Shown here one piece after another: positions 1-64,000 of a stretch of 64,000 nucleotides of DNA. The notes beneath the pieces were generated by a model. It was not told the origin of the DNA, made no database searches, and saw only the letters and a list, made by a program, of their open reading frames with translations. This stretch comes from Methanocorpusculum sp. (lineage in GTDB: Archaea > Halobacteriota > Methanomicrobia > Methanomicrobiales > Methanocorpusculaceae), in contig NZ_JAUSPQ010000004.1 in assembly GCF_030655665.1 (NCBI RefSeq), positions 192,948-256,947 on the forward strand, written 5' to 3'. The position numbers and the translations under genes are program-made. The number at the start of each line of letters is the position of its first letter. Position 1 is the stretch's first letter.

Positions 1-1095
1 GCGGCCAGGATCAACCTGCCCTCCTCGCGAACCGATCAGGAGAACGCCTTTCTTACATTCGGCGATGATCTCATCATACGAGGAGTCGCCTTCTTTGATG
101 TAGGTATTACTCATTCGAACCAAAGGCTGCATACCCGGTTCGGCTCTGGCATGTCCGGCATCTCCAGTCTCCAGACCAACTGCTGCCAGGGTCTCGCGGG
201 AATGCATGTACTTGTGCATGATCCCGCTTTTGATCAGCTCAGTCGGACCAGTGGAAACACCCTCTGCATCGAAGGGTTCGTATCCATATCCGTGCATAGA
301 AGGATCATCTATGATGGTGACGAGAGAGGAGCCCACCTGTTCACCCAGTTTGCCGGCAAGGACGGACACGCCATCTCGTACGGCATCTCCTTCGCTTGCA
401 TGACCTACCGCTTCGTGGGCAAACACGCCGCCGATGGCAGGGTCCAATACGGCGGGCATACGTCCGCCGGAGACGACGGATGCATCCAGAAGTTCAACTG
501 CGCGTTTCGCACACTTCTCGCCGTATGGAATATACTCTTTTAATGAGAGGGGGCCGACTACCGCCTCCTGCTCATAGTTCATCTGCATGTCGGCACCGCG
601 GTTTGCTATCGCCGAGATAGTAAAGAGCGTGCGGCAGACCGAGGAGGTTGCCGAGTATCCATTACAATCTTCGAAGATGACATCCTGATACTGCTCAGAA
701 TATCGTGCTGAGGTGCTGCTGATCCCCGGAATTTTTGCGGACGATTCGAGAAGAAGAAGCTGCGCGGCTTTTTCCTCAAGCGGGGTTTCTGCCTGATCTT
801 TTGCCGAACATACCCAGGAACGCGGAGATCCCAAAGGAATATCGGCGATTTCTGCATGGACACCGGCAAGTCGTGCCGAGGCTGCAGCTTTTTGGATGCA
901 GGCATCCTTCATTTTTTTATCGTTCATATCGATCGATGAAGCACAGTAGTACCCCCAGCCGTTTTCACCTAATACCCGGAAGAGAGCTTTTCCGTAAAAA
1001 GAGGAGCCGGCGTTTTCGATTACCCGGTTCTCGGTCTGGATGGATGTGATCGTCCCCCTGACGTAACGGATGTCAAAGTATCGTATTTTTTCCAT
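1..1095 (-). CDS. tldD: TldD/PmbA-family metalloprotease, 3' end missing
   Basis: The reading frame is open from an ATG at 1095 to the window edge, so 365 residues are visible and the C-terminus is cut off. Residues 227-232 read HEAVGH, the zinc-binding HExxH signature of TldD. The flanking text (ASEGD, then DDPSMHGYGYEPFDAEGV) is typical of TldD rather than PmbA, which lacks the motif. In bacteria TldD pairs with PmbA/TldE to trim peptides; archaeal substrates are unknown. The partner gene would be expected just beyond the left edge. Family assignment is firm; substrate is not. Confidence 0.9.
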   Translation of the reverse strand, partial: MEKIRYFDIRYVRGTITSIQTENRVIENAGSSFYGKALFRVLGENGWGYYCASSIDMNDKKMKDACIQKAAASARLAGVHAEIADIPLGSPRSWVCSAKDQAETPLEEKAAQLLLLESSAKIPGISSTSARYSEQYQDVIFEDCNGYSATSSVCRTLFTISAIANRGADMQMNYEQEAVVGPLSLKEYIPYGEKCAKRAVELLDASVVSGGRMPAVLDPAIGGVFAHEAVGHASEGDAVRDGVSVLAGKLGEQVGSSLVTIIDDPSMHGYGYEPFDAEGVSTGPTELIKSGIMHKYMHSRETLAAVGLETGDAGHARAEPGMQPLVRMSNTYIKEGDSSYDEIIAECKKGVLLIGSRGGQVDPGR

Positions 1096-1179
1096 GATTG
1101 TCTGAGGTACTATTTGATCCTGAAGAATAACATATCTTCTGATATTTCAGGCAGAATAGTTTTGTAAAAAAGAAAAGGA

Positions 1180-1758
1180 TCAGGATCCTATGACATCCGC
1201 ATCAAAGACATCGTCCTCTTCTTTAAGGATGGGGACTGCCTTATCAAAAACGATCGTCTCGTCCTCCGGCGGTTTGATTTCAAACGTGATAAGCCCGACA
1301 ATAGCATTTCTGGTCGCATACGGATCAAGAATCGGACCAAACTTTATCACTTTGGTTCCCCCTGCAGAGATGATGATTGTATGTTTTTTTACCAGGATCG
1401 CATCGATCTTGTCAAAACGCACCTCTTTATATGATCCAGTTCCCGCCATGAGACACAGTCTTCGCGGCGTCAGATATAAACGCGGGCGGTTGAGTTTCAC
1501 GAACCCTGAGATGAGGATGATCAAAGCGATAACTCCGGCCACAGCCGAAACAAGGATCTTTGTCAGGAGCTCAGGTGAAACAAGCCAAAGCGGGAAGACG
1601 GTTTCCAGCACGGGAATAAGAGCGAAGAGAGGTGTAGTTATCCAGATCAACACCGCGATCACTGCGAATATGATGAAGATGATGATATAAGGGAGCAGAT
1701 ACGACCCCTTCCGGCGGTCTTCCCAAACTATGCCTTCATTAAACAAATATTTCGTCAT
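1180..1758 (-). CDS. Membrane protein with PH-like (bPH2) C-terminal domain
   Basis: 192 residues. Two or three hydrophobic segments lie in the first half (about residues 22-44, 46-65 and 66-88), followed by a soluble beta-rich half with the pattern RPRLYLTPRRLCL, then KEVRFDKIDAILVKK, as in bacterial PH-like domain proteins of the YdbS/YdbT type. The tail is acidic. No enzyme motif is visible. It is separated from tldD by a short gap and probably has its own promoter (a TATA-like GTATAT lies near 1796-1801 on the minus strand). Function unknown; the domain call is from pattern only. Confidence 0.6.
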   Translation of the reverse strand: MTKYLFNEGIVWEDRRKGSYLLPYIIIFIIFAVIAVLIWITTPLFALIPVLETVFPLWLVSPELLTKILVSAVAGVIALIILISGFVKLNRPRLYLTPRRLCLMAGTGSYKEVRFDKIDAILVKKHTIIISAGGTKVIKFGPILDPYATRNAIVGLITFEIKPPEDETIVFDKAVPILKEEDDVFDADVIGS

Positions 1759-1805
1759 AGCATCACGTAAATGAAATAAAATACGACGTGGGGATAGATA
1801 TACCT

Positions 1806-1819
1806 TAGGTTATTACCTA
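1806..1819. repeat. Short inverted repeat upstream of the PH-like gene
   Basis: TAGGT, four bases, ACCTA forms a small perfect inverted repeat about 50 bases upstream of the PH-like gene start. It could be an operator or chance; nothing else supports a role. Confidence 0.3.
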
Positions 1820-1928
1820 GGGAGTGAGATCCGGCCGGGATGAGTGCCAAGTTGTCAGTATTTCCTCTATTTCCATCACTGTGGAAAAAGGGATATATTA
1901 TTTCAAACCGGAGAGGTTAAACTAACTC

Positions 1929-1937
1929 AAAAAAAAA
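1929..1937 (-). terminator. Oligo-T terminator after lonB
   Basis: Nine T residues on the minus strand follow the lonB stop codon by about 17 bases, after a C/T-rich stretch. Archaeal RNA polymerase terminates on T tracts without a required hairpin, so this is the likely end of the lonB transcript. Confidence 0.55.
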
Positions 1938-1954
1938 GGAGAGGGGGGAGGACT

Positions 1955-3988
1955 TCACGCATCAACTTTTTCAACAGGCATCGGCATCTTCGGGATGTCC
2001 ATATGCTTGCCGATCTGGAGAAGTTTCTGTTCGAACGCCACTTTATCCTCGGGAACGAGAGCGTATCTGAGTACTTCTTCGATCCTGGTTACCGGGATGA
2101 TGGTGACCATATCGGTGTACCGTTCCTCAATGAGGACATCCGCAAGGTTCGACTGCGGGATGATGATCGTATGGATCCCGGCCTTTGCGGCAGCCTCGAT
2201 TTTGTAGGTGACGCCGCCGATCGGGAGAACATCTCCACGGACCGAAAGTGATCCGGTCATCGCCACATCCTGACGGACAGGAATATTCTCGAGAGCACTG
2301 ATCACCGCGGTCGCCACGGTAACGGACGCCGAATCTCCTTCAACACCATTGTACGTTCCGATGAACTGGACATGGATATCCACTTTACGGATGTCGGTCC
2401 CGGAGAACTTCTTGATCAGTGCGCTCACGTTTTTGATGGACTCCTGAGCGATTTCCTTCAAGAGACCGGTGGCAATCACCATGCCAGCCCCCTGAGAGGG
2501 CGTGACCTCTGCCGTGATAGGCAGAACTGAGCCGGCATCATTACCGACAACGGCAAGTCCGTTGACCCTGCCGACAAGACTGCCGGAAACGATCGTCAGA
2601 TCATAATCACGTGTCCTGCGGATGTACTCGTCGGAGATCTGATCTTCAACGGAACGGGCGATCTGTTTTGCCGAAACCACATGACTCATCGAGGTGACCG
2701 AGGATCCTTCCTGGATGGCGAGATCTCCGGCGACACGTACAAGACCGCCGAGATCTCTCAGCTTCACCGTCAGGTGCCCTTTTCTGCCTGACCGGCGCTT
2801 TGCCTCACGAAGGATCTCAGAGACAGCCGATGGATCATAATGCGGGATCTTCGTGTCGTTTTTGACTTCCTGCGCTATGAACCTGACAAGTTTTGCCCGG
2901 TTCTCAGGTGTATCATTCATGGTCTCGCTCATGTAGACTTCATATCCGTATCCCCTGATACGACTCCGGAGTGCCGGGTGCATGTGCTGAACGGCATCGA
3001 GATTTCCTGCAGCGATCATCAGGAACCTGCAGGGTACCGGTTCTGTACGGACCATTGCGCCGGACGAACGCTCGGACTGACCGGTGATAGGGAACTCGCC
3101 TTCCTGTAAGGCAGTCAGTAGACTCTGCTGGGACGAAAGTTCAAGGGTGTTCATTTCATCGATGAACAAAACACCTTTGTGTGCCCGGTGGATCGCTCCG
3201 GCCTCGACACGATCATGTGCCGGGGTCTCAAGACCTCCCGACTGGAACGGGTCGTGACGAACGTCACCGAGCAATGCTCCTGCATGGGATCCGGTCCCGT
3301 CCACGAACGGTGCGGTTGAGTCGGGTTTGTTGGAGACAATGAGTTTTGGAACCATCGCGGTTTCTTTTGGCATGAATGAACGGAATGCCATGAAGATGAA
3401 TGCCACAGCGACGATTCCCATCAGAAGCTGACCGGAGATAAGAGCGATCCCGAGAATACCTATGACAAGGATGAGAAGCATGGTATTTTTTGAGGAGGCA
3501 CGTTTGCGTGCCTCTTCTTTGTGGGCCGCAACGATCTCTTTTCCTCTGCCTGCCGGAACCACACGGATGATTGGATTATTGTTATCCTCCGGGTTCGGGT
3601 AGGTCATGATGTCCTGCATCTCCTCTTTGGGAAGGAGTTCGGACATAGCCTTTGCGAGCATGGACTTGCCGGTACCCGGACTGCCTATCATCATGACATG
3701 CCTGCGCTGGGTGGCGGCTTTTCTGATGACATCCACTGCGTGTTCCTGACCGATGACCTGATCAATCAGAGACGGGGGGATTACGAGATCCGCCGTGGTG
3801 TCAAACTGAACTCCTCCGAAAAGTTCGGCATCATATTCGTCAGAGGCATACGCCTCCTTCACAGGCGAAGTATCCCGCGCCGGGATTTCTTCCGTGACTT
3901 GCGCCGGGTTTACGTCCAAAACTGTCCCCATAACAGTTTCTTCAGGTCTTTGTCCCGGATTATCATCATGTTCCATATTGTGTTCCAT
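1955..3988 (-). CDS. lonB: Archaeal membrane-anchored ATP-dependent protease LonB
   Basis: 677 residues. AAA+ module with Walker A at 102-109 (GSPGTGKS) and Walker B at 273-278 (VLFIDE). Between them, residues about 170-202 are two hydrophobic helices, the membrane anchor that defines archaeal LonB. The C-terminal protease domain carries the Ser/Lys dyad: Ser553 in EGDSAS and Lys596 in GGVTYKIEAA. It degrades damaged and regulatory proteins at the inner face of the membrane. An internal Met5 is an alternative start; the first Met follows GAGGT with no spacing, so the true start is uncertain by four residues. Divergent from prs. Confidence 0.97.
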   Translation of the reverse strand: MEHNMEHDDNPGQRPEETVMGTVLDVNPAQVTEEIPARDTSPVKEAYASDEYDAELFGGVQFDTTADLVIPPSLIDQVIGQEHAVDVIRKAATQRRHVMMIGSPGTGKSMLAKAMSELLPKEEMQDIMTYPNPEDNNNPIIRVVPAGRGKEIVAAHKEEARKRASSKNTMLLILVIGILGIALISGQLLMGIVAVAFIFMAFRSFMPKETAMVPKLIVSNKPDSTAPFVDGTGSHAGALLGDVRHDPFQSGGLETPAHDRVEAGAIHRAHKGVLFIDEMNTLELSSQQSLLTALQEGEFPITGQSERSSGAMVRTEPVPCRFLMIAAGNLDAVQHMHPALRSRIRGYGYEVYMSETMNDTPENRAKLVRFIAQEVKNDTKIPHYDPSAVSEILREAKRRSGRKGHLTVKLRDLGGLVRVAGDLAIQEGSSVTSMSHVVSAKQIARSVEDQISDEYIRRTRDYDLTIVSGSLVGRVNGLAVVGNDAGSVLPITAEVTPSQGAGMVIATGLLKEIAQESIKNVSALIKKFSGTDIRKVDIHVQFIGTYNGVEGDSASVTVATAVISALENIPVRQDVAMTGSLSVRGDVLPIGGVTYKIEAAAKAGIHTIIIPQSNLADVLIEERYTDMVTIIPVTRIEEVLRYALVPEDKVAFEQKLLQIGKHMDIPKMPMPVEKVDA

Positions 3989-4068
3989 ACCTCGATTAAA
4001 GATGCTAATATTTGTACTTGATTATGCTTTAAGTAGTTTCAGTAAGAGATAGTTGTTAGAGTCTTATT
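3989..4068. promoter_or_regulatory. Divergent lonB / prs promoter region
   Basis: This 80-base AT-rich gap separates divergent lonB and prs. A TATA-like CTTTAAGTA at 4027-4035 fits prs with a leader of roughly ten bases. For lonB an AAATATTA-type box near 4005-4013 on the minus strand would fit. Boxes are inferred from position and composition only. Confidence 0.45.
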
Positions 4069-4914
4069 ATGAAAGTAGTTTATACCGAAAAAAGCCAGGT
4101 TCTCGCGGCACGCACAGCGCAGAAGCTCGGCTGTGATCTATCAGAAGTAAAATACACTACATTCCCGGACGGCGAGCAATCCATACGCATAATGGATGAT
4201 GACGACCAGATGATAATCATTGCAAGTACGGTCGATCCCGAGTCTACTCTGCAGGCCATTCTTCTGCTTGATGCCTGCGAGGGAAAGGAGACCACACTTG
4301 TTCTGCCATATATGGGATACGCACGGCAGGATAAGAAGTTCAATGAAGGCGAACCGATATCGGCACGGGCAATGGCACGGGCGCTCTCGACCGGCGCAGA
4401 CAGAATTTTTACCATCAATATCCATGACACCTCGATCCTGGCACATTTCCGGTGTCCAGCAAAGAATCTGACGATCGCACCGGAGATCGGGGCATACATC
4501 AGCACGATGGCCCTGGAAAATCCGCTGATCCTGTCGCCTGATGAAGGTGCATGGGAGTTTGCCAAAGGCGTGGCAGAGGTTGGAAAATGGGACTGTGATC
4601 ACCTCGATAAGACACGGCTCTCCGGATCAGAAGTCACGATGGCTCCAAAACATCTTGAGGCGAAAGGCAGAGACTGTATCATCGTGGACGATATCATCGC
4701 GACCGGCGGATCGATGGCAAAAGCGGCCGGGATGCTGCTTGAGCAGGGAGCTGCCTCGGTCAGGGCCGCGGGCGTTCACGGTGTTTTTGCCTCAGGAGGA
4801 TATATCAAACTTATGCAGGCCGGCCTTGCCGATATCGCATCCTCAGATACTATAGAGCGTGCCTCAAGCAGAATCACTGCATCCGGGGTCATCGCAGAAG
4901 CCGTACGTAAATGA
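4069..4914 (+). CDS. prs: Ribose-phosphate pyrophosphokinase (PRPP synthetase)
   Basis: 281 residues, the usual length for the short archaeal class. It makes PRPP from ribose 5-phosphate and ATP for purine, pyrimidine, histidine and NAD synthesis. Visible motifs are the ATP-binding YARQDK at 84-89, the catalytic-flap region, and the PRPP-binding loop CIIVDDIIATGG at 203-214. The stop codon overlaps the start of nob1 by four bases (ATGA), implying translational coupling. Confidence 0.96.
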   Translation: MKVVYTEKSQVLAARTAQKLGCDLSEVKYTTFPDGEQSIRIMDDDDQMIIIASTVDPESTLQAILLLDACEGKETTLVLPYMGYARQDKKFNEGEPISARAMARALSTGADRIFTINIHDTSILAHFRCPAKNLTIAPEIGAYISTMALENPLILSPDEGAWEFAKGVAEVGKWDCDHLDKTRLSGSEVTMAPKHLEAKGRDCIIVDDIIATGGSMAKAAGMLLEQGAASVRAAGVHGVFASGGYIKLMQAGLADIASSDTIERASSRITASGVIAEAVRK

Positions 4915-5387
4915 AATATATTCTGGATTCATCCTATTTTTTTGGCGATTATACTCTTGACGGAGAGCTGTTCACCACACCTGAGGTGGTTGGTGAGCTC
5001 AAGGATCTCGCATCAAAGATGCGGTACGAGATCATGACGGAGAACGGACTCGTCGTAACCGAACCTGAGGCTGAAGATGTGTTTGCGGCAACGAACGCGG
5101 CACTCAAAAGCGGGGATGCCAGAGTTCTTTCCGACACGGACATATCAGTCATCGCTTTGGGCCTGACGCTGGAAGGTACGGTCGTCTCAGATGACTTTGC
5201 CGTACAGAATGTCTGTCGGCATCTGAAGATCCTCAGCAAAAATATTCTGCAGAGAAAAGCAAAGAAACGGGTATGGAAACAGATATGTTCCGGATGCGGA
5301 GCAGAGATTCCTGAAGGGGAATCCGACTGCCCGATCTGCGGTTCGGCTCCGATCAAACGTGGAACGGAAAAAACGGGAAGACGTTGA
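4911..5387 (+). CDS. nob1: Nob1-type PIN endonuclease with zinc ribbon
   Basis: 158 residues. The PIN domain has acidic residues at Asp6 (ILDSSYF), Glu29, Asp75/Asp77 (LSDTDIS) and Asp94/Asp95. A C-terminal zinc ribbon has Cys126, Cys129, Cys140 and Cys143. This is the Nob1 architecture: the nuclease that matures the 3' end of 16S rRNA in the small ribosomal subunit. It is coupled to prs through a four-base overlap. The metal-binding residues all appear present. Confidence 0.9.
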   Translation: MKYILDSSYFFGDYTLDGELFTTPEVVGELKDLASKMRYEIMTENGLVVTEPEAEDVFAATNAALKSGDARVLSDTDISVIALGLTLEGTVVSDDFAVQNVCRHLKILSKNILQRKAKKRVWKQICSGCGAEIPEGESDCPICGSAPIKRGTEKTGRR

Positions 5388-5415
5388 TCCGATCCGCACA
5401 ATACCAATAAATAGA

Positions 5416-6519
5416 TCAGATGAGTCGTCTCCTGACGAACCAGGATATTTTGGCAACAATATTGTGCAGTCCCTCGGTGTATTTTCTTCTGGAATAATGG
5501 ACTACCGGATCGATTATGCTGAGGTTCCCCTTCTCGTCGATTACCGATACGGCCCCATGACCGCAGCATAATCTGAGACGTTTTCCTTTTTTCCTCAACT
5601 CGGCGTCCAATTCAACGGCAAGTTTCATCAGTTCGGCCCGCTCATACCTCCCGAGCTCCCGGTTAATATTGACCGAGGTGATGAGATAATCCGGAATCGA
5701 ACCATAGGTGAGTCTCCACGAGGTGAGGGTCGCGAAGTTAAGAATTGCATCGCTCGTAAAAAGCAGACCAGCTTCAGGTTCATAGAAGAAGAGCTGACCC
5801 GCGAGGTGACCGCCGAGACTCTGCCAGACCTCAAACCGGAGTCCGGCAAAATTGATTTCATCTATGATTGGGAAGATCCCCCGCATTCCTAATGGTTCCG
5901 TTTTACTAAGGCGATATTCCGTAGGATACGCCAGCTGGGAAAATGTATTGACCGTCGTTGTATAGACATGTTCCAGAAGCAGGAGATTGTTGGTGGAGGC
6001 AAAGGAGCGTGAACCGTTCTCCAGAAGCTCTTTCGTGATGGGATGAACGAAGGGAGGGACCGGTAGTAACCCGGTCATTCCCACATGATCAGCATCCCCA
6101 TGAGTACACAAAACATGTTTCACATCGGAAAAGTTGCCGAGACCAAATGCCGACAACATTTTTTGCCAGTCGAAAAAGTTGACCCCGTATCCAGCATCGA
6201 TGAGCAGTTTACCCCCTGGCGTCTGGAAAAGATGGACGCACCCCCCTCCGGGCGGCTGCATCGACCAGAGCACACAGGTATCCGAGAGAATGATCTTCTG
6301 GTAATCGACATAGAAATTTTTTCCGGAATTTCCATACAGGTACAGACCTATACTTTGCATGACCCAGAGAACCTGTTTGGGATCCTTCCCCATGGAAACA
6401 AGTTCCTGCACGGCCGCATCTGCATCAAGGTAGAACTGCTTTTTTTCAGCATCGTTGAACGTGGTGAGATATGGCGTGACTTTCTTCTGAAATGATCCAG
6501 TCACATATTTTGCAGACAT
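5416..6519 (-). CDS. Metallo-beta-lactamase-fold hydrolase
   Basis: 367 residues. The MBL metal motif is THGDADHVG at 139-147, with Asp at the second ligand position where His is usual, followed by a GGHLAGQ segment and the later LFTSDAI with its ligand Asp. The N-terminal 70 residues precede the MBL core and are of unknown type. Substrate cannot be read from sequence. It is convergent with nob1 (28-base gap) and divergent from the PRTase-type regulator. Confidence 0.8.
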   Translation of the reverse strand: MSAKYVTGSFQKKVTPYLTTFNDAEKKQFYLDADAAVQELVSMGKDPKQVLWVMQSIGLYLYGNSGKNFYVDYQKIILSDTCVLWSMQPPGGGCVHLFQTPGGKLLIDAGYGVNFFDWQKMLSAFGLGNFSDVKHVLCTHGDADHVGMTGLLPVPPFVHPITKELLENGSRSFASTNNLLLLEHVYTTTVNTFSQLAYPTEYRLSKTEPLGMRGIFPIIDEINFAGLRFEVWQSLGGHLAGQLFFYEPEAGLLFTSDAILNFATLTSWRLTYGSIPDYLITSVNINRELGRYERAELMKLAVELDAELRKKGKRLRLCCGHGAVSVIDEKGNLSIIDPVVHYSRRKYTEGLHNIVAKISWFVRRRLI

Positions 6520-6611
6520 ATCTGGTGAATTGTTAGACTTTTCAGTTTTAGTAGGTTTCCCATAATTTCTGCCGGATGGACCTGCATTTCAACAGAGACT
6601 CTTCACAAAAG

Positions 6612-6619
6612 CATATATA
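6612..6619 (+). promoter_or_regulatory. TATA box of the PRTase-type regulator
   Basis: CATATATA is centred 28 bases before the ATG at 6644. That places the transcription start at or just before the ATG, so the message is probably leaderless; no ribosome binding site is visible. Confidence 0.6.
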
Positions 6620-6643
6620 GCGGGAAAAGCGATTATTTCTCAT

Positions 6644-7240
6644 ATGTCTTCCTTAGAAGAGCTCATGACAAAAGCAAAAGACCTTCATACCGAAGGGCAC
6701 TCCTCGGGTCAGATCGCTGATGAACTCAGCCTTTCGGTCGATACGGTCACCTGGCTTCTGACGCAGGGGAAAGCCGGCATTGCTGCACCAAAAGATGTAC
6801 ATATCGACTGGACGAACGTCAGTTCGAACACCACACTCCTCGGCGGGATCTCAGCCATGATGCTGGCCCACTTTGAAGCGGCAAATGAAGAGGAGGAAGG
6901 AATCGATACGGTCGTCGGAATATCTGTATCAGGCGTGCCTATTGCAACAATGATCGCTGCAGAGGACGGACTGAATCTTGCCATCTATCACCCGTCAAAA
7001 CACAATCCCGAAGGAAAAATAGGTTCCATTTCCGGAAACTTCAGCAAAGTCTCCCAGAAACGATGTATCATCGTGGACGATTGTATCACGACCGGCAACA
7101 CTCTGACTGAGATCGTAAATTATCTGCGTCGCCACAAAGCCACCCCTGTCGGGATATGTGTGATCTTTGATAAGCGCGGTGTCAAAGAAATAGAGGGCGT
7201 TCCGGTCTACTCGCTCTTTACAATTAAACGTATCGACTGA
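6644..7240 (+). CDS. PRTase-like transcriptional regulator (GfcR/PyrE-like family)
   Basis: 198 residues. Residues 1-45 are a helix-turn-helix ([19 protein letters not shown]). The rest is a phosphoribosyltransferase-type domain ending in the PRPP-binding loop [13 protein letters not shown]. This HTH plus PRTase layout is that of archaeal orotate phosphoribosyltransferase-like proteins, one of which (GfcR) regulates sugar catabolism in haloarchaea. Here it more likely senses a phosphoribosyl or nucleotide ligand; true OPRT activity is not excluded. Likely leaderless. Confidence 0.82.
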
Positions 7241-7264
7241 ACAATCAACACCCAATACATCATA

Positions 7265-7272
7265 TTTATATA
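7265..7272 (+). promoter_or_regulatory. TATA box and ribosome binding site of the thermosome gene
   Basis: TTTATATA at 7265-7272 predicts a start near 7295. ACAGGAG at 7304-7310 is a good ribosome binding site ten bases before the ATG at 7321, so this message has a short leader, unlike several neighbours. Confidence 0.65.
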
Positions 7273-7320
7273 GAAGTCCAATCCACTTTTTTAACACATT
7301 AGTACAGGAGAATAAAGATT

Positions 7321-8907
7321 ATGGCAAACAACTCAGGTCAGCAGATCGTGATTTTACGTAATAACGTAGAGCACGTCCCGGGGCAGGAAGCTCTTCGCTC
7401 GAATATCATGGCAGCAAAGGTCCTCGGCAATGCAGTGAGAACAACGCTTGGTCCCCGCGGTATGGATAAGATGCTTGTAACGAAAGGAAGTGACGACATC
7501 GTCATCACGAACGACGGAGCAACGATCCTTCATCAGATCCAGGTCGAACACCCGGGTGCAAAACTTGTCGTTGAGGTCGCTGAGACCCAGGACGATGAAT
7601 GCGGTGACGGAACGACGACCGCAGTGGTCCTGGTCGGCTCTTTCATGGAACAGGCCGAACATCTCATTGACACCGGCGTCCACCCGTCAGTGATCTCAAA
7701 GGGATACAACCTCGGTATGATCAAGGCACTCGAACTCCTTGACAAGCTGTCGATCAATGTCACGCCAAAAGACAAAAACATGCTGAAACAGATCGCCAAG
7801 ACCGCGATGACTGGAAAATCCATTGAAAATATGATGGACCTGGCATGCGAAGTCGTTGTTGAAGCAGTTTCCGGAGTCGCAGAGACCACTGGAAAAAAGA
7901 CGCTCGTCAATGAAGACGACATCCTTGTCAAGACAAAACGCAGCGACAGCATGAGTGCAGAACTGATCAAAGGCGTTCTGATCGACAAGACCAGACTCGA
8001 CTCACTGATGCCGAAGAAGATCAAAGGTGTCAAAGCAGCTTTCATTGCAGGTCCGCTTGAGATCACCAAGACCCAGACGAAATCCAAAATCAAGATCACC
8101 TCTGCAGAACAGCTTTCGGCATTCTCCGCAGCAGAACGTGCAACCCTGAAGGCAATGGCCGACAAGTTCGCCGCAACCGGTGTGAACGTCGTTCTCTGTC
8201 AGAAAGGCATCGCCGACCCGGTACAGTATTACCTTGGCGAAAACGGCATCTATGCACTTGAGTTCGTCCCGGAAAAAGATCTGAAATACGCAGCAAAGGC
8301 ACTCGGCGGCCAGGTCATCAACAAACCCGAAGACCTCGCTCCGGAAGTAATCGGAACTGCAGGCAGACTTGATATGCTTGATGACCTTGAGATGACGAAA
8401 CTCTCTGAGTGCAAAAATCCCAAGGCAGTAACTATTCTTCTCCGCGGATCTTCCCAGCACCTTGTCGATGAACTCGAGCGTGCGATCGAAGATGCGACCC
8501 GTGTCGTCCAGGATGTCATCGAAGATGGTTCCTACACGATCGGCGGCGGATCGGTTGAGACCGAACTATCCCTCAGACTCCGTGAGTATGCATCAACCGA
8601 AGGCGGCCGTGTCCAGCTCGCAATCGAAGCATATGCAAAAGCATTCGAGATCATCCCAAAGACCCTTGCCGAAAACTCCGGATTCGACACCGTTGACAAA
8701 GTCATCGATCTCCGTCAGGCCCATGCAATGGGTCAGAAGTACGCAGGTCTCGATGTCTTTACCGGCGCTGTTGTCGATATGAAGGAAAAGGGCGTTGTTG
8801 AACCAAAGAGGGTCAAACGTCAGGCAATCCAGAGTGCCTCAGAGACCGCCATGCTTCTCATCCGCGTTGATGACATGATGGTCTCCAAAGGCGCCGGCCA
8901 GATGTAA
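7321..8907 (+). CDS. thsA: Thermosome (group II chaperonin) subunit
   Basis: 528 residues. ATP-binding and hydrolysis motifs include [17 protein letters not shown] and GDGTTTAVV near the N-terminus and a GGGSVE segment later. It folds proteins in a double-ring cytosolic complex with a built-in lid. The protein ends directly at SKGAGQM and lacks the Gly/Met-rich tail seen in many archaeal thermosome subunits, so it is slightly short. Strong promoter and ribosome binding site fit high expression. Confidence 0.97.
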
Positions 8908-8924
8908 CGCCGACCATCAATCCC

Positions 8925-8938
8925 ATATATTTTTTACA
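8925..8938 (+). terminator. T-rich terminator after the thermosome gene
   Basis: ATATATTTTTTACATT lies about 20 bases after the thermosome stop and contains six T residues in a row. Probable transcript end before the tRNA-Ser gene. Confidence 0.45.
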
Positions 8939-8963
8939 TTCGAAAACGTATGCTTACTACGCG

Positions 8964-8973
8964 CATATAATTA
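8964..8973 (+). promoter_or_regulatory. TATA box of tRNA-Ser
   Basis: CATATAATTA is centred about 24 bases upstream of the tRNA 5' end, consistent with a transcript that starts close to the mature end. Confidence 0.5.
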
Positions 8974-8991
8974 CGTATCGTATAGATGCCT

Positions 8992-9075
8992 GCCGAGGTA
9001 GTCTAGTCCGGAAGGGCGGTGGCCTCGAAAGCCACTGGTGGCGACACCTCGGGAGTTCAAATCTCCCCCTCGGCG
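8992..9075 (+). tRNA. tRNA-Ser (anticodon CGA)
   Basis: A class II tRNA with a long variable arm. The acceptor stem GCCGAGG pairs with CCTCGGC; the anticodon stem GTGGC/GCCAC encloses the loop CTCGAAA, giving anticodon CGA. The T loop is GTTCAAATC. The discriminator base is G and CCA is not encoded. Confidence 0.95.
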
Positions 9076-9120
9076 TCCTTTATTTTCTATTTTGACTCAT
9101 TATATTTGAGATTTATACAA

Positions 9121-9193
9121 TCAGAAATAATTTTCTGAACCTATCAGCCAGATTTGGAAAGTTCCAAAATTCAGGATTTTCAAAATAAAATCC
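9121..9193. repeat. Three consecutive inverted repeats between tRNA-Ser and a small gene
   Basis: Three perfect inverted repeats follow one another: TCAGAAA-4-TTTCTGA (9121-9138), TTTGGAA-2-TTCCAAA (9153-9168) and GGATTTT-6-AAAATCC (9174-9193). They end about 20 bases before a TATA-like AATATATATA near 9212-9221. They could be operators for the small gene downstream or a structured trailer of the tRNA transcript. Confidence 0.6.
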
Positions 9194-9283
9194 CAAAAAT
9201 CAACCAGAAACAATATATATAGCAAATCCACATTTTCAACTATACTACATTTAAAGATGTAAACCAGATATTCGGAGGTGAAA

Positions 9284-9544
9284 ATGGACTCTTACGCGAT
9301 CCAAAAAAACAGTGAAACAAGCTTCACTGTCATCATCACGAGTCCACATAGTCTCCCATGGAGACCCCTTGATTCGGAGGGGATCAATATAGTCGAGAAT
9401 GACTGTACGGTTGATGAGAACGGGAGGAACTATATCTGGACCGTTGAAGTGGAAAGACCCGGGACTTATGAATTTAAGATCCTGCATCAGAGCGGGGACG
9501 GCGTGTTTAAGAAACTCGTTATCCCCCTCATTTCAGCTGCTTAA
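9284..9544 (+). CDS. Small beta-rich protein, possibly chagasin-like
   Basis: 86 residues from the ATG at 9284. A very strong ribosome binding site GGAGGTGA (9274-9281) decides this start over the GTG at 9278 inside it. The protein has alternating hydrophobic strands (SFTVIIT, YIWTVEV, GTYEFKILHQ, KKLVIPLI). The order of a Trp after the first strand and a GTYEFKI strand recalls inhibitor_I42/chagasin cysteine-peptidase inhibitors, but the NPTTGY loop is replaced by SPHSLPW. No signal peptide. The family call is weak; the gene itself is well supported. Confidence 0.7.
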   Translation: MDSYAIQKNSETSFTVIITSPHSLPWRPLDSEGINIVENDCTVDENGRNYIWTVEVERPGTYEFKILHQSGDGVFKKLVIPLISAA

Positions 9545-9585
9545 CCTATTTTTTGGGATTCTTTGCTCAAACCCATAAACGCGAA

Positions 9586-9596
9586 CCTTTAAAGTA
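9586..9596 (+). promoter_or_regulatory. TATA box of the FKBP-methyltransferase pair
   Basis: CCTTTAAAGTA is centred about 29 bases upstream of the FKBP ATG at 9620, predicting an almost leaderless message. Confidence 0.5.
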
Positions 9597-9619
9597 TTTC
9601 TTCAGTCATACAGATAGGT

Positions 9620-10054
9620 ATGTCTGTCGTAGAATCCGGGGATACGCTGCAGCTCCACTTCATCAGCAAACGACCGGACGGAGAGATATTTGAGAATACT
9701 CATACACATGAGCCGGTCACCGTCATTATTGGAAATAAACAGATCAATCCTGCCTTTGAGGAGGCGCTTCTAGGTAAAACCGAAGGGGAAACGGTGACCG
9801 TCGTCCTTCCTCCGGAAAAAGCCTATGGTAAATATCTGAAACGTCTGGTCATCCCGATAAATCGAAAAAAACTCCGGCTCGAACATGAACCAAAACCCGG
9901 AGAGATCATTACTGTAGAAGTTTTTGATCGGCCGTGTAAAGTTACAGTCGTCGGCGTAACGCAGAGGAAGATCACGGTGGACGCAAACCATCCTCTCGCA
10001 GGGGAGACGCTTACATATGAGATCACTATTGAAAAGATCATGAAACATGACTGA
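9620..10054 (+). CDS. FKBP-type peptidyl-prolyl isomerase, SlyD-like
   Basis: 144 residues. The N-terminal segment [20 protein letters not shown] and [16 protein letters not shown] are FKBP signatures. The sequence between PPEKAYGKY and the end holds the inserted IF chaperone domain (IPINRKKL...[10 protein letters not shown]). It is a cytosolic prolyl isomerase and chaperone of the short archaeal class. Its end overlaps the methyltransferase start by eight bases, so the two are co-translated, an unusual pairing. Confidence 0.9.
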
Positions 10055-10859
10055 ACTCAACATGATCTACGACTTGGACTGTGTCGACGGGATGCGGAAA
10101 CTGCCCGACGGCATGATCGATGTTATCGTGACCTCGCCCCCGTACAACATTGGAAAAGCCTACACTACCTACGATGACACAATCCCGCGCAATGCATATC
10201 TGAAGTGGATGGAGACGGTCGCAGAAGAGTCATACCGCGTTCTTTCTGATCAGGGCTCCTTTTATCTGAACGTGGGCGGGAGTCTGAAAGATCCCTGGAT
10301 CCCGATCGATGTGGCACAGAAGTTTCGGGAGCAGGGATTCGTTCTCCAGAACATGATCCACTGGATAAAATCCATCGCACTTCCTGAGGAAGGGGTAGCT
10401 GCCGGACATTACAAACCGATAAACAGTAAACGCTACCATAACGACTGTCATGAGTTCATCTATCACTTCACGAAAAAAGGAGCTGTCCAGATTGACCGGC
10501 TGGCAAACGGTGTTCCTTATCAGGACAAGAGTAATGTGAACCGCTGGGGCGGGGATAAACGGGATCTCAGAGACAGAGGAAACACTTGGTTCATTCCGTA
10601 TGAAACCATCCGGGAAAGCAGACCGCATCCGGCGACGTTCCCCATCCAGCTTCCTCTGATGTGCATTAAAGATCACGGGTTAGGAAACTGCCGGCTGGTG
10701 ATGGATCCATTCATGGGAATCGGAAACACGGCGATCGCGGCGATACGCCTTGGCGTTCCTTTCATCGGTTTCGAGATCGATGAATGCTACAGAAAGATCG
10801 CTAACGAGAGAGTTGCTGCAGAGACGTATGAAGTTGAGAGAGAAAATCCGACAGAATAA
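10047..10859 (+). CDS. Orphan DNA methyltransferase, beta-class N4-C/N6-A type
   Basis: 270 residues. The catalytic motif TSPPY is at residues 29-33 near the N-terminus and the AdoMet-binding motif DPFMGIGNT near residue 220, so motif IV precedes motif I as in beta-class enzymes. The SPPY form is common in N4-cytosine and some N6-adenine methylases. No restriction endonuclease is adjacent: the gene before is FKBP and the gene after is nadM on the other strand. It is probably a solitary methylase with an epigenetic or protective role. Target sequence unknown. Confidence 0.88.
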
Positions 10860-10876
10860 ATCTGAAAAAAATCATA

Positions 10877-11437
10877 TCAAACAAAATATGGTTGTGATTG
10901 GGGCCGCAAACTGCCTAATGCAACCGATTCATCCGTCTGATTAATAAACCGAATCCTCTGAACCCCTGAAATCTCTTCAATTACCCTCACCGTCTCAAGT
11001 GGTACATACGATGTCCAGTCATCTCCAGTCATCACCGTAGAACACCATTTCTCACTCGACAACACTTTATGAGGGCAACGCCCGGACGGGCAGACAACTG
11101 TTCTTCCCGCCTCCTGAAACAACTGGCTGATTAACGGATTTGAGGTATATACCATATTAAATGGAGGGCACATAGATACAACATGAGAAACCCATAACGA
11201 ATTTCGCTTAACATCTTCAAGCGGGATAATATACACAGGGATTTCAAGACACACTAAATCCCGGGCAATCATCAAAACACGCTCTCCTGCTGTAAACGGA
11301 TGGCGAACGGTATGGCTCAATTGTGCACTGCCGATGCCGATGACCAATTCATCGACCTCTTCAGCGATTTTTTGAATGAAAGCTTTATGCCCGTTATGAT
11401 AAGGCTGAAACCTCCCCACATAAAGTCCGCGTATCAT
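10877..11437 (-). CDS. nadM: Nicotinamide-nucleotide adenylyltransferase
   Basis: 186 residues. GRFQPYHNGHK at 8-18 is the (H/T)xGH nucleotidyltransferase motif of archaeal NadM, and the downstream GIGSAQLSHT and HPFTAGER segments are characteristic. It makes NAD from NMN and ATP. It overlaps nadX by four bases, forming an NAD-synthesis operon. Confidence 0.95.
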   Translation of the reverse strand: MIRGLYVGRFQPYHNGHKAFIQKIAEEVDELVIGIGSAQLSHTVRHPFTAGERVLMIARDLVCLEIPVYIIPLEDVKRNSLWVSHVVSMCPPFNMVYTSNPLISQLFQEAGRTVVCPSGRCPHKVLSSEKWCSTVMTGDDWTSYVPLETVRVIEEISGVQRIRFINQTDESVALGSLRPQSQPYFV

Positions 11438-12213
11438 GCACCGATTACCAGAGGACTGTCCAGCGATTCCAGAAGACTCAATACTGACAACGCTGCCAGA
11501 TAGCTGGTTGCCGGATTTTCCGGAGCCGGAAGGTTTTGGATTCGAATATACGCATCGCCGAACTCTCCCGCGAAAAAGATCTCATGCATATTCTGTTCTG
11601 CTTTCGGATCGACCCACAGTTCGACATCGGCCTCTCTTCCGCATGCAAGCGAGAGAGAGATGGCAACATTCGTATTTTTCGGATACAACGCTATGCAGTC
11701 ACGGGCTTTTCCGGCGAAAAGACACTTGGAGACTAATTCATCGGAGTGTAAAGAGCGCGGCGGTTTTGTCGTTTTCAAAAAAAGCTTATCAACCCGGGAG
11801 ATTTTTCCGACACGGACATTATCCAGACCCATAATGGCCCCGGATGGAATATGGATCCTTCGATGAAGTTGTTTTGCGGTAGTCAGCAGCTCTTTTCGAA
11901 ACAAGTCATCTGCAAGAGCGCCAACGCTTAGAAGGATAAGATCCCTTCCGGCAAGCAAAACTTTCTCTGCAAGTTCTTTTACGGCATTGATCGAAGCAAC
12001 TTCCACAACGATATCAAGCTGCTCATGCAAAAATGCGTCGATATCGGAAAATGGTTTCACCCCGTATTTTTCAGAAAATGCAGCGACCCGCTCGGGAATA
12101 GAATCATAGGCGGCGACGATTTTGAATGACTTTTGCCGTTCGGCTAAAATAGATCCAACATTACCACAACCGATAACCCCAACTTTCATTGGACTTGAGT
12201 ATATAGGAGTCAT
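11434..12213 (-). CDS. nadX: L-aspartate dehydrogenase, NAD biosynthesis
   Basis: 259 residues. Rossmann motif GVIGCGNVGS near the N-terminus, then the ICVEVAS-like IVVEVASINAV and IPSGAIMGLDN segments of the aspartate dehydrogenase family. It oxidises aspartate to iminoaspartate, replacing NadB as the first step to quinolinate. GGTGA about ten bases before the ATG at 12213 supports that start; Met9 at 12189 is the alternative that matches the usual family N-terminus. nadA and nadC are not in the window. Confidence 0.93.
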   Translation of the reverse strand: MTPIYSSPMKVGVIGCGNVGSILAERQKSFKIVAAYDSIPERVAAFSEKYGVKPFSDIDAFLHEQLDIVVEVASINAVKELAEKVLLAGRDLILLSVGALADDLFRKELLTTAKQLHRRIHIPSGAIMGLDNVRVGKISRVDKLFLKTTKPPRSLHSDELVSKCLFAGKARDCIALYPKNTNVAISLSLACGREADVELWVDPKAEQNMHEIFFAGEFGDAYIRIQNLPAPENPATSYLAALSVLSLLESLDSPLVIGA

Positions 12214-12248
12214 AATTTACTTTTTCACCTATCTGTGATAAAAGAAAA

Positions 12249-12279
12249 AAATGAGCAGATAACTTTGAACCGCTCATTT
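12249..12279 (-). terminator. Hairpin terminator after fno
   Basis: On the minus strand AAATGAGC and GCTCATTT pair around a 15-base loop and are followed directly by a T-rich run. A second small hairpin (CTCTTTC/GAAAGAG, about 12283-12301) precedes it. Together they probably end the adh-fno transcript before nadX. Confidence 0.6.
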
Positions 12280-12349
12280 TAGCTCTTTCTGGTAGGAAAG
12301 AGAGGGTTTACCTAAGAGAAATTTGACAGACACAATCAGTCTTGAGTTA

Positions 12350-13021
12350 TTATTTGAAGTAGACCCCTACATCTTTAAGACCATTGTTCATTGCAAGGGT
12401 AATTACAAGCGGCGTAATACTTTCAATTACCCCCGAAACTGCCAGTGGTCCCGCATCAAGCGGCTTGAGTTTCGAGACACTGGAAACCAGGTCCATAACG
12501 ACCTTCTTTGCTTCCTTGTCATCTCCGCATACACAAACACTGTAGTCGAGTTCCTCATCAAGTTCCATCCACTTTCCAGATGCAACATTGTTGAACCCTG
12601 TACAGAGTTTTGCAGATGCGGGCAGCATCTTCTTTACTGCAAGAGCTGCGGATCCTTCCGCCGGGCGATCAGGCAGGAAGTATTTTTCCTTCGGGAACCG
12701 AAGCATCGGGTTGATAAGTGAAACAACGATCTTGTTTTCAAATACGTCCTTGCCGATTGATTCAATAGTCGATTCGATTTTGTCAAACGGAACTGAGAGA
12801 ATGATGATATCAGCATCACAAACACTTGAATTCGTTCCACCGTTGCAGACCCCTCCCGTACAACAGCGGTCATTGAGGCAGCAGGTAACTCCGTCTGCAG
12901 CAACGATCGCTTTTGACGGGTCACGGGATCCGATTGCCACATCGAATTTTCCACCGATACAAATCCGACGTGCGAGACCTTCGCCGATATTCCCAGTTCC
13001 ACCGATTATTCCAACTTTCAT
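12350..13021 (-). CDS. fno: F420H2:NADP oxidoreductase (Fno)
   Basis: 223 residues. NADP-binding GGTGNIGEGLA at 7-17 and GSRDPSKA at 31-38 match F420-dependent NADP reductase. It moves hydride between F420 and NADP, feeding electrons from NADP-linked alcohol oxidation into methanogenesis. Residues 44-69 form an unusual cysteine-rich loop with Cys47, 48, 53, 54, 59 and 68, where well-known homologues have an ordinary helix. A ribosome binding site AGGAAATGA precedes the ATG. It follows adh by 26 bases, as one operon. Confidence 0.93.
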   Translation of the reverse strand: MKVGIIGGTGNIGEGLARRICIGGKFDVAIGSRDPSKAIVAADGVTCCLNDRCCTGGVCNGGTNSSVCDADIIILSVPFDKIESTIESIGKDVFENKIVVSLINPMLRFPKEKYFLPDRPAEGSAALAVKKMLPASAKLCTGFNNVASGKWMELDEELDYSVCVCGDDKEAKKVVMDLVSSVSKLKPLDAGPLAVSGVIESITPLVITLAMNNGLKDVGVYFK

Positions 13022-13047
13022 GATATCATTTCCTGATTTAATGAGTA

Positions 13048-14121
13048 TTACTCTTTGATGGTGACAACCGGTTTGATAAGGTCACTTGGTTTGTCTTTCA
13101 TTAAGAGAAGTGCTTGTTCAATCTTGTCAAAGCCCTTGAATCTGTGGGTAAGTAATGGTGAGAGATCAAGTTTTCCTACTTCAACGAGGCTGGCGAGCTT
13201 CTCCATCCGCAGTCTGCCTCCGGTCATTAACCCGCAGTGAATAAACTTGTTGCTCATACCGCAGCCCCACTCGATACGCGGAATCGTTACGAACTCGCCT
13301 TTACCGAGGTAGTTGACATTCCCGATGATTCCTCCGGGTTTGACCATCTTGATTGCTTCCTGCATGGTGTTGACATCTCCGCCGGCGATACAGACTTTGT
13401 CCACACCTTTGCCGTCGGTCTTGTCCAGAACCTGCTCGACAATATCACCGTTCTTATAGTTGATAATGTCGGTAGCACCATATCCGCGGGCTGCATTTGC
13501 GCAGTCTTTTCTGCTGCCTACCGCAAGGATGTGGGATGCCCCCATGTGATTTGCACCGGCTACTGCCATAAGTCCGACAGGGCCGATACCAATACAGCAG
13601 ACTGTGTCACCAAGTTTCACATCGGCAAGTTCTGCAGCCTGGAATCCGGTTGGGACCATGTCTGCAATCATTGATGCTTCAGCTACCGGGATAGAGTCGG
13701 GCAGTATTGCAAGGTTTGCATCTGCTTCGTTTACGTGGAAAAGTTCCCCGAAAACACCGTCTTTAAAGTTGGAAAATTTCCAGCCTGAGAGCATTCCCCC
13801 GGAGTGCTGGGCAAAGCCGGCCTGTGCCTCAATGGAAAGCCAGTCAGGAGTGATTGCCGGAACAATTACACGGTCTCCGGGTTTGAAGTCTTTAACCATG
13901 GATCCTACTTCGACAACTTCTCCAACAGCTTCATGTCCGAGAATCATGTCATGGCGTTCTCCGAGCGCTCCTTCCCAGACGGTGTGAACATCTGAGCTGC
14001 ATGGTGCAACTGCGAGAGGTGCGACGATTGCATCAAGAGGTCCGCACTTTGGTGCTTCTTTCTCAATCCAGCCGATCTCTCCGATCCGCTTCATTGCCAA
14101 TCCTTTTATTGTTTTTTTCAT
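13048..14121 (-). CDS. adh: NADP-dependent secondary-alcohol (2-propanol) dehydrogenase
   Basis: 357 residues from the ATG at 14121, chosen because the ribosome binding site GGATGTGA just upstream contains the earlier ATG at 14136 and because family members start here. The sequence closely follows the Thermoanaerobacter/Clostridium secondary-alcohol dehydrogenases: catalytic zinc ligands Cys41, His63 and Asp154, the Rossmann GIGPVGLMAVAG, and VGSR whose Arg reads the NADP phosphate. It oxidises 2-propanol or 2-butanol to ketones. With Fno downstream, it allows alcohol-dependent CO2 reduction to methane. Confidence 0.95.
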   Translation of the reverse strand: MKKTIKGLAMKRIGEIGWIEKEAPKCGPLDAIVAPLAVAPCSSDVHTVWEGALGERHDMILGHEAVGEVVEVGSMVKDFKPGDRVIVPAITPDWLSIEAQAGFAQHSGGMLSGWKFSNFKDGVFGELFHVNEADANLAILPDSIPVAEASMIADMVPTGFQAAELADVKLGDTVCCIGIGPVGLMAVAGANHMGASHILAVGSRKDCANAARGYGATDIINYKNGDIVEQVLDKTDGKGVDKVCIAGGDVNTMQEAIKMVKPGGIIGNVNYLGKGEFVTIPRIEWGCGMSNKFIHCGLMTGGRLRMEKLASLVEVGKLDLSPLLTHRFKGFDKIEQALLLMKDKPSDLIKPVVTIKE

Positions 14122-14394
14122 ACGTGTCACATCCAAAAGATATGTATGGTTCTGTCGATTGATTCCCTTTCATCACTAATGCCACATGTGACCAAAATAC
14201 CAATCAACAAATTACTCTTATGAAGTAACGTAATAAAAGAATGTTGTAACCAAGAATGCGGACAATAATTCTTCCATCAAATAAAGATGTGTAATGAGTA
14301 AATTCGATGATAAACATCACTTTTGAGATGAAATTAGTATAATTTAGGCACATTGAAAAAAAAGTGATTTTGATTAATCAGGGGAGAGAAGAGT

Positions 14395-14682
14395 TCAGGT
14401 AAGTTTTCTGAAGAGAGATATGTCAAGAGGTCCGGCGAATAACTGACCGGCTTTTTCGACAAAATGGTTGAAATGCGGAGTTGCATTGTGAGCTTCGATC
14501 GCGGCCGAATCTTTCCAGCATTCGATAAATGTGAACTTCTCGGGAGAAGCTAGGTCCCCATAGAAATCATAGGATACGTTCCCTTCTTCTTTTCTGCTGA
14601 TTTTAACTAATTCCAAGGCTAATTCCAGGAGATCGTCGACAGCATCTTTTTTTGCGGTACATTTTGCTATAATTGTTATCAT
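14395..14682 (-). CDS. ABM-domain protein, YgiN-like putative monooxygenase
   Basis: 95 residues forming a single antibiotic-biosynthesis-monooxygenase fold: MITIIAKCTAKKD strand, SRKEEGNVSYDFYGD, and FIECWKD with HFNHFVEKAG near the end, all typical of the YgiN/quinol monooxygenase group. Such proteins act on quinone-like or aromatic compounds or respond to oxidative stress. It lies upstream of adh, 258 bases away with a likely separate promoter. Substrate unknown. Confidence 0.85.
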   Translation of the reverse strand: MITIIAKCTAKKDAVDDLLELALELVKISRKEEGNVSYDFYGDLASPEKFTFIECWKDSAAIEAHNATPHFNHFVEKAGQLFAGPLDISLFRKLT

Positions 14683-15214
14683 AGATTATTGCTCCGTTGA
14701 CCATTCGGCAACGGTTGTATTTTTTGAGGAAGGGACCATAAAGCTATCCATGGAGCCGGCAAAATGCCTTGTTCGGAAATCAAGGAGCAGATTCATTAAA
14801 TTAGTTCAGGAAAGATATTATTAGATTATCGATGTTTACTCTTAATTGATGAAGAAAATGATATAGGATCCTGACAAGATGGGAAAATACTGCTACAATG
14901 AACGAAAGCATGATCTAGATTCCCGGGAATACCTCACACGAACACCGGGATCGATATTGACTCAGGGGTCAGCGTTCTGATGAAAATCACAACGCTCCGG
15001 AATAAATCTCCATTCAAATACTATCCGGCTGTTCTAAAATTGGTTGATTCTAACCTGCGCGTCGAAAGAACACGGGATATTACCATGTGTATTGAGAAAC
15101 GTTTCGTACCCCCCTCGGTAAATACCGACCATTTCCCAAACATCATTGGTAGAAGATATACCTGATGGATGGGGATCGACGTACATGAGTGGAAATACGA
15201 GCAGGTTATTCGTG
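14683..15214. other. Intergenic region without a supported gene
   Basis: 532 AT-rich bases between the ABM gene and the TrmB-type regulator. A 61-codon frame at 14980-15165 has no ribosome binding site, no conserved-looking pattern and no promoter fit. The ABM promoter should lie at the left edge. I see no RNA gene. Confidence 0.5.
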
Positions 15215-16030
15215 TTATTTCACCGGTTTAATCGTTTTGAGGAAATTTTTGACGACAAATTCCGCATATACATCAGACTCGGTGGAAAAAGCAAACTCTT
15301 CATTATTTGATCTCAGAATGCCAAGTGTTGAACTCCGGTCACAATAGAAATATATCAAAAACGGGAGGGTTTCTTTTCCGGTAAAGAATGATACCTGCAT
15401 AAGATTTCGTTGCAGGGTATCAGTCGTCATATAACATTTGATCGGTGCTACTTTTGCTATTTCATCGGTTAATACGACCAGATAAACAGGAATGCGTTTT
15501 GCGGTTTCGGCAATGATACCCGCATATTTGTGCAGTGTATCTTTATCGTTGCAGACTACAAGGAGTTCTGATTTTGTCCGTTTGAGTTTCAGATCGACCT
15601 GCGTGGAAATTGCCTTTCGCGTGTGGAATTCTGTTATACCGGTGACTTCATAGGGACGGTGGATATTCTGTATGTCCAGCAGGCATTCCCGCAGCTTATC
15701 TAATCTCTGCATTTCCAGACTTAATACCCGTAGATAGGTTCGTTCTGCATCATCAGCACGGTAATAGACAGGGTTTGTACCAAATTCAGTGACGAATCCC
15801 TGCTTACTCAGGTCATCAAGAGTTTCGTAAATACGCCCCCGGGGAATACCCGTCAATTCATGAAGTTCAGTTGCTTTTGCGATTCCAATAGAAAATAGTG
15901 TTGTATAAACCTTTGCAGAATATTCCCGCATTCCACAGGCAACTAATCGGTCCTGAATTGATTTTGTAGTATCATCTTCTGCCAATTTACCGTCCCCATA
16001 TATGATAAGCATAGTATCAGGGTTTTTCAT
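15215..16030 (-). CDS. TrmB-family transcriptional regulator
   Basis: 271 residues. Residues about 27-100 are a winged helix of the TrmB type (AKVYTTLFSIGIAKATELHELTGIPRGRIYETLDDLSKQG segment), followed by a coiled linker and a C-terminal effector domain (HTRKAISTQVDLKL, ELLVVCNDKD). GAGGAG lies about 14 bases upstream of the ATG. TrmB proteins usually sense sugars; this one may respond to another small molecule. Its proximity to the ABM and alcohol genes suggests, but does not show, a regulatory link. Confidence 0.85.
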   Translation of the reverse strand: MKNPDTMLIIYGDGKLAEDDTTKSIQDRLVACGMREYSAKVYTTLFSIGIAKATELHELTGIPRGRIYETLDDLSKQGFVTEFGTNPVYYRADDAERTYLRVLSLEMQRLDKLRECLLDIQNIHRPYEVTGITEFHTRKAISTQVDLKLKRTKSELLVVCNDKDTLHKYAGIIAETAKRIPVYLVVLTDEIAKVAPIKCYMTTDTLQRNLMQVSFFTGKETLPFLIYFYCDRSSTLGILRSNNEEFAFSTESDVYAEFVVKNFLKTIKPVK

Positions 16031-16430
16031 TTATAAAGTTTGTACTCCTCAATACTCGTACAGGGACGATTTCTCTGATTAAGAAGGAGAAAATTGTTAC
16101 CCTCATTTCTCATGGGAGAAAAGGAGAGAGATCACGGCAAATATTTCATATTACTCGTCCAAACTCGACAATATCCGGTTATATCTACAGTATTTAGAGT
16201 GATATCTTGCATTTATCAAACAAATTTGTGAGTAATTAGATTATATCTAAATTGATATATTTCATCTTCCTGAGAGATATTTATTATAAAAACCAGTGAT
16301 TTATTTATTCCAATAAATAAAAAATAATCAATTTATTCCATCTTTCCAAATTTATTCCGCCCAACTAGGAGCGAAAACATAATATATCATTCACAATGTT
16401 CCCGCTATTGATAAACAAAAATTATATATA
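16031..16430. other. AT-rich intergenic region with ATTTATTCC repeats
   Basis: 400 bases upstream of the TrmB-type gene and downstream of the helicase stop. ATTTATTCC occurs three times in the same orientation at 16303, 16331 and 16350; the first copy is also half of the palindrome TTTATT-CC-AATAAA. No open frame or RNA gene is seen. It may hold operators or be a scar of inserted DNA. Confidence 0.5.
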
Positions 16431-18554
16431 TTATTCGTGAAGTTGAAACCCGGACAAAGCAGTAAGCAAAGCAGGGATCTCATAATAATCGTAAGCCGCC
16501 ATCTCCAATCGAAGATCTTCAGGGAGGAGTTCACCGAACTTCCAAGTAGTTTCCGGAAGGCGAGGGAGCTCCTCTGCAAGCGAGATAACAGACATATGAC
16601 CCAGCTCTTCAAGGATACCAGAAATATATTCACCTGCTTTTGGTGATTCCCAGTCGAAGATCCGGATCGCAAACTGCGTGTAACGAACGGCATGTTTTCC
16701 ATCAAGCCGGTTTTTGAGCAGATGGGCAAGAACCTGATTTGTCCGTGTCCCGAGAAATGTGGATACAACGACCGAATATCCGTTCAGTTCTGGCTCGGTG
16801 CGAAGATGGATTGTCCCGGGCGAAAAATCATCAGGCAGCATCCTGATCAGATCGTCGACCATCATTTTTTGCTCAGGAGGAAGAGGGATACCTGATCCCC
16901 CGCGTTCAAGAACAGCGGCAACCGACTGACACACAAGACTGCTTGCATAACTCCCCCCGTCCCCGCCGCTCCAGAACGGACGTTTCACATCTCCCTTGGC
17001 GAAGGCCGGTTCGATGAGAACACGTTTATGTGCATCGTCTCGGTGAAGCAGACGCCAGGTTTTGCCGGTGAACGAGAACGTCTTTCCCGGGTCACCTGCC
17101 ACAAACCGCGGATCGAGGGTGCCGATTACCGTCCCATCAGGAAGAACCGCTAGAAACCCTCCTGCATCCCGGATAACAGAGATCAGAGAGAGCCAGTTGG
17201 ATCGCCCTAGTTCCATCTCGGCCTTGGTTCCGGCAAGGTACAGATCGCCGGAGCAGGTCAGATAATTTTCCGCGACAAGATACTCCAGAATTGCGGGAAA
17301 ATGGTTGACGGACAATTCCTTAAATGGCGTCAGGGCGCGAAGCAGCTTGATGATACTCCCAAGGCTCATTCCTGTCCTGCCTTTCAGGAGAAGGAACAAC
17401 TGCTGAATAAGAACATGATATGGACATGAAGGGGCCTTCAGTGACTCGACCGAATGATTCATTGCGGCCTCAATCACCGAAACGGCGGTCAGAAGGTCAC
17501 ACGCATTTGTGACGATAAAAGTCATTCTTGCAGGTTTTCCCCGCCGGCCTGTACGTCCCAGTCTTTGCAGAAATGAGGAGACCGATCGTGGGGCCCCATA
17601 CTGAACGACAAGATCGAGCTCTCCGATATCGATACCGAGTTCCATTGTGCTCGTACAGATAACACAGGTCCCGCCATCCAGTTCGAATGAAAGTTCCGCA
17701 GCCTCGCGGTCTTCCGGCGAAACAGAGGAATGATGAAGAAACACCGAAGGTAGCTCGTCGCGTAAGGGAATGACCAGTTTCTCGGCAAGACTCCGGCTGT
17801 CGGTAAAGACCAGAGCTTTTTTTCCTGACACGGATTTTGCGATCTCATGCACCTGTCTTGAAAACTCCTGTTCCACCACAAACGTAAACTGTTTTTTTGT
17901 CGGTGGGGAAGGGATGGAGACGAGATGTTTGTTCCGGTCCGGTCCGGAGAACCAGTCAAGCAGGACCTCAGGATTGCCGACCGTTGCCGACAGACCTATC
18001 CTGGTGATCTGTTTTTTTCCAAGCGTATCCAAACGATCCATAAGACAGCGTAGATGGACCCCGCGGTCCGACTCCATGAAGGCATGGATCTCATCAATAA
18101 TGATATATCTGACATCAGCAAATGCATTCCGGGTCCGTGAATCGCTTAAGAGTACCTCGAGTGATTCCGGAGTGGTCAGAAGGATATCTGCATGCTCGGA
18201 TCCGGAAAAATCAAACCGATCACGTGCGGAGATATCTCCATGCTGGACCGCGGCCCCAAGCCCGGTCCGGGCGCACATGAACAGTATTCTGTCCAGCTGA
18301 TCATTGATGAGTGCTTTGAGAGGAGAGATATAGATGACCGACAGATGGTCCGAAGGATTTTTTAAAATCCCGTCGATGACCGGAAAAAAAGCCGACTCGG
18401 TTTTACCGCCGGCAGTAGGAGCAAGGACCAGCGTATCGGCCCCGCTGCTTACCGAGAGGTACGTCTCCACCTGTACCGGCCGCAGATCATCCCAGCCAAG
18501 ACCCGTAAGAAGCAGTTCCTGCAGTGTTGGATGAAGCGAAGTAAATACACTCAT
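16431..18554 (-). CDS. Lhr-like superfamily 2 DEIH helicase
   Basis: 707 residues. Motif I APTAGGKT at 45-52, motif Ia YISPLKAL, motif Ib TTPESLE, motif II DEIH at 154-157, motif III SAT and motif VI QRLGRTGRRG are all present. The remaining C-terminal half has the Lhr-core pattern but is shorter than full-length Lhr (about 850-1500). It is a DNA or RNA:DNA unwinding ATPase, probably in repair. Its start overlaps the thioredoxin stop by four bases. Confidence 0.9.
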   Translation of the reverse strand: MSVFTSLHPTLQELLLTGLGWDDLRPVQVETYLSVSSGADTLVLAPTAGGKTESAFFPVIDGILKNPSDHLSVIYISPLKALINDQLDRILFMCARTGLGAAVQHGDISARDRFDFSGSEHADILLTTPESLEVLLSDSRTRNAFADVRYIIIDEIHAFMESDRGVHLRCLMDRLDTLGKKQITRIGLSATVGNPEVLLDWFSGPDRNKHLVSIPSPPTKKQFTFVVEQEFSRQVHEIAKSVSGKKALVFTDSRSLAEKLVIPLRDELPSVFLHHSSVSPEDREAAELSFELDGGTCVICTSTMELGIDIGELDLVVQYGAPRSVSSFLQRLGRTGRRGKPARMTFIVTNACDLLTAVSVIEAAMNHSVESLKAPSCPYHVLIQQLFLLLKGRTGMSLGSIIKLLRALTPFKELSVNHFPAILEYLVAENYLTCSGDLYLAGTKAEMELGRSNWLSLISVIRDAGGFLAVLPDGTVIGTLDPRFVAGDPGKTFSFTGKTWRLLHRDDAHKRVLIEPAFAKGDVKRPFWSGGDGGSYASSLVCQSVAAVLERGGSGIPLPPEQKMMVDDLIRMLPDDFSPGTIHLRTEPELNGYSVVVSTFLGTRTNQVLAHLLKNRLDGKHAVRYTQFAIRIFDWESPKAGEYISGILEELGHMSVISLAEELPRLPETTWKFGELLPEDLRLEMAAYDYYEIPALLTALSGFQLHE

Positions 18555-18913
18555 GCGCGAAATACTGCGTTGAGATCTTCCCTGAACTCTTCTTCCGAAA
18601 GAGCACTGGTGCGTATTTTTACAACAGTTCCATTTTTGATGAACATAAGAGTTGGAACGGCGCGTATGTGAAGTTCGGCTGCAATATGACTATTTTCCTC
18701 AGTGTTGCATGTACAGAACTGAACTTCTGGATACTCAAGAGAAACTTCAGAAAATATCTGAGCGAAAAAACGACAGGAACCGCACCAATCAGTCAAAAAA
18801 TCAATTACAAGAGCAGGAATCTGCATAGTAAAAGAGTTGAAGTTCACTTCGGTGAGCGTGAGTATGGGTAATGCCTCGGTCGGCGGGGTAGGCAAATCAC
18901 TTTCAGATCTCAT
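18551..18913 (-). CDS. Thioredoxin-like protein with WCGSC active site
   Basis: 120 residues. The redox site WCGSC is at 43-47 and the cis-Pro segment reads RAVPTLMFI, both as in thioredoxins. About 25 residues precede the fold; translation might begin at Met30 but then the first strand would be clipped, so the long form is preferred. Translationally coupled to the helicase. Likely a cytosolic disulfide reductase. Confidence 0.9.
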   Translation of the reverse strand: MRSESDLPTPPTEALPILTLTEVNFNSFTMQIPALVIDFLTDWCGSCRFFAQIFSEVSLEYPEVQFCTCNTEENSHIAAELHIRAVPTLMFIKNGTVVKIRTSALSEEEFREDLNAVFRA

Positions 18914-19034
18914 ATTCTATTCAAAGATAGGTGATGAATCCTTATCACCATATGGGAAATCGTTTACAAATCTATTTAAGTACCACTTGCCTATATTATT
19001 AGGCACACCAAGATGATGTGCGAAGCTTCTTTGG

Positions 19035-19109
19035 AGCGAGGTGGGGTAGTCAGGAAATCCCGACGGGCTCATAACCCGTAGATCGATGGTTCAAATCCAT
19101 CCCTCGCTA
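19035..19109 (+). tRNA. Initiator tRNA-Met (anticodon CAT)
   Basis: Acceptor AGCGAGG pairs with CCTCGCT, giving the A1-U72 pair of archaeal initiators. The anticodon stem ACGGG/CCCGT has the three G-C pairs diagnostic of initiator tRNA around the loop CTCATAA. T loop GTTCAAATC. Discriminator A; CCA is not encoded. A TATA-like CTATATTATT lies about 40 bases upstream. Confidence 0.95.
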
Positions 19110-19193
19110 TGTTTTTACTTTTTATTTTTTTTTTCAGTTACTGTACGTATCTCTCAACATAGAGCAAGATTTAAAAAAAAGAAGAGGATCGTA

Positions 19194-19916
19194 TCAACGA
19201 ATCTTTGAAAGGACCCATTCCGTTCCTTCCGGTGTTTTAAAGAGCGGCACATCCTCATCGACAATCGCCACGGTCCGCTGAACAGAGACCTTCTCATCCT
19301 TTATTGGATTATACCCGTCACGCATCACAACGTCCCGATAGATGCAGATCCCCCGCCTCTCCCACGCCGGAGTAAAAGCGAGGTTGACGCCACGCGAAAA
19401 GGCAAACTCATGCAGCGCGGCGGCGTTCATTCCGTCCAGCTGTTTCTGCGCATGCGTCGGGGAGACCCCTTCGTCCAAAAGGAGCTTCTGGGCATACCCG
19501 TTCATATGATTTCTCCACGCCTCCGCCTGACGCCACGAAAGATATCCAGGGAACAATCCCTCTTCCATCGGAATGACCCGCGAGTCAAATGCCAGAGGTT
19601 CGGATGCACCTGCATACAAGGTAAACGCCGACGAGGCAAAAGCGGCGGAAACGGATACCAGTTTCTCCACCCGACAGTCAAAAACGGGAGCAGGCACATA
19701 GAGACTGATCTCATCAGAGAATGTATAGGCAAACGAGGGAGAGAGACCGCTTTCAGTGATCAATGCCAGAGCGGTTTTCACCATAGCATCGGAAAAGACC
19801 TTGTCGTAGGGTTTTTTGTACCGGTCTTTGGAAAAACGATGGAAAGATCGGCCGTCAAGCCGCAATACAAAAGGGACGGTTGTGGAAAGACCGGCAAAAA
19901 TCTCACGATCTTTCAT
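19194..19916 (-). CDS. thg1: tRNA-His guanylyltransferase (Thg1-like)
   Basis: 240 residues from Met at 19916, which matches the usual archaeal MKDREIF start; a Met at 19955 would overlap the PRC gene. The palm-domain metal motif FVLRLDGRSFHRF and the second acidic segment YTFSDEIS are clear. The enzyme adds the G-1 base to tRNA-His or repairs tRNA 5' ends by 3'-to-5' polymerisation. No ribosome binding site is visible. Confidence 0.93.
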   Translation of the reverse strand: MKDREIFAGLSTTVPFVLRLDGRSFHRFSKDRYKKPYDKVFSDAMVKTALALITESGLSPSFAYTFSDEISLYVPAPVFDCRVEKLVSVSAAFASSAFTLYAGASEPLAFDSRVIPMEEGLFPGYLSWRQAEAWRNHMNGYAQKLLLDEGVSPTHAQKQLDGMNAAALHEFAFSRGVNLAFTPAWERRGICIYRDVVMRDGYNPIKDEKVSVQRTVAIVDEDVPLFKTPEGTEWVLSKIR

Positions 19917-19926
19917 AATAGAAATA

Positions 19927-20199
19927 TTATGCCCCGAATAAGGGTTCGCCGGCAACCTTGAAGGCTCCGGGGATGTGGCGGACTATGATGATGTCGCCGA
20001 CTTCTTTGACGATTCTGTATGGAATGATGACACCCTGATAGTTCTTCGTGTCGATAACATCTTTATTCACATTTGAAAGAGCGAGACCGCTGATCTTTTT
20101 ATTGGTAACATCCAAGACAACATCCTCCACCTTACCGAGGAATACTGCCTTATCGGAATAAACACTCATCCCGAATAATTCTGATATCTGCCACTTCAT
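19927..20199 (-). CDS. PRC-barrel domain protein
   Basis: 90 residues making one PRC-barrel: LFGMSVYSDKAVFLGKVEDVVLD, then KISGLALS and VIIPYRIVKEVGDIIIV. Small PRC-barrel proteins of this type are common in euryarchaea; recent work links some to cell division, but that role is not shown for this copy. It precedes thg1 by ten bases, probably as an operon. Confidence 0.88.
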   Translation of the reverse strand: MKWQISELFGMSVYSDKAVFLGKVEDVVLDVTNKKISGLALSNVNKDVIDTKNYQGVIIPYRIVKEVGDIIIVRHIPGAFKVAGEPLFGA

Positions 20200-20301
20200 A
20201 GTATTGAATGATATCTGCGTTCACACATAAGTAATTTCCTATTTCCGGATAGTATTGCTGAGATATATTCAACTCATCTGAAAACTAAATATTACAAAAT
20301 C

Positions 20302-20757
20302 ATGGAACATTTCCGGGTCAGAAACTATACTTCAGCAGATTATGCCGCCCTCTGCCAACTGGATGCACCCCTCTTCGAGGGAATGGGGGGGCATGTACTC
20401 TTTCGTCACATTGAGGAGCTCTTTCCGGGTCTGTTTTTTATTGCAGAAAACTCAGAGACGCATGAGATCGTGGGATTCGTGCTTGGAGGGATTCATTTTG
20501 ATGATCCAAAAACAGGAAAGCTGATTCGGATCGGCGTGAAAAGCGACTGCCAGAGAATAGAGGTCGGCACTCAGCTTGCATCCACACTTCTTGCAGAGAT
20601 GCAAAGACTCGGAGTGAAGAAAGTACATTTGACGGTGGCCGATTCCAATTCTGCTGCGATATCATTCTATGAAAAAAACGGATTTCAAATCAAAAAAAGA
20701 GAGGACAAGTACTTTTATCCAGATATATCAAGACTTGTTCTGGAAAAAGAACTTTAA
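20302..20757 (+). CDS. GNAT-family N-acetyltransferase, RimI-like
   Basis: 151 residues. The acetyl-CoA site region reads RIGVKSDCQRIEVGTQL, and the C-terminal LTVADSNSAAISFYEKNGF is the classic RimI-type segment. Probably acetylates a protein N-terminus or small amine. The usual Q/RxxGxG/A is slightly altered (QRIEVGTQL). It is convergent with the radical SAM gene and overlaps its end by four bases. Confidence 0.87.
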   Translation: MEHFRVRNYTSADYAALCQLDAPLFEGMGGHVLFRHIEELFPGLFFIAENSETHEIVGFVLGGIHFDDPKTGKLIRIGVKSDCQRIEVGTQLASTLLAEMQRLGVKKVHLTVADSNSAAISFYEKNGFQIKKREDKYFYPDISRLVLEKEL

Positions 20758-22409
20758 AATTCCATCAGCGGCAGAAGAGGTTCGACCTCTTCGGTTGTTA
20801 CCACATTTTTAAGATCACTGATCCCGGTGTAAGGCATTCCAGCAACGACCTTCTGTGCTAGTTTTTTGGATATCCCGGGGATCCATTTGAGAGCAGATGA
20901 CGGTAATGTGTTGATTTGTATCGGAACCGGGAGTGCGGTCAGACTTCTTGCACCGTAGGACACGACGGCAGTATTCAGAAGAGTCCCGAGAGGAAGCTGC
21001 ATCGGTATCCCGACCAAGACCGGATAGGTCCCCATCTGACGGCCGAATGAGACCTGACCCGTGACTTCGACAAGAACATTACGGAGAACTGTCCCTACAG
21101 GAAAGACCCTCTCAAGCATAGGGACATCAAACGTGCTTCTGACATCATCCTTGAACTGATGGAACAATTTATCATGGATTCCAAGACAGTTGTTTTCATA
21201 TGCCCGGGTCCCTTCAAACGGCATAAGCTGACGGATGTTCACTCTCCGTACAAGGAGACCGGCGGCGAGTATCTTATCCAGAAAGGCTTTGTTCAGAGCA
21301 AACGTCTCTGCAGTTTCTCCGGCAAGTCCTCCAATAAAGTTCAGACCAGGTAAAAGCTCCGGGATTCCATTTCGCCGAACGGCGCCGACTTCATTGACTA
21401 TCTCGATCGCCCGATATATCTGTTCCGGCGAACCTTTCAGATTGTTTGCTTCGATCACGACAGGATCGACTGACTCAACACCAAACGCGGCGATATCTCC
21501 TTCCGTATGTCCTTCGACGATTGCGAGAAGTGCCTCGCGGGAGGCTTCTTCATGGCGTGCGATCGTCCCGGGGTTTACGTTATCGATATGCAGGGTCTGG
21601 AGATCGGGCGATGCTTCGCGGATGCCGGCAAAAAGCGCCCGGAGTTTGTCGGGTTCGGGTTTCGGATACTCAGCGCCGGATGTCCCGAAGGCGAGCAGGT
21701 CAGGCTGACGACCCAGCCGGAAATGCCTGGCTCCTGCTTTTGAAAGGGCAGAAACCTCTGATATGACCCCCGCAATGCCGCGCATCCTCGGCATCCCGTA
21801 AAATGGCTCCGTGCAGAAAGAGCATCCACCCGAAATACAGCGGAAACATCCCTTCGCCGTCTCAAGTTCGCACATAACATACGGATAGAACGGATGTTGA
21901 AGAATGATATCGGCTCCGAGAACTGCCCATCTGTCGTAATCGGGATAGAACAGCACACCATCCGGCTCCCCGCCGGAAAGATATGCATCCAAGGCGGCAG
22001 CCGGCTCTCCGGTGAGCATCGCAGTCCAGCCGGATACGGCCTCTTTCACGGCGCGGGCCCCTCCCTGCGGTGAGTAGCCAAATCCGATCGGACCTCCCAG
22101 AAGGGAAATCGTTTTTCCGCGAAGCGTGAATCCAATCTGCTGGAGTTCACTGAGCGTGGCCGGAGTTCCTGAAAGATACTTCCCCGGAACCGTGACTCCT
22201 GCAATCATCACGACAACTGGTGCATCCCGAAGTTTTGGAACACTGAGCGGATCCCGACGAAGTTCGTCGATGGTCACATACCGGACAGAGTAACCATGTT
22301 CTTTCAGGACACCAGCCACCGTGCGAATATAGGGAGAAATATAGGGCGGGACCCCCAGGCATGCGGGCTCATCCACATACCCGTCTATGATCACCGCATC
22401 AAACGTCAT
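20754..22409 (-). CDS. Radical SAM protein with C-terminal helix-hairpin-helix
   Basis: 551 residues. The N-terminal 170 residues resemble a B12-binding-like Rossmann domain. The cysteine cluster is Cys188, Cys191, Cys196 and Cys199 (GCFRCISGGCSFC), with at least three able to hold the 4Fe-4S cluster. LPGLNFIGGLAGET follows in the barrel. The last 60 residues form an HhH motif (LKWIPGISKKLAQKV), suggesting nucleic-acid binding. The family is archaeal and its reaction is not known to me. Last gene of an operon with mptE and the TrkA-DHH gene (11-base overlap). Confidence 0.85.
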   Translation of the reverse strand: MTFDAVIIDGYVDEPACLGVPPYISPYIRTVAGVLKEHGYSVRYVTIDELRRDPLSVPKLRDAPVVVMIAGVTVPGKYLSGTPATLSELQQIGFTLRGKTISLLGGPIGFGYSPQGGARAVKEAVSGWTAMLTGEPAAALDAYLSGGEPDGVLFYPDYDRWAVLGADIILQHPFYPYVMCELETAKGCFRCISGGCSFCTEPFYGMPRMRGIAGVISEVSALSKAGARHFRLGRQPDLLAFGTSGAEYPKPEPDKLRALFAGIREASPDLQTLHIDNVNPGTIARHEEASREALLAIVEGHTEGDIAAFGVESVDPVVIEANNLKGSPEQIYRAIEIVNEVGAVRRNGIPELLPGLNFIGGLAGETAETFALNKAFLDKILAAGLLVRRVNIRQLMPFEGTRAYENNCLGIHDKLFHQFKDDVRSTFDVPMLERVFPVGTVLRNVLVEVTGQVSFGRQMGTYPVLVGIPMQLPLGTLLNTAVVSYGARSLTALPVPIQINTLPSSALKWIPGISKKLAQKVVAGMPYTGISDLKNVVTTEEVEPLLPLMEF

Positions 22410-23028
22410 GACCTGCCAGTTTGAGAAGTTTGCGGGCGATCATCAATTTCCCGTGTTTGATAGGATCAACATTTTTATCGTCCAGATCGAATCCGATCAG
22501 CTGCACGGAACCTGCCCCCAACTCATGAGCTGCGAATACGCATCTGTCCCCGTCGGAAAATCCGCCGAAATTATAGACATTTGCAAGAGGTGTGCTCTGC
22601 GTGGTCCCAACGATAGGACCGCGGACCTTCGGCACCCAGGAGCGAACCAGCGGGATATTATCACCGTGGGCATGTAAAACAAGTATTGTCCCCGCGTCGT
22701 TCATATCCAGAAAATCATCATCCATGCCATCCATATCCGAGAAGATGATATCCGGTCTGATCCCTCGCGAAAAAAGCACGCTGGCAGCCGCATCTGCGGC
22801 GATCACGACTTTCCCGGTCAAATCTGTATTTTTTATATCAGACGGGAGTGACGGGGCATTTCCACAGACAATACAGTCCTTCCCGCGGATCGTATCCCGC
22901 AGAAGTGCAATATCGTTCCTTGGTAAAAGCGCCGAAAGAAGCTCGGCCGAACGCTCATCGTCCTCACGCGAGAATCCGAAATACGCAAGGATACGGACGT
23001 AATAGGGTTCCCAGTCTTCAGATTTCAT
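22399..23028 (-). CDS. mptE: 6-hydroxymethyl-7,8-dihydropterin pyrophosphokinase, MptE type
   Basis: 209 residues from the ATG at 23028, which has GGAGAAGGGG just before it; upstream Mets at 23040 and 23052 overlap further into the previous gene. Motifs CIVCGNAPSLP, IAADAAASVLFSRGIRPD, FSDMDG and LHAHGDN are those of archaeal MptE. It diphosphorylates the pterin for tetrahydromethanopterin synthesis, the C1 carrier of methanogenesis. It overlaps the genes on both sides by 11 bases. Confidence 0.93.
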   Translation of the reverse strand: MKSEDWEPYYVRILAYFGFSREDDERSAELLSALLPRNDIALLRDTIRGKDCIVCGNAPSLPSDIKNTDLTGKVVIAADAAASVLFSRGIRPDIIFSDMDGMDDDFLDMNDAGTILVLHAHGDNIPLVRSWVPKVRGPIVGTTQSTPLANVYNFGGFSDGDRCVFAAHELGAGSVQLIGFDLDDKNVDPIKHGKLMIARKLLKLAGHDV

Positions 23029-24511
23029 CCCCTTCTCCATCGGAAATACCAACGAGTTTCATGAAATTGGAGAGAATAGGGTCGATGACCATGGAAAGGA
23101 GTTCCTCTTTATCTTTGACCATGGAAAAAGCGTTCAGCGGGATGGAAAGAGCCGCCATTGTTGCATGACCGCCGGCAGATGCGCCGGGAATCTTGGCAAA
23201 AGCCTCCTTCATCACGTCACCAACATGGAGACGGATATCCTTGTTTCTGGCAGAAAGAGTGATGTGGGTATCGGTGATGCCGTACACCATAGACGTCGTT
23301 ACCCCTTCAAGGGTCAGAAGCATATCTGCTGCCTGCGGAATGGCATCCCTGTTTCTGACATACCCTACATTTGCAAAGAGATACCCCTGTTTTACCTCGC
23401 GGTTCAGGATCGCATTACCTAAAACATCGATCGTTTCCTGAGATAGGGACGGGGCCATGATGATCTCAAGGAGTGCACGATCTGCATGCGGAAGAAGGAA
23501 GGCTGCATTATACAGATCCTGAGATGAGATATTTCTCTGGAATTCGTGGGTATCTGCACGGATCCCGTAGAATAGTGCCGTCGCGACCTTTGTATCGATC
23601 GGAAGATACAGTTCCTGAAGATACTGTGTCAGAATGGAGGCGGTCGCACCGGCATCCGGTCTGGATTCGAGGAACTCGGGTTTATACTCCCGTACCACAC
23701 CCTCAGCACTGTGGTGATCAACGATAATGTTGATTTTGGTGCTTGGCGGCAGATCGTTGTTCATTCCCGGAGCAACACAGTCCACAAGAGCCAGATAATC
23801 ACACTGCGCAAGGATTTCTTTCGTGAGATGCTCCATTTTGATCTCAAGGAGATTAACGAAGGCACGATTTTCCTGGTGTCCTATGTTTCCTTCGTAAAGG
23901 ATCCGGGTTGAAAGTTTGCCTTTAGAGGCATCATGAGCGATCACAGATAAAGCCATTGCACTGGAAATCGAGTCGGGGTCAGGGTTTTTGTGCGTGATAA
24001 TACCAAGCGTACCTGACCATGAAGAAAGAAGCGAGTAAAGTTTCTGGGCATTTCTCGATGCGATGAGATTGGCCATATGGTTTACCGCAGACTTGGCCAC
24101 GACCTTCTGCGGATATAATACAACATCGGCTCCGTTATCAGCAAGCTGATCGGTGGAAAAAAGATCCACGGCACGAGCAATCACATTGACATTTGGATAC
24201 GCCTTTCTGATATTCTGGACCGCGGATAGATTTGCGTCTTTGTCCGATGACAGAACAAATACTACTTCCGGTTCAGGAAGTTTTGTGAGGATCAGAGGGT
24301 CACTGATATCGCCTACAGTTGCCTGATGTCGATGATCACGGAGATCATCAATACGTTTTTCATCAGAATCAACGATCAGAATGTTGTCATTCGATTCACT
24401 GAGTTCTTCAAGTACATTATAGCCAATGCTCCCGCATCCCAGTATGAGATATTTTATTTGTTTATTTTTATTTTTCGGGGATACGGCCTGAGTCCCGTCA
24501 GTCTCAACCAT
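23018..24511 (-). CDS. TrkA-N (RCK) plus DHH/DHHA1 phosphoesterase
   Basis: 497 residues. Residues about 18-135 are a Rossmann RCK domain (LILGCGSIGYNVLEEL, VDSDEKR). Then comes a DHH phosphoesterase (THKNPDPDSISSAMAL, VDHHSAEG) and a DHHA1 domain with the ending GASAGGHATMAA. The combination is common in methanogens and related to cyclic-dinucleotide or nanoRNA phosphodiesterases; the RCK part may sense NAD(H) or a nucleotide. First gene of the operon with mptE. Its promoter lies just before the tRNA-Lys on the opposite strand. Confidence 0.9.
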   Translation of the reverse strand: MVETDGTQAVSPKNKNKQIKYLILGCGSIGYNVLEELSESNDNILIVDSDEKRIDDLRDHRHQATVGDISDPLILTKLPEPEVVFVLSSDKDANLSAVQNIRKAYPNVNVIARAVDLFSTDQLADNGADVVLYPQKVVAKSAVNHMANLIASRNAQKLYSLLSSWSGTLGIITHKNPDPDSISSAMALSVIAHDASKGKLSTRILYEGNIGHQENRAFVNLLEIKMEHLTKEILAQCDYLALVDCVAPGMNNDLPPSTKINIIVDHHSAEGVVREYKPEFLESRPDAGATASILTQYLQELYLPIDTKVATALFYGIRADTHEFQRNISSQDLYNAAFLLPHADRALLEIIMAPSLSQETIDVLGNAILNREVKQGYLFANVGYVRNRDAIPQAADMLLTLEGVTTSMVYGITDTHITLSARNKDIRLHVGDVMKEAFAKIPGASAGGHATMAALSIPLNAFSMVKDKEELLSMVIDPILSNFMKLVGISDGEGDEI

Positions 24512-24635
24512 GAGTATCTTATTGGTATTGGTTGTTTATTAAGGATATGGAGATTGAACGGCCTTGAAACGGCCATAAGAAAATCTATAAATATTCCTAT
24601 GACGTATTTAGTTAGGTCAAACGACACAAATACCG

Positions 24636-24709
24636 GGGCCTATAGCTTAGTCAGGCATAGCGACGGACTCTTAATCCGTAGGCCAGGGGTTCAAATCCCT
24701 TTAGGCCCG
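24636..24709 (+). tRNA. tRNA-Lys (anticodon CTT)
   Basis: Acceptor GGGCCTA pairs with TAGGCCC. The anticodon stem ACGGA/TCCGT encloses CTCTTAA, giving CTT. The T arm is CAGGGGTTCAAATCCCTT. Discriminator G; CCA not encoded. A TATA-like CTATAAATAT lies about 45 bases upstream. Confidence 0.95.
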
Positions 24710-24900
24710 CTTCGTTTTTTTGAGATTTTTTACTGTAATTAGCATAATTACCGATTCTCTTAATTTAAAAGTATCACAGCAGCCAAAGATCTAGAAAAAA
24801 TCATCGTGCAGAAAATCACCAGGATTATAACGCCCACGTGGAATTACAGTTAGCCTGATTACGGTTTTGGCGATATGCTGCAAAAAAAGTACAGATGATC

Positions 24901-25293
24901 CTATTTCTTTTTTGGATCGCTCTTTCTTTTTGACATGGAAGGAAGATCCAGCATATATTTGCCGTCATCTCCCATCCCTATAATGATATCCTGGGATTCT
25001 GCAAGCCGTTCGAGATTCAGTTCGTAGGTACCTTTACTGACGATTCTGACACTCTCGACACGCTCTAAAATATCGGTCGGGCGGGTAGCCGGACCCTGGT
25101 GTTTTACTTCGAGCACTTCCTGCTTGGTTTCCTCAGCGATCGTTTCGATAGACTTCTCCTCTAAAACATCCGCGTTTTTCACACGGTCACTTACGTAGAG
25201 GAATTTTTTACCGCCGCAACTCGGACATCCGCGAAGGATCTCGACCGACCCGTCACGAAACTCGCGTCCACATTTTGTACACTTATGCGGCAT
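24901..25293 (-). CDS. Zinc-ribbon protein, DUF2072-like
   Basis: 130 residues. The N-terminal zinc ribbon has CTKCG and CPSCGG pairs; a charged, probably flexible middle follows, then a conserved C-terminal block (GTYELNLERLAESQDIIIGMGDDGKYMLDL) and a lysine-rich tail. It is the third gene of a tight operon with DUF2073 and an Era-like GTPase (3- and 5-base gaps), a grouping conserved in euryarchaea. The set probably acts together; function unproved. Confidence 0.85.
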   Translation of the reverse strand: MPHKCTKCGREFRDGSVEILRGCPSCGGKKFLYVSDRVKNADVLEEKSIETIAEETKQEVLEVKHQGPATRPTDILERVESVRIVSKGTYELNLERLAESQDIIIGMGDDGKYMLDLPSMSKRKSDPKKK

Positions 25294-25296
25294 GGA

Positions 25297-25665
25297 TTAC
25301 TGCGCTGCTGAAGCCCAAGCAATAAGTCTGTCTTTTTCCCGGGAAAGCATTTTGAGCTGATCGACCGGACCGATGACCATCAGACGCGGGGTGTTTGTCT
25401 TCTTGCCGAATACTTTCGTAAAGAATCCTTTGTCACCGCCCATCGATGGATACGTTTCGATCTCGATTCCGGTAAATCCACCCGGGGTGATCTCCATCAT
25501 GGTTGTCTCGAGAAGTTTGCCCTGTTCCTCCGGGGTAAGACCCTGCTCAAGAACAACAACACTGCCCTGACGAACATCATCCAGGATCAGTCGTATCTTT
25601 TCATACGACGTCATCTTGGAAAGACGCTCGGCAGACAGCATATCAATCTGAACTCCCTGAATCAT
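25297..25665 (-). CDS. DUF2073 family protein
   Basis: 122 residues, no membrane segment. Recognised by the conserved pattern LILDDVRQGSVVVLEQGLTP and the Gly-rich GGDKGFFTKVFGKK segment. It sits between the GTPase and the zinc-ribbon gene with almost no spacing, which implies a shared complex or pathway. No catalytic residues are evident. Confidence 0.85.
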   Translation of the reverse strand: MIQGVQIDMLSAERLSKMTSYEKIRLILDDVRQGSVVVLEQGLTPEEQGKLLETTMMEITPGGFTGIEIETYPSMGGDKGFFTKVFGKKTNTPRLMVIGPVDQLKMLSREKDRLIAWASAAQ

Positions 25666-25670
25666 CTACC

Positions 25671-26297
25671 TCACCTGAAAACCTCGGAGATCTTCGCATA
25701 AAGCTCTTCCATGTTGTTACCATCAAGACCGGAGATTTGAATCACCGGGTGCTGGGGGAACGCACTCTTGATCCTCTGCGGAGCTGCATCAGGCAGATCG
25801 ATCTTGTTTGCAACAATAATGACTGGAAGTTTACGGGATTCGATGATACCCACCATCATGATGTTAACATGCATGAACGGGTCCTGGGTACTGTCGAGAA
25901 CATAGATCACGCCGTCGATATCTTCACGCAGCCAGTGCATTGCTTCTGCAACACCTTCTGTCGCTTCACGGGCACGAGCCACGGCCTCGTCCTGATCCAT
26001 ACCATATTCGAGGAACTCGTGATAATCGATCTTTGTTGTGACACCGGGAGTATCAACGATATCAATAAACAACTTGCTACTGCCCGAGTTGATCTCAACA
26101 CCTTCCTTTCTTCTCGCACGGCGGGTCTCGTGAGGAATTTCGCTGACTGGACCAACCGCTTCACCGGTCACATCGCGGACAATACGGTTGGCAAGTGTGG
26201 TCTTACCCGCATTCGGCGGACCATAGATGCCCACCCGCGAGCGTTTTTTGCCAAACAGCTTTCCGAAAAAGCTTCTGATACGAGGAAATGCTACCAT
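25671..26297 (-). CDS. Era/Obg-like small GTPase
   Basis: 208 residues. G1 GPPNAGKTT, G3 DTPG, G4 NKID and G5-like ISGLDG are all visible. An N-terminal basic stretch (FFGKLFGKKRSR) precedes G1. First gene of the operon with DUF2073 and a zinc-ribbon protein. Related to translation-type GTPases; the archaeal cluster's role is not established. Confidence 0.9.
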   Translation of the reverse strand: MVAFPRIRSFFGKLFGKKRSRVGIYGPPNAGKTTLANRIVRDVTGEAVGPVSEIPHETRRARRKEGVEINSGSSKLFIDIVDTPGVTTKIDYHEFLEYGMDQDEAVARAREATEGVAEAMHWLREDIDGVIYVLDSTQDPFMHVNIMMVGIIESRKLPVIIVANKIDLPDAAPQRIKSAFPQHPVIQISGLDGNNMEELYAKISEVFR

Positions 26298-26602
26298 TAA
26301 AACACCTAAATTGGACTATGTAGTATATTCTCTCTTAATGAGATATAAACCTCATGCTATTGTCCGGAGAAATATCGACTCAACATAACGGCCTAATCCG
26401 ACTCCACTCCTAGGGAACTGCGAATACCATCTGGAATCTTTGTTGTGAACAGGACTTCCGAAAAATATTTATCAGGAATAGACAAATATCTGCATTCCGT
26501 TCACGAATTTTTCCTGCGATCGAAAAAAAATACTCGTATCATAAGCCTATTAAGTCATGACAGAGCATTAACTCATTATACCACTTTGATGTTGGTAAAA
26601 AC
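26298..26602. other. Divergent promoter region, no gene
   Basis: 305 bases between the divergent GTPase operon and the first CBS gene. It contains AT-rich stretches suitable for promoters (for example AAAATATTTATC near 26461-26472) but no open frame, RNA gene or clear repeat. Confidence 0.5.
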
Positions 26603-27478
26603 ATGACAACACCAGCAAAGCAATCCAAAGGAAAAAAGAACAGTGTTCTTGATATCGCAAGTCTGAATGTCATCTCGGTCCCCCCAACTATGAGTATCAT
26701 CGAAGGGATCCAGATGATGAGCCGGCACAACTTTCGTCGCCTGCCGATCACGGATCCCGGAACCAAGAAACTCATTGGGATTGTAACGATCACTGATGTT
26801 ATAGACATGATGGGAGGAGGAAGCAGATACAACCTTATTGCAAACAAACATAAGGGGAATCTTCTGGCCGCCTTAAATGAAAGCCTGCGGGAGATAGCCA
26901 CCGAAAATGTGACCGGCTTCTCGCCTTCAACGACCGTAAAAGAAGCGGCAAACATCCTCCTGGAAACAGGACACGGAGGTTTCCCAATTCTTAACGCTGA
27001 CACCACCTTAGCAGGCATCGTCACCGAGTATGATCTGATGCGGATGCTTGCCGGAGAGGAGTCAGAACTGGTGGTCGATGAGATCATGACGCCGTGTCCA
27101 AAGAAGGTCGCACCAGATCTGCCGCTCATCCATGTAACAAAACAGATCGTGGATGATGGATATCGCCGGCTGCCTGTCGTAAAAGACGGGATCCTGCTTG
27201 GAATGATTACCGCCACGGATATCATGGGCTATCTTGGAAAAGGCAGAGTCTTTTCCGAGATGCACAACGGAACCGTTGATGAAGTCCTGAGCCTCCCTGT
27301 TCGGGATATTATGACGGCATCAGACATCAGAACGGTCTCAGCCGATATGCCGATCAACACGGTAGCAAAAGAGATGCTGGCCCGTGGGATCGGAGCGTTC
27401 CCCGTAATGGACGGGGGGCGGCTTAGCGGGATCGTGACCGAATTTGATCTGGTAAAAGCTCTTACAGGAAAGATCTGA
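26603..27478 (+). CDS. Four-CBS-domain protein
   Basis: 291 residues after a short basic start (KQSKGKKN). Four CBS repeats are visible, each ending in a pattern such as GIVTITDVIDM, GIVTEYDLMRM, GMITATDIMGY and GIVTEFDLVKA. CBS pairs bind adenine nucleotides or AdoMet and act as energy sensors. No effector domain is attached, so it likely regulates a partner protein. A second CBS protein follows. Confidence 0.92.
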   Translation: MTTPAKQSKGKKNSVLDIASLNVISVPPTMSIIEGIQMMSRHNFRRLPITDPGTKKLIGIVTITDVIDMMGGGSRYNLIANKHKGNLLAALNESLREIATENVTGFSPSTTVKEAANILLETGHGGFPILNADTTLAGIVTEYDLMRMLAGEESELVVDEIMTPCPKKVAPDLPLIHVTKQIVDDGYRRLPVVKDGILLGMITATDIMGYLGKGRVFSEMHNGTVDEVLSLPVRDIMTASDIRTVSADMPINTVAKEMLARGIGAFPVMDGGRLSGIVTEFDLVKALTGKI

Positions 27479-27627
27479 ACTTTTTCACCATATGACGTCT
27501 GAAAAAATATGCAGACGATTCATCTGGTGGAAACCCGAAAACATCTTTTGCAGGAGTTGGACTGCAAAGAGAAACAGTGTTTTCCGCCACACGATTGAAT
27601 AAACTCTTCAAAGAGGAGGAAGCAAAC

Positions 27628-28401
27628 ATGAACCAGAAACTAACCGTAAAAGACGTAATGTCTAAACCCGTTTCGATTGCAAAATCTGCACTGATCCCGG
27701 AAGCTCTTTCAAAGATGCTCAACGAAGGTATCGACCCGATCGTTGTAACAAACGACCATGTGGTCGTTGGAACTGCAGCCCGCAGGACCATCGCAGAAAA
27801 AATGGGAAGCAAAAAAACTGGAAATATTCCAGCTTCCCAGATCCGTGTTGCAAGCGTCACGAGAGATGACTTTACCTCGGTTTATCAGGATCAGGACGCG
27901 GAGCTACTCGTCCCGCTTCTCCAAAGATACAAGATAGTCATTGTTTGGGATGACGAACACCGGCTCATCGGTCAGGTCACCAAAGGCGACTTGTTAAGAC
28001 ACATCATCCCCGAAGGGCCGCTTGATACAATGACGGAGATCGCCCCAAGAATCACACCGGACGACCGCCTCGTCCAGCTGCACCGCAGAATGGCAAACAA
28101 TGGCGCGACCCGGTTTATTGTGATGGATGGAAACAAGTCTGTGGGTATTGTCACTGAAACAGATATTGCGAAAGTCCTCGTAAAACTGAAAAGCGAAATC
28201 GATAAACACTTCGACAATGCACTCCGAAACGTAACTGCAGCAGACATTATGTCAACACCCCTCATTACTACACAGGTAAATACCCCTGTCTCGAAAGTAG
28301 TGGACATGATGCTCGCAAAAAATATCAGCACTGTTCCTATTGCTGACGGTGAAAAGGTCATCGGGTTCATCACCAGAAAATCCCTGGTCAATGCACTCTG
28401 A
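27628..28401 (+). CDS. CBS-domain protein
   Basis: 257 residues from the ATG at 27628, chosen because GAGGAGG lies a few bases before it; an upstream in-frame ATG at 27577 lacks this. Four CBS-like units are visible (VKDVMSKPVSIAKS; GQVTKGDLLRHI; GIVTETDIAKVL; GFITRKSLVNAL), the first two degenerate. It follows the other CBS gene by 149 bases and probably has a related sensing role. Confidence 0.9.
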   Translation: MNQKLTVKDVMSKPVSIAKSALIPEALSKMLNEGIDPIVVTNDHVVVGTAARRTIAEKMGSKKTGNIPASQIRVASVTRDDFTSVYQDQDAELLVPLLQRYKIVIVWDDEHRLIGQVTKGDLLRHIIPEGPLDTMTEIAPRITPDDRLVQLHRRMANNGATRFIVMDGNKSVGIVTETDIAKVLVKLKSEIDKHFDNALRNVTAADIMSTPLITTQVNTPVSKVVDMMLAKNISTVPIADGEKVIGFITRKSLVNAL

Positions 28402-28659
28402 CATACCCCCCTTTTTTATATAATATTTGACAGCTACAGAATATTCCTCGACAGGCAAGTGACTTTAACTGCCCATATGAATCTTGAGAACAGGATATTC
28501 CGCCGCGTCGGGCTCCGCGCCGGAGTCGCCCTCCCGCACCCCTAAATCAGATAGGAAGTGACTCACGAGTGCGTTTTCAAAGCTTTTGAGCACCATTTTC
28601 CGGGACGCAGTATTTTTTTTTATTTACGCCAACTGTCAAGTTTAGAATTCGCCAAAAAT
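28402..28659. other. Convergent intergenic region with T tracts and a GC-rich hairpin
   Basis: 258 bases between convergent genes. CCCCCTTTTTTTATATAAT near 28407-28425 should terminate the CBS transcript, and TTTTTTTTTATTT near 28612-28624 lies close to the opposite gene's end. Between them GGGC-TCCG-CGC-CGGA-GTC-GCCC (about 28509-28530) can form a strong hairpin. No frame is convincing. Confidence 0.5.
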
Positions 28660-29313
28660 TTACCAGACCCTGCCGTCCACTCTTTTGGTACTCTTCGCGG
28701 GTGATAGATTTCGCACCATAACTTCTGATCTATGTACGTTTCGGTAAAGAGTGTCCCCACCCGAAATGACCGCGAACGCATCATTCTCACCCACGCAGCG
28801 AAGACCTGAGTGCGGTTCATAGGGGAGGACCAGCAGAAACTCGACCGGGTCACCGTAGATCTCAGATAAGAGTGATTTTTTTGCAGCGATCTCTGTCAGA
28901 AACCCTTTGGTCCCTGCAGAACCGGTGATCACCTCGCCGAAAATCCGGACACCGTCACGTGTCCTGATAAGAAGATCCATCTCCGCAACGACACGACCCT
29001 TCATCTTAAACCGAATGCCGCCGTCCCGCGAGTACCACAAACCGTCCGGAGCATATTTATCGTAAGGAATATAGACCGCATCGGCTAGTTTCGCGGCAAT
29101 CGACACGATGGAAGAAGAATTCTCCGATGCGCTCAAAAGAAGTTCATACGAGAGGGCTTCAAAGAACTCGCCGACCGCAGAAGGATGGAGAGGATTGGTC
29201 TCCTCATAAAGAACGGCCCTACTCGACTTTGGGAGATGATGAACGGCCCGGCGGACATGGGAAAGGGTCACCTCCTCCGCGGACAGAAGTCCGGCAACCT
29301 CAGACGCTGACAT
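28660..29313 (-). CDS. Hypothetical protein, possibly nuclease-fold
   Basis: 217 residues, not recognised. Residues 111-130 read EMDLLI then RIFGEVITG, the spacing of a PD-(D/E)XK core with Asp113 and Glu127, but the Lys after Glu-x is missing, so any nuclease activity is doubtful. Its start overlaps the gltX stop by one base, so it is co-transcribed with glutamyl-tRNA synthetase. No membrane segment or signal peptide. Confidence 0.6.
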   Translation of the reverse strand: MSASEVAGLLSAEEVTLSHVRRAVHHLPKSSRAVLYEETNPLHPSAVGEFFEALSYELLLSASENSSSIVSIAAKLADAVYIPYDKYAPDGLWYSRDGGIRFKMKGRVVAEMDLLIRTRDGVRIFGEVITGSAGTKGFLTEIAAKKSLLSEIYGDPVEFLLVLPYEPHSGLRCVGENDAFAVISGGDTLYRNVHRSEVMVRNLSPAKSTKRVDGRVW

Positions 29314-30995
29314 CAGCGGTGAGTGAAGTACGCGATCACTTTTCCATCTATGACTGCATCGATCTTTGAGAAGCCGACCCGCTCAAACTGAACGATTCTG
29401 CCCGCATATTCACGAACAGCCGACTCACAGAACCCTTCAAAGATGCCTTCCGGCATAAGAAGCGAACAGGAAGCTGCCATTTCGATTGGAAGCCACTGAA
29501 CGATCGCGGCCTTAAGAGAACGTGCATCGGCAAGGGAATCTCCCGCATACTCAGCCGAACTTGGACCAGTGATATTGATATTGAACAGATCCTTGAGTCT
29601 AAGCATCCCGCCCTTTTCCATCTCACTCTTCGGCAGAAGAACACGGCCCGTGAACGGAAGAACACGTTCTCCCCGCTCGGGCTGATTTGGATATACCGGA
29701 GCGTGTGCCTCGGTCTTTGGGGCACCGGTGATCTCCACTTCAACGGGCTCGGGAACGAAGAAGTACCGATCCGCCCCGGCATCAATGACCGCCTTGTTCT
29801 GAGCAAACAGATTTTCCCAGGAGAACGAAATATCCGTATCGCCCATGCCGATATCTATCGTGGCAGCGCGAACTGCCTCCGGCTGAATACCGCGGCGGGC
29901 AAGAGCACGAAGCGTTCCGAGATGGATATCATCCCAACCGGTGTAGAGACCTTCGTTGATCCCTCTGCGCATACCTGAGGTGGACAACTCGAGTCCGGCG
30001 ATGGACATTCTCCCGTAATGATAGAAGTACGGCATCTTCCAGCCGAAGTAGTTGTAGATATACTCCTGACGGCGGGTGTTTGCGATATGATCCTTCCCGC
30101 GGATAACATGCGTCATACCAAGGAGATGGTCATCTATCACCACCGAGAAGTTCATCAGAGGGTAAACATAGACATCCGGCTTTCTCGGGTGGGGCGTGCT
30201 GGTCAGAACACGCATCGCGGCAAAATCACGCACAGCCGGGTCAGGGTGTGATATATCGGTTTTTACCCGGAGCGTGATCTCCCCTTCGACATACTTTCCG
30301 GCAATCATATCATCGAATCTTTTCAGGTTCTCTTCGACAGGAATGCCACGGCAGGGACAGGGGATCTTCTTGAGCTTTTTCTCACGGAACTCGTTGTTAT
30401 CGCAGGTACACATATATGCCCCGCCGAGCTGGAGAAGTTCGCGTGCATACGCATAGTAGATCTCAAAACGATCCGACTGATAGATCACATCGGTGATCCC
30501 GATCCCGAGCCATGCAAGATCTTCGGGGACCATTTCATATGCTGACGGATCGACACGTTTCGGATCGGTATCTTCGACGCGGTAATAGAATTTGCCGCCG
30601 TATTTTTTCACGTAATAGTCGTTCAGTACCGAAGCGCGGGCGTGTCCAAGATGAAGAGGGCCGGACGGGTTGGGTGCAAACCGCATGACGACCCCGAATT
30701 CAGCGTTCGGAAGGTCAGGAAGTTCATGGCTCCTCTCCTTTTTTTCATGCATCTTTTCTATTGCACCCGGATTGAGAGAGATCAGTTTTTCTTCGCGTTC
30801 TTCAATTGAAAGAGCGGCGACCTCGGCGAGGATCTCCGGGATAAGAGCATTGATCTCTTTTGCTTTCGCACGAAGTTCAGGGTGGGCACCCATCACACTT
30901 CCGAGAATTGCGCCGGCACGGGGAACAGTCTTATGTTTAACGGCGTTTTCCAGTGCCAGGACGTATATATCGTTTCGAATATCTGCATCTGCCAT
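29313..30995 (-). CDS. gltX: Glutamyl-tRNA synthetase, archaeal type
   Basis: 560 residues. Class I signature PNPSGPLHLGHARA (HLGH) and a KMSKS-equivalent ELSTSGMRRG are visible, with the beta-barrel anticodon domain of the archaeal/eukaryotic GlnRS-like class following. The N-terminal 100 residues are the archaeal extension. It likely charges tRNA-Glu and tRNA-Gln (corrected by GatDE). Confidence 0.97.
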   Translation of the reverse strand: MADADIRNDIYVLALENAVKHKTVPRAGAILGSVMGAHPELRAKAKEINALIPEILAEVAALSIEEREEKLISLNPGAIEKMHEKKERSHELPDLPNAEFGVVMRFAPNPSGPLHLGHARASVLNDYYVKKYGGKFYYRVEDTDPKRVDPSAYEMVPEDLAWLGIGITDVIYQSDRFEIYYAYARELLQLGGAYMCTCDNNEFREKKLKKIPCPCRGIPVEENLKRFDDMIAGKYVEGEITLRVKTDISHPDPAVRDFAAMRVLTSTPHPRKPDVYVYPLMNFSVVIDDHLLGMTHVIRGKDHIANTRRQEYIYNYFGWKMPYFYHYGRMSIAGLELSTSGMRRGINEGLYTGWDDIHLGTLRALARRGIQPEAVRAATIDIGMGDTDISFSWENLFAQNKAVIDAGADRYFFVPEPVEVEITGAPKTEAHAPVYPNQPERGERVLPFTGRVLLPKSEMEKGGMLRLKDLFNINITGPSSAEYAGDSLADARSLKAAIVQWLPIEMAASCSLLMPEGIFEGFCESAVREYAGRIVQFERVGFSKIDAVIDGKVIAYFTHR

Positions 30996-31070
30996 GTTGA
31001 GTAGATAGTATTGGCGGGACGGAGTGTTTATACTTACGGCTTTTTTGTATTGTAGAAAAAAAGGTGTTCG

Positions 31071-31673
31071 CTAACAAGGTCGAACGGAACAAAATTCCCG
31101 TTCTAAAACCGCTAACTCTTCACGCGTATTGATATTGAACGCAAGACCCGGCTCATCGAGCAAAAGACACAGTTCGTCCTGCACTTCGGCAACAAGACTT
31201 CCCATGAAAATATTTACTGCACACGGTGCTGCCGGAACTCCGTTGATCTCCTCACGGTATCTTGGCTGCATGCCGTATCTTTCACAAAGAGTGATCGGGA
31301 CCCATGTTGAACAGGCAGGTTTGCCTGACGCATGATACGCATCAAGTATCTGTCCGATGATGTCAGCTGTGAGGCAGGGAATATCAGCCGCAGAAGTAAA
31401 GAGCGGACCATCTTCGCCGGAGATCTCGACAGCTTCACAGAGATCCTCGACGTATCCTGTCCCCTGCGTGTCGATTGACTCAACATTGTTCGCACGACAC
31501 CAGTTCCGGGTGAAGGGCGTTTTATAGGAAGTCACAACGACCGGTTCACATCCGGCTTCGATGAAGGCATCGAGTACCCAGGAGATCATCGGACGATCGT
31601 GGACCATGACCAGAGCTTTTTCCCCGAGCCGGAGTCTTGAACCTTCACCGCCGGCAAGGATCAGCGCAAGCAT
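31071..31673 (-). CDS. cobY: Adenosylcobinamide-phosphate guanylyltransferase CobY
   Basis: 200 residues. N-terminal nucleotidyltransferase loop LAGGEGSRL and KALVMVHDRPMI, then TSAADIPCL, as in archaeal CobY, which replaces CobU in activating adenosylcobinamide phosphate with GTP. It overlaps the cobD stop by 13 bases. Cobamides are cofactors for the methyltransferase Mtr in methanogenesis. Confidence 0.9.
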   Translation of the reverse strand: MLALILAGGEGSRLRLGEKALVMVHDRPMISWVLDAFIEAGCEPVVVTSYKTPFTRNWCRANNVESIDTQGTGYVEDLCEAVEISGEDGPLFTSAADIPCLTADIIGQILDAYHASGKPACSTWVPITLCERYGMQPRYREEINGVPAAPCAVNIFMGSLVAEVQDELCLLLDEPGLAFNINTREELAVLEREFCSVRPC

Positions 31674-32656
31674 GCAGAAAGGGCCTCCACCACACGGAGG
31701 TTCTTCTCCCGGATCTCAACCGAGATGCGGATCGATTCCGGCAGACCAAACGATGTGCAGTCCCTAACAAGAACACCGTGTTTCAGCATAGACCCGGTGA
31801 ACTCAGATGCATTTCTCCCGAGATGCACTAATATATAGTTCACCGAACTTTCGGCAAAAGACAGACCAAGTTCAGTGAGGCGGGCGAAGTACCATTCACG
31901 TTCAGCGGAGATTTTTTCTGCAGAAACAGCAAGTTCATCATAGTGATCAAGAGCCTGCATTGTATAGGCTTCCGCAAAGGCGTTCACCGTCCAGGGAGTT
32001 CGTACCGTCTCGATCTTTTCGATCAGATCGGCCGGACCAAAACCGAACCCGAACCTGATCCCGGGGACCGAGAAACATTTGGTGATCGAACGCATCACAA
32101 AGAGATCATCTGACCGTATGTCAGAAATTGACTCATCCCGTGCGGCGAGTTCCATAAAAGCCTCATCAACAAAGAGCCGGGATCCCTTTTTTGTACAGTC
32201 ATCCAGAAGAGCGAGCATTTTCTCGCGGGGCGTTAGAATTCCTGTTGGATTATTCGGGTTACAGATGATCCGGAGATCGGCATCCCTGCCGGAGATGACA
32301 TGAGCGCCGGCAAGTTTTGCGGAAAGCTCATACTCTCCAAACGTCGGAGGATCGATCCTGACGGGAGAGAGCGCTGAGAGAACAACGCTGCAATAAACAC
32401 GGATCAGCTCAGCCGATCCGTTTCCAACACAGATCTCATCGGTACGGCGGGAAAAAACCCGACCAATTTTATCCTTTAAAGCACTATATGTATCATCAGG
32501 ATACACGCAGAGATCAACATCCCTGAAATCGCAGGAAACTTTGGGCAGAAACGGATTCATACTTGCACTCACGTCAAGAAGATCGGAGCCGTATTTTTGC
32601 CTTAAAGCGATAATCCTACCGCCATGGACTGCTTTCTCAGGAAAATGTTTCTGCAT
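31661..32656 (-). CDS. cobD: L-threonine-phosphate decarboxylase / HisC-like PLP enzyme
   Basis: 331 residues from the ATG at 32656; the frame extends upstream but only this Met begins sequence typical of the family (MQKHFPEKAVHGGRI). The PLP-lysine segment is SITKCFSVPGIRFGFG and NPNNPTG is present. The HGG near the N-terminus and pairing with cobY favour CobD, making aminopropanol phosphate for the cobamide tail, over histidinol-phosphate aminotransferase. A TATA-like box near 32687-32695 predicts a leaderless message. Confidence 0.87.
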   Translation of the reverse strand: MQKHFPEKAVHGGRIIALRQKYGSDLLDVSASMNPFLPKVSCDFRDVDLCVYPDDTYSALKDKIGRVFSRRTDEICVGNGSAELIRVYCSVVLSALSPVRIDPPTFGEYELSAKLAGAHVISGRDADLRIICNPNNPTGILTPREKMLALLDDCTKKGSRLFVDEAFMELAARDESISDIRSDDLFVMRSITKCFSVPGIRFGFGFGPADLIEKIETVRTPWTVNAFAEAYTMQALDHYDELAVSAEKISAEREWYFARLTELGLSFAESSVNYILVHLGRNASEFTGSMLKHGVLVRDCTSFGLPESIRISVEIREKNLRVVEALSACLR

Positions 32657-32740
32657 TTTGTAGTATAATCTTGGTCTCTTTCGACATAAATAAACCACAG
32701 ATAGAAAATTATCTTGCGTTAATACATGAATATCACAAGA

Positions 32741-32754
32741 TATATTTATATATT
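32741..32754 (+). promoter_or_regulatory. TATA region of the cdrS-ftsZ operon
   Basis: TATATTTATATATT predicts transcription near 32775, giving a leader of about 85 bases that contains the repeats at 32810-32848. A second TATA-like TTACATAT at 32803-32810 would instead start near 32832, within the repeats. Confidence 0.5.
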
Positions 32755-32809
32755 CAAACATCCAATTAGATTTTGTCCAAGATCGGACGTCAGCCCTGTG
32801 TCTTACATA

Positions 32810-32848
32810 TGTCAGACAAATGGCAGACAATTGACTGACAAATGTCAG
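32810..32848. promoter_or_regulatory. Candidate operator: TGTCAG boxes before cdrS
   Basis: TGTCAGACA (32810-32818), AA, then TGGCAGACA (32821-32829) are direct repeats. CTGACA-AA-TGTCAG (32835-32848) is a perfect inverted repeat of the same box. Ribbon-helix-helix proteins bind short palindromic or repeated boxes as cooperative dimers, so this is a good autoregulatory site for the gene that begins 13 bases later. Confidence 0.65.
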
Positions 32849-32860
32849 ATTGGAGTTATG

Positions 32861-33046
32861 ATGGACCGTATCACCATACGCCTACCCCCTCAGCAAATCG
32901 AACTACTAGAATTACTTGTCGAATCCGGCGAGTTTCCAACCGTTTCTGAAGCAGTACGATATGCAGTCAGGGAATTCCTCTCGCAGAGAGGAGACAGGAT
33001 ACTGCGTGACAGCGATCAAGTAACATCATTTGACGGACGATTATAA
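32861..33046 (+). CDS. cdrS: Ribbon-helix-helix regulator, CdrS-like
   Basis: 61 residues from the second of two adjacent ATGs, because GGAG at 32852-32855 is better spaced for it. [20 protein letters not shown], then [18 protein letters not shown], is a complete ribbon-helix-helix domain. The sequence and the ftsZ gene 28 bases downstream match CdrS, the conserved euryarchaeal cell-division regulator studied in haloarchaea. It likely represses or activates its own operon through the boxes upstream. Confidence 0.85.
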
Positions 33047-33074
33047 CAGTAAAATCATTGGGGTGTTTACAAAA

Positions 33075-34235
33075 ATGCAGAGTATTATCAATGAGGCACT
33101 GAAGAACTCAGAGCTCGAAAAAGGAATCCAGACGACATCCATCGTTGACGACGATGACATGCTCGGACAACCAAGAATCGTTATCGTCGGATGCGGCGGC
33201 GCTGGAAACAACACGATCAACAGACTTCACAACATGAAAGTCGCAGGATCGGAAACCATCGCCATCAACACCGACAAGCAGCACCTGGATATGATCCAGG
33301 CCGACAAGCGTGTTCTGATCGGCAAATCCCTGACCCGCGGTCTTGGAGCCGGAGGTTTCCCAGACGTAGGACGCCGTGCCGCAGAAATGGCACGCCCGAC
33401 CCTTGAAGAGATCCTGAAAGATGCAGACCTCGTCTTTGTCACCGCAGGCATGGGCGGAGGAACCGGAACCGGATCCGCACCCGTCGTAGCACAGATCGCC
33501 AAAGAACACGGCGCCATCGTCATTGCGATGGTCAGCTACCCATTCCAGGTTGAGCGGGCGAGAATGCTGAAAGCTGAAGAAGGACTTGAAGCAATGCGCC
33601 AGGCAGCAGACTCCGTTATTGTCCTTGACAACAACAGACTCAAGAACTTCGTTCCAAACCTTCCGCTTGGTCAGGCATTCTCTGTCATGGACCAGCTCAT
33701 CGCCGAAACCGTCAAAGGGATCTCCGAGACGATCACCGAACCATCTCTCATCAACATCGATTACGCAGACGTCCGCGCCATCATGAGCAAGGGCGGCCTT
33801 GCAGTCATGCTTGTTGGCGAGTCCAAACAGCAGAACAAGGCCGAGTCCGTCATTCGCGACTGTCTTGCCCACCCGCTTCTCGACATCGACTTCCGCGGAG
33901 CAACCGGCAGTCTGATCCACATCACCGGTGGAAACGACCTTACCCTTCACGATGCAGAAGAGATCGCACAGCAGCTCACCTACGAACTTGACCCCCATGC
34001 AGATGTCATCTGGGGAGCAAGAGTCCGCAAAGATTTCGAAGGCAAAGTCTCCGTCATGGCAATCATGACCGGCATCCAGAGCCCGCAGATCCTTGGCGGT
34101 CACTCAGTCAACACCTTCCAGGCAGGCAACTCCGGCTCAAACATCTCATCACGTAATCCATCCACCTCTCCCACGACCCATCAGCAAAATACCGCAACTG
34201 CACGCAGCGGTTCCTCGTTTGACTGGATCATGTAA
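33075..34235 (+). CDS. ftsZ: Cell-division protein FtsZ
   Basis: 386 residues from the ATG at 33075, preceded by GGGGTG. The tubulin signature [13 protein letters not shown] and the [19 protein letters not shown] and FDPHAD-like [12 protein letters not shown] segments are intact. It forms the division ring. A Ser/Thr/Asn-rich C-terminal linker ends in a short SSFDWIM-type tail, the probable anchor-protein site. Co-transcribed with cdrS. Confidence 0.97.
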
Positions 34236-34665
34236 AACCGACTCACCATACGTAAGTTTCATACACCACACATATACCCCGACCGGGATGATGGAAGGCA
34301 CCAGAAGGTACGTCGTCACCTTCACCACATCACCCCATTAGGAAATATATCCGGGCAGACAAATATCCCGTCTGCCCAAAACACCCGACCCGTAGGTATA
34401 GGGGTTGAGGTGATTCGACTGTTTTTTTCACGATAATTATACGACACCTTTATTTCTCCATACCACCACTAATTATAGGAAAGTCGTATATCTGCGGAGT
34501 CGGAAGAGTCCAACGAGTCGGCCGCCAGTACAGGAGATTGAATACTATCATTGAAACTTTGCACTTGTTTTTGCGTCATTTTTCATGCAGTTTGGTATTT
34601 TCTCCAGCGCGGGCGACCCTCGGATCCTTCTCTCTGCGGACGGCTGCTCAGGATAGGTAAGAACG
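34236..34665. other. Intergenic region with hairpin and probable long leader
   Basis: 430 bases without a supported gene. GGGCAGAC (34353-34360) and GTCTGCCC (34370-34377) form a perfect 8-bp hairpin, possibly the ftsZ transcript end. A run of seven T residues lies near 34423-34429. A TATA-like CGTATATC near 34486-34493 would give the next gene a leader of about 150 bases with GC-rich, foldable sequence. Confidence 0.5.
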
Positions 34666-35547
34666 TTGACCGAAGATCTTGTCGATAAAAGAAAATCACT
34701 CCTCGAAGAGTCTGAAGAACACAAAGTAAAGCGTAACGAGTTAAATTCTCAGGCAAGCCAGTTTGCCCGTGAGAGAAACGAGTTAAACAACGCAACCCGC
34801 CAGTATGTCGAGGACGCACAGAAAAACAAAGAACTCCGTGACCAGTCCAACAACGATGTTCAGTCCCTGAAAGAGAAGAGGAACGAGTTAAACGACAAGG
34901 CTAACACCCTCTTTGAAGAGATCGATGCTCTCCGGGGCGAGCAGGGAACCGGTTCCGCGGCTCAGAGCCACGAGAAGAAACCCTCAGCAAAAGACGTCCA
35001 GCGTCAAATCGACCAGCTCGAAGAGAGACAGCAGACTGAAACAATGTCCAAAGAGAAGGAAAATGAGCTTGTTGATAAAATCAAACAGCTTAGATCCGAA
35101 CTCAAGGACCAGGAAGTTGAGCACGAACAGAACAAAGAAGTCCGCACCCGCCTGATCGAGGCACGTGAGTTCCGCAAACAGGCATCAGCGATCCATGCAG
35201 AAGTTACGGAGAAAGCCGAGCTTGCCCAGAAACACCACGACCTGATGGTCGAGTGCTACAGAAAGGCCGACAAATCACGGGAAGGCGCAGATGCAAAGCA
35301 CAAACAGTTCGTTGAGGCACAGGAGGCTGCAGATGCTGAGCACAAACAGTTCCTCGAATGCCAGAAACAGCTTCGCGACTATGATAAAGTCCTGACAGGC
35401 ATCCGCTCAAAGCAGAAGAAAGTTAAGAGTGTGAAAGAGAACAAGTCCGCAAGAAAGGAAGCAGAAACCATCTTCAACGCATTCAAGAGCGGTGAGAGAC
35501 TGACTACCGAGGACTTATTAAAACTTCAGCGCTCAAAGCTTATCTGA
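34666..35547 (+). CDS. Coiled-coil protein, conserved in archaea (COG1340-like)
   Basis: 293 residues from a TTG at 34666, preceded by GGTAAG; the protein frame has no earlier good start. Nearly the whole chain is charged heptad sequence, with the repeated block KRNELN/ERNELN/KRNELN at about residues 24, 43 and 78. No membrane segment. It resembles archaeal coiled-coil proteins of the COG1340 group, with a possible structural or RNA-binding role. The TTG start may lower expression. Confidence 0.82.
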   Translation: MTEDLVDKRKSLLEESEEHKVKRNELNSQASQFARERNELNNATRQYVEDAQKNKELRDQSNNDVQSLKEKRNELNDKANTLFEEIDALRGEQGTGSAAQSHEKKPSAKDVQRQIDQLEERQQTETMSKEKENELVDKIKQLRSELKDQEVEHEQNKEVRTRLIEAREFRKQASAIHAEVTEKAELAQKHHDLMVECYRKADKSREGADAKHKQFVEAQEAADAEHKQFLECQKQLRDYDKVLTGIRSKQKKVKSVKENKSARKEAETIFNAFKSGERLTTEDLLKLQRSKLI

Positions 35548-35625
35548 AGTTTTCCAAATATAACCTATATTTTTTCCCGCTTTTTTCCCACAGATATTTA
35601 ATCCATAAATGGTAATTGTATAACA

Positions 35626-36810
35626 ATGAGGGCACGCACTCTGATCCTGAGCATTGACAGAGATGACGACGTGGGATACAAGGCAGGCATAGAGAGTCCC
35701 GTACTTGGCAGGGACGCATGTCTTGATGCCGCGACAAGACTGGGTCTCGCCGATCCTGAAGATTCCGATACGAATGCCATCTTTCAGGCAATCAAAACCT
35801 ACGATGAGCTGAAAGCTAACGGCGAGGACGTGGAGGTCGCCGTGATCGGGGGCAATCACATGAATATGCTTGAAGGAGACCGGAGGATCGGAGACCTTCT
35901 CGCAAAGGTCATTGAGATCACCGGGGTCACTGATTGTATACTTATCTCCGACGGGGCGGAGGACGAATACGTTCTCCCGATCATTCAGTCGCATCTGAAG
36001 ATATCAGGCGTGGTAAGGGTCATTATCAAACAGCTTCCAAACATCGAGGGGACATACTATATCATCAAAAAGCTGATGAACGACCCGAAGATCGCGAAGA
36101 TCATTCTGCTTCCGATCGGTCTGGTCCTTCTTCTCTATGCCTTAGTTGCCTTGCTTGCACCCGGCGTTTCCGCAATTCTCGTGGCCGTAGGTATCATCGG
36201 GCTGTATCTGCTGTTCAAGGGATTCGATCTGGATCGGTACTTCTTTTATGCATGGCATGCAGTCATTGAATCATTCAGGAAGGGGCAGTTCTCCTTTGTT
36301 GCCTATCTGGTCGCAGTTATCCTGGTCATCGGCGGAGTCATCTCCGGGCTGATGAGTGTTATTACCAATTTCCCGAACTCAGGAGATGTAGGGGTCCTCT
36401 ATCTCGCCTTATCATTCCTTTACGGGGCGGTCATCTGGATCGTTATCGCAGGTCTTGTAGCCTCTGCCGGAAAGATCACGGATTATGTCCAGAATTATCA
36501 GGCAGGCATTTCCAGGATATTTGTCGTACCGTTCTTTGTTATCGCAACCGGCATGATCACCTACGGTGCAGTAATCTATTTCCTCTCCATCTCGCCGGTC
36601 GAACCGTTCCCGTTCACCACAACAGACGGCATCATCGCAATGATGCTCCTCACGATCGCCGGACTTGCGATTGCCTTTACCGGCATCTATCTGAGACCAT
36701 TTGTCCAGAGAAAAATCAATTCATGGATAGAGATCAGGCAGAAACTTGATGAAGATGCGGAAGGATGCAGCGATAAAGGAAAACCAGTATATAAAAAAGT
36801 TAGGTACTGA
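35626..36810 (+). CDS. DUF373 family membrane protein
   Basis: 394 residues. The N-terminal 140 residues are soluble with an alpha/beta pattern (LILSIDRDDDVGYKAGI, VAVIGGNHMNML, ILISDGAEDE). About five or six hydrophobic helices follow from residue 160 to 365. This is the DUF373 layout, found almost only in archaea. The acidic DRDDD motif could bind metal. Function unknown. Confidence 0.88.
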   Translation: MRARTLILSIDRDDDVGYKAGIESPVLGRDACLDAATRLGLADPEDSDTNAIFQAIKTYDELKANGEDVEVAVIGGNHMNMLEGDRRIGDLLAKVIEITGVTDCILISDGAEDEYVLPIIQSHLKISGVVRVIIKQLPNIEGTYYIIKKLMNDPKIAKIILLPIGLVLLLYALVALLAPGVSAILVAVGIIGLYLLFKGFDLDRYFFYAWHAVIESFRKGQFSFVAYLVAVILVIGGVISGLMSVITNFPNSGDVGVLYLALSFLYGAVIWIVIAGLVASAGKITDYVQNYQAGISRIFVVPFFVIATGMITYGAVIYFLSISPVEPFPFTTTDGIIAMMLLTIAGLAIAFTGIYLRPFVQRKINSWIEIRQKLDEDAEGCSDKGKPVYKKVRY

Positions 36811-36843
36811 AAGGCAGTCCTGAAAGATAACTCAGATACCAGA

Positions 36844-37392
36844 TCACTGGAAATATCCAAAACCTTTCGACATGATCTTGGTATTATTAAAGATCTTAGA
36901 GTCAGTAGGGGTAAGGACAAACGTCAGTTTCGGGATCACCGTACCAAACGTGTGAGCAGGATACCAGTAGGACCCATCCCCATAATCAACGACCACATTT
37001 TTTACAGTGATGACCGCACGGTCATTATCGACATATGAATAGGTAACCACCTGAGAATCTTTTCCCGCCTCGGGATAACCCACCACAGCGAGAACACGGT
37101 TTTTCAGATCCTGCTTTCCGAAAAGGAATACCAGAAAGGCGATCCATGGCGTGACCTCATACTGCACCGTGATCTCAGCATCCGTTCCCGAAAGAACGAT
37201 ATCAATAGAATTAACGGTCAGATACCCGTACCGGTTCGATCCGTCCACAAAGACAGAGGTATTATCATTGACCGTCTGATTATCCTCAGAGATCGTGATG
37301 ATCGGGGTCTGGGCGGCGAAAACGGGTCCCGTACCAATCAAAAGCAGAAATGCCGTTATCATGAACAGAGACAAGAGCCGGGTAAAGTTCAT
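36844..37392 (-). CDS. Secreted protein of unknown function
   Basis: 182 residues with a clear Sec signal peptide (NFTRLLSLFMITAFLLLIGT, cleavage likely after VFAA). The mature part is beta-rich with several Asn-x-Thr/Ser sites (DNTS, NNTK) that could be glycosylated. One hydrophobic stretch (WIAFLVFLFG) may insert in the membrane. No known domain. It follows adenine deaminase by 43 bases on the same strand. Confidence 0.75.
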   Translation of the reverse strand: MNFTRLLSLFMITAFLLLIGTGPVFAAQTPIITISEDNQTVNDNTSVFVDGSNRYGYLTVNSIDIVLSGTDAEITVQYEVTPWIAFLVFLFGKQDLKNRVLAVVGYPEAGKDSQVVTYSYVDNDRAVITVKNVVVDYGDGSYWYPAHTFGTVIPKLTFVLTPTDSKIFNNTKIMSKGFGYFQ

Positions 37393-37435
37393 TGTGATAC
37401 GTATGTCTCGAAAACGAGATAGTCTTTTCCCCTAC

Positions 37436-39037
37436 TCAAAAAGAAATCGGCACGTCTTTGAATGCATCCCCGTCAAAAAGACCACGCGGGGTGATCCTGA
37501 GATGCGGTATGACCGTAAGAGAGAGGAACGACAGGTTCATGAACGCCGCCGGCGATGCGCCCGTCAACATCAGCCTGACGAATAGGTCGTCCATCCGGGT
37601 GACGACCTCTTCGTAGAACAAAGGCGTCATCAACCCGCCGTAGGGGAGAAAGAGAACGGTCGTGACCCCGTCGCATACAACAGCCATTCCCCCACCGCTG
37701 TCGTTCACTGCGTGGATCGCCTGAATGATCTCCTCATCCGTGACACCGGCCGCAATAATGTTGTGGGCATCATGCGAGACCGAAGAGGCTATAGCCCCTT
37801 TAACAAAGGTAAAACCTTTGACAAGCCCGACGCCGAACCCTTCAGACCGGTACCGGTCAACACTCACGACCTTATGAAAATCCCGGGCGGTTTCGCTGTC
37901 AAGAGACTCGGTTATGATCTCACCCGGAACAAGACCTATGACCCGGAGTCTGCCATTCGGTAGAGCGAGTTCTTCTTTTGCGGGGATACGGCAGGAGAAC
38001 GGCGGACATATGCAGTCCAAGGAACTTCCGGGGTTTGGCAACGATGAGGTGCGGACCCCGTTTTTATACACTGCCGAGACGAAAAACTCAGCTCCGTCCT
38101 GCAGTATGCAGAAATCGGCAACTCTTCCGGGAGCGATCATCCCGCGGTCGGTCAGACCAAAACAGTCGGCCGCTGAAAGCGTCGCAAGCCGCAGAGCATG
38201 CTCCAAAGACATCCCGGATCTGACCGCGACCCGAATACAGTGATCGATCGAACCCTCACGGACCCGCGAATCCACATGCCGGTCATCAGTGCAGAAACAG
38301 CACCTTACGGCGGTCCGGTCATTCACGATTTTCGAGAGGGCGGCAACATTTTTCGCAGCATCTCCTTCACGGAGAAGAACATACATCCCGAGGGAGAGTT
38401 TTTCATTTCCTTCGGCAGCTGAGATACACTCGTGATCTGTTTTAATATGCCGGGATATATATCTGCAGAGCGCCTCGCCGGAAAGTCCCGGAGCATGCCC
38501 GTCGATGTGATCGAATACAGCGAGCTTTGCCATGACCTCGGGATCCCCAGACAGAACGCCGGGAACATTCATCATCTCGCCAAGTCCGATGACCGAAGGA
38601 GTATTTTTATAGGAGGCAACGTCCTTTGACGAGACAACGGCGCCGCCTTTATCCAGAGGGGTCGCCGGCACGCATGACGGGATCATGAAGAAGATATCGG
38701 CAGGCGAACTCTTCGCATCCTCAAGCATGAAATCGATCCCGGCACATCCTGAAACATTGGCGATCTCATGAGGATCCGCGATCACCGTGGTCACGCCGTT
38801 TTTGAGAGAAAGACGGCCGAACTCGCGGGGAGTCAGAAGAGAACTCTCGATATGCACGTGGGCATCGATCAGACCCGGGACAACGCGTGCCCCAGAGAGA
38901 TCGGTCACGTTTTCGCCCTTAAGGGCGCCGGGTTTTCCAACTATCGTTACCCGACCGTCGTCAACAGAAAACGCTGCCAACCGCCATTCGCCGACGGCAG
39001 GATTAAAAAGAAGGGCATTATCAAAAATCTGCGTCAT
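37436..39037 (-). CDS. ade: Adenine deaminase
   Basis: 533 residues. Amidohydrolase metal motif DAHVHIESSLLTP, ADPHEIANV and DDRHVDS are all in place, and the C-terminal domain HDAHNIIAAG is the adenine-deaminase type. It converts adenine to hypoxanthine plus ammonia for purine salvage. Its start overlaps the upstream small membrane protein by four bases. Confidence 0.95.
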   Translation of the reverse strand: MTQIFDNALLFNPAVGEWRLAAFSVDDGRVTIVGKPGALKGENVTDLSGARVVPGLIDAHVHIESSLLTPREFGRLSLKNGVTTVIADPHEIANVSGCAGIDFMLEDAKSSPADIFFMIPSCVPATPLDKGGAVVSSKDVASYKNTPSVIGLGEMMNVPGVLSGDPEVMAKLAVFDHIDGHAPGLSGEALCRYISRHIKTDHECISAAEGNEKLSLGMYVLLREGDAAKNVAALSKIVNDRTAVRCCFCTDDRHVDSRVREGSIDHCIRVAVRSGMSLEHALRLATLSAADCFGLTDRGMIAPGRVADFCILQDGAEFFVSAVYKNGVRTSSLPNPGSSLDCICPPFSCRIPAKEELALPNGRLRVIGLVPGEIITESLDSETARDFHKVVSVDRYRSEGFGVGLVKGFTFVKGAIASSVSHDAHNIIAAGVTDEEIIQAIHAVNDSGGGMAVVCDGVTTVLFLPYGGLMTPLFYEEVVTRMDDLFVRLMLTGASPAAFMNLSFLSLTVIPHLRITPRGLFDGDAFKDVPISF

Positions 39038-39420
39038 GCGATCAGAATATTCTGGATGAAACCGGTGATCCTGGGGGTTCCTTCAGCGCGTTCGAGAACA
39101 TAGATGAAAACCTTGTATTCGCCCGGCGGAAGGTCGATCTGCAGTTCAGTAACGGAGTCGCCTTTTGTCAGCGTACCAAGAACCGACTCGGATTCACAAA
39201 CCGGAGTTGATGAGAGAAGGGTATCCTGACGGAAGATATTGTACTGGAACCACACCTCTCTCTGTTCGCCGTCATAATGGATCGGTGTTGTCAATACACC
39301 ATTCTCATAGACCGAGGTCCCCGCAGTTAAGGAATTCCCGCCGGTAAACACCAGAATGAGAGCGATAGCGGCAAGAACACAGACTACGCCTCCAATGATC
39401 AGCAGAGTTTTGCGTTCCAT
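39034..39420 (-). CDS. Small membrane-anchored protein
   Basis: 128 residues. One N-terminal hydrophobic helix (TLLIIGGVVCVLAAIALILV) after a short basic start, then an extracytoplasmic beta-rich domain with strands (REVWFQYNIF, GEYKVFIYVLE). Likely exported and anchored. Overlaps adenine deaminase by four bases; an in-operon link to purine salvage is not obvious. Unknown function. Confidence 0.75.
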   Translation of the reverse strand: MERKTLLIIGGVVCVLAAIALILVFTGGNSLTAGTSVYENGVLTTPIHYDGEQREVWFQYNIFRQDTLLSSTPVCESESVLGTLTKGDSVTELQIDLPPGEYKVFIYVLERAEGTPRITGFIQNILIA

Positions 39421-39430
39421 ATCCTAATGC

Positions 39431-39607
39431 TCAGTCAGCCCTCTCGACAATAACACGAACTTTATCGCCCGCTTTGAGACCGGAACCTTTCGGAACATCG
39501 ATGTTGAACCAGTAAGGACCCTGCTGGGCCATAAGACAATCCTTTACACCATCGATATCAGAGACAAATTCCAAGGTTTCCACTACCTCAAAAATTTTAA
39601 CAGCCAT
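39431..39607 (-). CDS. Small conserved-looking protein, 58 residues
   Basis: A 58-residue frame starts at 39607 and ends with a TGA at 39431, only 11 bases from the next gene. The sequence begins MAVKIFEVVETLEF and ends GLKAGDKVRVIVERAD, a compact beta-type pattern with a Gly-Asp turn that resembles small RNA/DNA-binding or AbrB-like folds. Codon use looks coding and the spacing suggests it leads an operon with the small membrane protein and ade. Function unknown. Confidence 0.65.
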   Translation of the reverse strand: MAVKIFEVVETLEFVSDIDGVKDCLMAQQGPYWFNIDVPKGSGLKAGDKVRVIVERAD

Positions 39608-39698
39608 ACTAACATAGAGGGAAGGAACAGTAATTAAGTTTGTTGTTTTCCATTAGGGAAAACAAAAAAAATGAATTGCCAAGATGGTATGTGATATT

Positions 39699-39953
39699 TT
39701 ATAACATAGGTTTGCTTGTTACCATCCAGGTGGTACTGTTGGAGTAACTCCAACGGCTGATATCCAGCTCATCGCAAATTTCGGAGAGGATGGCGAGGTT
39801 GGTCCCAACTTCTTTTGAAGAGAGACCGAGATCTTTTGCGATATACTTCGCTTTAAAGAATCTTCCGCCCTTGGATACACCTGCTTTCAGGTATCCGAGG
39901 ATCTTCGCCTGGGTTTCGTTGTATCTTTCAAGAATTGTTCTAGGTTCGGCCAT
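39699..39953 (-). CDS. Small winged-helix protein, DUF7123-like
   Basis: 84 residues. AKYIAKDLGLSSKEVGTNLAIL is a helix-turn-helix, followed by a wing (WSYSNSTTWMV). Proteins of this pattern occur widely in haloarchaea and methanogens. A DNA-binding role is likely; targets unknown. It stands alone with its own promoter region. Confidence 0.78.
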   Translation of the reverse strand: MAEPRTILERYNETQAKILGYLKAGVSKGGRFFKAKYIAKDLGLSSKEVGTNLAILSEICDELDISRWSYSNSTTWMVTSKPML

Positions 39954-40061
39954 TTTGACTTACCTCACGTAAGTATTGTATCTTTTACATTATAAAGATA
40001 TTGTTATGATTTGGGTAACAGATCCTGTCGGATCAAAAAAAGAGAATTCGTGCTTTTACCG

Positions 40062-41894
40062 TTAAGCTACGGTAAATTCAGAGATTTTCTCGATCATCTT
40101 TTCGATAACCTGCGTCCGCATGCCTTCTACGAATTTGATGCTGCCGACAACGAGGTGACCTCCGCCGGAGATTCCTGCTCCCGGCATCTCATCCCGCATG
40201 GACCTGACCATCTGGGGGATGTTCATCCGGACACCGCGTGATCTGATGACCGCAAAGTCCGGACCAAGACCGAGCGTGACAACAGGTTCGTTCACATACT
40301 TCTTGCAGAGGATATCGTGAACTTCGCCAGAGGATTTGCCCGGAGGCGGGAAAGTGAACCGGTGAGCGAACATCTCCACATCGGCAAGGAACAGATTCGC
40401 ACCGGAGGTAAGCTTCTGATCATGGATGTGGGGCATCATAGTGTTCATCTGATCCTCGATCGCCAGGTTTGCCTCGATGACGAGGAGGTTCACGAGTTTT
40501 AGATGGCGTTCCGGAGCATTGTTGATATTGAGGATATCTTTGACGATCTCGCGTCCGTCATTGAATCGGAGCCAGTACTGCTCGTAATCAAGGGACAAGG
40601 CCATGTCTTTACATTCATCGCGGGTGTATTTCCCTTCGATCAATGCAAGATAGGTGGCAAGTTCGGGAGCCTCGCTTCTGTCTGCCACGCCGGCAACTGC
40701 CGGGAAATGCATGATGCGTGATTCGATTGCGGGGTTGATCAGCCGGGCGATCTCCGTTCCAAGCATACCTGCGGTGACACCAAAGTCGCCGCCGACATGA
40801 TAGGGGTTAACATGGCACAGGAGATACTTGTCGATGGTATCATCGGGATGGTGGTGGTCGGCAACGATGACGTCGAGACCATAGACTTCGGTCATTTTGT
40901 ATGACGGCATGTCTTCTTCGGTCGAACCGTTGTCCATGAGAAGGATGAGCGGAAGTTTCTGACCGAACCGGACATTGTCTTTGAGCATCATGTCGAGATC
41001 GCGGGTCACATCTTCTATTTCATAGAAAGGAGCTTTCGAGGGAGAGCGGCGCAGAAGGAAGTTGTCCTGATCGGGGTCTCCGCCGTTGTCACGGATGAAC
41101 TGGGTAACTGCAGTTTCTACTGAAACGGCCGCACAGATCCCGTCGGCATCCGCGTGATGACGGATGATGATCGGCTGCTGGGTGAGAACGGCACGCCGGA
41201 CGATCTTCGCGAATTTCCGCATCTCGGGCCAGAGAGCATCGAGGACGTCACTCTGGATCAGGGGTTTTACCTCAGGAGGTTCGGCACGGGCTTCGAGTGC
41301 ACGGTTGATCCGTCCTCTCACATTATCGGCTTCCTCTCCTTTGAGGACCTGCATGCCGGAGACCTCGATCTGCATCTGGTTGTTTCTGCGGGTAGCTTCG
41401 CCGAATACTCTGACGATATCGCCGAGATTTACTTCAGGATAGGAGCGGACACCTGCTTCGGTGAAAGCGGCGGCATCTTCGACACCGGAGTCATCACAGA
41501 TGGTAAAGATGGTCGGACCCGAGGTCTGTTTGATCTGCACGACATCTGCTTCGATCGTGACGTTTCTGCCGGTCTTTGCCGTCAGATCGGAGAGTTTGGT
41601 CAGGGTGATATTCTTTGCGACAAGCTGGGTCTCATAGCTTCCTTCAGGAATGGAAACCTCTCTGAGATCGATGTTGCCGTTTGGCCGGATCTGGTTAACG
41701 AGAACGACGATCGGATCGCGCTCCTGTTTATCGGTCAGCACATTACTTTTATGGAGAAGACCTTTGGTTCTGTCATTTAACTGAACGAAAGTGCCGAAGG
41801 TCGCAAAACCCTGGACTTTGCCGATGTACATGTTGCCTTCAACAATGTCATCCACTTCACAACCCGGCCCAAGCCGGTATACGATATCTGTCAT
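40062..41894 (-). CDS. RecJ-like DHH exonuclease with S1 and OB domains
   Basis: 610 residues from the ATG at 41894, chosen because GAGGAG lies just upstream and because it avoids overlap with the next gene. Residues about 10-75 are an S1 RNA-binding domain, 95-185 an OB fold, then the DHH domain with HHADADG, a DNGSTEED motif and VADHHHPDD, and a GGGH-type DHHA1 motif near the C-terminus (GAGISGGGHLVVG). Archaeal relatives include RecJ/GAN of the replisome and RNA exonucleases. Confidence 0.92.
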   Translation of the reverse strand: MTDIVYRLGPGCEVDDIVEGNMYIGKVQGFATFGTFVQLNDRTKGLLHKSNVLTDKQERDPIVVLVNQIRPNGNIDLREVSIPEGSYETQLVAKNITLTKLSDLTAKTGRNVTIEADVVQIKQTSGPTIFTICDDSGVEDAAAFTEAGVRSYPEVNLGDIVRVFGEATRRNNQMQIEVSGMQVLKGEEADNVRGRINRALEARAEPPEVKPLIQSDVLDALWPEMRKFAKIVRRAVLTQQPIIIRHHADADGICAAVSVETAVTQFIRDNGGDPDQDNFLLRRSPSKAPFYEIEDVTRDLDMMLKDNVRFGQKLPLILLMDNGSTEEDMPSYKMTEVYGLDVIVADHHHPDDTIDKYLLCHVNPYHVGGDFGVTAGMLGTEIARLINPAIESRIMHFPAVAGVADRSEAPELATYLALIEGKYTRDECKDMALSLDYEQYWLRFNDGREIVKDILNINNAPERHLKLVNLLVIEANLAIEDQMNTMMPHIHDQKLTSGANLFLADVEMFAHRFTFPPPGKSSGEVHDILCKKYVNEPVVTLGLGPDFAVIRSRGVRMNIPQMVRSMRDEMPGAGISGGGHLVVGSIKFVEGMRTQVIEKMIEKISEFTVA

Positions 41895-41898
41895 ATTT

Positions 41899-43107
41899 TT
41901 ACTCCTCTTCAAAATCATCTATTTCATCGGTATCTGCACCGCAGAGACCGTAGAGCTTTTCTTCACCATCACGTCTTCCGCGGGCGACCAGAAGATCACC
42001 GGCATACAGACAGACGTTTCTCCCCGGACGATAGATCCACTTGTTTTCATGTTTGACGGCAAATATGACCATTCCGGTCACGGTACCTACATGAGTTTCA
42101 GCAAGGGATTTTGTGTCAAGAGTGGATCCTTCATGGACCGTGACCCACGCAATGATCTCGTCAGATTCCCGAACGATCCGTTTGATGATAGGCGGAACAT
42201 CGATCTCCCGGAGAACTACATCGGCGATGGAACTTGCGGCGTCCGATATCGACTCGGCGAACGAGGACATATACAGCATTCCGCGTAAGCTTGCGACATC
42301 CTCGGTACGCTTGGCGGCTTCAAGGGTCCAGAGATCGAGCCGAAGCCGCATCTCGTCGAGCTCTTCTTCGAGTGCCACTACTTCGTTTGCCAGATCCAGA
42401 TTATCATGGAGCAGAGCGGAGTACGCAAGACCGACGGAGAGTTCACTGATATTTTTCATCTCAATCATGAGAGCGACCGCACGGTCAAGATCGTTGATGG
42501 GGGATGCGATCTGAGCCTCGTCGCCCGGCACCGGCTGGCCTGCAAGTTCACAGAGTTGTGGGAATCCATACTCGGGACCGCGGCCAACGAGAACATCACC
42601 GGCACGAAGGACCGTATGTTTATCAGGATCATAGAGTCTCTGACGCATCCTTCTGATCAGGATGATCCGAATACCGGTAACGGACTGGAGCTTGATGTCG
42701 CCGAGTCGTGCGCCGTCAAGGGGGCTCCCGGCAGCAACGACGGTTCGGTGGGTGGCTTCTTCCGCCTCGGGAAGAGCTCTGCGCAGGTTCGCGGGAAAGG
42801 AGACATGCCGCATGATATTTTTCGCGATATCAGCCGCATGGTTCGATATCCTCTCTGAGGCTTCGGCCAGCTGGAGAAGGCCGCTCATCGGTTCGGTCTC
42901 CTCTATGCGCCGCACACTCATCATACTGGTAATACGTGCCTGATAGATGAGGTCATTCATACGTTCTTCGAGTTCTATGACTTCATCTGCTATGGCGTTG
43001 CTTTCGAAAAGCACTGCAGAATAAGCCAGATCAACCATGAGTTCGCTGATGTCTTTCATCTCGATAAGTACATCTTTGAGGTTGATCGGTTGATTGTCAC
43101 GGTCCAT
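41899..43107 (-). CDS. Tandem PhoU and RCK-C domain protein
   Basis: 402 residues made of two similar halves: PhoU-like helices (VLIEMKDISELMVDLAYSA; ALMIEMKNISELSVGLAYSA), each followed by an RCK-C domain (VTGIRIILIRR...LRAGDVLVGRGP; VTGMVIFAVKH...LYAGDLLVARGR). This duplication is typical of archaeal potassium-channel or transport regulators. It likely senses a ligand and controls a K+ or phosphate transporter encoded elsewhere. Precedes the RecJ-like gene by four bases. Confidence 0.9.
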   Translation of the reverse strand: MDRDNQPINLKDVLIEMKDISELMVDLAYSAVLFESNAIADEVIELEERMNDLIYQARITSMMSVRRIEETEPMSGLLQLAEASERISNHAADIAKNIMRHVSFPANLRRALPEAEEATHRTVVAAGSPLDGARLGDIKLQSVTGIRIILIRRMRQRLYDPDKHTVLRAGDVLVGRGPEYGFPQLCELAGQPVPGDEAQIASPINDLDRAVALMIEMKNISELSVGLAYSALLHDNLDLANEVVALEEELDEMRLRLDLWTLEAAKRTEDVASLRGMLYMSSFAESISDAASSIADVVLREIDVPPIIKRIVRESDEIIAWVTVHEGSTLDTKSLAETHVGTVTGMVIFAVKHENKWIYRPGRNVCLYAGDLLVARGRRDGEEKLYGLCGADTDEIDDFEEE

Positions 43108-43268
43108 GATAGTGTGTGTATTAGTGAGAGTTCTGACTACTTAATAAATAGGATACTCGTTTAGCCTGAGAAAAATGATGGGACGGGGATATCTGCCGCG
43201 GGTGAGGGGAAATACCGGGCATTCTGGGTTTTGCTGAGAGACGGGGCGTTCCCCTCTGAGGGGCAGAT

Positions 43269-44159
43269 TCAGCCGAAGAAGTCGAGCTGTTTTTGTCTGA
43301 CCCCGACTTTCCCTTTGGTCAGATCATCAAATGAACGGCGGATCTCGATTTCCATATCGGCGTTCTGTTTTTTTACCCAGCGAATAGTCTCTGCCCAGGT
43401 CCCTGCGGGGATGCGGTATCCAAACCCGGCGGTCGTCCGGGAGAAGAGTTCTGCGCCAAGCAGACCCTCTTCGGGAAATGCTGCAGAAAATGCTTCATAC
43501 AAAAGGAAACACTGCTCAAAAGGATGCGCTTTTTCTTTGATCTTCTGATCAAAGGAGACGATCAGTTCTGCAAGGATCTTTTTTGATTCGTCCGATAAGG
43601 GGGAGGCGTCAAGATTTTGGGTGAGAACATCCCGGATCGTATTGACCATACGCGGCGTCAGATGCGCATGTTTCTCCCGCATCTGATAGGCATTTTTCAG
43701 ATTTTGTATGATATTGATCTCGGAAAGCCGTTTGCCGCGCGGGATCTCGCCTGCGGCGAAGAGCCGGGAAACTTCAGCCGGCGTGACGACCACGTCAGCG
43801 ATACGTGCCGCGTCGGAGATGTACGCCGCCGTCTCCTGTGCGGGATCTCCCGGGGGACGTCTCGCAAGCAGATATCTGAACCGTTCCAGTTCGAAGTATT
43901 CATCCTCGTCTGCATACCGCTCAAAGGAAAACTTCCCTGCACGAAACTTCGCCACCTTATTCATGCATTTCATCTCGAGATCGAATCCGTAGAGTGCGAT
44001 ACACCGGGTGATCTCAGCTTTGGTCGGCTTCGATCCGGATTTGATCATGCGTGCCGCTGCAAATTTTTTCGCATCGGTGTTGACTTCACGCACCAGATAA
44101 TATCTTTTCAGACCATTTTGGACACGGACTTCAACACGATACAACTCATTCGCAGACAT
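43269..44159 (-). CDS. Fic-like protein lacking the catalytic GNGR motif
   Basis: 296 residues from the ATG at 44159; upstream frame sequence looks non-coding. The middle has the Fic N-terminal pattern (VTPAEVSRLFAAGEI, KRLSEINIIQNLKNAY, HLTPRMVNTIRDVL). The His-Pro-Phe of the Fic motif is present (KAHPFEQCFLLYEAF) but the following (D/E)GNGR loop is absent. Probably Fic-fold but not an active AMP transferase. The gene before it (44212-44997) is 52 bases away on the same strand. Confidence 0.6.
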   Translation of the reverse strand: MSANELYRVEVRVQNGLKRYYLVREVNTDAKKFAAARMIKSGSKPTKAEITRCIALYGFDLEMKCMNKVAKFRAGKFSFERYADEDEYFELERFRYLLARRPPGDPAQETAAYISDAARIADVVVTPAEVSRLFAAGEIPRGKRLSEINIIQNLKNAYQMREKHAHLTPRMVNTIRDVLTQNLDASPLSDESKKILAELIVSFDQKIKEKAHPFEQCFLLYEAFSAAFPEEGLLGAELFSRTTAGFGYRIPAGTWAETIRWVKKQNADMEIEIRRSFDDLTKGKVGVRQKQLDFFG

Positions 44160-44211
44160 ATGATGCAGAAATATTGGTCGGGATCGAATGTGTATGTTTC
44201 GTTTCCGCGGA

Positions 44212-44997
44212 TCAGACGTCCCGTTGGACCGAAATGCCGGCAAGCCCTTCCCAGTAAGGAGCCCGCTCCGCTTCCGGCGCGACACCGCACACATTGACAT
44301 ATTCGGGATCGAAGTGCCGGAGGACCGCCGTCAGCGATTCAACATCCGGATCACGAACGTAAACTCTGCGGATCTCATAGGAGTCCAGCAGTTCAGGAAG
44401 ACGTGCTGTTCCTTCCCTCGAAACCACGATATCACGCTGGACATCAAGTATGGTTTCCAGATGGTCATCGGGAACGACCCAGAGGAACCGTTTTCCGGAA
44501 AAATATTCGAGCTCGATCTCTTCCGGCGCCTCGGACGTCAGAATATGACCGCGGATCCCTGCGTCCCTCATCAGACGGCAAAGTGACAAAATCGTTTCAG
44601 ACAGTGAGTCCTTACACTCTTCGGCATCTCCAAAGTACCCGTCACTGATATCCAAAGCTGAAGGAGAGGGAAGACTCCACCAGCAGTTTTTCTTCAGCGA
44701 GTTCACGAGATCTATATCGGCCAAAATCGTGTGCATATCCAGATCGAACTCCCGGATAAACACCCCGTCACGCACGTTCGTAAAGGCATCAAAGAGACGA
44801 TCGGCATAAAACTCACCGCCGGCTGCAGGAAATTCCACCGCAGGAAGCTGATCTTTGAGGGTAGTTTCTATATTCCAGGTGGTAAGATCGGTTTCCTGAC
44901 CACACCTCGACATGATCCAGGCTGACAAAACAGAAATATCAGGGACCGCAGGCAGGGCTGAGCCCAGAGACCTGACGGGAAAGGTACATGTACGCAT
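44212..44997 (-). CDS. Hypothetical protein
   Basis: 261 residues, not recognised. It is acidic, soluble, and contains mixed alpha/beta segments such as KRFLWVVPDDHLETI and YEIRRVYVRDPDVESL. No signal peptide or metal motif. It precedes the Fic-like gene and is probably co-transcribed with it. The left KAP repeat begins 134 bases upstream of its start. Confidence 0.65.
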   Translation of the reverse strand: MRTCTFPVRSLGSALPAVPDISVLSAWIMSRCGQETDLTTWNIETTLKDQLPAVEFPAAGGEFYADRLFDAFTNVRDGVFIREFDLDMHTILADIDLVNSLKKNCWWSLPSPSALDISDGYFGDAEECKDSLSETILSLCRLMRDAGIRGHILTSEAPEEIELEYFSGKRFLWVVPDDHLETILDVQRDIVVSREGTARLPELLDSYEIRRVYVRDPDVESLTAVLRHFDPEYVNVCGVAPEAERAPYWEGLAGISVQRDV

Positions 44998-45130
44998 TAC
45001 AGTATTAGATGAGAAGCTGATACGTAATACTTTTCTTCATAGGGATTACGCGGTATGATCCCAAAAATAACGTATTATTGGACCATACTTTAATTTCTTT
45101 ACTGGATCTGTGGGAAGCATGAGATAATTC

Positions 45131-45264
45131 ACCGCGAATCTCCGCGAATTCTCGCAAATCGCATTTTTCTTGCATCGTCGTGCTCTGCTCCGGCTTATCG
45201 CCTGCGCAGGAATCGCACGCCGTCTGGAAAAATGCTGGGGAAAAACCGGCGTGCCGGTTTTTCT
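45131..45264 (+). repeat. Left 134-bp inverted repeat flanking the KAP gene
   Basis: 134 bases that recur in inverted orientation at 46881-47014 with six differences. It starts ACCGCGAATCTCCGCGAATT, contains a CTGCGCAG palindrome and ends with the hairpin ACCGGC-gt-GCCGGT followed by T residues. The hairpin end points inward toward the KAP gene. In the other copy the hairpin differs by a paired (compensatory) change, so pairing seems conserved. Confidence 0.93.
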
Positions 45265-45342
45265 AAAAAGAATATTCCTTGCTTTAATTATTTTTTTACA
45301 AAAGTGCTTTCCCCAGAATACACGCATTTTGCTCCATAAGGG

Positions 45343-45355
45343 AGATAAATAATAA
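45343..45355 (+). promoter_or_regulatory. TATA region of the KAP gene
   Basis: AGATAAATAATAA lies about 30 bases before the ATG at 45380, predicting a leaderless or nearly leaderless message. Confidence 0.45.
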
Positions 45356-45379
45356 ACAAGGATGTCCCTATAGATTCAT

Positions 45380-46717
45380 ATGACTCGCCATTTCCCCCCA
45401 TCAACTTTTGATGATGATTTACTTCAGAGAGAAGAATTAGCTGATTATTTGACGAATTTTATCAACTCATCCTATCCATCATCAAATGAAAACTCATTAG
45501 TTTTTGCACTGGATTCCCCTTGGGGTACAGGAAAAACATGTTTCATCAACATGTGGATTGATAAACTGAAAAATCACAAAGAACCCAAATATAATATTAT
45601 CAATTATAATGCTTGGGAAAATGATGACTGTCCTGACGCAATCATCCCGCTCATATGCAGTTTTAGCCAGTTACTCGGGGATTCTCCCGAAGTTGCAGAT
45701 TCCCAGAAGAAAACAATACTCAACGTGATTAAGGTTTTCACTCCGAGAATTGCAAATGGACTCCTTCGCAAATTCACGGGGATTGATGGATCAGAATTAC
45801 TGGAAGCTTGCAGTGAATTCAGGGATATGAATGATCCAAATACCATCTATTCGGAATACACTTCATTAAATGAGAAAAAAGAGAGATTCCGAGAACTTGT
45901 TGAGATTTTCTCCTCTAAGAATGAAAAACTATTGATATTTATTGATGAATTAGATCGTTGCCGTCCTACCTATGCAATAGAAACATTGGAAGTTGTGAAA
46001 CACTTTTTTGATTTGGATAATGTCATTTTCATCTTCTCGACAGATATTGTTCAGTTGAGTCATTCTATCTCAACAATTTATGGAGATATAGATTGTGTTG
46101 GATATCTCCAAAGATTTTTTGATAAACAGATTAAATTACCAGTTCCCTCATTAAATGCTTATTTGGAGAAGAGACTTATTACTAGTAATGGAAAATTTCT
46201 CGAAATGGAAGCAGACTATTTGTCATTACTTGTATCCAGATTGTCTCTCTCTTACCGTGATATAAATATCATCTGTGATGAATATGTGAAATTTTACAAT
46301 CAGAAATATGCTATATCTTTTGATATATGTGGAAACGATTATTATGGTCTTCGCAAGGTGTATCTCTCATTATATTGCCTAAAATATACTCAGCCGCTTC
46401 TTTATCTTACATTTACTAAGCGCGGAACCTGGGGACATGATAAAGAACCTATTTGGCAGAGACTATTTCCAGATGACAAGGATGTGGGAGACTTCTTTTC
46501 TTACTCGTCTGAAGGGATCATGATCCAACCTCTATACCACCTCTTAAATGATACTCCCCAAAGTAATGACGAAACATTGACTAAACGAAACTACTTTTTC
46601 AACGCAGAATATGAGAAAGTTGATCCTAACTCTCTTAAGAAGATGACTATAATTGATGCCGTTTACAACAATATTGAATATAAGAAAATGTTTACTTCCT
46701 CTAGTATATCCAAGTAA
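45380..46717 (+). CDS. KAP-family P-loop NTPase
   Basis: 445 residues. Walker A SPWGTGKT at 46-53; Walker B LLIFIDELDRC with Asp189 and Glu190, as in KAP NTPases. No membrane helix interrupts the domain, so it is the soluble type. The C-terminal 150 residues are not recognised. The gene is visibly richer in A/T than its neighbours and is enclosed by 134-bp inverted repeats, so it looks acquired. KAP NTPases occur in bacterial phage-defence and membrane-associated systems; a defence role here is an inference. Confidence 0.88.
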   Translation: MTRHFPPSTFDDDLLQREELADYLTNFINSSYPSSNENSLVFALDSPWGTGKTCFINMWIDKLKNHKEPKYNIINYNAWENDDCPDAIIPLICSFSQLLGDSPEVADSQKKTILNVIKVFTPRIANGLLRKFTGIDGSELLEACSEFRDMNDPNTIYSEYTSLNEKKERFRELVEIFSSKNEKLLIFIDELDRCRPTYAIETLEVVKHFFDLDNVIFIFSTDIVQLSHSISTIYGDIDCVGYLQRFFDKQIKLPVPSLNAYLEKRLITSNGKFLEMEADYLSLLVSRLSLSYRDINIICDEYVKFYNQKYAISFDICGNDYYGLRKVYLSLYCLKYTQPLLYLTFTKRGTWGHDKEPIWQRLFPDDKDVGDFFSYSSEGIMIQPLYHLLNDTPQSNDETLTKRNYFFNAEYEKVDPNSLKKMTIIDAVYNNIEYKKMFTSSSISK

Positions 46718-46730
46718 AAAATCTTATACT

Positions 46731-46738
46731 CCTTTTTT
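46731..46738 (+). terminator. T tract after the KAP gene
   Basis: A run of seven to eight T residues follows the KAP stop by about 15 bases, before the right inverted repeat. Likely transcript end. Confidence 0.45.
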
Positions 46739-46880
46739 TTGTACAAAACATAGAGCACGAACAGATTTCCATGAGATTTATTTAGGCTTCATACATGATG
46801 TTTACAGGAAACAAAGATAGTAAACCCACCGAATTCGACGGGTTATCTTATCTTAAGAAAGAGAGATGGGCTACAATAAA

Positions 46881-47014
46881 AGAAAAACCCGCACGCGGGT
46901 TTTTCCCCAGCATTTTTCCAGACGGCGTGCGATTCCTGCGTAGGCGATAAGCCGGAGCAGAGCACGACGGCGCAAGAAAAATGCGATTCGCGAGAATTCG
47001 CGGAGATTCGCGGT
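46881..47014 (-). repeat. Right 134-bp inverted repeat flanking the KAP gene
   Basis: Reverse complement of the 45131-45264 repeat, with 128 of 134 positions the same. The hairpin here is ACCCGC-gt-GCGGGT, where both arms changed relative to ACCGGC/GCCGGT of the left copy, keeping it paired. The CTGCGCAG palindrome is CTACGCAG here. The repeat ends 32 bases from the mrp stop. Confidence 0.93.
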
Positions 47015-47046
47015 TTTTAATCTCAAATCAAAAAAAAAGGGGAGAG

Positions 47047-47919
47047 TTATTCTTTGGATTCGATAACGGCGATCAGATTTTCCATCACTTTGTCAACGGC
47101 ATCCCAGGTAGGGCTGGTCTTGCCCGGAGTCCGGACGATAAACGGTCTTCCCTCATCGGCGGCTTTCCGCATCTCGATATCCAGAGGGATCGCGCCGAGA
47201 TAGGGCACCTTATACTGCTCCGCCGCCTTTTCTCCGCCGCCTTTCCCGAAGATGTCGACAACTTCGCCGCAGTGCGGGCAGACCATACCCGACATGTTCT
47301 CGATCACGCCGAGGACGGAAAGATCCATCATCTCGATAAATTTGATCGCCTTCGTCGCATCCAAAACCGCGACATCCTGAGGGGTCGTCACGATCACGGC
47401 GCCTTCCACGTTCGGAGCGAACTGGATGATATTCAGCGCCTCATCGCCCGTTCCCGGCGGAAGATCCACGATCAGATAGTCGAGATCGCCCCATTCCACA
47501 TCGCCGAGGAACTGTTTGGTGGCTGCAGCCTTCATCGGTCCGCGCCATACAACAGGACTGTCGGTTTCATTCAGAAGAAGGGCCATAGAAACGACCTTTA
47601 ACGAACCGGTCACCTTCACCGGCATGATGTGTTCACCGATCGCCTGAAGACGGAGATCTTCGATCCCGAGCATCTTGCCGATCGAAGGACCGTGTATATC
47701 AAGGTCCAAGAGACCGGTCTGATATCCATGGTTGGAAAGCGCATAGGCAAGATTTACCGATACGGTGCTTTTTCCGACCCCGCCTTTTCCGGAGAGGACA
47801 AGAATGACGTGACGTACGTTGATATCAGACTTTTCCGGCATTTTAGGGGTCGATTCGGGTTTCTGTGAACAGGTTTCGCAGTTTTCAGTGCAGTTTTCAG
47901 GACATTTTTCAGTGGTCAT
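47047..47919 (-). CDS. Mrp/NBP35-type iron-sulfur cluster carrier ATPase
   Basis: 290 residues. Deviant Walker A SGKGGVGKS at 43-51, the switch DLPPGTGDE, and CPHC at 214-217 which bridges a 4Fe-4S cluster between subunits. An N-terminal cysteine set (Cys6, 10, 14, 17) resembles the Nbp35 extension. It transfers Fe-S clusters to apo-enzymes, many of which serve methanogenesis. The right KAP repeat lies just downstream. Confidence 0.94.
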   Translation of the reverse strand: MTTEKCPENCTENCETCSQKPESTPKMPEKSDINVRHVILVLSGKGGVGKSTVSVNLAYALSNHGYQTGLLDLDIHGPSIGKMLGIEDLRLQAIGEHIMPVKVTGSLKVVSMALLLNETDSPVVWRGPMKAAATKQFLGDVEWGDLDYLIVDLPPGTGDEALNIIQFAPNVEGAVIVTTPQDVAVLDATKAIKFIEMMDLSVLGVIENMSGMVCPHCGEVVDIFGKGGGEKAAEQYKVPYLGAIPLDIEMRKAADEGRPFIVRTPGKTSPTWDAVDKVMENLIAVIESKE

Positions 47920-48225
47920 GTATCAATACTCCATTGGGGTCCTGCTGCAGGGATCTTCGGTACATGCAGCAGAACATTGAGAGACGTGTATGAGATAAAT
48001 AAGATGGTTCGGGGATCAGCCCAAACCAGGATTTGATTGCTGATCGGATCTATTAGGCGGCATTTGCAAGATAGAAAGACCGGATTATGTATGAGAGGTT
48101 AGAGGGACGTGGAGGTGGTAACGTTTTTTGTCCCGCATATGAAACGCAGGAAAACGGTCATCGTCCGTAGATTCCATGCGCTTATTTGGGAATCATGTAA
48201 GATATATCTGAGATCGAAACCGGAG
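47920..48225. other. Intergenic region upstream of mrp
   Basis: 306 bases between the DUF134 gene end and the mrp start, both on the minus strand. GATCAGC and GCTGATC (about 48014-48040) can pair around a long loop. A frame across the region is out of register with DUF134 and has no start support. It presumably holds the mrp promoter. Confidence 0.45.
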
Positions 48226-48600
48226 TTACTCGTCTTCGGGATGCATACAGCAGCCTTCCGGATGGGCAGTTTCGGTTGAGTGCGGGCAGCAGGAGACCTT
48301 GAGCATCTTGCCGTTTGCCAAAGCATCAGCGACTTTATAGCGTGCCTCGTGAAGGTCGCGCCATGCCGTTTTTCTGGAAACGCCCATAACGCCTGCTGCA
48401 TCCTCCTGCGAAAGTCCTTCAAGATCGACAAGTTTCAAAACCGCGATCTCTTCAGGGTACAATATGACCATTTCAATATTGGCCTTTCTCCGGGGACAGA
48501 CCGGGGCATAACACCCCGGGTTTTCATTGAGCTCAACGCAGCGCCGTATCCTTGGTCTTCCGCATTTACCTTTTGGACAAAAATCAGGATTCTCAGGCAT
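48226..48600 (-). CDS. DUF134 family predicted DNA-binding protein
   Basis: 124 residues. N-terminal cysteines (CPKGKCGRPRIRRCV, PGCYAPVCP) and a sigma-4-like helix-turn-helix (LSQEDAAGVMGVSRKTAWRDL) are the DUF134 pattern. The tail holds further Cys and His residues (CCPHS, GCCMHP). DUF134 genes are often beside Mrp or NifX/NifB-type proteins, as here, and may regulate metal-cluster genes. Confidence 0.88.
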   Translation of the reverse strand: MPENPDFCPKGKCGRPRIRRCVELNENPGCYAPVCPRRKANIEMVILYPEEIAVLKLVDLEGLSQEDAAGVMGVSRKTAWRDLHEARYKVADALANGKMLKVSCCPHSTETAHPEGCCMHPEDE

Positions 48601-48767
48601 ATCTTAACTCGTACTGGATATCTTCTCATGCCATACCTAAATCGTTTTCGATTAGCCGGCCAAGTATGGGAAAATATACAGTGAATACTCATATGCGCCA
48701 AAATATATTAATGTATGCGACACGAATCATTCTTAGTAGAAGTGTTACCCAAGTTTTGGAGATGAGT

Positions 48768-50441
48768 ATGTCGACACCATTTATAACAATAGAAAATCTG
48801 TGTATGGATTTTGGCGAGAGCGAGCGGGTTCGCGTTCTCGACAATATCTGTCTTGAAATAGCCGAAGGAGAGATCGTAGGTGTAATCGGAAGATCCGGGT
48901 GCGGAAAGACCGTGCTGATCCACCTTATCCGAGGGATCGACACCCCGCCGACGAGCGGCAGGATCGTCTATCACATAGCCCGCTGTCCGAAATGCGGCAG
49001 GATCGAGTTCAGAAGCGATGCAGGGAAACCCTGCTCCGTTTGCGGAGCCATCCTTGCAGCAGAGGATATCGATTTCTGGGCGCCGGAAAACGAAGCGGTC
49101 AAAGCAAAGATCATGGCCCGGACCTCGCTGATGTTCCAGAGGACGTTTTCGCTGTATGGTGACGACCGGGTGATCGAGAATGTTCTCCGGGCACTCGACG
49201 ATATCAACTATCCGGCAAATCAGGCACTATCCCGTGCGGCGGATCTGGTGGATGAAGTCCGTCTGAGCCACCGGATGCTGCATGTTGCCCGCGATCTTTC
49301 GGGGGGCGAGAAGCAGCGTGTGGTCCTTGCCCGGCAGCTCGCCCGCGAACCGCTGTTTCTCTGCGCCGATGAACCGACCGGGACGCTGGATCCAAAGACT
49401 GCGAAGATCGTGCACGAACTGCTGAAGGCGGCGGGAACGGAGAAGCGGATGGGTATGGTGATCACATCCCATTTCGCTCAGGTTCTGGAGGATGTGTGCG
49501 ATCGGGCGGTCCTGATGGAGGACGGACGGATCACGATGGTCGGGAAACCCGAGGAGATCGTGGACGAGTTCATGAAGGGGTGCAAGGATGACTGTACGTA
49601 TGCATGTGTCGACTGCGGGAGTCCGCTCATTCGGGCAAAAGATCTATCGAAGAAGTTTATTGCGGTCGACCGCGGCGTGATCAATGCGGTGGATAAGATC
49701 AGTTTCGAGGTGTATGAGCGGGAGATCCTGGGTATCATCGGGGTCTCCGGCGGAGGAAAGACGACGCTTTCGAAGATGATCGCGGGTCTGTATGAGCCGA
49801 CGGGGGGGACGCTGGAGGTCCGGGTCGGCGATGAGTGGGTGGATATGCGAAAACCGGGGTATGAGTTCCGCGGGAGAGCGAAGAAGTACATCGGTCTTCT
49901 GCATCAGGAGTATGATCTCTATCCTCACCGGACGGTCATGGATAATCTGACGGACGCGATCGGGCTGGAGTTTCCAAAGGAGCTTGCCGTCCGAAAAGCG
50001 GTGATCACGCTTCGGATGGCAGGTTTTACGGAGAAGAAGGCACGGGATATTCTGAACCGGAAACCTTCGGAGCTTTCCGAAGGAGAGAAGCACCGGGTGG
50101 CACTAGGCCAGGTGCTTATCCGGGAGCCGCGGATCATTCTCTTAGATGAGCCAACGGGGACGATGGATCCTATCACGAAGATCGATGTGAAGCATTCGAT
50201 CGTGCATGCCCGCGATGAGATGGATGAGACGTTTATCATCGTTTCCCATGACATGGATTTCGTGAGGGATGTGTGTGACCGGTGTATGTTCATTCGGGGA
50301 GGGAAGATCATTGCGGAGGGACCGACAGCTGATGTGCTCGCAAAGATCTCGGATAAGGAGGTCGAGAAGATGGCGGCGGATCTGGAAGGCGGTTTGGACG
50401 CGAAGCGGACGAACTCAGCTGAACAAACCGAAGGTTTGTGA
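48768..50441 (+). CDS. atwA: Methyl-coenzyme M reductase component A2 (two-domain ABC ATPase)
   Basis: 557 residues from the ATG at 48768, chosen because GGAG at 48758-48761 is six bases away while an ATG at 48762 has no spacing. Two ABC domains: Walker A GRSGCGKT at 41-48 with a zinc-type insert (Cys73, 76, 89, 92), signature LSGGEKQR; then GVSGGGKT and LSEGEKHR. It helps reactivate nickel-F430 in methyl-CoM reductase using ATP. The last residues NSAEQTEGL and the stop are encoded by a hairpin repeat, so the natural C-terminus may have been replaced. Confidence 0.95.
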   Translation: MSTPFITIENLCMDFGESERVRVLDNICLEIAEGEIVGVIGRSGCGKTVLIHLIRGIDTPPTSGRIVYHIARCPKCGRIEFRSDAGKPCSVCGAILAAEDIDFWAPENEAVKAKIMARTSLMFQRTFSLYGDDRVIENVLRALDDINYPANQALSRAADLVDEVRLSHRMLHVARDLSGGEKQRVVLARQLAREPLFLCADEPTGTLDPKTAKIVHELLKAAGTEKRMGMVITSHFAQVLEDVCDRAVLMEDGRITMVGKPEEIVDEFMKGCKDDCTYACVDCGSPLIRAKDLSKKFIAVDRGVINAVDKISFEVYEREILGIIGVSGGGKTTLSKMIAGLYEPTGGTLEVRVGDEWVDMRKPGYEFRGRAKKYIGLLHQEYDLYPHRTVMDNLTDAIGLEFPKELAVRKAVITLRMAGFTEKKARDILNRKPSELSEGEKHRVALGQVLIREPRIILLDEPTGTMDPITKIDVKHSIVHARDEMDETFIIVSHDMDFVRDVCDRCMFIRGGKIIAEGPTADVLAKISDKEVEKMAADLEGGLDAKRTNSAEQTEGL

Positions 50442-50567
50442 GAGGCGGGGTGAGCCGATAGGCTCGCCCTCAGCGGAGGCGGATTGTCGGCGCAGCCGGC
50501 GATCTTAGCTGAGCAAGTCGATAGACTTGCGACTGAGGGCAGCGGGTGAAGCGCCCGATTTTTTTCT
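50414..50567 (+). repeat. Hairpin-module repeat cluster at the end of atwA
   Basis: Three stacked hairpins. First CTCAG...ACAAACC-GAA-GGTTTGT (50414-50444), overlapping the atwA stop. Then GGTGAGCC-GATA-GGCTCGCC (50449-50468). Then CTTAG...GCAAGTC-GATA-GACTTGC...CTGAGG (50504-50538). A final GGGC...GCCC hairpin with a T run (50537-50567) looks like a terminator. Copies occur inverted at 52189-52326 and 61826-61935. Confidence 0.88.
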
Positions 50568-50768
50568 TTTTCTCTTTTGTTGCGTTTACGAGATGTCTGA
50601 ATGAAGGATATTTTTCCAACTGTCAAAGTCAGGTACTAACCTAATTACTTCATATCTCTGATAATATATGGATCAATCGGTATTATGAACTTATTTCCTA
50701 AAAACAGAGTTCAAAAATCTGGTCAAAGTTAAAAGATTAGTTATAGAGGACCTGACCAGTTACGTAAA

Positions 50769-50851
50769 TAATATATACTGTGCACCACTACACTTGTAAG
50801 TCGGTGCACCGGTTTCCAACACCAATCACCAATCAGGAGATGTGGTGCACC
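50769..50851 (+). promoter_or_regulatory. TATA box and three GGTGCACC-type boxes before the transporter
   Basis: TAATATATA at 50769-50777 is a good TATA box. TGTGCACC (50779-50786) abuts it and GGTGCACC palindromes recur at 50803-50810 and 50844-50851. With the expected start near 50800, these boxes straddle the initiation site and leader, the usual placement for archaeal repressors. Confidence 0.62.
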
Positions 50852-50876
50852 ATTTTTTGGAGAATGTGAATATTTT

Positions 50877-51467
50877 ATGGACCATATCGAAGAAAAGAAC
50901 AGAAACAATCTCTTTCTGATGGACAACACCGCCAATCCTGCACCATTCGGTCTCTGTGCATTCGGGACGACCACGATTCTGCTCAGTCTCCACAATGCCG
51001 GAATAACTGGTCTGACAAGTCCCATCGTCGCGATGGCGCTCTTCTATGGCGGACTTGCCCAGCTCATCGTTGGCAGCATGGAATGGAAGAAGAACAATAC
51101 CTTCGGGATGGTCACCTTCGGGAGCTTCGGGCTCTTCTGGATATCCTTTGCGGCCATCATGATTCTGCCGGCGCTTGGTCTTGCAACGGCACCAACCGCA
51201 GTGGATCTCGCAGCATTTCTCTCCGTCTGGGGTCTTTTGATTTTCGGGCTTTTTATCTGCACCCTGAAGATGCACCGGCTCCTGCAGGTCACCTTCGCAG
51301 CAGTCCTCCTTCTGGTGGTGCTGCTTGTGGCTGCAAACCTGACCGGCATTCACCTGATCCATACCATGGCAGGCGTAACCGGCATTGTTGCAGGCGCCCT
51401 TGCGCTCTATATGGGTGTCGGAGCCGTCATCAATGAAGTCTTTGGCCGCCCGGTACTCCCGGTTTAA
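50877..51467 (+). CDS. GPR1/FUN34/YaaH (SatP)-family transporter
   Basis: 196 residues with six hydrophobic helices. NPAPFGL at 20-26 is the family's acetate-transporter signature. It probably carries acetate (or another small carboxylate) or ammonium; acetate is a carbon source for many Methanomicrobiales. GGAG at 50859-50862 is the nearest ribosome binding site, somewhat far. It sits between two inverted hairpin clusters and overlaps the decayed acetyltransferase by four bases at the end. Confidence 0.9.
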   Translation: MDHIEEKNRNNLFLMDNTANPAPFGLCAFGTTTILLSLHNAGITGLTSPIVAMALFYGGLAQLIVGSMEWKKNNTFGMVTFGSFGLFWISFAAIMILPALGLATAPTAVDLAAFLSVWGLLIFGLFICTLKMHRLLQVTFAAVLLLVVLLVAANLTGIHLIHTMAGVTGIVAGALALYMGVGAVINEVFGRPVLPV

Positions 51468-51859
51468 CCAATCCCTTTTACCAATCCCTTTTTCTCCCGG
51501 AAGCGGACGTAGACCACTTCGTCCATGACGATGCCATTCTTCGTGATGGCATTTCGGTGCACCGCTTCCCGGACAAACCCGCATTTCTCCAGCACCCGCA
51601 TCGAGGCGGTATTGCTGGAAAACACCCCTGCCCGGAGCCTTACAATGTCGAAATACTCAAACGCAAACGGAAAAATGGCGGTGACCGCACCGGTAGCGAT
51701 GCCCTTTCCCCAGAACGGCTCTGCCAGCCAGTATCCAATTTCAGCCGTTTGTTTGTAGACATCCTTCAGCGGAATGATGCCGATTCCCCCGATGGCATCG
51801 CCATGCAGATCGATTGCTAAGAGGAGGTCGCTGAAAAATATGCCTATTATCTGAAGCAT
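51464..51859 (-). pseudogene. N-terminally truncated GNAT acetyltransferase
   Basis: 131 residues with a RimJ/RimL-type core (GYWLAEPFWGKGIATGAV, NTASMRVLEKCGFVREA). The usual first 40-50 residues are missing. The same frame stays open upstream to 51913 with sequence that could be the family (CRDIFTHTDMLQIIG) and then stops, so the 5' end has decayed or been replaced. Probably not functional. Confidence 0.65.
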
Positions 51860-51865
51860 ATCAGT

Positions 51866-52003
51866 ATGGGTGAAAATATCACGGCAAGTATGCGGAGAAT
51901 GAATAAAACAAAGTTAAAACGTCTGGCAAAACAGTTTCCTGAAAATACGGAGATAATATACGCGTATGAAGAGCTGACAAGGTATTTAGAGGGAAATGAC
52001 TGA
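51866..52003 (+). CDS. Possible small protein, 45 residues
   Basis: A 45-codon frame beginning MGENITASMRRMNKTK and ending YAYEELTRYLEGND. Composition is charged and helical, like a small DNA-binding or antitoxin-type peptide. No ribosome binding site is visible and the region is the ragged edge of a truncated gene, so it may be remnant sequence. Confidence 0.35.
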   Translation: MGENITASMRRMNKTKLKRLAKQFPENTEIIYAYEELTRYLEGND

Positions 52004-52142
52004 ATGAACTGCCGGCATTTCTGCGAATGTTTCGATAATGTAATTCTCAAGGCGTCAGAGGGAATAGGAGTCAATGATTCATATTCCAGCTTCTTTTTTC
52101 AGGAGAGCATCGCATACCTCTCACATAAAAAAAGGAAACGCA

Positions 52143-52326
52143 GGGTGAATTTCTTCACCCCACTCGCAAGTTTCCTTGGAATACTTGGTCGCAAATCAAA
52201 GATTTGATCGCAAGTCTTCGCTTCGCTCAGCCTTGCTCGGCTAAGGGACCTAAAGGTCCCCGCCCCGCCACTCGCAAACCTTCGGTTTGCTCCGCTGAGG
52301 TCGTCGACTTCGTCGCCAACCCGCCA
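52143..52326 (-). repeat. Hairpin-module repeat cluster before metG
   Basis: Opens with GGTGAA-TTTC-TTCACC (about 52143-52160). Read on the minus strand from the right end, it has a GTCGACGAC block, CTCAG...GCAAACC-GAA-GGTTTGC, a GGGACCT-TT-AGGTCCC-type palindrome, then CTTAGCCGAGCAAGG and CAAATC-TTT-GATTTG. The order and linkers match the 50414-50567 cluster in inverted orientation, outermost hairpin first. Confidence 0.85.
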
Positions 52327-52365
52327 ATCAAGTATTTAATACTCATCCACGCCAAATAGTACCAC

Positions 52366-54387
52366 ATGACTAATAAGCCCACTGTCGTTACGTGCGGTTT
52401 GCCCTATACAAACGGTTTTTGCCATCTTGGGCACCTCCGGACGTACATCCCCGGCGATTTCTACGTACGCTATCTCCGGCGTCTCGGCGAAGACATCGTC
52501 TTCATCTGCGGATCCGACAACCACGGGACCCCCATCGTCGTCACCGCGGAGGCCGAAAAAACCACGCCCCGTGCCGTATCCGAAGAATACCACGCCCACT
52601 TCGATGCCGTCTTCAAATCCATGGGCATAGCGTTCGACCGGTTCGGGATGACCGATGATCCGACCAACCACCACCGGACCACCTCCATCCTCCAGACCCT
52701 CATCGACCGAGGATATGTCTACGAACAGACCATCCAGCAGAGTTACTGCCCGAAATGCAAACGCTTCCTTCCCGACCGGTACGTCGAAGGAACCTGCCCC
52801 TACTGCGGCAAACACGCACGCGGCGATGAATGCGACGCCGGATGCGGAAGGCACCTCGAACCCGGAGAGATCCTTGATCCGGTCTGCGCAACCTGCGGGA
52901 CCAAAGCCGAACTTCGCGAGCAGAAGCATTTCTACTTCAAGCTCAGCAGCTTCCGGGACTATTTGTTAGAGTATCTGCCGACCCTCGGCGGAACACTCAA
53001 CGCCAAAAACTACGCCATCGGCTGGGTCGAGAACGAACTCAAAGACTGGTGTATCACGAGAATGATGGACTGGGGCGTCAAGTTCCCGGGATCCGACGAA
53101 CTCGTCTGCTATGTCTGGGTGGATGCCCCGATAGGGTACATCTCATTCACTGAAGAGTGGGCAAATGCGACCGGAAACAGCTGGCAGAAGTACTGGTGCG
53201 AAGGGGACCGTGTGCATTTCATCGGCTCCGACATCATCTATCACCACTGCGTTTTCTGGCCGGCAATGCTGCACGGTGCAGGATATCAGCCGCCTTCAGC
53301 AGTCGTAGCGAGCGGGATGGTCACGATCGACGGCGAGAAGTTCTCCAAATCGAAAGGGAACGTCGTCTGGACGAAGGAAGATTATCTCGACAAGGGACTG
53401 CCGGCAGACTATCTGCGGTATTATCTCCTCGCCTACACGAGTCACACCCGCGAACTGGACTTTTCCTGGAAAGAGTTCCAGGCACGGATCAATAATGAGC
53501 TCGTGAACACGTTTGGGAACTTTGCGAACCGGAGCATGAGTCTCGTCAAAACCAAGTTCGGTGACGTGCCGCAGATGCCGGTCGACGCAGAGATCTTTGC
53601 CGAGATCGAACGCTCGCTTGCCGGAATCGAAGAAGCGGTCCGTGCATACGAGTTCAAGGCAGCGGTCGACGGCATCCTGCTTCTCGCAGCATACGGAAAC
53701 GGATACATCTCGAACGCGGCTCCGTGGAAGCTGATCAAGGAAGATCCAAACGCAGCCGCACTAATATTAAAGAACTGTCTCCAGATCGTGAAGGCGTGTG
53801 CTCTCGTTATGCAGCCGGTAATGCCGGAGTCTTCCCAGAAACTCTGGGAGATGCTCGGTTATACCGATCTGGTCGAGACCCACCCGATCAGCGATGCACT
53901 GGTTCCGTTCGAGAACACGACCCTGGGCGATGTGAAGCCGCTGTTTGCCCGGATGGAGGATAAACAGCGTGAGGAGATGGAAGCTCTGCTTACGAAGCGT
54001 GCCGAGGATTCAAAGAAGAAAGCAGCAGGAAAAGATACCATGACAGCAGTAATAGAACCAATCTCGGAAGAGATCATAACAATAGATGATGTGGCAAAAC
54101 TCGATCTCCGGGTCGGCCGTGTCGTGAAAGCGGAGAGAGTCCCAAAGACGACGAAACTTCTGCGTCTCCAGGTGGATATCGGGACCGAGGTCAGACAGAT
54201 CGTGTCAGGCATCGCCGATGTCTACACGCCTGAAGAGATGGTGGATAAGAAGATCATCGTGGTCGTGAACCTGAAACCGGCGAAGTTCCGGGGCGAGGAA
54301 AGCAACGGGATGCTGTTTGCCGCAGGCGACGAGGCATCACTTCTTGTTCCGCTGAAGGATGTGCCGGAAGGTACGAAGATCCACTGA
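52366..54387 (+). CDS. metG: Methionyl-tRNA synthetase with C-terminal tRNA-binding domain
   Basis: 673 residues. HLGH at 20-23 and KFSKS at 325-329 are the class I motifs. The connective peptide has two zinc knuckles (CPKC...CPYC and CDAGC...CATC). Residues about 570-673 form the EMAP/Trbp-type tRNA-binding dimer domain (LDLRVGRVVKAE). A TATA-like TATTTAATAC lies about 30 bases upstream, so the message is nearly leaderless. Confidence 0.97.
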   Translation: MTNKPTVVTCGLPYTNGFCHLGHLRTYIPGDFYVRYLRRLGEDIVFICGSDNHGTPIVVTAEAEKTTPRAVSEEYHAHFDAVFKSMGIAFDRFGMTDDPTNHHRTTSILQTLIDRGYVYEQTIQQSYCPKCKRFLPDRYVEGTCPYCGKHARGDECDAGCGRHLEPGEILDPVCATCGTKAELREQKHFYFKLSSFRDYLLEYLPTLGGTLNAKNYAIGWVENELKDWCITRMMDWGVKFPGSDELVCYVWVDAPIGYISFTEEWANATGNSWQKYWCEGDRVHFIGSDIIYHHCVFWPAMLHGAGYQPPSAVVASGMVTIDGEKFSKSKGNVVWTKEDYLDKGLPADYLRYYLLAYTSHTRELDFSWKEFQARINNELVNTFGNFANRSMSLVKTKFGDVPQMPVDAEIFAEIERSLAGIEEAVRAYEFKAAVDGILLLAAYGNGYISNAAPWKLIKEDPNAAALILKNCLQIVKACALVMQPVMPESSQKLWEMLGYTDLVETHPISDALVPFENTTLGDVKPLFARMEDKQREEMEALLTKRAEDSKKKAAGKDTMTAVIEPISEEIITIDDVAKLDLRVGRVVKAERVPKTTKLLRLQVDIGTEVRQIVSGIADVYTPEEMVDKKIIVVVNLKPAKFRGEESNGMLFAAGDEASLLVPLKDVPEGTKIH

Positions 54388-54668
54388 TCTTCAAATAATT
54401 CTTTTTTGAAATAAAGTTGGCAGTATTTTTCTGCGGTGAAAGTCGAGAAAAATTTAGTGGACATAGTTTTTGCAATAGATGATTCGACAACTGCCATATG
54501 AAAAATAGCGATTAAATATTAGCATCATGTGATTATTCACATTGATTTTTCTTTATTTTCTAGTATAAACATTAGAGATACATTAGATAAATTTAACAAA
54601 GAGAATATAATATTGGTCTTGTATAGGAATCCTAATATCCCTGTGGGACAAGAATATGTATAATAACA

Positions 54669-55871
54669 ATGACGAAAATAAAGTGGATTGAGATAGATAA
54701 TTTTCGTGGAATTTCTCATATTCGCTATGAGCCAAAGCAGATTAATCTATTGATTGGGAGGAATAATTCTGGAAAGACTACTGTTTTGGAGGCGATTTAC
54801 AGTAATCTTACCGGAAGGTTTCACGAAGGTTCAAGGAATAAGGAACGCGTTTTTCGTATATATGATGTGAAATTCGGGGCAAATCGTGCAGAAATAAAGT
54901 CAGATATACATAATGTAGTATTATATGCTATCGATAAAGAATTACCAGACTCCATTCACGCAGAGTATGTGGTAAAATGCTATGAATCACTTCATAAAAT
55001 ATTCGAAAAGAAAAATGTATCTGTAGATATAATTAGGGATTTGACTGAATTTATTATTGAACAATTACACTCTTCCATATCAATATATGACGATAGTATG
55101 TTTATTTCAATTGATCCAGATAATTTGAGGTACTCAGACAAATCTATTTCTGCAGAGTATCTCAGATTAATTCAAAAAATGGATCCTATGCAGGTTCAAA
55201 CTAAGGATAAAAATAGAAATGAATATTCTCATTTGCTAAATCGTATGCGATATCTTGATGATATTGTACCTTACATTCAAAAAATAATAAATGAAAACAG
55301 TCTTCCAAAAATAAATAATATTGTCCACATAAATGATATTAATAATATGTTACTATCCTCTTTTGAGGATGATGTAAAAATAATTGAACTGGAAACAATC
55401 ATTAAAGAACGTGATATTGTTCCGAATCTCGAAAGGCTTACAGAGAAAGGAGTCGTATACAAGTCCTCCAATGGTGAACTGACGACTCTGCCATATTGTA
55501 TGCATGGAGATGGATTTTTTGCACTTCTTCAATTGCTTTATTCAATCAAAGATGCTGCCGGAGGGGTTCTTTTGATAGAGGAACCGGAGAATCATATGCA
55601 TCCGGGATATCTGAGTATTTTTGTTGAACAGTTGCTTGAATGGGCGAAGGAACTTGATATTCAGGTGTTTATGACGACACACAGTTATGATTTGATTGAG
55701 GTCCTGGCAAACTATTCTATGCATGATGATACGGAAAGTGCAGAGGAAAAGAAGATGATTCAGATTTCACGGATTGTGAAATACCAAGGAGAACATGAGA
55801 TATATAATTATACTCCCGATAAAGCATTTGAGGAGATGGTAACGTTTAAACTTGACCTTCGCGGAACGTGA
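54669..55871 (+). CDS. AAA/OLD-type ATPase of a two-gene system
   Basis: 400 residues. SMC/OLD-like ABC ATPase: Walker A GRNNSGKT at 30-37, a long helical insert, then a Walker B segment LLIEEPENHMHP near residue 300 and a TTHSYDL H-loop near 336-342. No TOPRIM is fused; a separate TOPRIM-like gene follows with a four-base overlap (GTGA). The pair resembles class 4 OLD and the PARIS (AriA) defence ATPase. The gene is clearly A/T-rich beside the G/C-richer metG, consistent with transfer. Confidence 0.82.
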   Translation: MTKIKWIEIDNFRGISHIRYEPKQINLLIGRNNSGKTTVLEAIYSNLTGRFHEGSRNKERVFRIYDVKFGANRAEIKSDIHNVVLYAIDKELPDSIHAEYVVKCYESLHKIFEKKNVSVDIIRDLTEFIIEQLHSSISIYDDSMFISIDPDNLRYSDKSISAEYLRLIQKMDPMQVQTKDKNRNEYSHLLNRMRYLDDIVPYIQKIINENSLPKINNIVHINDINNMLLSSFEDDVKIIELETIIKERDIVPNLERLTEKGVVYKSSNGELTTLPYCMHGDGFFALLQLLYSIKDAAGGVLLIEEPENHMHPGYLSIFVEQLLEWAKELDIQVFMTTHSYDLIEVLANYSMHDDTESAEEKKMIQISRIVKYQGEHEIYNYTPDKAFEEMVTFKLDLRGT

Positions 55872-56440
55872 TATTTGTGAAGAAAATAGTCCTTTGTGAA
55901 GGTAAACATGATCAAATCCTAATTTCTCTATTATTAATAAAAAATCGTATCCCATTTTCAATAAAAACATCGAAACAGATCATGACTAAGTCTGAACATT
56001 CCGGTGAAACACTAATTATTCGTGAGTTTCTCGGCAATGGGGGGAAAGGCAAATCCCAACTAATTAAGGAAGAAAATGGAAGAGATAACTGTATATTTCA
56101 TTTTTCTTCGTTATATGGGACCAGAGATGAGCGGTATTCTCTAAAAGTTATTCTGGATAACGATGATGGCTATTGTCATGAGAAGCTCACTAAGAGAATT
56201 GAGACTGAGCACAAGAACGTGCATCTTTCAAGAATATCAAACTGTAGATATCGTCTGACTAAATCAGATGCATTTCAGGTGTTTATCTATCCTAAAACTT
56301 TGACAGACTCGGTTAATGAAACTTTGAATGAAAATACTAATTTCTATCACGGAGACGATGATTTAACGCAATTGTTTACACGTTATTTGAATCAGGCCCC
56401 ATCATGGATTTCTGAGTTAGAGAGTTTTTTGCTGGATTAA
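55868..56440 (+). CDS. TOPRIM-like protein, partner of the ATPase
   Basis: 190 residues from a GTG at 55868 that overlaps the ATPase stop. VLCEGKHD (Glu11) and VILDNDDG (Asp97, Asp99) are the Glu and DxD elements of a TOPRIM fold, the layout of OLD nucleases and AriB-like proteins. It is shorter than AriB. The two gene products probably work together, the ATPase sensing and the TOPRIM protein cutting nucleic acid. Confidence 0.78.
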   Translation: MIFVKKIVLCEGKHDQILISLLLIKNRIPFSIKTSKQIMTKSEHSGETLIIREFLGNGGKGKSQLIKEENGRDNCIFHFSSLYGTRDERYSLKVILDNDDGYCHEKLTKRIETEHKNVHLSRISNCRYRLTKSDAFQVFIYPKTLTDSVNETLNENTNFYHGDDDLTQLFTRYLNQAPSWISELESFLLD

Positions 56441-56574
56441 TAAATAAAATCTCTTACCAAAATTTGAGTTTTCAGATTTTATAGATTAAAAAAATCAACC
56501 AGCTGGCAATTCCACTGTCCTGAAAAAGTTACATCTATTCTAACTAAAAAAAGAGTTTAGAGAATACTTAAAGA

Positions 56575-56709
56575 TCACTTTCGCTTGTTTTTGGTTTTCA
56601 TGCCTTTTATATCAGCCTTTTTCGGGAAATGCTCACTGAATTTCTTTGTGTCGGTCTTATCTGCAAATCGGATGGAGTTGTCATCGTCATCTACAAAATC
56701 AAATGCCAT
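56575..56709 (-). CDS. Possible 44-residue protein
   Basis: The frame begins MAFDFVDDDDNSIRFADKTD and ends in a very basic tail (GMKTKNKRK). Its start lies in the inverted repeat AAATGCCAT/ATGGCATTT (56701-56728), and GAGATAAA-T-TTTATCTC (56733-56749) lies just upstream. The arrangement looks like an autoregulated small gene, but no ribosome binding site is evident. Confidence 0.45.
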   Translation of the reverse strand: MAFDFVDDDDNSIRFADKTDTKKFSEHFPKKADIKGMKTKNKRK

Positions 56710-56788
56710 TATTTTGTATATGGCATTTTTTGGAGATAAATTTTATCTCAGACGGAGCGTGATGCTCCGCATCCCATGAGATGGGGTC

Positions 56789-58009
56789 TTACTCCTCGGC
56801 AGATTCTGCAGGCTTATCCGAGTATGTGATAAACAGCGCGAGGATCGGACAGAGGACCGTTGGCACGATCAGCAAAAACATCGCGTCCGGCAGGGAACCC
56901 ATGACATCCGCCGCCCACCCAATCAGCGCCGCTCCAACGCCGCCGATCCCCATCGAAAGACCAAGCGTGAGACCGGACGCAAACCCGACGCTGCCCGGCA
57001 GAAGGTCCTGGGTCATCGTCACCGAGGCCACATAACAGAAGCTCGCAAAGAATGCATACAGCATGATACCGGCATACATCGACCATCCGGTCGAGAGAAA
57101 GATCAGGCAGAAACACGGGATCGCACAGAGAAATCCGATCACAAGCACCCTCTTTCGCCCAAACTTGTCGGAAAGATACCCTCCCGCGATCTGCCCCACC
57201 ACCCCGGAGAACAGCATGACAGAAATGATGACCGACGTCGTAAACGTGTCGATTCCCTGATACCATAAGAGAAGCAGGGTCGGCAGATACGTGATGACCC
57301 CGACATACGCCCATGCCCGCAGAGCACAGACCGTGACGACGAGTCCTGCAGGTATCCACCAGTATTTTCCGTGGACCTGCTTTTTTTCGACCACGGGTTT
57401 CTTTATCGGTTCGACAGCACCGGTGCGGCGGTCGTTTCGATAGATCCATGCGGCCCCGATGATCCCCGGCACCACCATCCAGGCGACCGACGGCAGACCG
57501 CCGAACGTGATGAAAAGACCGGCGATCAGCGGACCAAGTGAATAACTGATGCTCCCGCTTGTGGTAAAGATCGAGTTATACAATCCCTTTTTTGCAGGCG
57601 GACTCAGTTTATGGACGAGAGCCATGGCAGAAGGATGAAAAAGGGCATGACCTACTGCTGCTCCTCCGACAAGGAACAGGATGACCAGGTAATTGTTTGC
57701 TAAGACCGAGAGGGATATCCCGACACTGCCGATCAGAACACAGAGCGGCACGCTGACCCACTTGCCAGTCCGATCCCCATACAGCCCGATGAACGGCTGG
57801 GTGACGGATGAGACCACATTGAACACGGTAATGACCAGTCCAGCGAGAAAATACGAGAGCCCCATATTGACGATGAGAAGAGGGAGGATCACCGGCAGGA
57901 TCGGGGTATAGAGATCGATCAGAAAATGACCGCTGATCGCCCCGGTTATTTTAGTGTCATATACCCGCCGCATGGAGTCGCCTGAAGATGAGTAATGATA
58001 ATCACGCAT
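56789..58009 (-). CDS. Major facilitator superfamily transporter
   Basis: 406 residues with about twelve hydrophobic helices. GLYGDRTGKWVSV after helix 2 and GYLSDKFGRKRVLV after helix 8 are the duplicated MFS loop motif, and GHALFHPSAMALV resembles the fosmidomycin-resistance group. Likely a drug or metabolite exporter. Translation may begin at Met13 (57973). A palindrome GGAGC-gtgat-GCTCC (56755-56769) lies downstream and may act as terminator. Confidence 0.88.
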   Translation of the reverse strand: MRDYHYSSSGDSMRRVYDTKITGAISGHFLIDLYTPILPVILPLLIVNMGLSYFLAGLVITVFNVVSSVTQPFIGLYGDRTGKWVSVPLCVLIGSVGISLSVLANNYLVILFLVGGAAVGHALFHPSAMALVHKLSPPAKKGLYNSIFTTSGSISYSLGPLIAGLFITFGGLPSVAWMVVPGIIGAAWIYRNDRRTGAVEPIKKPVVEKKQVHGKYWWIPAGLVVTVCALRAWAYVGVITYLPTLLLLWYQGIDTFTTSVIISVMLFSGVVGQIAGGYLSDKFGRKRVLVIGFLCAIPCFCLIFLSTGWSMYAGIMLYAFFASFCYVASVTMTQDLLPGSVGFASGLTLGLSMGIGGVGAALIGWAADVMGSLPDAMFLLIVPTVLCPILALFITYSDKPAESAEE

Positions 58010-58046
58010 CGTATATAACTAGTTGAGCCGGGATCCGCCGATTCGA

Positions 58047-59282
58047 TCAGGCAACCAGCAGACCGACCACACTGATCCAGCCGATATACACCACGGCAGC
58101 GATAAGGGTCATGGGCAAACCTATTTTAAAAAACTCAATAAACGAAAAGGTCTTGCCGCTCTTTTCCGCATGCTGGAGAATGATCACGGTCGAAGCAGCG
58201 CCGATGATCGTAAGCGAACCGGCGGCCGTGCATCCGGCAACGAGTGTCATATACAGTGGGATCCCGGAACCAGAAAGGACCGGCAGGATCAGTGCCACGA
58301 ACGGCACATTCGAGATGAACTGGGACACGATGACCGTCGAAGTAAACAGGACCGGGATCGAAGTCAGATCGGAAGACGGCAGGATGGTCTGGATAAAACC
58401 AGAGTTCCATACCGCCGCCATCAGGACAAACATCGAAGCAAAGAACAGGAGCGTCGACCAGTCGACCCTTCGCAGAAGTTGGAACCGCCTTTTGGAGAAC
58501 AGAAGGAGGGGCAGCGCCGCAACGGCCGCGATGAACACAAAGGGCAGTTCGAAACCGAAAAATGACAGCACCACCCGCAAAACGATCGTCAGAAAAACGA
58601 GCCCTAATGAGATCGTTGAAAGCCGGGCAAGACTATTATGGAAGACCACCTCCTCACTCTCCTGTATCACAAAGGAATCCCGGTCAGGGATGGTCAGCAG
58701 AAGGATCCGGTACAGAACGTACAGGCAAATCACCGAAGGGACAACGAGATACAGGGCAAACTCCTGAAAAGCATTCGGGACCCCGCCTGACAACGCCACC
58801 AGCAGATTCTGCGGATTTCCTATCGGGGTCATGCAGCTGCCGAACGTCACCGAAAAACACAAAGCAAACAGCATCGTTTTGACCGGGATATTATATCTTG
58901 CCGCACAGAAAAGCGCGACCGTGGTCCCGATTATCGCGACGGTGTCGTTCATAAGAAATGCCGAAAACACTGCCATCAGCAGAATAAAACTGAACAACAC
59001 GGCCTTCTTCGTCTGTGCACGGGCAAATCCCTTCAGCGAGACCCTATGAAGGAGACCGGACTTTTCGAGAGCGGCACCGAGAACAAACATCCCCAGCAAA
59101 AAGAAGATGACCTCAAAATTGATCGAAAAAAACGCATCCGGAAGCGTGATCGTTCCAAGAACCAGGGCGGCAAAAGCACCGGCCGTCATGATCGCCCAGA
59201 TCGGAAGACGGACCTTTCCGATCCGCCGCACAACGATCAGACAGAAAACAACTGCAAGGATCCAGACTGCGATCGGGACCAT
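58047..59282 (-). CDS. ArsB/NhaD/CitMHS-superfamily anion permease
   Basis: 411 residues, about eleven hydrophobic helices. TPIGNPQNLLVA and the second-half GAASTVIIL are the duplicated signature of the IT superfamily (SLC13/ArsB type). Substrate may be a dicarboxylate, sulfate or metal oxyanion. It stands between the MFS gene and alba on the same strand. Confidence 0.85.
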   Translation of the reverse strand: MVPIAVWILAVVFCLIVVRRIGKVRLPIWAIMTAGAFAALVLGTITLPDAFFSINFEVIFFLLGMFVLGAALEKSGLLHRVSLKGFARAQTKKAVLFSFILLMAVFSAFLMNDTVAIIGTTVALFCAARYNIPVKTMLFALCFSVTFGSCMTPIGNPQNLLVALSGGVPNAFQEFALYLVVPSVICLYVLYRILLLTIPDRDSFVIQESEEVVFHNSLARLSTISLGLVFLTIVLRVVLSFFGFELPFVFIAAVAALPLLLFSKRRFQLLRRVDWSTLLFFASMFVLMAAVWNSGFIQTILPSSDLTSIPVLFTSTVIVSQFISNVPFVALILPVLSGSGIPLYMTLVAGCTAAGSLTIIGAASTVIILQHAEKSGKTFSFIEFFKIGLPMTLIAAVVYIGWISVVGLLVA

Positions 59283-59288
59283 AACGTG

Positions 59289-59558
59289 TTACGACTTCTG
59301 CAAAACGATCTCTATCGAAGAGACGTTCGTAGGTCCGTCATCTGTTTCAACCGAGTCCGTAGATATGGATATACTTTTTTTGACAATACCGGTAAGGAAC
59401 TGACGGGTCGATACTTCGGCTGTATCGACCGCACGGACTATGGCTTTTCCGCGTGCTTTGATCACGACCTCCGAATTGCCGTTGTTGAACTGTGTGACTA
59501 CAGCAAGTACATAACTCATCAAAGGTTTTGTGCCGATCAGTACAGTGTTGTCGTCCAT
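59289..59558 (-). CDS. albA: Alba DNA/RNA-binding protein
   Basis: 89 residues. [17 protein letters not shown] with the conserved Lys, then [21 protein letters not shown] and the SSIEIVL ending make a whole Alba domain. It coats archaeal DNA or RNA. It precedes the permease by six bases, perhaps by chance. Confidence 0.93.
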
Positions 59559-59580
59559 TTGTTTAGTATATAGGGGATTC

Positions 59581-60597
59581 TCAGATATATTTCATCGTAC
59601 GCAGCAGTTCTGCGTTTAAGACGGAGGCGCCGGCGGCACCGCGGATGGTGTTATGTCCCATCGCAACGAACCGGATACCTTCCCGCACTCTGCCGACCGA
59701 TACGGTCATGGCATTGCCGCGGTTTCGGTCAAGCCTGGGCTGCGGACGGTTTTCCTGATCGAGATAGAGGACGGTATGGTCCGGCTGGGTCGGGAGACCC
59801 GAGAACGGAGGCTGCCAGGTTTTGAATGCGTCAATGACTTCTGCGGGTGTTGCCTTGATGTCGATCCATACATTGAGCGTGTGCCCGTCGATGACCGGCA
59901 CGCGGTTACAGGATGCGGAGACCGAGAACGGAGCGCCGGTGATCTTGCCGCCGTCGAGGGTCCCGAGGATCTTGTTTGCTTCACGGGACATCTTTTCCTC
60001 TTCGCTGCCGATGTAGGGGATCACATTATCATAGATGCTGAAAGCGGGCACGCCCTCAAAACCTGCACCGGAGATCGCCTGCATGGTTGCGACATTGATG
60101 TTCGAGAAGGAGAATTTCCTCAGGGGGGCAAGGGCCGTCGCGAGCATGATCGTCGAACAGTTCGGATTCGTTACGATGAACCCGTCCCGTCCCTTTTTAC
60201 GCTGGACGTCGATCAGAGCGGCGTGGTCCGGGTTGACCTCGGCGATCATCAGAGGGACGTCGGCTTCCATTCTGTGGGAACTTGCATTACTGCAGACACC
60301 CACTCCCGCATCGGCGATATCGGTTTCGAGTTTGGTGGCAATATCGGCAGGCAGAGCTGAGAACACTACATCACAATCTTTCACCGCGTCAACGGTCGTC
60401 GGAGCGACGATGAGTTCTGCTGCAGAATCCGGGAATGGTGAGTCGAGCCGCCAGTTTACCACCGATCCGTAGGTTTTTCCTGCCGAACGTTCGGATGCCG
60501 TAAGAGTGGTCAGGTTGAACCACGGGTGGTCTGCGAGCAACTGTACAAACCGCTGACCGACCGCGCCGGTCGCGCCAAGTACACCTACATTTATCAT
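59581..60597 (-). CDS. asd: Aspartate-semialdehyde dehydrogenase
   Basis: 338 residues from the ATG at 60597, the normal family start ([17 protein letters not shown]); a longer frame runs upstream through non-coding sequence. Catalytic Cys147 in NPNCSTI and the [10 protein letters not shown] segment with the later His are in place. It supplies homoserine and diaminopimelate pathways. The archaeal/fungal class is indicated by sequence. A TATA box at 60621-60630 predicts a leaderless message. Confidence 0.96.
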
Positions 60598-60620
60598 AGA
60601 AAGATATAGGGTGCGGCTCT

Positions 60621-60630
60621 TATTTAAATA
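60621..60630 (-). promoter_or_regulatory. TATA box of asd
   Basis: The palindromic TATTTAAATA is centred about 28 bases upstream of the asd ATG on the minus strand, so transcription should start at or near the start codon. Confidence 0.6.
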
Positions 60631-60741
60631 CGTGTTAGATAGTGTCTGTCCAACGAATAGGAATGTCGATTGGTATTTTTCCAATCAGAGATTCTGTAAA
60701 ATAAACCTCATCTCATTTTATCGATGTTGAGCTTTTTTTGG

Positions 60742-61039
60742 GTGCGGGTTGGACGCTGAAAGCGGCCGACCTCAGCGGAGCAAATCTTTGATTTGCGACT
60801 GAGGGCTTCGGTTTCGTGTACGGGGTTTTTTCGGGAGGTACAATTCATCACACGAAATTCACGAAAAAATCCGCGAAAACACGAAAAAGAAAAAGTTTCG
60901 TTGAGTGAAGCGTCCATGGTCCCGTCCCCCAACACCAAAAATCACAAATTCGCAAACCTTTGGTTTGCTCGGCTAAGGTCGTCGACTTCGTCGCCAACCC
61001 GCCAACGAAATGCACGAAAAGGGGGACAGGGGCGGAGGG
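60742..61039 (+). repeat. Left inverted repeat flanking the GxxExxY gene
   Basis: It starts GTGCGGGTTGGA, holds the hairpin CTCAG...GCAAATC-TTT-GATTTGC...CTGAGG (60771-60804), ACGAAATTCACG repeats and GGTTTCGTGTAC, and ends in about 90 bases (60937-61025) that recur almost identically, inverted, at 61567-61654. In that block GCAAACC-TTT-GGTTTGC forms another module hairpin. The match to the right copy is imperfect outside this block. Confidence 0.9.
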
Positions 61040-61115
61040 TTGATTGGTTGGTTGATCTATCGACCTGCATCAACGGGGTGATTTTTATTAGTATAGACCG
61101 GTAAAATAAAAGATA

Positions 61116-61538
61116 ATGCTCTATTACAAAGACGAATCCTATGCAATTTTCGGGGCTATTTTTGAAGTGTACAAAACCCTAGGAAACACGTTCATCGAAT
61201 CATTTTATCAGAAAGCTCTGGAGCATGAATTTAACCTGAGAAATATTCCGTTTGTCCCGCAAAAACGTATCCAGGCAGTATACAAAGGTCAGGATATCGG
61301 ATATTATACCCCGGATTTTGTCTGTTATGATTGCATCATCGTTGAACTGAAGTCACGGGAGAATACCACAGATGAAGAACAAAAACAGGTGATAAACTAT
61401 CTCAATCTCGGGAAATACGACCTGGGAATCTTAGTGAATTTTGGCACATATCCAAAGGTGTACGTGCAAAGGATCGTCCGAAAGGGAGCGTCACTTACTT
61501 CTGTGGAGGAAGAGGAACCGCCGTATTATTTTGGGTGA
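61116..61538 (+). CDS. GxxExxY-family protein, PD-(D/E)XK nuclease-like
   Basis: 140 residues. GNTFIESFYQKAL at 23-35 gives the family name motif (Gly23, Glu28, Tyr31). TPDFVCYDCIIVELKS at 65-80 is a PD-(D/E)XK-type core with Asp67, Glu77 and Lys79. Family members are common in accessory DNA and their target is unknown. The gene sits tightly inside long inverted repeats (77 bases to the left one, 13 to the right), so it looks like cargo of an inserted unit. Confidence 0.88.
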   Translation: MLYYKDESYAIFGAIFEVYKTLGNTFIESFYQKALEHEFNLRNIPFVPQKRIQAVYKGQDIGYYTPDFVCYDCIIVELKSRENTTDEEQKQVINYLNLGKYDLGILVNFGTYPKVYVQRIVRKGASLTSVEEEEPPYYFG

Positions 61539-61551
61539 AGGAAAATCCTTT

Positions 61552-61823
61552 CCTCCACCCCTGTCCCCCCTTTTCGTGCATTTCGTTGGCGGGTTGGCGA
61601 CGAAGTCGACGACCTTAGCCGAGCAAACCAAAGGTTTGCGAATTTGTGATTTTTCGTGTGGGGGGACGGGGGAGGGTACGATGTACACTCGCCTTACAAC
61701 CGATCTATCTATTTTTCGTGTTTTCGTGTGTTTTTCGTGAATTTCGTGTGATGGATGCGCTCATGAAAAAGAATCTCGTACACGAAACCGAAAAAGATCG
61801 TTGACAGCGTTTCCAACCCGCAC
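61552..61823 (-). repeat. Right inverted repeat flanking the GxxExxY gene
   Basis: Inverted match to the left repeat: CCTGTCCCCCCTTTTCGTGC through GATTTTTCGTG (61558-61657) is nearly identical to the left arm, and GTACACGAAACC (61779-61790) and CCAACCCGCAC (61813-61823) match its outer parts. One extra G and a diverged middle separate the two copies. Confidence 0.9.
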
Positions 61824-61825
61824 AC

Positions 61826-61935
61826 TCGCAAATCAAAGATTTGATCGCAAGTCTATCGACTTGCTCAGCTAAGGCCACCCCTACGGGTCGGCCCGCCTCC
61901 GCTGAGGGCGAGCCTATCGGCTCACCCCGCACACC
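61826..61935 (-). repeat. Hairpin-module repeat cluster before serS end
   Basis: Read on the minus strand: GGTGAGCC-GATA-GGCTCGCC, CTCAGCGGAGGCGG, a CCCGT block, CTTAGCTGAGCAAGTC-GATA-GACTTGC, then CAAATC-TTT-GATTTG. This is the same order as the plus-strand cluster at 50449-50538. It directly adjoins the right repeat of the GxxExxY unit and ends 75 bases from serS. Confidence 0.87.
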
Positions 61936-62009
61936 AAAAACGGTTTCTTCAATCAACACCATTCTGCCCAACGGATTGACATATCGATTGGACAGAGCAA
62001 AAAAAGAGG

Positions 62010-63287
62010 TTAGAGATACTCCAGACCGTTCATATACGGGCGAAGGACCTTGGGGATCTCGACCTTGCCGTCTTCGGTCTGGTAGTTTTCGAGGATACAG
62101 CGCAGAGCACGGGAAGTGGCTACCGCCGTAGAATTTAGGGTGTGGAGCCACTGTTTGGACTCGAATTCATGTGCATCGCGGACACGGATGTTCAGCCGTA
62201 CCGACTGATAAGCGGTACAGTTCGAACAGGAGACTACTTCGCGGTACTCATTGTCCCGCGGCATCCATGCCTCCATATCATACTTTTTCGCAGCAACGGT
62301 CCCGATATCGCCGGTACAGATGTTCACAACCCGGTAGGGAAGACCGAGTTTCGTAAACAGCTCTTCTGAGTTTGCCAACAGCTCCTCGTGCATTTCCCAG
62401 GACTTCTCAGGCATACAATAGATGAACTGTTCAATCTTGGTGAACTGGTGGACACGGAAAAGACCGCGGGAATCAAGTCCGTGAGCCCCGATCTCACGCC
62501 GGAAACAAGGCGAGATACCCACCATTTTCAGAGGAAGATCCTTCTCTTCGAAGATCTCGTCCTGATACATGGCGGCCATGGGGTGTTCCGCAGTGGCGAT
62601 CAAATAGGCATCGTCATTCTCGATCTTGTACATGACCTTCTCGAAATCCCCGAGGTCAGTGACCTCCTCGTAGGATTTTCTGTTCATCATGTACGGCGGG
62701 ATGATGGGGGTATAGCCTTTGGCGATGATCGTATCCAGAGCAAACCTCTGCAGAGCGAGATCAAGGAGAGCGAGATTGCCTTTCAGGAAATAGAATCCTG
62801 CACCGCTCGTTTTTGTGGCACGCTCAAAGTCGGCCCAGCCGTTTTCTGCGGCAAGTTCCCCGTGGTTCTTCAGTTCGAAATCGAGGATCCGCGGCGTGCC
62901 AACTTTCTTCACGACGACGTTTTCCGTATCGTCTTTCCCGTAGGGAACACTCTCGTGGAGGATATTCGGCAGACGCATCAGGTAATATCTTACCAGTTCG
63001 GTCGCCTTTTCCATGATATCGTCGTTATCCTTGATCATTCCAGGCAAAGCCTTTGCTTCGGCAAAAAGAGGAGCCGGATCCTTCCCCTCTTTTTTAGCGG
63101 CATTGATATCCTTTGCTATCTGATTTCTTCTGGCACGAAGTTCATTGTTTTTGACCGTGAGTTCGCGGAAAATTTTATCCTGTTCAAGAACCGTATCGAC
63201 CCAGAGAAGTTTCTCGGCATCCTGGCGTTTTTCCAGATCTGCCAGAACTACTTCCGGGTGGGCTCTGACGAATTTGATATCGAGCAT
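62010..63287 (-). CDS. serS: Seryl-tRNA synthetase, common (bacterial-type) class
   Basis: 425 residues. The N-terminal helical arm (residues about 25-105) binds the long tRNA-Ser variable arm; the catalytic domain has class II motif 2 FRREIGAHGLDSRGLFRVHQF and motif 3 NSTAVATSRALRCILENYQ. It is the common type rather than the rare methanogen-specific SerRS. A tRNA-Ser gene is also in the window. Confidence 0.97.
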   Translation of the reverse strand: MLDIKFVRAHPEVVLADLEKRQDAEKLLWVDTVLEQDKIFRELTVKNNELRARRNQIAKDINAAKKEGKDPAPLFAEAKALPGMIKDNDDIMEKATELVRYYLMRLPNILHESVPYGKDDTENVVVKKVGTPRILDFELKNHGELAAENGWADFERATKTSGAGFYFLKGNLALLDLALQRFALDTIIAKGYTPIIPPYMMNRKSYEEVTDLGDFEKVMYKIENDDAYLIATAEHPMAAMYQDEIFEEKDLPLKMVGISPCFRREIGAHGLDSRGLFRVHQFTKIEQFIYCMPEKSWEMHEELLANSEELFTKLGLPYRVVNICTGDIGTVAAKKYDMEAWMPRDNEYREVVSCSNCTAYQSVRLNIRVRDAHEFESKQWLHTLNSTAVATSRALRCILENYQTEDGKVEIPKVLRPYMNGLEYL

Positions 63288-63394
63288 GATTGACTAGTAA
63301 TGTTTGCGCTTTTAGATGAAGAGGGTTTTTGTTATACAAACGAGTTATTAAACATCAAATGACATACTTAAGATAACAACCAGGTCAGACGATC

Positions 63395-63667
63395 ATGAAA
63401 CAGACAATGGAGATCCTCTTCTCCGGAAGGGTACAAAAAGTCGGCTTTCGTGCCTGCATAAGAAACGCAGGATTAAACTTGGGATTGTGCGGCGAAGTAG
63501 AGAACCTATCCAACGGCAAGGTCCGGGTTCTTGTTACCGGAGAGGACGTCATCATCGAAAAGTTCCTCGCCATGACCTACTCCTGCCCGCGTGCGATCAT
63601 CAGGGATCTGAAATGCACCGGCTATGTTCTGACCGATTTCACTGATTTTACGATAATACGGGAGTAA
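63395..63667 (+). CDS. acyP: Acylphosphatase
   Basis: 90 residues. SGRVQKVGFRACIRNAG at 10-26 is the acylphosphatase signature with the phosphate-binding Arg and the nearby Asn. It hydrolyses acyl phosphates such as carbamoyl phosphate. The next gene starts three bases later and is probably co-transcribed. Confidence 0.92.
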   Translation: MKQTMEILFSGRVQKVGFRACIRNAGLNLGLCGEVENLSNGKVRVLVTGEDVIIEKFLAMTYSCPRAIIRDLKCTGYVLTDFTDFTIIRE

Positions 63668-63670
63668 AAA

Positions 63671-64000
63671 ATGAGAATCGAAAAAACCATCACGTATTTT
63701 AACGAACCAGGGAGGGAAAACACCCCGGACTGTGCAGAAATAGCAGTACAGCGTGCAAAGGAACTCGGGCTTTCAACTATCGTTGTTGCAAGTTCCGGAG
63801 GATACACGGCAAAGACCTTTTTCGAGGCGATGAAGGGGACTGACCTCCGTCTCGTGGTCGTGGCACATGCGGTAGGATTTTCCAAACCCGGCGTCTGGGA
63901 GTTTGATCCAAAACTCGCAGAAGAACTGCGGTCTGCGGGCGTCGTGATCATCTGCGGCACGCATGCCCTTTCCGGACTGGAACGGGCGATCTCCAGAAAT
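63671..64000 (+). CDS. Pyruvate-kinase C-terminal-like protein, 3' end missing
   Basis: 110 residues from the ATG at 63671 to the window edge. TIVVASSGGYTAKTF and VVIICGTHALSGLERAI are the pattern of the stand-alone pyruvate kinase alpha/beta (C-terminal) domain family, COG1751. Its role is unknown; the domain normally binds effectors in pyruvate kinase. It follows the acylphosphatase by three bases. Confidence 0.88.
   Translation, partial: MRIEKTITYFNEPGRENTPDCAEIAVQRAKELGLSTIVVASSGGYTAKTFFEAMKGTDLRLVVVAHAVGFSKPGVWEFDPKLAEELRSAGVVIICGTHALSGLERAISRN

What the first reader, a model, noticed from the sequence alone, without database searches (positions are those of the whole stretch)
45131..47014. 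KAP NTPase gene enclosed by 134-bp inverted repeats
The 134-bp copies at 45131-45264 and 46881-47014 match at 128 positions in inverted orientation. Two of the six differences fall in the terminal hairpin and keep it paired (ACCGGC/GCCGGT against ACCCGC/GCGGGT), which argues for selection on structure. The hairpin ends face the single AT-rich gene between them. No transposase is present, so this looks like a cassette or non-autonomous element carrying a putative defence NTPase. How it moves is inference.
Basis: partly seen in the sequence, partly recalled or inferred. Interest (0 to 1): 0.85.

Follow-up and report, generated by a model that had tools for sequence, protein, structure and literature searches.

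The report
Swappable defence-gene cassettes in methanogens
In Methanocorpusculum archaea, small repeat elements that once jumped around the genome act as containers for single, mostly antiviral-looking genes: one genomic site can be empty in one species, hold one such gene in a second and another in a third, between closely related repeat ends.

Summary
The inverted repeat is real (134 bp, 128 matches; it extends to 145 bp) and encloses one intact AT-rich KAP NTPase gene. Among genomes searched the repeat is confined to Methanocorpusculum: 20 to 43 matches in each of four species. Most copies are ~0.5-kb cargo-free elements with terminal repeats (TAGGASTTACGCGGTGTT), 6-bp target duplications, two structured arms and a ~45-nt loop. 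At least three arm families exist. A minority carry genes: KAP (twice), SIR2, PD-Lambda-4, a complete type I R-M system, a Vsr/Dcm cluster, DUF4062, YdjM, EEP and GxxExxY. The window's site is empty in two relatives and holds a SIR2 gene in a third. At a second site two close relatives share flanks and arms but carry KAP in one and YdjM in the other; at a third, also in this window, GxxExxY replaces an EEP gene. No cognate transposase was found. Best reading: mobile-insertion-cassette-like MITE derivatives whose cargo is exchanged by recombination between arms. Mobility of the empty elements and site turnover are shown; the exchange mechanism and defence function are inferred.

The parts
45040..45057 (+). 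left terminal inverted repeat of the element (TAGGGATTACGCGGTATG; family consensus TAGGASTTACGCGGTGTT)
   Evidence: 3 mismatches to the family repeat; begins where homology to the orthologous flank in relatives ends, window 45038
45058..45119 (+). outer (subterminal) region, diverged from the family
   Evidence: flank alignment of all copies
45120..45264 (+). left arm (type A)
45240..45263 (+). terminal hairpin of the left arm, GAAAAACCGGCGTGCCGGTTTTTC, terminator-like on both strands
   Evidence: covarying pair in 82 arms; overlaps a site listed by the terminator scan
45380..46717 (+). cargo: KAP-family P-loop NTPase, 445 aa, 35% GC; PADLOC candidate defence family PDC-S20
46881..47025 (-). 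right arm (type A)
46882..46905 (-). terminal hairpin of the right arm, GAAAAACCCGCGTGCGGGTTTTTC, the alternative version
47026..47046 (.). truncated right end: outer region and terminal repeat are missing, then the mrp stop codon at 47047
   Evidence: comparison with the empty site in G003 and G014
60807..61792 (+). second IR-enclosed cassette in the window, different (type III) arms 60807-61038 / 61552-61792, cargo GxxExxY nuclease-fold gene 61116-61538
   Evidence: the orthologous site in G014 holds an EEP-family gene between related arms

Best explanation
The KAP gene is the cargo of a non-autonomous transposable element of a genus-specific MITE superfamily. The empty form is about 0.5 kb: 18-nt terminal repeats, outer regions of roughly 75-100 nt, two structured arms in inverted orientation, a ~45-nt loop; it inserted in AT-rich tracts beside genes and made 6-bp target duplications. 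A subset of elements carries AT-rich genes, often defence genes, between the arms; the hairpins at the inner arm ends probably act as bidirectional terminators that insulate the cargo. Cargo is replaced over time at fixed sites, most likely by homologous recombination between the near-identical dispersed arms of a resident and an incoming copy. Shown: transposition signature of the empty elements, shared arm architecture, empty and filled orthologous sites, different cargo between related arms at the same site. Inferred: transposition in trans by an unidentified transposase, arm-arm recombination as the exchange route, terminator function, antiviral function.
For: Dispersed copies: 20 in G000; 35, 43 and 34 in G003, G014, G016; none in the 12 genomes of other genera. 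Terminal repeats in many copies; reversed-pattern control 0-1 per genome. Of 46 terminal-repeat-bounded elements, 10 have a perfect 6-bp target duplication (shuffle mean 1.1, max 7) and 21 at least 5 of 6 (mean 5.4, max 13); lengths of 7 or more show nothing. Window site: empty in G003 and G014, SIR2 cassette in G016. G014/G016 site: both flanks and arms align, homology stops at the inner hairpin ends, cargo YdjM versus KAP. G014/G000 site: EEP versus GxxExxY. GxxExxY-1 of G014 has an empty site in G016. All six inward-facing classic arm pairs of G014 with gaps of 0.4-5 kb enclose one AT-rich gene. Arm hairpin pair C-G 45, G-C 37, broken 0 of 82. PADLOC: PDC-S20, PD-Lambda-4, PDC-S65, type I R-M, Dcm, Vsr.
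Against: No transposase with these ends was found: PF01609 and the IS1634 model have no match in G014 or G016, and the PF01609 loci of other genomes lack the repeat. Among the 13 G014 cassettes only the DUF4062 one has a recognisable terminal repeat on both sides; the window element has it on one side only. 19 of 20 short elements have one A and one B arm (the other has an unassigned arm), whereas four of six aligned cassettes are A/A, so cargo was not simply dropped into a short element's loop. KAP homologues in G004 and G018 show no long flanking inverted repeat within the fetched locus. Enrichment for defence is weakly tested: up to 12 of 90 random G014 proteins also hit PADLOC at 1e-20.
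Confidence: 0.72

Rival explanations
1. The arms are only dispersed terminator-type intergenic repeats (REP or BIME-like); two of them enclose an AT-rich gene by chance because both accumulate in variable intergenic islands.
For: Arms are structured and lie beside genes, often in T-tracts; most copies carry no gene; several inverted pairs in G014 do enclose ordinary genes, e.g. 1236031-1240848.
Against: Terminal repeats and 6-bp duplications are transposon features. All six inward-facing classic arm pairs with gaps of 0.4-5 kb in G014 hold one AT-rich gene. At one site two species share arms and flanks but not cargo.
Confidence: 0.12
2. Each cargo arrived with its own pair of arms in an independent transposition into preferred hotspots; there is no exchange through the arms.
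For: T-tract target preference; the window site is empty in G003 and G014 while G000 and G016, not closest relatives by nucleotide identity, are filled at the same position. The locus beside the G014 YdjM cassette is a general hotspot.
Against: At the YdjM/KAP site the arms and both flanks are collinear in the closest pair of species and only the interior differs. Intact terminal repeats are rare on cassettes.
Confidence: 0.25
3. Intervening-sequence or RNA-level function: the long inverted repeat forms a transcript stem that controls or processes the cargo mRNA.
For: Arms fold better than shuffles (z -3.5 to -3.7) and covary.
Against: Covariation supports local hairpins inside each arm; in 19 of 20 short elements the two hairpins differ so that they mispair with each other. 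Empty and exchanged sites require DNA-level mobility.
Confidence: 0.05

Closest known systems
Mobile insertion cassettes (MICs), e.g. the qnrS2 cassette of Aeromonas pAC3 (PMC5444012; term also in PMC3129680)
   Same: Passenger gene without transposase between inverted repeats, related to gene-free MITEs
   Different: Arms are ~145-250 bp, structured, the classic ones ending in terminator-like hairpins; often defence genes; three arm families; cargo differs between related arms at orthologous sites; no parent insertion sequence found; archaeal host
MITEs of prokaryotes (review PMC10969869)
   Same: Short, multicopy, terminal repeats, target duplications, intergenic, no transposase
   Different: That review does not use the words passenger or cargo; here a subset carries genes and even a three-gene R-M system
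TIMEs, Tn3-derived miniature elements that build mosaic non-autonomous transposons (PMC4133298)
   Same: Non-autonomous elements that mobilise other genes
   Different: No sign of Tn3-type ends; the 6-bp duplication differs from the 5 bp usual for Tn3 (own knowledge)
Integron gene cassettes (own knowledge)
   Same: Exchangeable genes bounded by structured sites
   Different: Two inverted arms per cargo, dispersed sites, no cassette arrays seen; integrase not searched for

Membership tests
MITE (the empty element) | terminal inverted repeats | tested here: met
   TAGGASTTACGCGGTGTT, many copies in eight genomes, reversed-pattern control 0-1
MITE (the empty element) | target-site duplication of fixed length | tested here: met
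   6 bp, 10 perfect and 21 at least 5 of 6 among 46, above shuffles; not at 7-9 bp
MITE (the empty element) | short, multicopy, no transposase | tested here: met
   about 150-830 bp, tens of copies, no transposase ORF
MITE (the empty element) | cognate autonomous element with the same ends | tested here: inconclusive
   not found with PF01609, NF033559 or in terminal-repeat neighbourhoods; other transposase families not searched
Mobile insertion cassette | passenger gene, no transposase, between inverted repeats | tested here: met
   13 IR-enclosed cargoes in G014, KAP in G000 and G016
Mobile insertion cassette | terminal repeats of an insertion sequence at both ends of the cassette | tested here: inconclusive
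   both ends only on the DUF4062 cassette, one end in the window; others diverged or lost
Mobile insertion cassette | empty sites in relatives | tested here: met
   window site in G003 and G014; GxxExxY-1 site in G016
Composite transposon | flanking insertion sequences encoding transposase | tested here: not met
   arms have no transposase
Integron gene cassette | one attC-type site per cassette, tandem arrays | tested here: not met
   two inverted arms per cargo; no arrays
Integron gene cassette | tyrosine integrase IntI | not tested
   not searched

The most novel reading that the evidence does not exclude
Methanocorpusculum maintains a genome-wide, integron-like exchange system for immune genes without an integrase: dispersed structured arms serve both as recombination docking sites and as terminator insulators, so that whole defence systems are swapped in and out of fixed sites.
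Probability: 0.25. Interest if true: 0.9.

Novelty: new variant of a known kind. Interest (0 to 1): 0.72.

Why it matters
How immune genes move and turn over between close relatives is usually explained by large islands, plasmids or proviruses. Here the mobile unit is minimal: one gene (or one operon) between two short structured repeats, with empty, filled and exchanged sites visible in a handful of species. It gives a tractable test bed for defence-gene turnover in methanogens, a way to find new defence genes (whatever sits between the arms), and a concrete mechanism to test.

Tried and rejected
Autonomous partner: PF01609 and the IS1634 model, terminal-repeat neighbourhoods fetched from G014, G003 and G032, and 20 further regions of G032 gave no transposase with these ends. 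Known RNA family: no Rfam match above threshold (best E 0.17, an unrelated leader). Viral carriage: no exact arm match in viral contigs. KAP always in such cassettes: rejected, G004 and G018 copies lack the repeats. Three inverted repeats about 1541 nt apart in G014 are probably rRNA processing stems and were set aside (not confirmed). A calculation that all 17 cargo genes are AT-rich (P 5e-20) is biased, because IR pairs enclosing ordinary genes were left out of that set; I rely on the six nearest-neighbour classic pairs instead.

Full report
Observation. The 134-bp inverted copies exist at the stated coordinates with 128 matches; two of the six differences form a compensatory exchange in the terminal hairpin. 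The pair extends to 145 nt. Between the arms lies one ORF, 445 aa, a KAP-family NTPase by Pfam and PDC-S20 in PADLOC over most of its length. The gene is AT-rich: 35% GC, against a gene median near 52% in the relative G014.

A dispersed family. The arm occurs 20 times in this genome and 35, 43 and 34 times in G003, G014 and G016, less or only weakly in G013 and G009, and not in the 12 genomes of other genera of the order. A scan of 84,980 species for an exact arm segment returned Methanocorpusculum (M. parvum XII, sp. UBA424) plus one contig filed under an Acholeplasmataceae metagenome bin, which I take to be mis-binned. Contig lengths identify G032 as M. parvum XII and G003 as UBA424. G014, at 1,804,962 bp, matches M. 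labreanum Z from memory.

The empty element. Most copies are pairs: arm, 42-47 nt loop, inverted arm, hairpins facing each other. An alignment of 22 pairs shows an outer region on each side and terminal repeats ATAGGASTTACGCGGTGTT. The repeat occurs 3 to 70 times per genome, the reversed pattern 0-1 times. Across 46 elements bounded by these repeats, including members with other interiors, a 6-bp direct repeat flanks TAGGA...TCCTA perfectly in 10 and at 5 of 6 or better in 21; shuffled flanks give means of 1.1 and 5.4 and maxima of 7 and 13. These are mobile elements of MITE type. No transposase was found inside those examined.

Structure. RNAalifold on 82 arms predicts a terminator-like hairpin; its third G+C pair is C-G in 45 arms and G-C in 37, broken in none. 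An inner stem pair is C-G in 52 and G-C in 29, broken in one. These counts are sequences, not independent events, and two arm types exist, but the hairpin version is not tied to arm type: 15 A arms carry the C-G version. In 19 of 20 short elements the two facing hairpins differ, so each pairs within itself and mispairs with the other. This argues for selection on two local hairpins rather than on the long stem.

Cargo. With these arms I found the two KAP genes (window; G016), and in G014 a 1278-aa PD-Lambda-4-like protein, a DUF4062 protein, a YdjM-type membrane protein and three GxxExxY proteins. A full inverted-repeat scan of G014 (99.8% of the genome, fetched) added two further arm families. 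Type II arms enclose a complete type I R-M system, a Vsr/HATPase/response-regulator/Dcm cluster, 574-aa and 1133-aa proteins without Pfam or PADLOC hits, and a GxxExxY gene. Type III arms enclose an EEP-family gene and a GxxExxY gene. The arm families are my grouping by eye. Of 58 G014 genes below 41% GC, 14 are IR-enclosed. As a control, 90 random G014 proteins gave at most 12 with a PADLOC hit at 1e-20, so a defence bias is likely but not strongly proven.

Empty and exchanged sites. (1) Window site: in G003 and G014 the mrp stop and the next gene are about 55 bp apart. G000 has the KAP cassette there, G016 a frameshifted SIR2 gene with related element remains, at the same position. (2) G014:31744-33118 and G016:1122310-1124296: both flanks and both arms align (about 90-95% in the flanks) and homology ends at the inner hairpin ends. 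Cargo is YdjM in one and KAP in the other. The G016 copy keeps a loop and a partial opposite arm beside the KAP gene. (3) G014:684772-686430 (EEP) corresponds to window 60807-61792 (GxxExxY): flanks 87-89% identical, arms related, cargo different. (4) The GxxExxY cassette at G014:841492 has an empty site in G016. Other G014 sites show different AAA, RloB-like or OLD-like genes in relatives; these labels are my reading of the ORFs, not database hits.

Container versus contents. The window's right arm is 98.5% identical to arms at the G014/G016 exchanged site, above the 89-90% of the host gene mrp, whereas the KAP proteins of G000 and G016 are 48% identical. That fits exchange of contents between a homogenised set of containers.

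Interpretation and limits. I favour cargo exchange by homologous recombination between arms, on top of past transposition. The data do not exclude repeated transposition into the same T-tract. Most cassettes lack recognisable terminal repeats on both sides, and short elements have A/B arms while four of six aligned cassettes have A/A arms; how cassettes first form is unresolved. Terminator activity and antiviral activity were not tested.

Literature. Definitions of MITEs and mobile insertion cassettes are from PMC3129680, PMC5444012 and PMC10969869. The genus genomics paper PMC10035134 showed no passage on such repeats in a term search. I found no description of these elements, but the library covers open-access papers only.

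Noticed in passing
window 60807-61792: A second IR-enclosed single-gene cassette (GxxExxY, PD-(D/E)XK fold) with unrelated arms; the orthologous site in G014 holds an EEP-family gene between related arms.
   Followed up: yes
window 50388-50450 / 52263-52325: 63-nt inverted repeat (83%) made of small hairpin-type motifs around about 1.8 kb of ordinary GC.
   Followed up: no
G014 841492-842397 (L072), also L085, L091, L097: Short stem-loop insertions (about 56 nt at arm position 79; about 48 nt at 106-112) inside arms, in one cassette at the mirrored position of both arms, as if arms evolve in concert.
   Followed up: partly
L047:1073-2964 (G016): The SIR2-family gene at the site orthologous to the window cassette is split into 86 and 542 aa by a frameshift and is probably inactive.
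   Followed up: partly
L300: A contig binned as Acholeplasmataceae carries a Methanocorpusculum arm and archaeal-looking genes; likely a mis-binned fragment.
   Followed up: partly
G014 403502-405176, 1015509-1017183, 1692199-1693874: Three inverted repeats of equal spacing (1541 nt), probably 16S rRNA processing stems.
   Followed up: no
L098 (G003:C10:9879-11471): An arm is interrupted by about 1.45 kb that holds a PF01609 transposase (locus L164): an insertion sequence jumped into the element.
   Followed up: partly
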